A stretch of 23,669 bases of DNA from a virus. The translations under genes were made by a program, and so were the position numbers. Shown here one piece after another: positions 1 to 23,669 of this stretch (its first letter is position 1; each line of letters begins with the position of its first letter). The stretch spans positions 1 to 23,669 of IMG/VR virus record IMGVR_UViG_3300021171_000168; one strand, written 5' to 3'. The notes beneath the pieces are model-generated. The model searched no databases, was not told the DNA's origin, and worked only from the letters and a program-made list of their open reading frames with translations.

Positions 1-495
1 ACTACCGCCTCGTGACTCGGTAGATTCGACTGTTTCCCCATCAATCAAAACCGGATGTCGCGCCAAGGGCCGCAACGCCCTCTCTAACTCAATCAATTGC
101 GCCACACTCAGCCTTGTCAAATCCGGCCCCGCGTCCGCGTCCGGCTTCGGTGGTCCCCAAATCGGCCCGCCCCGCCGCTCTAACCAAAACTTGTTCATGC
201 TCGCGTCCGCATGCCGCCAGTTCCGCTCCGGTCCCCCGACCGCCATCTGAAACGCCGCCTCCGCGACCTCGTTCGTCCGCTTCGCTCCCCCCCTCATCAT
301 GAAACCCTTGTACTTCCGATACAGCCGCTCCGCGCTCAACCCAGTCAGCAAACTGATCTCCTGCGGCGTCAATCCATTTGCCGCCATTTGCTCCACAGAC
401 CCCTCCATCTCCTTCGCCTGCTTCTCACGCTCCGCCAATTCCTCACTCGTCAAAACTCGACTGCGGCGCGCTCGTGGTTTCCCCGGTTCTGCCAT
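1..495 (-). CDS. Partial phage protein, terminase small subunit-like
   Basis: The reading frame starts at the ATG at 495-493 and stays open for 165 codons to the left edge, so the C-terminus is missing. Residues about 37-60 resemble a helix-turn-helix (NGLTPQEISLLTGLSAERLY). Further on come EVAEAAFQMAVGG and, about 20 residues later, FWLERRGG. This order (HTH, then a VAEALFxxAxG-like helix, then an FWLxxR segment) is typical of small phage DNA-packaging proteins that recognise the packaging site and recruit the large terminase. The start is supported by GGAG 10 bases upstream, in the sequence GGAGTTGAAC, a close match to the GGAGTCGAAC motif used elsewhere here. The large terminase and structural genes would be expected to the left. 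It could instead be another phage HTH protein; the family assignment is by motif only. Confidence 0.6.
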   Translation of the reverse strand, partial: MAEPGKPRARRSRVLTSEELAEREKQAKEMEGSVEQMAANGLTPQEISLLTGLSAERLYRKYKGFMMRGGAKRTNEVAEAAFQMAVGGPERNWRHADASMNKFWLERRGGPIWGPPKPDADAGPDLTRLSVAQLIELERALRPLARHPVLIDGETVESTESRGGS

Positions 496-775
496 GTTCA
501 ACTCCTACGGAACTAACCATATTTTTACCTCAACGCTACAAGCCTAAAAGTTCAAGATGGGCGGTCCCCCCCCCACCCTCCTGGCACCGTTGTAGCCCTC
601 TATTGGCACTGATTCGGCACGATGTGCGCCCTGGAAGTGGTATGCGTTTATCGCGTGTCTCACAATCCGGAGATACACGCACAGGCGCACAACAACATCA
701 ATGACTTAGCACCTGTTTGAGCCGGTTCGCGGCGGTCGTTCGTCAAACCGGCCAACATGGACCGAAATGGCGAAA

Positions 776-1151
776 GGGACGGGACAAAACGACACTCGTT
801 TCGGTCGCCGAGAGAGGGAACCAGCGGGTGAAGGGCAACGAAGCTGGACGCTGTGCGCTGCCTCATAGGCTTGGTTCTGAGGTTAGCGGGAGGCCGCTTG
901 CAGGCCGGGGTTAGAGGAGGCCAGCGAAGCGGTGCAAGCGGGCTCCTGCGGGGACATTAGCGGGACATAGGGCGTCATTTTGGGTCGCGTACGGCAGAGC
1001 TGCTAATGTTTAAACATTGGCGGTTTGGGCCGTCGGGACCTCAAGAGCGCTCCTGTAACCCGCGCCCGGTCCCTAGGCCACTATCAGCGATGCTAATCGC
1101 GAGGGTATGGAGGGATTGGGGGGAAGGCGAGGATGGGTTGTCAAGAGGGAC
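776..1151 (+). repeat. Dispersed GGGAC motifs, upstream set
   Basis: GGGAC begins at 776, 781, 951, 962, 1035 and 1147. The pair at 951 and 962 is spaced exactly 11 bp (GGGACATTAGC followed by GGGACATAGGG), the same phasing as the denser array at 2437-2554. An inverted copy (GGTCCC) lies at 1068-1073. The two arrays flank the zinc-finger cluster 1269-2222. They look like protein-binding half-sites; the protein is unknown. Confidence 0.45.
1002..1021. promoter_or_regulatory. Near-perfect 20-bp palindrome, operator-like
   Basis: GCTAATGTTTAAACATTGGC contains the perfect 14-bp palindrome AATGTTTAAACATT (1005-1018). After one mismatched pair it continues with matching GC/GC ends. The AT-rich symmetric core in a GC-rich intergenic region suggests a binding site for a dimeric repressor. 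It does not match the TTGCA-type operators at 17065-17105, so a different regulator would be involved. Confidence 0.4.
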
Positions 1152-1268
1152 ACGTCGTGATCGTGACGGTTCTCAAAATTTGATCTTTGTGACGGTCTAA
1201 ACCGCTGATCTCACTGCCTCGCATTTCATGCAAAAAGCGCTCGACACGGGGCTGAGAAGGCCGCAGAC

Positions 1269-1460
1269 TTGCGTTCGATGCGAAAACGCCTGCCAATTGA
1301 CCCCAAAAAAAGACCCAGTCTGAGGCGCGCCGCTGCGCTGCTGGTGCGATGTCCGAGCTGCAACGCTTTGCCTGGAGAGCGCTGTCGAGGCGTGCGCGGC
1401 TTGCGGCGCAGCGTGCATATCGATCGGCTCAAGGCGAGCCGGAAAGAGGAACAGCCATGA
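1269..1460 (+). CDS. Small phage zinc-finger DNA-binding protein
   Basis: A 63-residue basic protein. The central motif runs CPSC (Cys28, Cys31), then ALPGERC (Cys39), then His50. This is the CxxC...PGxxC...HxxR arrangement of the small DNA-binding zinc finger common in phage and actinobacterial proteins. The TTG at 1269 is chosen because AAGG lies 8 bases upstream. An ATG at 1278 would give 60 residues but has no well-placed ribosome binding site. The stop overlaps the next start (ATGA at 1457-1460), so the two are probably translationally coupled. The specific DNA target is not known. Confidence 0.7.
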   Translation: MRSMRKRLPIDPKKRPSLRRAAALLVRCPSCNALPGERCRGVRGLRRSVHIDRLKASRKEEQP

Positions 1461-1765
1461 CCTATCAAGAGGGGCGCGTTGCTGCGCTCAATCGCTCTCG
1501 TGCGCGCCTGGACAAAAGACTTGCCGAGCTGTCCAGCTTCTCGGTCTTTTCCTATCGGCTGGTGCCTGGGGCGCGAGGCGCGTTCATGGTCTACGACGGG
1601 CACTGGCGTCATGTGGGCCGGTTCACGCCGGAGGGGCAATTTCGGCGATCGACCGTGAAGGGCAGCGAAAAGCTCTTGCCTGGATTCGCGGCGGCGCTCC
1701 GGATGCTGGCGGCTCAGGTCGACGACGCGGAGGCTGATAACCTGCCTTTGGTCGCGTTCGACTGA
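1457..1765 (+). CDS. Hypothetical protein
   Basis: A 102-residue protein not assigned to a family. It begins MTYQEGRVAALNRSRARL. The N-terminal third looks helical and basic; the middle (FSVFSYRLVPGARGAFMVYD) looks like beta strands. The ATG overlaps the stop of the preceding zinc-finger gene, and AGAGGA lies 7 bases upstream. The larger open frame beginning at 1349 overlaps the zinc-finger gene and is not used. No catalytic motif is visible. Confidence 0.75.
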   Translation: MTYQEGRVAALNRSRARLDKRLAELSSFSVFSYRLVPGARGAFMVYDGHWRHVGRFTPEGQFRRSTVKGSEKLLPGFAAALRMLAAQVDDAEADNLPLVAFD

Positions 1766-1776
1766 CAGGGCCGCGC

Positions 1777-1989
1777 ATGGTTCGCGTCCTCTGCGAGGTC
1801 GAGGAAGACGAGCTTGAGACTGACGACGGCGGATCGATCCCTGGCGTGATTGTCGCCTGCTCTCGATGCGGGACGACGACGGAGAGCTACGGGACGAGCG
1901 AGGCCTCGATTAAACGCTGTCTGGCGCTGATGCGCGAGAACTGTCCGGAGGGCGAGCGCAATTGGTATTTCGTCGAGGACATGGAATGA
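1777..1989 (+). CDS. Small Cys-containing phage protein
   Basis: A 70-residue acidic protein. It has a CxxC pair (Cys28, Cys31, in ACSRCGTTTESYG) and two further Cys at 48 and 56, enough for one zinc site. Proteins of this form are frequent in alphaproteobacterial phages and prophages, but I know of no established function. The start is the ATG at 1777; the ribosome binding site is weak. The end overlaps the next gene by 4 bases. Confidence 0.75.
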   Translation: MVRVLCEVEEDELETDDGGSIPGVIVACSRCGTTTESYGTSEASIKRCLALMRENCPEGERNWYFVEDME

Positions 1990-2222
1990 GCGATGAGAAC
2001 AAGGCGCCGCGCAAGCGACCGTTGCGTTGCGCTTGCGGGAGCATGCGGTTCTTCGTCTATGGCGACCGCAACGACGTCGTCTGCGTCAAATGTCGGGCGG
2101 TCTTTCACGTCTATCCGCTGCCGGCGGAGGTGGCGGCCCTGAGAGATCAATCGCTTGGCCAGTTAATTTCGGAAAAGCGCCTAGAAAGGGCGGGTCTGGG
2201 AAAACACCAAGTACAGCGTTAA
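1986..2222 (+). CDS. Zinc-ribbon protein
   Basis: A 78-residue protein. Two cysteine pairs, CAC at residues 15-17 and CVKC at 33-36, are separated by a predicted beta hairpin (RFFVYGDRND), as in a zinc ribbon that binds nucleic acid or protein. The ATG at 1986 overlaps the previous stop, with GAGGA about 7 bases upstream. It is the last gene of the cluster and is followed by a 463-bp control region. Confidence 0.7.
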   Translation: MSDENKAPRKRPLRCACGSMRFFVYGDRNDVVCVKCRAVFHVYPLPAEVAALRDQSLGQLISEKRLERAGLGKHQVQR

Positions 2223-2314
2223 CATCGTCACTTCTCAGAACAAAACCTTTCTGCTTTGCCGACTTTTTCTGATTTGTGACCAGTTTCGTGTAGTAGGCTA
2301 AAATCGAGCCTGGA

Positions 2315-2384
2315 GGCCAAGGACTGGCCTTGCACGATTCGCCAGTGTCATGGGGCCTGGAAAAAAAGACCCCAGTCCTGGGCC
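2315..2384. repeat. 13-bp inverted repeat with one mismatch
   Basis: GGCCAAGGACTGG at 2315-2327 is the reverse complement of CCAGTCCTGGGCC at 2372-2384 except for one position, with 44 bases between. The left arm can also form a local hairpin (AGGCCA/TGGCCT). On the minus strand the right arm is followed by seven T (complement of 2361-2367), which resembles an intrinsic terminator, but no leftward gene here needs one. Confidence 0.45.
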
Positions 2385-2414
2385 AAATGCGGCCCGTTTA
2401 TAGCGGGTTTGTTT

Positions 2415-2432
2415 TGTGGCACAAAAGCCACA
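2415..2432 (+). other. Short hairpin
   Basis: TGTGGC (2415-2420) pairs with GCCACA (2427-2432) around the loop ACAAAA. No T tract follows, so it is not a typical intrinsic terminator. It sits 5 bases before the first phased GGGAC box. Confidence 0.4.
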
Positions 2433-2436
2433 GTTG

Positions 2437-2554
2437 GGGACACGAGGGGGACAATCCTGGGACATTTAAGCTTGTCCAAGCCGATCGACGACTGCGGGAC
2501 ACGCGCGGGACAAACTGGCCGGTCTCGAGGCCGGGGGAGGGACGCCAGAGGGAC
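2437..2554 (+). repeat. GGGAC box array phased at 11 bp
   Basis: GGGAC begins at 2437, 2448, 2459, 2496, 2507, 2539 and 2550. Within each group the spacing is exactly 11 bp (2437-2448-2459, 2496-2507, 2539-2550); the first five copies are GGGACA and the last two GGGACG. One helical turn between direct repeats is the arrangement used by tandem-binding winged-helix regulators of the OmpR/PhoB type and by some replication iterons. An inverted TGTCCC at 2622-2627 and a last GGGACA at 2644-2649 bracket the promoter just downstream. Confidence 0.65.
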
Positions 2555-2583
2555 GAAATGAGCCCTATGTATATAAGGCGTGC

Positions 2584-2606
2584 AAAAACCGTCGCGATGG
2601 CGACGA
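2584..2606 (+). repeat. Promoter-proximal 23-bp motif, copy 1
   Basis: AAAAACCGTCGCGATGG followed by CGACGA. It matches 20 of 23 bases with the copy at 4608-4630; the three differences are transitions. The core GTCGC-GATG-GCGAC is an inverted repeat, and in the second copy the same arms can still pair as RNA through G-U wobbles. Both copies lie just upstream of a predicted promoter and a GGAGTCGAA ribosome binding site. Confidence 0.55.
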
Positions 2607-2613
2607 AAATGTC

Positions 2614-2642
2614 TTGACCAGTGTCCCGCAACGTCTTATTTG
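2614..2642 (+). promoter_or_regulatory. Predicted sigma70 promoter overlapped by GGGACA half-sites
   Basis: TTGACC (2614-2619), a 17-base spacer and TATTTG (2637-2642). TGTCCC lies in the spacer (2622-2627) and its inverted partner GGGACA directly after the -10 (2644-2649). Transcription would start near 2649 and run into a leader hairpin, GGCGC/GCGCC at 2650-2667, before the ribosome binding site at 2674. The layout suggests that a protein binding GGGACA controls the operon. Confidence 0.5.
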
Positions 2643-2685
2643 AGGGACAGGCGCTGCCTACGGCGCCCAAACTGGAGTCGAACCT

Positions 2686-3078
2686 ATGTCACGCGAATCT
2701 GATCTGCGCCCGTTCTCGTTCGAGGATCTGCCCTATCGCAACGGCAAGCGGGTCGAGCCCGAGTCCTGGGGCCCGATCTACACCAAGCCGGCGAAACCCG
2801 GCCGCAAGGTCGCGGTCGACACTTGGCCGACTAACGCCCCGAGCGGGCAGAAGACCGCCCATGTCGACGACGCGAAGTTCCGCGCAAAGATCCGGGCTGA
2901 GTTCGCGGCGCAGGCTAACGCCGATCGTGTCGCCTGGGCGACTGGCAAGCTCTCGCTCGATCGCGTTGGCATGCACGGCGGCATCGTCGAGGCCTACAAG
3001 GCGGCGATGGCGGCCAAGCGCGAGCGGCTTGCTCGCGAGGCTCTGCCGGTGCGGTTCCCGCTCGCGAGGGCAGCATGA
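2686..3078 (+). CDS. Hypothetical protein, first gene of the plus-strand operon
   Basis: A 130-residue basic protein of no family I recognise. It begins MSRESDLRPFSFEDLPYRNG. Residues about 60-125 are rich in Ala, Lys and Arg and look helical. The ATG follows GGAGTCGAAC, the extended ribosome binding site used throughout this genome. The last bases overlap the next start (ATGA at 3075-3078). Confidence 0.75.
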   Translation: MSRESDLRPFSFEDLPYRNGKRVEPESWGPIYTKPAKPGRKVAVDTWPTNAPSGQKTAHVDDAKFRAKIRAEFAAQANADRVAWATGKLSLDRVGMHGGIVEAYKAAMAAKRERLAREALPVRFPLARAA

Positions 3079-3257
3079 CCAAGTGGATCGTGACCTATCC
3101 CGGCATCACTCAAGACCTGATCCGCGCCTTTGACAATGAGTCCGAGGCCAAACAGTTCGCGCGCATCCGCCGGGATCGCGAACTCCACATGTGGCGTCAT
3201 GTCCGCCTGGAAAAGACAGAGGACAATTGCGTCACGATGATCCCGGTCAAGTTCTGA
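3075..3257 (+). CDS. Small hypothetical protein directly 5' of hammerhead 1
   Basis: A 60-residue protein of unknown function (MTKWIVTYPGITQDLIRAFD). The N-terminal strand followed by a NESEAKQFARIRRDRE helix resembles many tiny phage proteins. It starts with an ATGA overlap. Its TGA stop at 3255-3257 is immediately followed by the first base of the ribozyme at 3258, so self-cleavage at 3285 would leave its mRNA with a short 3' tail ending in the stem III hairpin. Confidence 0.75.
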   Translation: MTKWIVTYPGITQDLIRAFDNESEAKQFARIRRDRELHMWRHVRLEKTEDNCVTMIPVKF

Positions 3258-3313
3258 AGGCGAAACGCGGGCCGGAGCCCGCGTCCTGGCGTGATGCGCC
3301 AGCTGATGAGCCT
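3258..3313 (+). ncRNA. Type II hammerhead ribozyme, copy 1
   Basis: All parts of a hammerhead are visible in type II (open stem II) order. Stem II strand AGGC (3258-3261); GAAA (3262-3265); stem III of 7 bp (3266-3272 with 3277-3283) capped by CGGA; the GTC cleavage triplet (3283-3285); stem I of 6 bp (3286-3291 with 3297-3302) with loop TGATG; the core CTGATGA (3303-3309); and the closing stem II strand GCCT (3310-3313). The A of GAAA at 3265 pairs with T3284 as in the canonical structure. Cleavage is expected between 3285 and 3286, giving a 2',3'-cyclic phosphate and a 5'-hydroxyl. It lies between the stop at 3257 and the ribosome binding site at 3320. Confidence 0.93.
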
Positions 3314-3329
3314 ACCAACGGAGTCGAAC

Positions 3330-3671
3330 ATGATGAGTGACGAAGAGAAGCTTGCGGCGGCCGAGGCGCTCGATCGCGCCTATGCGGAGGCCGAGGCCTT
3401 CGACGCGGCGCGCGCGCCGACTCGCACCGTGTACCGGGTCAACTGGGACAACGGCGCCGAGGCGTGCGGTACGTTCCCTGAGACCTACGAGACTGAAGAC
3501 GAAGCGCAACGCGCGGCCGACGCTATCGAAGCGGACAACCGCGCCGAAGGCATTTGGGACGAAGACGGTTGCTGCGAGGTGATCGAGGTCGAGGTGCCGC
3601 TCGTCGATGACGAGACCTGCGACGAGATGGGCGAGCTGCACAAGGCGGCGCTGAATCGCGGGCAGCCCTGA
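3330..3671 (+). CDS. Hypothetical acidic protein bracketed by two hammerheads
   Basis: A 113-residue, strongly acidic protein of unknown function, starting MMSDEEKLAAAEALDRAYAE. A helical N-terminus is followed by a predicted strand segment (TRTVYRVNWDNG), a helix (EDEAQRAADAIEADN) and a strand (CCEVIEVEVPLVDDE). GGAGTCGAAC lies directly before the first ATG. It is the only gene between the two ribozymes: its ribosome binding site starts 7 bases after hammerhead 1 and its TGA (3669-3671) touches hammerhead 2. Cleavage at both sites would release a 412-nt RNA (3286-3697) carrying just this gene. The acidic charge could suit a DNA mimic or inhibitor, but that is speculation. Confidence 0.8.
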   Translation: MMSDEEKLAAAEALDRAYAEAEAFDAARAPTRTVYRVNWDNGAEACGTFPETYETEDEAQRAADAIEADNRAEGIWDEDGCCEVIEVEVPLVDDETCDEMGELHKAALNRGQP

Positions 3672-3725
3672 AGGCGAAACGCGGCGTCTGCCGCGTCTCG
3701 GCGTGATGCGCCGACTGATGAGCCT
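3672..3725 (+). ncRNA. Type II hammerhead ribozyme, copy 2
   Basis: Same architecture as copy 1. AGGC (3672-3675); GAAA (3676-3679); stem III of 6 bp (3680-3685 with 3690-3695) with loop GTCT; GTC (3695-3697); stem I of 6 bp (3698-3703 with 3709-3714) with loop TGATG; CTGATGA (3715-3721); GCCT (3722-3725). Stem I is TCGGCG/CGCCGA here against CTGGCG/CGCCAG in copy 1, and stem III loses one pair. Both strands change together, which supports a selected RNA fold. Expected cleavage is between 3697 and 3698. The next ribosome binding site (3744) lies 18 bases downstream. Confidence 0.93.
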
Positions 3726-3754
3726 ACTCACCAGCAATCTGAAGGAGTCGAGAA

Positions 3755-3928
3755 ATGGACTGCAAAAACATCATTACGCGCCTTGCCGAGATCCGGCGCG
3801 AAACCAAGCGCGCGGAGGCCGCGCTCGGTAACGGTAATTCCACGCGGTGCGCGGCGGTGATGGACGTCATCGAAGTTCACCTTCAGGCGATACGCGCCGA
3901 GCTGGATTCGCGGCGGGTGCGCTCGTGA
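3755..3928 (+). CDS. Small hypothetical protein after hammerhead 2
   Basis: A 57-residue protein, MDCKNIITRLAEIRRETKRA and onward, predicted as two helices around a short Gly/Asn-rich turn. The ATG follows GGAGTCGAGAA. The stop overlaps the next start, a GTG at 3925 (GTGA). No family recognised. After ribozyme cleavage its mRNA would begin with a 5'-hydroxyl and the stem I hairpin. Confidence 0.7.
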   Translation: MDCKNIITRLAEIRRETKRAEAALGNGNSTRCAAVMDVIEVHLQAIRAELDSRRVRS

Positions 3929-4149
3929 CGGTTTGCCGCCTCAAGGTCTACGCGGACCTGAACCCGCGCTATCCGCAAAAGGGGGAGCGGCGCTATGCGC
4001 TCTTTCTGCGCGACGGCTGCGAGATCGAGATGCGCGAGGGCAAGACGTTCACCTCGCGCCGATCGGCCGAGCGGGCGGCTTGCCGGCTGCAAGTCGAGGC
4101 CTCGCTCGCCGAGCTGGGCATCCGCCTGGAGGAGGAGCTGCGCCGATAA
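3925..4149 (+). CDS. Small hypothetical protein
   Basis: A 74-residue basic protein (MTVCRLKVYADLNPRYPQKG) with a strand-rich N-terminus (RRYALFLRDGCEIEMREG) and a helical C-terminus ending in LEEELRR. The GTG start is chosen for the GTGA overlap with the preceding stop; the longer frame from 3847 would overlap that gene heavily. Function unknown. Confidence 0.7.
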   Translation: MTVCRLKVYADLNPRYPQKGERRYALFLRDGCEIEMREGKTFTSRRSAERAACRLQVEASLAELGIRLEEELRR

Positions 4150-4155
4150 AGGAAC

Positions 4156-4193
4156 GCGAGCGGGACGGCGTCGAGCGATCGTCGCCGCCTCGC
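4156..4193 (+). other. Leader hairpin between small genes
   Basis: Outer stem GCGAG/CTCGC (4156-4160 with 4189-4193), middle stem CGGCG/CGCCG (4066-equivalent arms at 4166-4170 and 4183-4187) and inner CGA/TCG closing a GCGA loop. It fills the 73-base gap before the ribosome binding site at 4214. No T tract follows. It contains GAGCGGGACGG, a string also found at 17205-17215 in another leader. Confidence 0.4.
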
Positions 4194-4222
4194 GGGCGCT
4201 CTTGCCCGGTTAAGGAGTCGAA

Positions 4223-4603
4223 ATGGCAATCCGATATTTCAAGGCGACTAACGGTCGTTTCACGATCTTCCGCGCCACCGCCAGCCGCGTTTATGGCAGC
4301 GCGTGGATTCAGTGCGACGCGCACTGCGTAACCTTGTCGGGCTTCTCGATGAAGCCGGCGAGCGCGAGCGTGTACCCGATCCCGGCGATCGAGATCGATC
4401 GGGCGGAATATGAGCGGCTGAACGAGCGCAAGGCGGCGCGCCTCATCCTGGCCGGCGGCAACCCGAAATGGGCCGCGCCGAGCGATAGCTGGGTTCGCAA
4501 CGAGCCAGATCCCGCGATCGTTCAGCAGAACCGCGAGGCGATTGCCAGCAAGGCGCTATCGCGTTCGATCCTGGCGCGCGCCCACCGGGAAGGCGAAAAG
4601 TGA
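4223..4603 (+). CDS. Hypothetical protein
   Basis: A 126-residue protein of unknown function. The first 60 residues look strand-rich (MAIRYFKATNGRFTIFRATA), followed by a helical segment (EIDRAEYERLNERKAARLIL) and a basic C-terminus. The ATG follows GGAGTCGAA. A gap of 94 bases with a motif, promoter and hairpin separates it from the helicase gene. Confidence 0.75.
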   Translation: MAIRYFKATNGRFTIFRATASRVYGSAWIQCDAHCVTLSGFSMKPASASVYPIPAIEIDRAEYERLNERKAARLILAGGNPKWAAPSDSWVRNEPDPAIVQQNREAIASKALSRSILARAHREGEK

Positions 4604-4607
4604 AATA

Positions 4608-4630
4608 AAAAACCGTTGCGATGGTGACAA
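4608..4630 (+). repeat. Promoter-proximal 23-bp motif, copy 2
   Basis: AAAAACCGTTGCGATGG followed by TGACAA, matching the copy at 2584-2606 at 20 of 23 bases. It starts 5 bases after the stop at 4601-4603. Here its right end provides the predicted -35 element of the helicase promoter, so a protein bound to it would sit on the promoter. Confidence 0.55.
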
Positions 4631-4651
4631 GTTTGCAAAAGATGCTATCTA
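4624..4651 (+). promoter_or_regulatory. Predicted sigma70 promoter for the helicase gene
   Basis: GTGACA (4624-4629), a 16-base spacer and TATCTA (4646-4651). Transcription would begin around 4658, inside the first arm of the hairpin at 4654-4677. This would be an internal promoter in the plus-strand operon, allowing the helicase to be expressed apart from the upstream small genes. Confidence 0.45.
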
Positions 4652-4653
4652 AG

Positions 4654-4677
4654 AACCGGGCGCGCCTACGCCCGGTT
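4654..4677 (+). terminator. Terminator-like or attenuator hairpin before the helicase
   Basis: AACCGGGCG (4654-4662) pairs perfectly with CGCCCGGTT (4669-4677) around CGCCTA and is followed by TTCTTTC. It has the look of an intrinsic terminator for transcripts arriving from upstream, interrupted by one C in the T tract. The helicase ribosome binding site follows at 4686, so readthrough control (attenuation) is possible. Confidence 0.5.
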
Positions 4678-4697
4678 TTCTTTCTGGAGTCGAATCA

Positions 4698-6713
4698 ATG
4701 GCAATCACAGTCACGCATGAGGGCGGCCGATATGTCGCCCGGTTCCCCTTCGACTACGCGACCAAGGATTTGGTCAAGGCGGCCGGGTTCCGTTTCGACG
4801 GGGTCAAGAAGGTCTGGTGGACCGACAAGGCCGATATCGCCGCCCAGCTGTCGAAAGATCCGGGCGAGCTAGCCGCGAACCTCACCGCCGAGCGCGAGGC
4901 CAAGCATGCGCGCGACTTGGCGTCGATCGAGGCCTCCAGGGCGATTGACGCCGCGATCGATATCCCGGCGCCGGCCGGCTGCGCCTATGATCCCTACCAG
5001 CTCGCCGGCATCGCCTATGCGATGAGCCGTCCAGGCGTGCTCGTCGGCGACGAGATGGGTCTCGGCAAGACGATCGAAGCGCTGGGCATCATCAACGCTG
5101 ACCCCACCATCGAGAACGTGCTGATCGTCTGCCCAGCGACGCCCAAGCTGAACTGGAAGCGCGAGGCCAAGAAGTGGCTCGTGCGGCCGATGACGGTCGA
5201 GATCGCCAACGGCGCCGGGTTCCCGGTCCGCGCGAACGTCGTCATCGTCAATTACGAACAGCTGGGGAAGTTCCGCGCCGCGATCGACGCGCGCGCCTGG
5301 GACCTCATCGTCTGCGACGAATGCCATTATCTCAAGAACCCCAACGCGCAGCGCACCGCCAACGTTTTCGGCAAGTTTGAGAAGGACAAGAATACGGGCG
5401 CATGGGTCCAGACCATCAAGCCGATCGCGGCGCGGCGGAGGGTGTTTTTGACCGGGACGCCGTTTTTAAACCGCCCGATCGAGCTGTGGCCACTGCTCAA
5501 GGCTCTGGACCCGCAGGGGCTCGGCAAGAACAAGATGGCGTTCGCGAAGCGCTACTGCGCCGCCTATCAGAGCGGCTATGGCTGGGATTTCACGGGCGCG
5601 AGCAATCTCCCCGAGCTGCAAGCTAAGCTCCGCGCCTCGATCATGATCCGCCGGCTCAAGAAGGACGTCTTGAAAGAGTTGCCGGCGAAGCGCCGCCAGA
5701 TCGTCGTCATCGCGCCCGAGGGCCGAGAGGCGATTGCGGCGGTCAAGCGCGAGAACGCGGCCGAGGCCGCCGCTGAGAGGCGCCTGGAAGCCCTCAGGGT
5801 AGCCGTTGAGTTGTCAAAGGCCTCTGAGGACCCGGCCGACTACAGGCGCGCTGTGGAGGCTCTGCAAGAGGCGGCGAAGGTCGCTTTCGAGGAGATCAGC
5901 CGCGTGCGCCACGAGGTCGCGGTCGCCAAGATCCCGCAGCTGATCGAGCACCTCGAAAATTGCATCGAGAACCAGGGCAAGGTCGTCACGATGGTCTGGC
6001 ACCATGACGTGGCGAACGCCCTCAAGGCGCATTTCGGCGACGCCAGTGTGATGGTGACCGGCGAGACGGCGCAGGGCTCGCGCATGGCCGAGGTGGACGC
6101 CTTCCAGACTGACCCGCGCAAGACGCTATTCATTGGCAGCATCAAAGCCGCCGGGGTTGCGATCACTCTGACGGCGGCGAGCCTCGTCGTTTTCGGCGAG
6201 CTGTGGGTTGTTCCTGGCGACATGACCCAGGCCGAGGACCGCGTGCACAGGCGCGGCCAAAACGAGTCGGTTCTGGTGCAGCATCTCGTGCTCGACGGGA
6301 GCTACGATCAGCGTGCGAGCGAGATCCTCGTCGAGAAGCAAGCGAACTTGGACGCGGCCCTCGACAATCAGGAACGGCTGCCAGATGTCGCCATAGTCGC
6401 GCCGCCGGCCGATAAGGCGGGGTCTGAGGCCACGCGGACGGTCACCCAGGCGCAAGTTGCGGAAGAGGCGGTGAAGATAAGCCCAGAGGCGGTTGTGGCT
6501 GTGCACGCGGCTCTGCGCGCGCTGGCGGGCATCTGCGATGGCGCGGCCTCGCTTGACGACATGGGTTTCAACCGCATGGACACGCGCATCGGCAAAAGCT
6601 TGGCCATGCAGGACCAGCTCTCGCGCAAGCAAGCGGTACTCGGTCGCAAGATCGTGTCCAAGTATCACAGGCAGCTCCCCGCAATGCTGATGGAGGTTAT
6701 CCGCGCCGGCTAA
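4698..6713 (+). CDS. SNF2-family DNA helicase/translocase
   Basis: A 671-residue superfamily 2 ATPase that would translocate on double-stranded DNA or anneal/remodel forks using ATP. Visible motifs: motif I GDEMGLGKT near residues 117-125, DECH (motif II) at 207-210, LTGTP (motif III) at 251-255, and AEDRVHRRGQ (motif VI) at 512-521. This is the SNF2/SMARCAL1-like set often found in phages. The first 50 residues (GFRFDGVKKVWWTDKADIA) form a small N-terminal domain seen in related phage helicases. Residues about 345-410 are a charged helical, probably coiled-coil, insertion between the lobes; the last 100 residues are unassigned. The start follows GGAGTCGAA. It probably assists replication or recombination together with the primase and RecT modules encoded further on. 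Confidence 0.9.
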   Translation: MAITVTHEGGRYVARFPFDYATKDLVKAAGFRFDGVKKVWWTDKADIAAQLSKDPGELAANLTAEREAKHARDLASIEASRAIDAAIDIPAPAGCAYDPYQLAGIAYAMSRPGVLVGDEMGLGKTIEALGIINADPTIENVLIVCPATPKLNWKREAKKWLVRPMTVEIANGAGFPVRANVVIVNYEQLGKFRAAIDARAWDLIVCDECHYLKNPNAQRTANVFGKFEKDKNTGAWVQTIKPIAARRRVFLTGTPFLNRPIELWPLLKALDPQGLGKNKMAFAKRYCAAYQSGYGWDFTGASNLPELQAKLRASIMIRRLKKDVLKELPAKRRQIVVIAPEGREAIAAVKRENAAEAAAERRLEALRVAVELSKASEDPADYRRAVEALQEAAKVAFEEISRVRHEVAVAKIPQLIEHLENCIENQGKVVTMVWHHDVANALKAHFGDASVMVTGETAQGSRMAEVDAFQTDPRKTLFIGSIKAAGVAITLTAASLVVFGELWVVPGDMTQAEDRVHRRGQNESVLVQHLVLDGSYDQRASEILVEKQANLDAALDNQERLPDVAIVAPPADKAGSEATRTVTQAQVAEEAVKISPEAVVAVHAALRALAGICDGAASLDDMGFNRMDTRIGKSLAMQDQLSRKQAVLGRKIVSKYHRQLPAMLMEVIRAG

Positions 6714-6727
6714 GGACTGCCAGCGCG

Positions 6728-6768
6728 CGCGCCTCGACGTTTCGGGGCGCGGTCGCGGGAAGTTCCCG
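6728..6768 (+). other. Two adjacent hairpins before a ribosome binding site
   Basis: A 10-bp stem, CGCGCCTCGA (6728-6737) with TCGGGGCGCG (6742-6751), including one T-G wobble, has the loop CGTT. A 13-base palindrome CGGGAAGTTCCCG follows at 6756-6768, and the GGAGTCGAA site starts 3 bases later. No T tract, so it is better read as an mRNA-stabilising or processing element than as a terminator. Confidence 0.45.
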
Positions 6769-6780
6769 GAAGGAGTCGAA

Positions 6781-7116
6781 ATGATCAATGAACTGCTGAT
6801 TACAGGGCGCGTCGAGATCAAGCGCTATCCGAAAGAGCGCGGCGCCGACATGCATCAGAACATGGTGCGTGTCGGCAAGAGCAGCCCAGAGGGCTGGATG
6901 CTGCAATTACGCGGCAAGACGTCGATGGCGACGGTCGATTATCTGTCGGCCGACGCTGCGCGCGCGCTGATCGCCAAGCTTGAAGTGATCATCGCCGCGA
7001 TCGAGCCCAAGCCGGAAACGCCGCCTCGCTTCAACATGTTCGCGCGCGCTGATCGCAAGGAACCATGGTTTTGGCCGCTCCCAGACGAGGACGAAGAGCG
7101 CGGATCGGAGGGTTAG
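6781..7116 (+). CDS. Hypothetical protein
   Basis: A 111-residue protein (MINELLITGRVEIKRYPKER). A predicted beta-rich N-terminus is followed by a helix (LSADAARALIAKLEVIIAAI) and a Pro/acidic tail. Function unknown. The start follows GGAGTCGAA directly. The next gene starts 3 bases after the stop. Confidence 0.75.
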   Translation: MINELLITGRVEIKRYPKERGADMHQNMVRVGKSSPEGWMLQLRGKTSMATVDYLSADAARALIAKLEVIIAAIEPKPETPPRFNMFARADRKEPWFWPLPDEDEERGSEG

Positions 7117-7119
7117 ACA

Positions 7120-7602
7120 ATGACACTGGATGAAATGATTGGGCTCGCCAGGGATCAAGCCATGCGCGTCATGGTTGGCACCAAGAACGAGATACAGCCC
7201 TCGTGGCTGCTGGTCACCGACAAGGGCGTCGAGATCTTTATGACGCCGTGGGGGAACGATCGCGAGAAGCATCTCGTGATCGAAACCATGCGCGACATCA
7301 TGCGCGAGAAGCGGTGCACCGCGTACAGCATGCTGACCGAGGCGTGGATGGCGTGCGCCACGCCCGAGGAGACGAAGAGCGGTGACTACAGCGGACTCCC
7401 GCCAAGCCAGCGCGCTGACCGTCAAGAGTGCGTCGTGATGATGGCCGCCGACAAGGCCGGCGATTCTCGCTACCAGAGCTTGGAAACGGTGCGCGACGCC
7501 GAGGGCAAGTGCATCGAGCTGCGCCAGCTCTCAACGGTCGAGGACCGATTCACGGGCATCTTCGACAACCTCCTGATGGATGACCGCAGGAGGGCGAATT
7601 GA
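7120..7602 (+). CDS. Hypothetical phage protein
   Basis: A 160-residue protein (MTLDEMIGLARDQAMRVMVG). Two alpha/beta segments are apparent: a strand-helix part (PSWLLVTDKGVEIFMTPWG) and a later one (ECVVMMAADKAGDSRYQSLE). Proteins with this layout recur in alphaproteobacterial phage early regions; no function is known to me. Its stop overlaps the TTG start of the next gene. Confidence 0.75.
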   Translation: MTLDEMIGLARDQAMRVMVGTKNEIQPSWLLVTDKGVEIFMTPWGNDREKHLVIETMRDIMREKRCTAYSMLTEAWMACATPEETKSGDYSGLPPSQRADRQECVVMMAADKAGDSRYQSLETVRDAEGKCIELRQLSTVEDRFTGIFDNLLMDDRRRAN

Positions 7603-7880
7603 GGCAGCGCTACACGATCGATCTGGCGCGGACCATCAGCCAAATCGCGACCATCGAGGTTACGGCGGAGAGCCTGACCGAGGCGCAGGACAAGGCGCGC
7701 GCGATGGCAGTGCGCCCCAATTTCCCGTGGGTCGATGAATCTCCGCTTCTCTACTCTGAGCAGGGGCGCGTCACCAAGGTCATCTGTCACGCCGGGGAGG
7801 TGCCCGATGAGCCGGTCGAGCCCGATCGCTGGAAGGCGAATCCTTCGCCTAACCGCATCATCAATGAGCCGGAGATATGA
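7599..7880 (+). CDS. Hypothetical protein with TTG start
   Basis: A 93-residue protein (MRQRYTIDLARTISQIATIE). The TTG at 7599 is supported by AGGAGG 6 bases upstream and by the TTGA overlap with the previous stop. A strand-helix N-terminus is followed by a proline-rich acidic C-terminus. No family recognised. Confidence 0.7.
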   Translation: MRQRYTIDLARTISQIATIEVTAESLTEAQDKARAMAVRPNFPWVDESPLLYSEQGRVTKVICHAGEVPDEPVEPDRWKANPSPNRIINEPEI

Positions 7881-8158
7881 GCCGGATTCGCCGTCGCCAG
7901 TATCCCAAGCATAGCGGCGACGCCTACGACCGATTCCTGACCGAGCGATCGAAGGGCGAGGACGGCGAGTTCTCGTTCGAGAAGTTCGTCGCGCTGATGC
8001 GGTCGCTCGACTGCCCGGAGGATTTCGTCCCGGCCGATGGAAACAACGGCACCAAGCGCATGACCGCCGGCATCCTGCTGCGGGGTTGGTTCGGCGACGG
8101 CAAGCTCCGGTTCAAAGACGGCAGCGTCGTCCAGTTGGATCTGGAGGACCCGGCATGA
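7877..8158 (+). CDS. Hypothetical protein
   Basis: A 93-residue protein (MSRIRRRQYPKHSGDAYDRF). Basic N-terminus, helical middle (FSFEKFVALMRSLDCPEDF), strand-rich end (KLRFKDGSVVQLDLEDPA). ATGA overlaps join it to both neighbours, so these genes are probably translated as a coupled series. Function unknown. Confidence 0.7.
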   Translation: MSRIRRRQYPKHSGDAYDRFLTERSKGEDGEFSFEKFVALMRSLDCPEDFVPADGNNGTKRMTAGILLRGWFGDGKLRFKDGSVVQLDLEDPA

Positions 8159-8553
8159 GGTTCTGTAAGCCGACGAAAAAGCAGCAGGAGGGCTATCGAA
8201 AATGGGTCAAGAAGCTGCCGAAAAAGGTGCGGGCGGTCGCCGAGCGTTTCGACATCTGGACGTTGTACCGCCTGAAATCGAGCGGCGACCGGGTGATGCT
8301 TCAGTCGTTCGATGGGGACGGGACGCTGACCGTAGCCGTCTCCGGCAAATTTAATCTGGTGATAGCCGAGCGACAGGTGTTCGGGGTCCCTCCCGACGAT
8401 CTGGAGGAGTGCGACTTGCCCGCGCCGGATGAAAAACTCGGCGCGCTCATGACGGGCAAGGAGATCGTCGACAATTTGGACGCGATGCGCGTCCTCGTTC
8501 GACCGGACCTGTGGGTGATGACAGAGGACGGCAAGGCCGTCCGCAAGCAATGA
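8155..8553 (+). CDS. Hypothetical protein
   Basis: A 132-residue protein (MRFCKPTKKQQEGYRKWVKK). A lysine-rich helical N-terminus is followed by a strand-rich core (RVMLQSFDGDGTLTVAVSG, FNLVIAERQVFGV). The start at 8155 is chosen for the ATGA overlap; the frame is open further upstream to 8086 but that part overlaps the previous gene. No family recognised. Confidence 0.7.
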   Translation: MRFCKPTKKQQEGYRKWVKKLPKKVRAVAERFDIWTLYRLKSSGDRVMLQSFDGDGTLTVAVSGKFNLVIAERQVFGVPPDDLEECDLPAPDEKLGALMTGKEIVDNLDAMRVLVRPDLWVMTEDGKAVRKQ

Positions 8554-8565
8554 CAAGGAGTCGAA

Positions 8566-8784
8566 ATGATGGACGTCTCACGCATGCGCCGAGGCTGGCG
8601 CCTGCGCCTTACGGACAATGAGTTCGAGATGTTGCGCGAGGCGGTGAATCGCGGCCTCGCGACGATCGACGATGCCCAGCGCGAGGCTCTGCCCTGGAAG
8701 ATCCGCAAGGTGCTCACGCGCGATGGTCGCTGGGAGTTGCCGCACGGTCCGCTAATCCCTGATGACGATCGAAGGCCAGCATGA
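8566..8784 (+). CDS. Small hypothetical protein
   Basis: A 72-residue basic protein, MMDVSRMRRGWRLRLTDNEF, with a predicted helical pair (EFEMLREAVNRGLATIDDAQ). The start follows GGAGTCGAA with only 12 bases between it and the previous stop. Function unknown. Confidence 0.7.
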   Translation: MMDVSRMRRGWRLRLTDNEFEMLREAVNRGLATIDDAQREALPWKIRKVLTRDGRWELPHGPLIPDDDRRPA

Positions 8785-9104
8785 CCGAATCCATCATGAA
8801 GGTCTACGCTGCCGCTGATCACCAGTTCGACAGCCCTATGTGGCTGGAGAAATATGACGTGGACGCCGAGCCCACCGTCACGGAGTCGTTCCTCTTCAAA
8901 GATGGCGCGCTCATCAACGGCGTGAATGGCGGCCGAATCTGGCTCACCGGCAACCGAGACCAAGCGCACAAGTTCGCCAGCGCAAGCGAGGCGCTGGAGG
9001 CCTGGGGCGCCGTGTCAAAGAACAATCCAGTCCGCTGGGACGGAGAGCCCAACAAGCCGCTCACCGCGCTCACTATCGAAGTCGAACCCGCGAGGCTCTC
9101 ATGA
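8781..9104 (+). CDS. Hypothetical protein
   Basis: A 107-residue protein (MTESIMKVYAAADHQFDSPM). A strand-rich body (TVTESFLFKDGALINGVNGG, GRIWLTGNRDQ) surrounds one helix (KFASASEALEAWGAV). ATGA overlaps at both ends. No family recognised. Confidence 0.7.
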   Translation: MTESIMKVYAAADHQFDSPMWLEKYDVDAEPTVTESFLFKDGALINGVNGGRIWLTGNRDQAHKFASASEALEAWGAVSKNNPVRWDGEPNKPLTALTIEVEPARLS

Positions 9105-9358
9105 GCGGCAACGACGTCGTCAATACATGGTTCCGGCTACGCGATGCGATGATGCGCGACGGCTTGCCGGCGGGTCCTTCCGCGATCCGGCCGCCATCGC
9201 TGCGCGACGCCTGCTACGCTTGCGCACTGGCGATGCGGACCAAGGACACGGAAACGACGCCCGAGACGATCGAGGCCTTCGTCAACGGGCTTGAGTTGGG
9301 CGCGCTTAGTTCGCTGCGGGAATGTTGGGAGTCCTGCAAGCGCAGGAAGAAGATTTAG
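9101..9358 (+). CDS. Hypothetical protein, last gene of the plus-strand operon
   Basis: An 85-residue, mainly helical protein with three Cys (DACYACALAM, ECWESCKRRKK). Its TAG stop at 9356-9358 overlaps the TAA stop of the opposing LuxR-type gene (9355-9357), so the operon ends tail to tail with no room for a terminator between. Function unknown. Confidence 0.7.
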   Translation: MSGNDVVNTWFRLRDAMMRDGLPAGPSAIRPPSLRDACYACALAMRTKDTETTPETIEAFVNGLELGALSSLRECWESCKRRKKI

Positions 9359-9618
9359 CGCCCAGCCAGATCATCAGACGTGAGGATGCCGCGCGCGACA
9401 GCGAGGGCGGTCGCCTGCGCCAGGGTGGCGCAATTGAGCTTGAAACGGGCGCGGTCGAGGTGGGTTTTGACCGTGCCGAATGATAGGTCGAGGATGATGC
9501 CGGTCGCAGCGTAGGTCTTGCCCCGCGCGGCCCACAGCAGGCACTCACGCTCGCGTTGCGAGAGTTCGTGAGCCAGATTGTCCATTTGCGCGGCCGATAA
9601 AGGTTGCGCGGCGACCAT
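9355..9618 (-). CDS. Small LuxR-type helix-turn-helix regulator
   Basis: An 87-residue protein that is essentially one GerE/LuxR DNA-binding domain. ELSQRERECLLWAARGKTY, then FGTVKTHLDRARFKLNC, then ATALAVARGIL match the scaffold, recognition and dimerisation helices. No receiver or signal-binding domain is attached. I chose the ATG at 9618; the frame is open further upstream to 9702 without a better ribosome binding site. It begins inside the 3' end of the methyltransferase gene (74-base overlap), so the two are probably co-expressed. It likely regulates phage or host transcription; the target is unknown. Confidence 0.75.
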   Translation of the reverse strand: MVAAQPLSAAQMDNLAHELSQRERECLLWAARGKTYAATGIILDLSFGTVKTHLDRARFKLNCATLAQATALAVARGILTSDDLAGR

Positions 9619-10093
9619 ACTTGTAAAACAACAACCACGCCGCATTGTCTTTCCCATCGGACGGCGAGCCGGGAATCCACCGCACGCGGCCGACGGCGAC
9701 AATCCGGCGCAACCGTTTTTCGATGATCGGACCAGACGACTGGTTGAACAGCCAGTCGCTCGACATCAGCAACCATGTCGGCGCCTGATCCGAGAGGTTC
9801 AGGATCAGGGGATGCAAATTGTCCGGCTGGCCCCAGTAGGGCGGGTTGGTGATGAATATCGACCCAAACCCCATCCCGCCGTAATAGTGAACACGCGCGT
9901 CGATCGGCAAGTCGAAGCCGCCGCAGAAATGGTGCCCAGCAGCCTCTATGGCGCGCGCCAGCGCCCCTTCGCCATAGCAGGGGTCAATGAACGGCGTAGG
10001 AGGCTTGAGCCAGCGCAGGAGCGGCCTCACGGCCTCCACGGGCGTGTTGTAGAGATCTCTCGGAACTCTCTCGAACGTGGAGCGCTTGCCCAT
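9545..10093 (-). CDS. Phage DNA adenine methyltransferase-like protein
   Basis: A 182-residue protein with the two core methyltransferase motifs: a SAM-binding motif I variant (FIDPCYGEGALARAIEAAG, residues 35-53) and the catalytic NPPY (83-86) in ITNPPYWG. Order and NPPY fit an N6-adenine (or N4-cytosine) DNA methyltransferase of the small phage kind, which typically protects phage DNA from restriction or affects gene control. The start ATG (10093-10091) overlaps the ATG of the divergent gene on the plus strand. No cognate restriction gene is nearby. Sequence specificity cannot be read from the protein. Confidence 0.8.
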   Translation of the reverse strand: MGKRSTFERVPRDLYNTPVEAVRPLLRWLKPPTPFIDPCYGEGALARAIEAAGHHFCGGFDLPIDARVHYYGGMGFGSIFITNPPYWGQPDNLHPLILNLSDQAPTWLLMSSDWLFNQSSGPIIEKRLRRIVAVGRVRWIPGSPSDGKDNAAWLLFYKYGRRATFIGRANGQSGSRTLATRA

Positions 10094-10295
10094 GGCCGCC
10101 TCAAAACGCGAGAAGAAACCGGATGCGATGCCGGTGGGGCCAAATCCGGCCGCCAGCCGGCCGATGCACGTCGCGCCCTACGGTAAGGCCTGGGCGGTCG
10201 TCGAAGGCTTGGGGGTTATTTTCGCGAGCCGGGACCGAGCCGAGGCGGAAGTCGAGCTGGAACGACTTAAGCGGCGACAAGGGGAGAGCCGTTAG
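10092..10295 (+). CDS. Small hypothetical protein
   Basis: A 67-residue protein. The C-terminal half (AWAVVEGLGVIFASRDRAEA) looks like a three-stranded sheet plus helix, similar to tiny stress-type proteins with a W-V...G...S...AEA pattern (DUF2188-like; weak). It is the only plus-strand gene in an otherwise minus-strand region. Its ATG shares the CATG with the methyltransferase start. GTGGAG lies about 9 bases upstream. Confidence 0.55.
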   Translation: MAASKREKKPDAMPVGPNPAASRPMHVAPYGKAWAVVEGLGVIFASRDRAEAEVELERLKRRQGESR

Positions 10296-10444
10296 CCCTC
10301 CCCCGTTCCGCCCGTGCTTTCGTCGGGTCAATTGCAAAAAATCCCAACGCCGATGAGGGCGTCGAAGGAACGGTTCAGCCGATCCCTTCCGCCGGGGACC
10401 AATCCCAGCGTTGCTGGTCTCATCGGGACGCCCGGAGCGAACCG
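10296..10444. other. Convergent gap with weak hairpins
   Basis: The 149 bases between two gene ends hold a perfect small hairpin (CCAGC-GTT-GCTGG at about 10405-10417) and a longer inverted repeat, ACGGTTC at 10370-10376 with GAACCGT at 10439-10445. No T-rich tail marks a classical intrinsic terminator in either direction. Confidence 0.35.
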
Positions 10445-10804
10445 TCACCAAGTGCTATCGGCGCCGCCGCCGCCCGAGGAGCCTCCGCCTGGATCGATCG
10501 TCGAGGGCGGGTCCGGCAGGGCGGTGGACGGAGCCTCGTAGGAGGCCGCTGGCGGGTCAAAGGACGTCGGCAGGGGGGAAGGGACCGGATCGCTGTCCGA
10601 GGGCGTCTGGGGCCTCTTGTGAGCCTCCTCGTGGCGGCGCCGCCGCAGTTCCTCCACCTCGCGCGTTGTCTGGCGGACTTCCTCGAACATGTGGCAGCGC
10701 CCGCAATAGCGCGCGTGGATGTCGTGCGCGTTGAAGCTGATCTTGCCACATTCCGGGCAGCGGTAATGAGGCCTCCGCACTGCCCACCATTCGATCAGTG
10801 TCAT
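10445..10804 (-). CDS. Zinc-finger phage protein with Pro/Ser-rich tail
   Basis: A 119-residue protein. CPECG (Cys16, Cys19) and CGRC (Cys34, Cys37) around SFNAHDIHAR form a zinc ribbon. This is followed by a charged helix (REVEELRRRRHEEAHKRP) and a disordered tail rich in Pro, Ser and Gly (residues about 65-119). Last gene of the minus-strand operon. The start overlaps the preceding stop. Likely nucleic-acid binding, by analogy only. Confidence 0.75.
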   Translation of the reverse strand: MTLIEWWAVRRPHYRCPECGKISFNAHDIHARYCGRCHMFEEVRQTTREVEELRRRRHEEAHKRPQTPSDSDPVPSPLPTSFDPPAASYEAPSTALPDPPSTIDPGGGSSGGGGADSTW

Positions 10805-11106
10805 TTTGTCGGCTCCACGAACTCGACGCAGCCGAGCCGCTGCGCAATCTGACCGGCGGCAAACTTATCGCGATGGCGATTCCAGAAGCCCCGGCAGCAC
10901 GCCTTCCGGCCGCGCTTTTGGCTATGGCAAACTCGATACCCGTGGAAGCCGGTGGCGCCGCGATGCTTTTCGCGGACCTGATCTTCCAGCTGCGAGATCG
11001 GCGTGCCCATCCAGCTCTTGCGATAGATGCACGTCTCGCACTGGTGGCTCATCACTTGGAAGCCGCCGGTGGGCAGCAGCGCTTTCGCCAGTAGTTTTTT
11101 GATCAT
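10801..11106 (-). CDS. Cys-rich phage protein
   Basis: A 101-residue basic protein with a CETC pair (Cys23, Cys26), a later CH (60-61) and CC (70-71) followed by RGFWNRHRDKFAAGQIAQRL. This arrangement recurs in alphaproteobacterial phages and suggests one metal site and a helical tail; the role is not known to me. The start is set by GGAGTCGAG immediately upstream of the ATG at 11106, the only minus-strand use of this motif in the operon. Confidence 0.8.
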   Translation of the reverse strand: MIKKLLAKALLPTGGFQVMSHQCETCIYRKSWMGTPISQLEDQVREKHRGATGFHGYRVCHSQKRGRKACCRGFWNRHRDKFAAGQIAQRLGCVEFVEPTK

Positions 11107-11197
11107 CTCGACTCCTTAGATCCACGAGGTAGGCCTCGATCTCGTCGGCCGCCGCGAGCACCGCCGCGATCGACGCCTTCAGCTCACTGGCGGACAT
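10922..11197 (-). CDS. Possible small protein overlapping its neighbour
   Basis: An open frame of 91 codons. Its first 30 residues (MSASELKASIAAVLAAADEI) look like a normal Ala-rich helix and fill the gap between two genes. The remaining two thirds run out of frame through the well-supported gene 10801-11106 and read as basic low-quality sequence. Either a genuine short gene has lost its stop, or the C-terminal part is an overlapping read. Treat as doubtful. Confidence 0.35.
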   Translation of the reverse strand: MSASELKASIAAVLAAADEIEAYLVDLRSRDDQKTTGESAAAHRRLPSDEPPVRDVHLSQELDGHADLAAGRSGPRKASRRHRLPRVSSLP

Positions 11198-11459
11198 CGG
11201 TGGGCGGGTCCGGTATCGGCGGCTGCGGAATGGGCTCCATCGCCTTGGTGATGATCGTCCATTCCATGCAGTGCAGGCCCCCGATGAGGTCGGTCTGCGG
11301 CCTGTTGCCAAAATGCCATTTCCAGCCGACCACGCCTTGCGGGTCGACCCAGATCACGGCGAAGGCGGCGATCTTAGCGTCCTGGGAGCGCTTGAGAACC
11401 TCCTCGAACGCCTCGACCGAGCGCGGGAAGGGATGAGCTTGCTGTGCGGTTTCGTTCAT
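11184..11459 (-). CDS. Hypothetical protein
   Basis: A 91-residue protein. A helical N-terminal part (SVEAFEEVLKRSQDAKIAAF) leads into a strand-rich middle (AFAVIWVDPQGVVGWKWHFG) and a proline-rich tail. It overlaps the upstream gene by 4 bases. Function unknown. Confidence 0.7.
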   Translation of the reverse strand: MNETAQQAHPFPRSVEAFEEVLKRSQDAKIAAFAVIWVDPQGVVGWKWHFGNRPQTDLIGGLHCMEWTIITKAMEPIPQPPIPDPPTDVRQ

Positions 11460-11674
11460 TGTGCTTCGCCTCTCATAATTGGGAGATCCGCCTCCATTTG
11501 ATCCGCGATGTTTCTCAACATCGCCGGCAAGGCCAAAGTCACCTCCAGCGTGGCTTGGCAGGAGAAGCCCTCGCCTCGATTGCCGCTAACCACGATCAGG
11601 ACCACACCGCGCGCTTGCGTCGAGGCGATTATCGGGGTGACGAGGTCGTCGTATTTTCCTGGCCCGATGGTCAT
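11456..11674 (-). CDS. Hypothetical conserved-type phage protein
   Basis: A 72-residue protein (MTIGPGKYDDLVTPIIASTQ) with a helix, a strand (GVVLIVVSGNRGEGFSC) and a C-terminal helix (LALPAMLRNIADQMEADL). This small alpha/beta layout is familiar from alphaproteobacterial phage genomes, but no function is known to me. It overlaps both neighbours by 4 bases. Confidence 0.75.
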   Translation of the reverse strand: MTIGPGKYDDLVTPIIASTQARGVVLIVVSGNRGEGFSCQATLEVTLALPAMLRNIADQMEADLPIMRGEAQ

Positions 11675-11868
11675 TCGGCTGCCTGCCTGACCGGCAACGC
11701 TTGCTCGACCTCAAACGTGATGACGATCCGGCCGGTATGCGGATCGTGGGCGATCAGGAGATCGTTTCTCACAATGACGAGACCATGCTTTTCGACATGG
11801 GCGCTGAGAGGCGCGCGCAGCGTCTTGGCGAACAGCTTGGTCAGGTTAATCAATTCATCAATCACCAT
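11671..11868 (-). CDS. Small hypothetical protein
   Basis: A 65-residue protein (MVIDELINLTKLFAKTLRAP) with a helical N-terminus and strand-rich C-terminus (HGLVIVRNDLLIAHDPHTG). The ATG at 11868 follows AAAGG at a good distance. The longer open frame to 12027 overlaps the previous gene and is not used. Confidence 0.7.
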   Translation of the reverse strand: MVIDELINLTKLFAKTLRAPLSAHVEKHGLVIVRNDLLIAHDPHTGRIVITFEVEQALPVRQAAE

Positions 11869-12187
11869 GTAATTGCCTTTCTGGGTACAGGTTGTAGTCG
11901 CGCTCAAGCAGCGCGGTGATGAAGTCGAGCGCAGCCCTCGCGTCGGCTTCAGCTCGCGCCGTTCCGCCGCTCGCAATGCCGCGCTTAATTGCGCCCAGGC
12001 ACCATTTGATGTGCTTGCGATCGTCATCGTTTAGGTCTTGCTGCCTCGCGGCGAGCCGCCGTGAGAAAAGCGATGGCGGCTCGCCGCGCCTGCCGATGTA
12101 CCTGTCGGCGAGCTTCTTTGTCGCCAGCTTGTGGACGACCTTCTCGACGTCGGGTCTCAAGTTCCTTGTCCTTCTGGTAGGCGCCAA
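11858..12187 (-). CDS. Hypothetical protein, start uncertain
   Basis: A frame of 109 codons from a TTG at 12187. An internal TTG at 12160 (LRPDVEKVVHKLATKKLADR) has a better ribosome binding site, AAGGACAAGGA, and may be the true start (100 residues). Predicted mostly helical (HIKWCLGAIKRGIASG, ARAALDFITALLERDYNLYP). The first half overlaps the 3' end of the zinc-ribbon gene 12024-12434 in another frame. Function unknown. Confidence 0.6.
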   Translation of the reverse strand: MAPTRRTRNLRPDVEKVVHKLATKKLADRYIGRRGEPPSLFSRRLAARQQDLNDDDRKHIKWCLGAIKRGIASGGTARAEADARAALDFITALLERDYNLYPERQLHGD

Positions 12188-12434
12188 CCAAATCGATCAT
12201 TGAGACCAAGCGCGGGTCCCCAGCGACCTCGACGATCTCCTCGTCAGTCAGAGGCCGCAGGGAGAGATCGGCCTTGTAGGCCATGACGTGACGGCAATGC
12301 AGGCAGATAGTGATGTCGCCCTCGCCAGGGCTGCGACTGGGGTCCCCGGCAAATATCGAGGAAGCGTCGATCCGCGCGCCGCAGCCGAGGCACGACGACT
12401 CAATGTGCCGTGTGGTGCTCGCATACAACGCCAT
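12024..12434 (-). CDS. Zinc-ribbon phage protein
   Basis: A 136-residue protein. CLGC (Cys15, Cys18) and CLHC (Cys44, Cys47) form a zinc ribbon, followed by a conserved-looking helix (PLTDEEIVEVAGDPRLVSMI). Relatives that I recall end soon after this point; here the frame continues for about 45 strongly basic residues (RRQVHRQARRAAIAFLTAAR) that overlap the next gene in another frame. An upstream TTG at 12437 is possible; GGAG lies close by. The extended tail may be real or the result of a lost stop. Confidence 0.7.
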   Translation of the reverse strand: MALYASTTRHIESSCLGCGARIDASSIFAGDPSRSPGEGDITICLHCRHVMAYKADLSLRPLTDEEIVEVAGDPRLVSMIDLVGAYQKDKELETRRREGRPQAGDKEARRQVHRQARRAAIAFLTAARREAARPKR

Positions 12435-12633
12435 CAAGCGACTCTCCGTCTATTTGCCGCATCACGCCCGCTAGGAAGCTGACCCAGGTCTCGCGATCCC
12501 AGCCGAATATGCCGATCGCCTTGTCGTGCTCATCGAGGAGCACAGCGTTGTACGTGCCGCAGCCGCACGGGCAGAGGCCCATCCACTGCACCGAATCTGC
12601 CACCGGGATCTTGCGGTCGTATTTCCTGGCCAT
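12400..12633 (-). CDS. Small Cys-rich protein
   Basis: A 77-residue protein. CPCGC (Cys21, Cys23, Cys25) and a C-terminal CEHH (71-74) can supply metal ligands at the two ends. The middle (NAVLLDEHDKAIGIFGWDRE) is strand-rich. The ATG at 12633 is 2 bases after the helicase stop and is probably translationally coupled to it. Function unknown. Confidence 0.7.
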   Translation of the reverse strand: MARKYDRKIPVADSVQWMGLCPCGCGTYNAVLLDEHDKAIGIFGWDRETWVSFLAGVMRQIDGESLDGVVCEHHTAH

Positions 12634-12635
12634 GC

Positions 12636-13958
12636 TCAAAATTCCACGTCAGCCACCGGCTCCGAATCGTCTCTCTCGGCCTGGGGGCGGGGTTGCGTCT
12701 CGGGAAACGCCCGAAGCGGCTTGCCGGTCCAGTACACGTAAGTCTTCGCCTCGTGGCGCACGACGCCCAGGATGCCGAGGGCTTCCAAATCCTCGCGCAT
12801 GCGCTGAATCCGCTTCTTCATGGTCTCGCGCCAACGCTTATCCGCGATCTCCGCCTCCGCCGTGGTTTGCTGGTCAGGCGTTAGCGCGTCGGACGGGCTC
12901 ATATCGCCGTAGACGCGCTTGACGTCCTCCCAAGGGGCCAGCGAACGCACGTAGACGGGCAGGGAGACCTCGCGCGGGACCGGCTGGCCATATCGGCGCT
13001 CGACGTCGAAGAACGCCTGCATGAACAGCTCCTGTGTTTTGTTGAGCCGGAAGCCCTTCAACTCCTCTTCCCTCCTGACGGCGTCCTTCTCGCCGACGGG
13101 GAGGCAGATGCAGCTCGTGATCTTCTGACCGTCCTCATCGACGCCGATCGCAACCTGCATCAGCTCGAACTTCATTTGCTTGCCGTCTTCGTCGTCCTTC
13201 TGCTTGTCGAGCTTGACCGTCCGGATGCCGGTCTCCTCGTCGCGCTCGACAAGGATCACTTGGCCTACGTTGGCGTAGACGCTCGTGTGGCCACGTAACT
13301 TTCCGCCGGCAGCGTTGAGGTGATGCACCAACATCACATGGCAGCCGCATTTCTCGCTGATCCGCGCGACATTCCCGAGCACGGTCGACATGTCCCGGCC
13401 CGAATTTTCATCGGCTCCGGGGGTTGCGGTCGCTAAGGTATCGATGACGACGAGCCGGAGCGGGTCCTCGAACACCTTGGCGTGCGCCAGGATCTCGGCG
13501 ATCAGCGAATCGACCTCTTCGGTGGAGTGATAGATATCGATCGGCCGCTGCAACAGGACGAACGGGGTCTCGCGCGTCCAGACCCGGCCATGGTGCTGGC
13601 GCCAAGCACGCAAGCGCTTTTTCACGCCTATCGCGCCCTCGCCCGCTTGATAGACCACCGCGCCATGCTTCACTTTCAACCCGAAAAGCGGACGCGCCTC
13701 GGCGACGCACAGGCCGGTCTCCAGGGCGAGAAATGACTTGCCGCTGCGCGAGGCGCCGGCGACGACGCTCACCTCGTTGGCCGCGAGCCAGCCCTGCACC
13801 AGCCACGCATGTTCGGGTCCGGGGTCATCGAGCTGATCCAAATACAACGCTCCGAATTTAGATTTGACCGGCTCTTCAAAAATGAACGCGATGCGCTTGA
13901 GGAAGGCGTGGCCGTCTTCGATGCCAACGGGATGTTCGAGGACGTCCGGATAATTCAT
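12636..13958 (-). CDS. RepA-like hexameric DNA helicase (AAA_25 type)
   Basis: A 440-residue RecA-fold ATPase. Walker A is GASRSGKS (residues 68-75), Walker B is LVVIDT (169-174), followed by a MLVHHLN sensor strand (209-215) and a LRGHTSVYANVGQVI segment. This set fits the RepA/AAA_25 group of replicative or accessory helicases that form ring hexamers on single-stranded DNA. The C-terminal 150 residues contain helices, probably a winged helix, of unknown role. Its start overlaps the primase stop by 4 bases. Primase and helicase side by side form the replication core. Confidence 0.87.
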   Translation of the reverse strand: MNYPDVLEHPVGIEDGHAFLKRIAFIFEEPVKSKFGALYLDQLDDPGPEHAWLVQGWLAANEVSVVAGASRSGKSFLALETGLCVAEARPLFGLKVKHGAVVYQAGEGAIGVKKRLRAWRQHHGRVWTRETPFVLLQRPIDIYHSTEEVDSLIAEILAHAKVFEDPLRLVVIDTLATATPGADENSGRDMSTVLGNVARISEKCGCHVMLVHHLNAAGGKLRGHTSVYANVGQVILVERDEETGIRTVKLDKQKDDEDGKQMKFELMQVAIGVDEDGQKITSCICLPVGEKDAVRREEELKGFRLNKTQELFMQAFFDVERRYGQPVPREVSLPVYVRSLAPWEDVKRVYGDMSPSDALTPDQQTTAEAEIADKRWRETMKKRIQRMREDLEALGILGVVRHEAKTYVYWTGKPLRAFPETQPRPQAERDDSEPVADVEF

Positions 13959-15166
13959 GGCTGCTCCTCACGGCCCAGCTCGCGCAGGAGGTACCGATTG
14001 AAGTCGATGCCAGTCGGCGGGAAGCTCAGCTCGACATTGAGTTCTTGCGCGTAGAATCGGCGCACCGCGACCGAGAGAAGGCCTGCCGTGGCGTAGCTCT
14101 CCGAGTCGGTGTCGACGATGATGATGACCGACTTGATGCCCTGCGGCAGGATGAGGCCTGGGGCCTTTGGGTCCGGCAGGCCGTTCGGCATGCGTCTCGG
14201 CCGCCCTTCCGGGTCCACCAGTTTCTTGTGGGCGATCTGCCCGGTCGCGCGGCCCGAGAGGTTCCCCAGGTCGACCGCAGCCGCAAGCATCACCTCTTCG
14301 GGCCCGAGACCAAGCGCCCACCAAGCCAGTGCGTTCTCCCAACCCTCGGCAATGGCTATCGTTTCGGCGGGGCGACCGAGCCGGATCATTCCGCCCTGCT
14401 TGCGGCCGCGAATCTTCTTCGGGCTGTTTCGCGGGCTCCCGGTAGGCTTCCATTTTCTGGGCTCGTTGGGATCGAGATAGGTCTGCGAAATGCCGATGAC
14501 GTCGCCCAGCGCATCGCGGATGATCGCGATTAGAGCCGGGGTATTGGCGAGGAGGACCGGCTCGTTCGAGCCATTGTCCCCCGCGCCCCAGTAATCCAGA
14601 TTTTGCACGAAACGCAAATCGCCCGTCAAGTGACGCGGCGGGTCTAGTCCCCGAGTTTCGCGCATGTAGCGGTCCGCATGGGTTGTCCCGTCGAGCGGTT
14701 TTGCGCGCTTGATGATGTCGGCGATCGACGCCTCGTCCCGCGCCGCCTTGGCCTCCAGGGCGGCCCGCTCGTCAGCCTCCCGGCGGGCATATTCGGCCGC
14801 CAGCGCTTGGTGGCGATGCTCTCGCTTCTTGCGCTCGTCCGCGTTCTCGTCGCGGGTCCGGTCCGGGCGCGGCGTGCCGGTGATGCGCTCGACCGCCTCG
14901 ATGAAATCACAGCCGACGACGTGCATGACGAGGTTGATGGCGTCGCCGGCGCCATAGGTGCCTTCGCCCGAGCCTCGGCAATTGAAGATGCGCTTCTGCT
15001 GGTTTACCGCGAAACGGTCTCGGCCGCCGCAGATGGGGCAGGGGCCGATCCACTCATGGCCATCCCTCTTGAGGTGGGCGCCATACTCGACCGCGACGTC
15101 ATGGATGTCCCGCGTTCGGGCGAGCGCGATCCAATTCTCCCATTCTGCCCTACTTGCACGCGCCAT
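13955..15166 (-). CDS. DnaG-type primase with zinc finger and Toprim domain
   Basis: A 403-residue protein. The N-terminal zinc-binding domain uses Cys43, Cys46 and Cys63 (GPCPICGGRDRF, IFNCRGSG), like CHC2 and P4-alpha-type primases. A charged helical linker spans about 105-160. The Toprim domain has Glu274 (IAIAEGWENAL) and the DxD Asp352/Asp354 (IIIVDTDSES), the metal-binding residues for RNA primer synthesis. No helicase domain is fused; it is encoded by the next gene instead. The start ATG at 15166 has a weak upstream ribosome binding site. Confidence 0.88.
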   Translation of the reverse strand: MARASRAEWENWIALARTRDIHDVAVEYGAHLKRDGHEWIGPCPICGGRDRFAVNQQKRIFNCRGSGEGTYGAGDAINLVMHVVGCDFIEAVERITGTPRPDRTRDENADERKKREHRHQALAAEYARREADERAALEAKAARDEASIADIIKRAKPLDGTTHADRYMRETRGLDPPRHLTGDLRFVQNLDYWGAGDNGSNEPVLLANTPALIAIIRDALGDVIGISQTYLDPNEPRKWKPTGSPRNSPKKIRGRKQGGMIRLGRPAETIAIAEGWENALAWWALGLGPEEVMLAAAVDLGNLSGRATGQIAHKKLVDPEGRPRRMPNGLPDPKAPGLILPQGIKSVIIIVDTDSESYATAGLLSVAVRRFYAQELNVELSFPPTGIDFNRYLLRELGREEQP

Positions 15167-15200
15167 TGGCTCGGTCCGCCTTCCGAATTGGGCGCTAATT

Positions 15201-15374
15201 TCAGCTTCTTCTTATTCGTCTCAGCATCTCCTCGCGGGTTATCTTCCCGCTGAGATATTCCTGCACCGCTGCGCGATCGTAGACCTGGGTGGCCTCGCGC
15301 AATTTGCGCGGCTGATAGAACTCGCTCTGCTTCCGCGTCAGCGTCGGTCCATGGTCCCAAACCTCCTTTGGCAT
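15201..15374 (-). CDS. Small basic hypothetical protein
   Basis: A 57-residue protein (MPKEVWDHGPTLTRKQSEFY) ending in a helix EEMLRRIRRS. The ATG at 15374 is 2 bases after the upstream stop. The frame extends upstream to 15470 but that part overlaps the previous gene. No family recognised. Confidence 0.65.
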   Translation of the reverse strand: MPKEVWDHGPTLTRKQSEFYQPRKLREATQVYDRAAVQEYLSGKITREEMLRRIRRS

Positions 15375-15376
15375 TG

Positions 15377-15706
15377 TCACTGGAACGCCTCGATAAAGGT
15401 CGCCATCGCCTGTCGGGCGATCGTCTTCAGCCATTCCGGGCGCGGGTGCGTCTCGTCCGCGCTTTGCCACTGGCCGACAATGTGCGTGAAAACGTCGGCC
15501 GCCGCCTCCATCGCGATCAGCCTCTTGAGGTGCTCTTTGCCCTCCGCGCTCTGGCAGTACAAAAATGAGTTGGCCTCAAAGCCGGTGCGCAGCCCGTAGG
15601 CACGCTCGATGAGCGTGTCGCGGATGAACTCAAGCATGCGCTCGCGCTTGAGATCCTTAGCCGCCTCTTCGGCCTTGCGATCGATGACAGTCGTGTCAGA
15701 CATCAT
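15377..15706 (-). CDS. Hypothetical helical protein
   Basis: A 109-residue protein (MMSDTTVIDRKAEEAAKDLK), predicted almost all helix, with one Cys. GGAAGG sits 5 bases before the ATG at 15706; the second ATG at 15703 is also possible. It lies between the RuvC-like and primase genes. Function unknown. Confidence 0.72.
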   Translation of the reverse strand: MMSDTTVIDRKAEEAAKDLKRERMLEFIRDTLIERAYGLRTGFEANSFLYCQSAEGKEHLKRLIAMEAAADVFTHIVGQWQSADETHPRPEWLKTIARQAMATFIEAFQ

Positions 15707-15827
15707 CGGGCCCTTCCGTGTCCATGCTGTCCAGCCACTCTCTGAGCCGGATCGCTGGGTCATAGCGACAGGGTAAGCAGACGCAGATCAGGGCGATGAT
15801 GCCGAGCGCGATGCCAAGATCGGTCAT
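15696..15827 (-). CDS. Small single-span membrane protein
   Basis: A 43-residue protein (MTDLGIALGIIALICVCLPC) with one hydrophobic segment at about residues 4-19, followed by a charged tail ending in EGPDDV. It overlaps the upstream stop (ATGA at 15824-15827) and the start of the next gene (15706), so it fills the gap exactly. Such tiny membrane proteins are common in phage early operons; the role is unknown. Confidence 0.62.
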   Translation of the reverse strand: MTDLGIALGIIALICVCLPCRYDPAIRLREWLDSMDTEGPDDV

Positions 15828-16381
15828 GCGGCTATCCGCCGCCTGAACGGGACAACCTCGATAATCTGCTTCTGCATGAGCTTGGAGATCGGATGGGCCC
15901 TACCGTGGGCGAGACTGGCGAACCAAAAGAGGCAGCAGGCGTCCGCTTCGTCGTCGTTCGTCGGGTTCCAGCCTAAGAGGCGGCCCATGGAACGCGACCG
16001 CTTCTTGGCGACGGCGCGCTTAAGGCCGCCATGGCCCAGAAACCCCTTGCGGGCCGTCGTGATCTTGACGGGATGGACAGGCACGCCCTTGAGGCGCGCC
16101 GCCGCGCCAATGATCATGTAAAGCCCGTTGAGGCGCACGCGGGACGCGGCGCTCGTTTCGCCTTCCTTCCCACTGAACGCCAACGGCTCCTCCATCCAGA
16201 TCTCGTCCGGACGGTCATCAGACAGCCGAAAGGCGATCCACCTCAAGCACCGGGCACCGCATTCGAGATGGTTGTCCCCGCTATCCCCAAAGTTCACTGT
16301 TTCAAGACGGGGAACCTCTCCAGGCTCGCCGGAGGCGAGGCCGCATTGCGTAGCCGCATCGATGGCGAGGATCTTGGGCAT
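15824..16381 (-). CDS. RuvC-like Holliday junction resolvase
   Basis: A 185-residue RNase H-fold nuclease. Acidic residues lie in the expected order: Asp8 in LAIDAATQCG, Glu64/Glu65 in IWMEEPLAF, and Asp143/144/147 in NDDEADACCLFWFA. This is the RuvC-type pattern. It would cut branched DNA made during replication or RecT-driven recombination, before packaging. Length is close to the family. The start ATG at 16381 has a weak upstream ribosome binding site. Confidence 0.85.
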   Translation of the reverse strand: MPKILAIDAATQCGLASGEPGEVPRLETVNFGDSGDNHLECGARCLRWIAFRLSDDRPDEIWMEEPLAFSGKEGETSAASRVRLNGLYMIIGAAARLKGVPVHPVKITTARKGFLGHGGLKRAVAKKRSRSMGRLLGWNPTNDDEADACCLFWFASLAHGRAHPISKLMQKQIIEVVPFRRRIAA

Positions 16382-16392
16382 CGCCGCGCCGG

Positions 16393-16830
16393 CTATTCAG
16401 CGGCGGCAGCGTCTTCAGGCGGGTCTTCTTCGCGCACCAGCTCATCGATGGGATCGCGCCTCTTGCGCGGGCGCCGCGTGCCGGCCTTGGCTGCGTCCAT
16501 GGCCGCCCTGCCGAGCGGCGAATCAGAGAAGGTTCCGAGTTGGCTCTGGAGGCGATCGAGCGCGGTCTGGGTGACCTCGTCTAGCTCGTTCTCCAATTTC
16601 TCCATTTTGCGGAGGTATTCGCGCTGCTTTACGCCTACCCTCAACGCCTTCTTGTCGAAACCCTTGGTTTTGACGGCGTCTTCGATAACGTCCTTAATGG
16701 CCTCGTGGAGGGGCTTGCAGCGGCTCATGTAGAGCGCTTTTTCGCTCTTCAGATCCTCCATATAGCCTTCGATTTGGTGAACGACTTCCTCGGTTTCCTC
16801 TTGGGTTGGCCCATTCGGTCGATCGGTCAT
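16393..16830 (-). CDS. GapR-like (DUF2312-type) DNA-binding protein
   Basis: A 145-residue protein. Residues about 15-85 (IEGYMEDLKSEKALY, IKDVIEDAVKTKGFDKKALR) match the two-helix pattern of GapR, the alphaproteobacterial protein that clamps overtwisted DNA ahead of replication and transcription. Here the domain is extended by a second coiled helix and a basic then acidic tail. A phage copy next to replication genes could help relieve torsion during phage replication or displace the host protein. The family call is by motif only. The ATG overlaps the repressor stop. Confidence 0.7.
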   Translation of the reverse strand: MTDRPNGPTQEETEEVVHQIEGYMEDLKSEKALYMSRCKPLHEAIKDVIEDAVKTKGFDKKALRVGVKQREYLRKMEKLENELDEVTQTALDRLQSQLGTFSDSPLGRAAMDAAKAGTRRPRKRRDPIDELVREEDPPEDAAAAE

Positions 16831-17045
16831 ACTGCCTCCTTGGGCTCCGCCTGGGAGACAGCAAACATCAGGTCACTGATATCGACCTCGCCCTCGGTCG
16901 CAGCTATGATTTTCTTGAGATTTTGCCGTTTAGGAATCGTCGCACCACTCAGCAATCGGTAGATGGTCGTAGGGTGTACGCCCACCTTGGCCGCGAACTG
17001 TTCAGGGTTCAGCTGATTTTTGGCGAGATACACGCTCAGTCGCAT
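16827..17045 (-). CDS. Cro/CI-type repressor (XRE helix-turn-helix)
   Basis: A 72-residue protein with one XRE helix-turn-helix at about 11-50 (NPEQFAAKVGVHPTTIYRLL, then PKRQNLKKIIA). No dimerisation or RecA-cleavage domain follows, so it is more Cro-like in size than CI. It heads the leftward replication operon and faces the rightward recombination operon. A -10 (TATCCT) ends 7 bases before the ATG, and no ribosome binding site is visible, so the message seems leaderless. It probably binds the TTGCA-N5-TGCAA sites at 17065-17105 and regulates itself. Confidence 0.8.
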   Translation of the reverse strand: MRLSVYLAKNQLNPEQFAAKVGVHPTTIYRLLSGATIPKRQNLKKIIAATEGEVDISDLMFAVSQAEPKEAV

Positions 17046-17052
17046 CCGCGTA

Positions 17053-17080
17053 GGATAGCGCGACTTGCGCCCAATGCAAA
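17053..17080 (-). promoter_or_regulatory. Leftward promoter giving a leaderless repressor mRNA
   Basis: On the minus strand TTTGCA (17080-17075), a 16-base spacer and TATCCT (17058-17053). The expected start of transcription coincides with the ATG at 17045. The operator at 17065-17079 overlaps the -35 and spacer. Confidence 0.5.
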
Positions 17081-17105
17081 TTCGATTGACTTGCAGTTGA
17101 TGCAA
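17065..17105. promoter_or_regulatory. Pair of repressor operators
   Basis: TTGCAGTTGATGCAA (17091-17105) is a perfect TTGCA/TGCAA dyad. TTGCGCCCAATGCAA (17065-17079) has the same form with one mismatch. The centres are 26 bp apart. One site overlaps the leftward promoter, the other the rightward one, as expected for a lambda-like switch. Confidence 0.6.
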
Positions 17106-17115
17106 ACGGCAAGAT
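17086..17115 (+). promoter_or_regulatory. Possible rightward promoter, weak -10
   Basis: TTGACT (17086-17091) with an 18-base spacer and a poor -10, CAAGAT (17110-17115). The operator at 17091-17105 fills the spacer. It would drive the recombination operon starting at 17269. Confidence 0.35.
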
Positions 17116-17227
17116 GGATTCGCCCATCGTTCAGCTCGTTCGGCCGATTCGATGCGCTGCTGTCGGGACGGCAAGCGAAGTAGGCCGCTAAGGCGCGCGC
17201 CAACGAGCGGGACGGTCCGTGGGAGGT

Positions 17228-17255
17228 CGGGGGCGGTCTCGTGTGGCCGCCCCCG
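17228..17255 (+). other. Leader hairpin before a ribosome binding site
   Basis: CGGGGGCGG (17228-17236) pairs perfectly with CCGCCCCCG (17247-17255). No T tract follows; GGAGTCGAAC starts 4 bases later, so strong folding next to the ribosome binding site may protect or regulate the transcript. Confidence 0.45.
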
Positions 17256-17268
17256 CAGGGAGTCGAAC

Positions 17269-17742
17269 ATGAAATATCGCGTACAGTTTTTGGTCGAAGG
17301 CAACCGTCTGGCCGATGTCGTCGCAGCCGCCTTCGGGGGCGACCTGACCTATGACCCAGAGATGAAGATCTGGCCTGCGACGCAGGTGCTTCCCGGCGAC
17401 GTCGCTGGCATCGAGCGGCCGACGAAAGAGACGCCGAAACAGATGTACAATCGCGGCGTCAAGCTGGCGGAAAGGGGGCTCGCAGGGGGGCTCGCCGAGG
17501 GGCTCAAGCGCGGCGGCAACAACAAGAGCAACAAACGCGCCGAGTTGCTTGAGGCGGCGCTGAAGACGGGACCGAAGCGGTGGAGCGAGATGCGAGCCGC
17601 GCTCAGTGACGGCGGCCTCTCCGAATCGTCGCTGAACAACCTGATCGGCATATGGAAGAAGGCCGGGAAGATCCGCCGATCGGAAGACGGACTCTGGAGT
17701 TTGATCGATGGGCCGACGACGAAAAGAGCGGATGTTGGATGA
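17269..17742 (+). CDS. Hypothetical protein with C-terminal winged-helix-like region
   Basis: A 157-residue protein. The N-terminal part (MKYRVQFLVEGNRLADVVAA) looks alpha/beta. A Gly-rich linker (RGLAGGLAEGLKRGGNNKSN) leads to residues about 98-150 (RAELLEAALKTGPKRWSEMR, LSESSLNNLIGIWKKAGKIR), which resemble a winged helix. First gene of the rightward operon, so a regulatory role is plausible. The start follows GGAGTCGAAC. The end overlaps the next gene by 35 bases. Confidence 0.72.
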   Translation: MKYRVQFLVEGNRLADVVAAAFGGDLTYDPEMKIWPATQVLPGDVAGIERPTKETPKQMYNRGVKLAERGLAGGLAEGLKRGGNNKSNKRAELLEAALKTGPKRWSEMRAALSDGGLSESSLNNLIGIWKKAGKIRRSEDGLWSLIDGPTTKRADVG

Positions 17743-18136
17743 CTTCCCCGATCTGCCATGGATGGGTCAGTACATCCTTGGCGGCGAGGATGGGCACACG
17801 CCGATCCCTTGCTACAGCATGGTCAAGTGGGGCCGATGGCTGGAGGAGAAGCCGGAGCATCGGAGCCTCTGGTGGACCGGCAACGCGACCAAGTGGGTCT
17901 CGACGGTCTTCTTGGGCTTGGATCACAACCACTGGGACGGCCCGCCGCTGCTCTTTGAGACCATGGCGTTCGTCCATGAAGGTCGAACAATGGATTATTT
18001 CGGCCGGATTGAGCCAGTCCCCGAAACACTGTGTCAGGAGCGCTATAGCTCTTGGGACGATGCCGAGATCGGTCACAAGGCGGCGGTCCGGAAATACCTC
18101 GTCAACAAGAAAACGCGCACGGTGAAGGCCGAATGA
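17708..18136 (+). CDS. Hypothetical phage protein
   Basis: A 142-residue protein. The segment WVSTVFLGLDHNHWDGPPLL followed by FETMAFVHEG is of a kind I associate with conserved proteins of alphaproteobacterial phages, without known function. Trp and His content is high. The start at 17708 overlaps the previous gene by 35 bases; the stop overlaps the exonuclease start (ATGA). Confidence 0.72.
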   Translation: MGRRRKERMLDDFPDLPWMGQYILGGEDGHTPIPCYSMVKWGRWLEEKPEHRSLWWTGNATKWVSTVFLGLDHNHWDGPPLLFETMAFVHEGRTMDYFGRIEPVPETLCQERYSSWDDAEIGHKAAVRKYLVNKKTRTVKAE

Positions 18137-19080
18137 TTCACTCGTGGCCTATAACAACCCGCGAGGAATGGCTCACGCGGCGCAAGGCGAATATCAACGC
18201 CAGCGAGGCCGCCGCGCTATTCGGGCCAGAGATCCACCCGTATTTGACGCCCTACAAATTGTGGGCGCTGAAGTGCGAGAAGATCCCAGAGCCCGGTGAC
18301 AGTAAGATCCTGCGGCGCGGGCGGCTGTTCGAGCCGGTCGTCGTCATGATCTTGCGCGAGGATTATCCCGAGTGGGAGATCAATCCGAACCGCCATTACG
18401 TCTGGGACGATTCGACGCGGATCGGCTGCACGCCGGACGTCCATGCCACCCGGCCGGAGAACGCTTACGGCAGTGGCGTCATTCAGATCAAAACCGTCGG
18501 CCAGTTCGCCTTCAAGCGCCGTTGGCACGATGAGCACGGCGAGATCGCGGTGCCCACCTGGGTGGCCGTCCAGGCCTCGATCGAGGCCTACCTGACCGGC
18601 GCGAGCTGGGCCGGCGTGGCGGCGATGAAGCTCGGCGATGGGGGCATCGAGGTCATCTATGTCGACATCCCCCTCAAGCCTCACCTTATCCACAAGATTG
18701 AGGATCTGGTCGGCGAGTTCTGGCGCCGCGTGGCCGAGGACGAGCCCTATGACCCGGATTTCGGGAAAGATCGTAAGACCGTTTTCGATCTCTACGAGGA
18801 AGGCTCCGGGCCGATCATCGATCTCACGCCCGACGCCGAGTTTCGCGAGATCCTGAACGACCGCGCCCAGCTCAAAGAGGTTGAGAAGGCAGGCGCGAAC
18901 GCGACTGACCAGCGCAAGATCCTCGACGCGCGAATCATGACCAAGCTGGCCAATGCTCCTGGCGCGCGCTGCGGTGGGCGCATCGTGACGATCAAGCTCG
19001 TGAAGAAGAAATCCTATGTCGCGAAGGCGACGCAGTACCCGCAAGTGACTGTGAAAGGCGTCGATGATGGCGGAGTCTAG
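18133..19080 (+). CDS. YqaJ-type recombination exonuclease
   Basis: A 315-residue PD-(D/E)XK nuclease of the YqaJ/lambda Exo group, which resects double-strand ends so that RecT can anneal single strands. Seen: the INASEAAALFG start (Ser24), RGRLFEPVV (Glu67), TPD (Asp102) and IQIK (Gln118, Lys120). The motif has Gln in the usual Glu position (QxK instead of ExK), a variant known in some phage members. Residues beyond about 250 are helical. Its 3' end overlaps recT by 17 bases. Confidence 0.87.
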   Translation: MIHSWPITTREEWLTRRKANINASEAAALFGPEIHPYLTPYKLWALKCEKIPEPGDSKILRRGRLFEPVVVMILREDYPEWEINPNRHYVWDDSTRIGCTPDVHATRPENAYGSGVIQIKTVGQFAFKRRWHDEHGEIAVPTWVAVQASIEAYLTGASWAGVAAMKLGDGGIEVIYVDIPLKPHLIHKIEDLVGEFWRRVAEDEPYDPDFGKDRKTVFDLYEEGSGPIIDLTPDAEFREILNDRAQLKEVEKAGANATDQRKILDARIMTKLANAPGARCGGRIVTIKLVKKKSYVAKATQYPQVTVKGVDDGGV

Positions 19081-20347
19081 AGATCTCACGATCGCGCAGG
19101 AGTTGGGCCAGCGCGTGAGCCAGTTCGAGGCGGCGCTGGCCGGGTCCGGCATCAGCCCGAAAAAGTTTGTCCGCGTCATCATGACGGCGGTCGCCCTTAA
19201 TCCGGAACTGCTCAACTGCAACCGTCGCAGCCTGATGAACGCGGCCATGAAGGCGGCGAGCGACGGGCTCGTGCCGGACGGGCATGACGGCGCCCTAGTC
19301 GCCTTCGACGGCCAAGTCACTTGGATGCCGATGGTTGCCGGCGTCAGAAAGAAGGTGCGCCGGTCGGGCGAGGTCACCTCATGGGACGTGACGGCAGTCT
19401 TCCAGAAGGATCACTTCGACTACGAGTTGGGCGATGCCCCCTTCATCCGCCACAAGCCCTACATGGCCCCCGAGCTGGAGCGTGGTGCGGACGAAGACGA
19501 CGCCGCTTTCAACAAGCGCTTGCGTCAGCATCTCGATCATGGGCTGCTGACCCACGTCTATTCCGTCGCAACGATAAAGGGTGGGGACAAGTCGCGTGAC
19601 GTCATGACCCGCGCCGAGGTCGAATTGGTCCGCGATACCTATGCCCGGAAGAACCGCAAGGGTGAGTTCAGCCCCGCGTGGCGCAAGAGCTTCCCCGAGA
19701 TGGCGAAGAAGACGGTCGCGCGGCGTCACGCCAAGCAGCTCCCAATGTCGAGCGACATCCTAGGTTTGTTATCACGGGATGATGAGCTATATGATGTTGA
19801 CCGAGATCGCGCGGACCGGGTTCAGGCCCCGCGCGTACTGTCAGACCGCCTAGATTTTCTCGTAGGAGTCGATCCCGAGACCGGCGAATTTCCCGCTTCT
19901 GACGATGGGGTGTCGACTCCCCCGTCCGAGGAACGCGCGGGTCCCGATGAAGGTGACGGAGTAGGCGCCGAAACCGAGGGACCCGCGCACACATCGTTCG
20001 CGGAATCTGGAGCCTCGATTCCCCTGGCTCCGGATGCTGGCGACCAGGGGGCTCCCCGCTCTTCGGTCGTCACGCCCGAGCCGGATCAGCCGCAATCATC
20101 CGGTTCGCAAGCGCCGCCGGGAGCGGCGAAAACCCCCTCGCAAGCTCCCGGCGGGACAACCCGTAAACGCACAGAGCGTTCTGATCTCCTGACGCCGTCG
20201 ATCGAGATGCGCGGCGCGGACATGGCCCAGAAGGGCAGGCCAGAACTTGAGAAGTGGGTGAATGAACTACCCCCGGACGAGATGGCTCGGATCTCGCTCG
20301 CCCAGCTCAAAGCATGGCGCGTCGTCGCCGACAAGGTGGGGGTTTAA
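19064..20347 (+). CDS. recT: RecT-family single-strand annealing protein
   Basis: A 427-residue protein. Residues about 1-250 match RecT: ALNPELLNCNRRSLMNAAMK, AASDGLVPDGHDGALVAF, WMPMVAGVRKKVRRSGEV, and the late SPAWRKSFPEMAKKTVARRH. It would coat single-stranded DNA made by the YqaJ nuclease and promote annealing and strand invasion. Residues about 255-365 are a disordered linker rich in Pro, Glu, Gly and Ser, followed by a short helical domain, making it longer than most RecT proteins (about 270-330). That tail may hold a partner-binding motif. Confidence 0.88.
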   Translation: MMAESRDLTIAQELGQRVSQFEAALAGSGISPKKFVRVIMTAVALNPELLNCNRRSLMNAAMKAASDGLVPDGHDGALVAFDGQVTWMPMVAGVRKKVRRSGEVTSWDVTAVFQKDHFDYELGDAPFIRHKPYMAPELERGADEDDAAFNKRLRQHLDHGLLTHVYSVATIKGGDKSRDVMTRAEVELVRDTYARKNRKGEFSPAWRKSFPEMAKKTVARRHAKQLPMSSDILGLLSRDDELYDVDRDRADRVQAPRVLSDRLDFLVGVDPETGEFPASDDGVSTPPSEERAGPDEGDGVGAETEGPAHTSFAESGASIPLAPDAGDQGAPRSSVVTPEPDQPQSSGSQAPPGAAKTPSQAPGGTTRKRTERSDLLTPSIEMRGADMAQKGRPELEKWVNELPPDEMARISLAQLKAWRVVADKVGV

Positions 20348-20686
20348 ATGGCCGGACGTCTCGATCTCAACCGCAGCTATAATTTCGTCGACAAGCACTC
20401 GATCGTGGACGAGCTGCGCACCGCGATTCAGGACAGCGGCGAGCCGGTCGAGTGGATCGCCCACAGCGCGGGCGTACACCGCGCAACGATCGATGCGTGG
20501 CTCACCGGCAAGACGCGCAAGCCATACTCATCCAGCCTGGAGGCGGTCGCGCGCGCCCTCGGCAAACATCTCTCGCTGGCCGATGGCGTCCTGCATCTCG
20601 TTGACCCGCCGCCACCCGTGTCGCCGCGCAACCTCGCCTCAGTTCGGCACGTCATCCAGATGAGCAAATACGCGAGGCGCTCGTGA
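20348..20686 (+). CDS. XRE-type helix-turn-helix regulator
   Basis: A 112-residue protein. A HTH lies at about residues 35-75 (VEWIAHSAGVHRATIDAWLT, then SSLEAVARALGKHL). The C-terminus is basic with a Pro-rich joint. It starts right after recT. It could control the recombination operon or serve as a Cro partner of the repressor at 17045. Confidence 0.78.
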   Translation: MAGRLDLNRSYNFVDKHSIVDELRTAIQDSGEPVEWIAHSAGVHRATIDAWLTGKTRKPYSSSLEAVARALGKHLSLADGVLHLVDPPPPVSPRNLASVRHVIQMSKYARRS

Positions 20687-20784
20687 GTCCGCCGTTTATG
20701 ATGAGACTCGCCATCATCCTGATGGCGGCGAACGTCGCGGGGCTCATCTGGACGTTCATCATGTGGGAGGCTGGCAGGCTGTGA
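20683..20784 (+). CDS. Tiny membrane protein
   Basis: A 33-residue protein from a GTG at 20683 (MSPPFMMRLAIILMAANVAG) with one hydrophobic helix and a short tail (MWEAGRL). GTGA overlaps join it to both neighbours, which supports translation despite its size. Function unknown. Confidence 0.55.
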   Translation: MSPPFMMRLAIILMAANVAGLIWTFIMWEAGRL

Positions 20785-20999
20785 AGACGAAGGAGGAGTG
20801 GCTCGCCGATCTGAAGGCTAGGGCGCTGGAGCTGGCGCGCGCCGGGGATCTCCAGCATGCGGTCAGCATCGTGGGCGTCGAGGTAAATCGCCGGCAGGAC
20901 ATGAAGGTCCACCACGCCCAGATCTTGGCCGGGACCATGCACGCGATGAGCGAAGACCGGGAGAAGGTCATCGACTGGATCGAGTCGATCCAGTGCTGA
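20781..20999 (+). CDS. Small hypothetical helical protein
   Basis: A 72-residue protein (MKTKEEWLADLKARALELAR), nearly all helical. The GTG at 20781 has GGAGG about 10 bases upstream and overlaps the preceding stop. Function unknown. Confidence 0.68.
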   Translation: MKTKEEWLADLKARALELARAGDLQHAVSIVGVEVNRRQDMKVHHAQILAGTMHAMSEDREKVIDWIESIQC

Positions 21000-21217
21000 C
21001 GTGGCTCCAGTGGACGACTCTCGCGTTGCAAATCTGGATTCTGTTCATGGTCGCCGGGAGCGCTTGGTACGCATTCAAGACGAGGAAGAACATCGGGGCA
21101 CTGCTGAGCGCGCTGATCGTCTATCGGCGCGAGGTCGAGTGGATGACAGCGCGGCTGGAGGCGCTGGAAAAGAAGGGGCAAGGGAATGGCCGAGTCGAAG
21201 CAAGTCGCGGAAAATGA
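20993..21217 (+). CDS. Small membrane protein with cytoplasmic coiled tail
   Basis: A 74-residue protein. One membrane helix at about residues 5-27 (WTTLALQIWILFMVAGSAWY) is followed by a basic stop-transfer segment and a helical tail (REVEWMTARLEALEKKG). GTG start at 20993 overlapping the previous stop. Size and topology resemble holin/spanin-like or other phage membrane proteins, but lysis genes are not evident nearby. Confidence 0.65.
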   Translation: MLTWLQWTTLALQIWILFMVAGSAWYAFKTRKNIGALLSALIVYRREVEWMTARLEALEKKGQGNGRVEASRGK

Positions 21218-21443
21218 TCTGATTCAGGTCAACGAGGAGGGGCCGATGAACTGGTTCCGCTGTATTCTCGTGGTCGATGAGGTGAAGAGCTGGGGCGTGC
21301 AGGCCTACGCGATCATCCCGCAGGCGCGGGACAAGACCTCGGCCGACGCCTTCCTGCGGCTTGAATGGAATGAGTTCGATACGCTGGGCGCCAAGTCTCT
21401 TTTTGTCGCCTGGGGCAAGCAAACGGAGGAGGAGAGCACATGA
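21186..21443 (+). CDS. Hypothetical protein
   Basis: An 85-residue acidic protein (MAESKQVAENDLIQVNEEGP) with a strand-rich centre (MNWFRCILVVDEVKSWGVQA). It overlaps the previous gene by 32 bases; AAGGGG lies just upstream. Function unknown. Confidence 0.68.
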   Translation: MAESKQVAENDLIQVNEEGPMNWFRCILVVDEVKSWGVQAYAIIPQARDKTSADAFLRLEWNEFDTLGAKSLFVAWGKQTEEEST

Positions 21444-22099
21444 CTGGACCGATCACAGCATTCTTCACCGCGCTCGTTGGGAGCGCGATTCTTTCGCGAC
21501 CGAAGCTGCCCGAGCTGGAACCCGATAAGCTGAAGGCTCTGTCGGCGGATTTTGTGCGCTTGCGCGCCGACCGCAACCGGCTGCTTGAAGAGAACACGCG
21601 GTTGCGAGTGTGCCTCGATGCGGCCCGCGCCGATCGCAATCAGAGCGACGCCCAGCTGCGCGCGCTCCGAGAGGTGCACATGGTGCTCCTCCAGAGGTTC
21701 GCGGAGGAACAGGCGGTGCGCCTTGAGCGCGAACGCGATCTGGTCGAGATGGACGCGCGGCTGTCGCGCGAACGGATCGATTCCAAGCGATCTCAAGCGC
21801 CTCGGCATTTGCCGGTGCCGCCCGCGCCGCTGACCGAGGGACCCAGGCCTGTGCCGGTGCCGGCCCCGCTAACCCAGGTGCAGGCGCAGGAGTTGAGCGC
21901 GCAGGCGCTGGCCCAGATCAAGCAGATGTCGGCGATGCGCGAGCCGCCGCTGATGCCCGTGATCTCGGACAGTTTGCAAGTCGCGATGCGGCAGATGGAC
22001 GCCTTCATCTGCAATTGCGCGCCGGGACGCCACGAGCTGTTCGTGCGTCCATCACCGAGCGACGTCGAGCGCGATTACGAGGCGCTGTTCGGCAAGTAG
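21440..22099 (+). CDS. Coiled-coil protein with N-terminal hydrophobic anchor
   Basis: A 219-residue protein. The first 18 residues (MTGPITAFFTALVGSAIL) are hydrophobic and may be a signal anchor. Residues about 30-110 form a charged coiled coil (ADRNRLLEENTRLRVCLDAA), followed by a proline-rich linker (about 118-145) and a C-terminal domain with two Cys (FICNCAPGRHELF). Function unknown; a scaffold or membrane-linked role is possible. Confidence 0.7.
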   Translation: MTGPITAFFTALVGSAILSRPKLPELEPDKLKALSADFVRLRADRNRLLEENTRLRVCLDAARADRNQSDAQLRALREVHMVLLQRFAEEQAVRLERERDLVEMDARLSRERIDSKRSQAPRHLPVPPAPLTEGPRPVPVPAPLTQVQAQELSAQALAQIKQMSAMREPPLMPVISDSLQVAMRQMDAFICNCAPGRHELFVRPSPSDVERDYEALFGK

Positions 22100-22110
22100 T
22101 AAAAACCAAC

Positions 22111-22129
22111 GGGGCCGTGCGGCGGCCCC
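22111..22129 (+). other. Leader hairpin
   Basis: GGGGCCG (22111-22117) pairs with CGGCCCC (22123-22129) around TGCGG, in the 41-base gap before the ATG at 22141. No T tract; the ribosome binding site AAGGGG follows at once. Confidence 0.4.
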
Positions 22130-22140
22130 AAGGGGATCAC

Positions 22141-22668
22141 ATGAGTCGAGAATGCGGGAGCTGCACGCTCTGTTGTAAATTGCTGCCCGTAAAGGGGATC
22201 AACAAGCCGTCAAACACGCGCTGCAAATTTCAGCGGCACACTGGCTGCCAAGTCTACCACAGGCCTGAGAAAGGCTTCCCGTGGGAGTGCGGGATGTGGA
22301 ATTGCGTCTGGCTTCAGGGCGATGACACGGGCGATCTGCGCCGCCCTGACCGAAGCCATTACGTAATTGATGTCATGCCAGACTTCGTCACGGCACAGGA
22401 CGCCAAGCATGGCGAGATCCGAATCCCCGCCGTCCAGATCTGGTGCGACCCTAAGTTCCCCAATGCCCATCGTGATCCGGAACTGCGGGCATGGCTGATT
22501 CGGCGCACCGGATTCGTCGGCCTCGTCCGCTTCGACGGCGAGAAGGGGCTCGTGCTTATCCCGCCGTACATGATGGAAAACGGCGAATGGCTTGAGAAGT
22601 CGCAGGGCAATGTCGTGGAGGGCAATCATTCGTTCGGCCAAGTCCTTGACGCTCTGAGTGGCGCATGA
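22141..22668 (+). CDS. Cys-rich metal-binding protein (YkgJ-like)
   Basis: A 175-residue protein. The N-terminus has CxxCxxCC (Cys5, 8, 11, 12 in CGSCTLCCKLLPV), then Cys28, Cys36, Cys50 and Cys55 (GFPWECGMWNC). This spacing is that of the YkgJ/Fe-Zn cluster-binding family, so a metal or iron-sulfur centre is likely. The C-terminal half is alpha/beta. Its role in a phage is unknown. The start follows AAGGGGATCAC. Confidence 0.75.
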   Translation: MSRECGSCTLCCKLLPVKGINKPSNTRCKFQRHTGCQVYHRPEKGFPWECGMWNCVWLQGDDTGDLRRPDRSHYVIDVMPDFVTAQDAKHGEIRIPAVQIWCDPKFPNAHRDPELRAWLIRRTGFVGLVRFDGEKGLVLIPPYMMENGEWLEKSQGNVVEGNHSFGQVLDALSGA

Positions 22669-22946
22669 GACGGGCCGCGTTCGCTGTGATCGCCATCACA
22701 CTGGCGACCGAGCCGGCCGCCGCCCATTGCTATCGCGTTTGGCGGTATCCGACGCCGCAGCGCTGCTTCACCGCCTATGCACCAGAGGCGCTCCAGCATC
22801 GCGCCGAGGAGCAAAGCCACGACTGGAACATCGAGATCACCAAGCTGCCACCAGCCTGGAACCTCGACGAGCACATCGAGGTCACCGTGCCGGAAGACCC
22901 CGATCGGGCCAGGGGGCTCATTAAACTAAAGGAACAACTCAAATGA
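22665..22946 (+). CDS. Small secreted protein
   Basis: A 93-residue protein with a clear Sec signal peptide (MRRAAFAVIAITLATEPAAA, cleavage after Ala-Ala-Ala about residue 20). The mature start HCYRVWRYPTPQRC has two Cys that could form a disulfide in the periplasm. Proteins of this form recur in alphaproteobacterial phages with no known role; superinfection or envelope modification is a guess. Confidence 0.72.
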   Translation: MRRAAFAVIAITLATEPAAAHCYRVWRYPTPQRCFTAYAPEALQHRAEEQSHDWNIEITKLPPAWNLDEHIEVTVPEDPDRARGLIKLKEQLK

Positions 22947-23224
22947 GTGACGATAGCCAAGTGCATCTCGTTGAGCAAAGCTCGTTTAGGCGCATGCTCG
23001 GCGCCATCCCGCCGTCCGATAAGGAGATCCATGGCGATGCGGATCTCGGCATCGCCGCCGCCGCCAACGGGGACGCGATAAAGCGCTCCGAAGCGCGCCG
23101 GGACGCCATCCTGGCGGTGGCGCTGGCGATCAAGCGACGCGGCGAGAACCCGGTCACGGACTGGACGACGAAGGACACGGACGTCGCCTACAGCATCGCC
23201 GACATGCTGGTCGCCTTGTCATGA
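22943..23224 (+). CDS. Hypothetical protein
   Basis: A 93-residue, mainly helical protein (MSDDSQVHLVEQSSFRRMLG) with an Ala-rich centre (AAAANGDAIKRSEARRDAIL). ATGA overlap with the previous gene. Function unknown. Confidence 0.68.
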   Translation: MSDDSQVHLVEQSSFRRMLGAIPPSDKEIHGDADLGIAAAANGDAIKRSEARRDAILAVALAIKRRGENPVTDWTTKDTDVAYSIADMLVALS

Positions 23225-23254
23225 ACACCGCTCGCCTACAAACGGAGTCGAACC

Positions 23255-23470
23255 ATGTCGCGAGAAGAGGATGAACGGCGCGCTAGAGCCATTGCGCTGG
23301 AAAACGAAGAACACGACAAGCTCGCCAAGCGCAAATATGAAGCGCGGATGAAACGGGAAGGCAATCAGCCAAAGCCGAGGGAGACTAGGCTCGCGACAGA
23401 GCGGGACTCCGGAGGCACGGTCGGTGACGCCGCTTGGAACACCATGCATTTGTGGAGCGGCAAGCAGTGA
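23255..23470 (+). CDS. Small highly charged protein, last gene of the operon
   Basis: A 71-residue protein (MSREEDERRARAIALENEEH) that begins as a charged single helix and ends in DAAWNTMHLWSGKQ. The start follows GGAGTCGAAC. Upstream bases 23234-23253 nearly repeat the 3' flank of hammerhead 1. Function unknown. Confidence 0.68.
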   Translation: MSREEDERRARAIALENEEHDKLAKRKYEARMKREGNQPKPRETRLATERDSGGTVGDAAWNTMHLWSGKQ

Positions 23471-23478
23471 GGAACTTC

Positions 23479-23510
23479 CCCCGCGCTAGGTAGTTATCCC
23501 TAGCGCGGGG
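23479..23510 (+). terminator. Strong 12-bp hairpin at the operon end
   Basis: CCCCGCGCTAGG (23479-23490) pairs perfectly with CCTAGCGCGGGG (23499-23510); the loop is 8 bases. It lies 8 bases after the last stop, as a terminator would, but no T tract follows on either strand. It may act as an RNA 3' end protector or a DNA site. Confidence 0.5.
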
Positions 23511-23669
23511 TGCAAAACAAAACGTGCAAATCCCCGAGAGCCGCGCTATAGGCGTGGAATTGGCTGGGTCCCACAACCTAGCCATGTCAGCCCCCCTTGC
23601 ACCGCCCTTGCGGGGGGCGACTTGGGAGGCCGCCTTCTCTAGATTTTACCTCCTACGGAAGTGCGGCCT
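23511..23669. other. Structured non-coding end of the window
   Basis: No convincing gene. Three further hairpins are visible: GGCTGGGT/ACCTAGCC (23562-23583, one wobble), GCCCCCC/GGGGGGC (23590-23618) and an 11-bp stem with one bulge (23627-23637 with 23658-23669), whose loop contains ACCTCCT, the anti-Shine-Dalgarno sequence. TGCAAA occurs twice near 23511-23530. Confidence 0.45.

Follow-up and report, generated by a model that had tools for sequence, protein, structure and literature searches.

The locus analysed here raises the question of why a phage carries a hammerhead motif that starts on the base immediately following a stop codon, and what such a placement would do to the message concerned. 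The window, i.e., the whole stretch of DNA analysed, is a linear IMG/VR virus record of 23,669 bases and represents a fragment of an uncultivated phage. On its plus strand, gene B (3075–3257, 60 aa) ends with a TGA at 3255–3257, which directly adjoins a first type II hammerhead, HH1 (3258–3313, predicted cleavage between 3285 and 3286). Gene C follows (3330–3671, 113 aa), with its ribosome-binding site GGAG at 3320–3323 within the linker GGAGTCGA. Its TGA stop (3669–3671) adjoins a second type II hammerhead, HH2 (3672–3725, predicted cleavage between 3697 and 3698), and gene D (3755–3928, 57 aa) is preceded by the ribosome-binding site AAGGAG at 3742–3747. All of these features are encoded on the plus strand. 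The three gene products belong to no known family, and in case of genes B and C neither a Pfam nor a PHROG match was obtained. HH1 and HH2, in the same orientation, thus bracket a single gene, each starting one base past a TGA. The original prediction had described one element, starting on the base past the TGA of gene B and with 3286 as the first base after the cut. HH1 is located exactly there, but the second copy, HH2, had been missed. With HH2 present, the single element becomes one of two, and cleavage at both would set free a message of one gene. The stop codon of gene B is considered real, since the codon differences from its relative in contig L135 are all synonymous (7 synonymous, 0 non-synonymous). 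Upstream of the ribozyme-bearing genes, a weak promoter match of the sigma-70 type and a hairpin resembling a terminator occur at 2276–2304 and 2391–2409, with a match count near chance.

In case of HH1, every conserved hammerhead element was located in the order originally claimed, which along the plus strand reads AGGC, GAAA, stem III, GTC, stem I, CTGATGA, and GCCT. Stem II is formed by AGGC and GCCT (3258–3261 with 3310–3313), followed by GAAA at 3262–3265 and by stem III with eight pairs including A15.1-U16.1 (3265–3272 with 3277–3284). The GTC cleavage triplet occupies 3283–3285, stem I pairs CTGGCG with CGCCAG (3286–3291 with 3297–3302), and CTGATGA is situated at 3303–3309. The catalytic core (CUGANGA, GAA(A), and NUH at the cleavage site) is exact in both copies. 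HH1 and HH2 each fold alone into a hammerhead (−29.7 and −27.7 kcal/mol, respectively, with z of about −2.7), and folds as well as covariation indicate the type II permutation for both, with stems I and III closed by loops and stem II open.

The Rfam covariance search, proposed originally as a check, gave a divided answer. At the gathering threshold no entry was returned for the window, while in E-value mode RF02276 (Hammerhead_II) was matched by HH2 with 32.6 bits (E 3.2e-4) and by HH1 with 32.1 bits (E 4.5e-4). Both copies lie below the gathering cut-off of 37 bits, which is a curation threshold and not a biological feature; the ribozyme at the gene B junction of L135 passes it with 39.3 bits. 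For an independent covariance model, 54 phage hammerheads were used, none of which came from the window or its relatives. This model assigned 59.5 bits (E 8.5e-15) to HH2 and 56.1 bits (E 7.9e-14) to HH1, and the next-best match in the window reached 14 bits. In the 54-sequence alignment of the model, stem covariation amounted to 228 double-change cells compared to 79 after shuffling, and 0 of 500 shuffles reached 228. The corresponding values for the window together with six related phages, 18 copies in all, are 34 and 7.5, from an alignment that was fitted to the structure. Part of the core is prescribed by the retrieval pattern; conservation of the core was therefore scored only on 126 model hits outside the reach of this pattern. 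Positions G12, A13, A14, C3, G5, A6, and G8 are unchanged in all 126, while the catalytically free N7, the sole hammerhead core base free to vary, is altered in 67 of them. Such a contrast between a fixed core and a variable N7 is what selection on catalysis would predict. The independent model, the covariation, and the invariant core give strong support to the type II hammerhead assignment of HH1, in agreement with the original prediction; HH1 and HH2 are new members of an already known kind of ribozyme.

Pairing of loop I with the 3' tail into a pseudoknot is common, yet not universal, in type II hammerheads and makes many of them fast. In the whole set, at least 4 loop I to tail pairs were found for 53% of the sequences, compared to 18% with shuffled tails. 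At least 3 such pairs occur in a fraction of 0.88 of the long-loop members versus 0.68 in shuffles, whereas no excess was observed for the short-loop members. Moreover, the fourth stem II pair is associated with short loops (39 of 43 versus 38 of 91, Fisher p 3e-8). Two type II classes can be distinguished, one with long loops and the pseudoknot, the other with short loops, a stem II of 4 bp, and no pseudoknot. The latter includes the window copies with their 5-nt loop I and 4-bp stem II, for which the pseudoknot was rejected, as their loop I can form only 3 and 2 Watson-Crick pairs with the 3' tail. Due to the lack of the pseudoknot in the short-loop class, its activity is not transferable from the pseudoknotted class. 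The window copies may employ an uncharacterised contact in place of the pseudoknot, or they may cleave slowly.

On the basis of sequence, HH1 and HH2 are probably independent, cis-acting type II hammerheads that split a multi-gene message. Each ribozyme would fold as soon as the plus strand transcript is made and would cut itself after the GTC. The upstream piece would end about 28 nt past the stop of gene B with the stem III hairpin and a 2',3'-cyclic phosphate. Provided that both ribozymes cut at the predicted sites, the middle piece would be a message of 412 nt with gene C alone (3286–3697, plus strand), and the third piece would begin with gene D. The downstream pieces would each begin with a 5'-hydroxyl and the paired stem I hairpin, followed after a short spacer by a ribosome-binding site of their own. 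In this way a polycistronic message would be converted into RNAs of one or a few genes with a hairpin at each newly formed end, and effects on RNA stability may follow. A position directly past the stop would keep the ribozyme outside the translated sequence, leave the upstream message with a minimal, hairpin-ended 3' end, and keep the translation of neighbouring genes apart.

The tight join to the stop codon had been taken originally as suggestive of mRNA processing. Processing is indeed the best reading and an already published proposal (PMC3088659; review PMC6155905), but the join is not peculiar to this locus: the same placement past stops recurs in many phages and in prophages of sequenced bacteria, and judged from sequence, type II hammerheads of the sampled phages and prophages follow it as a rule. 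For these counts, non-redundant sets and mechanical open frames as gene calls were used, and a stop counted only if the open frame closed by it had 40 codons or more. Among the matches listed, 88 of 128 viral and 49 of 76 bacterial genome sites have a stop at −1 to +5 nt from stem II. In comparison, the same interval contains a stop for 4.5–4.7% of random same-strand positions and for 10.5% of AGGCGA sites outside ribozymes. Again among the matches listed, stem II follows the stop at a median distance of 3.5 nt in viruses and 1 nt in genomes, and the ribosome-binding site follows stem II at 14 and 12 nt, respectively. Compactness alone as the cause of the stop adjacency is weakened; since this asymmetry of the upstream and downstream gaps is also present in the short-loop class, which lacks the pseudoknot tail, compactness is presumably not the whole cause. 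With stem II close after the stop and a bigger gap to the next ribosome-binding site, the rule narrows the question of the role to gene-end processing and makes a link to translation testable.

Such a link would exist if a terminating ribosome covered stem II and the GAAA and blocked cutting until it leaves, so that cleavage would be timed by translation of the upstream gene. A terminating ribosome covers roughly 9–12 nt beyond the stop, which exceeds the median gap of 1–3.5 nt to stem II. A gap of at most 9 nt was observed for 77–87% of the sites among the matches listed, compared to the 12–14 nt to the ribosome-binding site, and the asymmetry kept in the short-loop class points in the same direction. 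Short gaps, however, are favoured anyway in compact phage genomes, and keeping the ribozyme outside the reading frame accounts equally for the sharp lower bound. We regard translation-timed cleavage as an unlikely alternative.

The relatives of the locus bear on a further explanation. Gene B is conserved in L122/L135 (100%) and L123/L136 (95%), two 78-kb phage contigs, and in both of them a hammerhead with rebuilt stems follows at the same junction, which reads TGA A|GGC in one and TAA|GGC in the other. While the hammerhead after gene B is kept in the window, L135, and L136, three different genes are situated downstream. Conversely, homologues of the N-terminal part of gene C in L136 and L137 and gene D in L135 are each located directly downstream of a hammerhead; where genes C and D are found elsewhere, the hammerhead is still upstream but the upstream neighbours differ. 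The homology block common to the window and L122 stops at 3328, just 5' of the start codon of gene C. All 18 copies in the phage group of the window lie 0–7 bases past a stop codon, and most of these ribozymes are followed by the linker GGAGTCGA with its ribosome-binding site. Relatives of gene C were obtained only via DNA and synteny of related phages; a protein scan for them returned none. Megablast against named phages yielded no relative of L135 and none of the window except for one 41-base match. The constant hammerhead, the changing neighbours on either side, and the homology limit at 3328 would suit ribozyme and linker acting mainly as a shared junction for the exchange of single-gene cassettes, with cleavage being secondary. 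The compensatory stem changes and the invariant core, however, indicate selection on RNA fold and chemistry. Homologous exchange alone would need neither, and a recombination boundary as the main role appears slightly less likely still than timing by the ribosome. A wider combination, in which cleavage reports on, or is timed by, termination at the upstream gene, translation-coupled, protein-free mRNA processing operates across many phages, and ribozyme plus ribosome-binding site form an exchangeable gene-cassette boundary, is considered as doubtful as translation timing itself.

Two strong hairpins past a stop codon also resemble 3'-end structures, and the elements might thus be plain, non-catalytic protective hairpins or terminators at gene ends. 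This is very improbable, as core bases located outside the hairpins are invariant, and no terminator-like site was found on the plus strand at HH1 or HH2; the terminator reading was rejected on both grounds. Although CTGATGA alone is common, with 16 CTGANGA matches in the window versus about 13 expected, chance resemblance is practically negligible and is refuted by the independent-model E-values of about 1e-14 and 1e-13 for the two copies, and a hammerhead is conserved at the gene B junction in relatives.

Processing of the message by the two ribozymes, the preferred reading, has precedents among known systems. Perreault et al. 2011 described hammerheads that flank single prophage genes and proposed transcript processing; clustered type II hammerheads self-cleaved in the test tube and, after cloning, also inside E. 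coli cells (PMC3088659). The window copies share with Hammerhead_II (RF02276, PMC3088659) the open stem II, the closed stems I and III, the identical catalytic core, the phage or prophage setting, the occurrence of several copies around individual genes, and the proposed transcript processing. They differ from RF02276 by scores just below the Rfam cut-off, the 5-nt loop I, the 4-bp stem II, and the absence of the typical pseudoknot. In the clusters of the Agrobacterium tumefaciens prophage ardA region and of Azorhizobium, several hammerheads likewise divide a polycistronic phage transcript; self-cleavage was reported in vitro for both and for Agrobacterium also in E. coli (PMC3088659). The window, in contrast, represents a different phage with different genes. 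A systematic abutment on stop codons is absent from the main text of PMC3088659, in which the term “stop codon” occurs 0 times. As new we consider the stop-codon rule with its controls, its novelty being judged against the open-access literature, the gene exchange across hammerheads among the related phages, and the dense array of a cultured phage.

This phage, Streptomyces phage Janus (NC_054660.1, L260), contains type II hammerheads at 11 sites within about 7 kb (1483–8699), none of which is annotated in the record NC_054660. Nearly all of them are located in gaps between annotated genes, some directly past a stop. Most lie about 0 to 47 nt past the preceding stop; the copy at 2907–2987 is far from the preceding annotated stop. 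Compared to the two copies of the window, the Janus array is far denser and mostly of the long-loop class. Since Janus is cultured and carries 11 copies, function is testable there. According to a 2017 review, the role of prokaryotic hammerheads is an open question in the field (PMC6155905), for which Janus offers a laboratory system.

Stretches of about 8 kb with 3 to 11 hammerheads each were also observed in Streptomyces, Glycomyces, Saccharothrix, and Lentzea (L181, L197, L198, L199, L226, and L238), and we presume that these represent prophages. With 66 bits, the type II hammerhead at 7237–7300 of L216 is very strong; this contig is binned as a Euryarchaeota MAG, the archaeal label being that of the bin. 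In the relative L139, two tandem, near-identical hammerheads are located at about 3052–3118 and 3418–3484 (reversed coordinates), and the core of one copy is broken, with CTCGATGG replacing CTGATGAG. From its sequence this copy is apparently a decayed duplicate, and as one of the two cores is broken, loss of a copy seems to be tolerated there.
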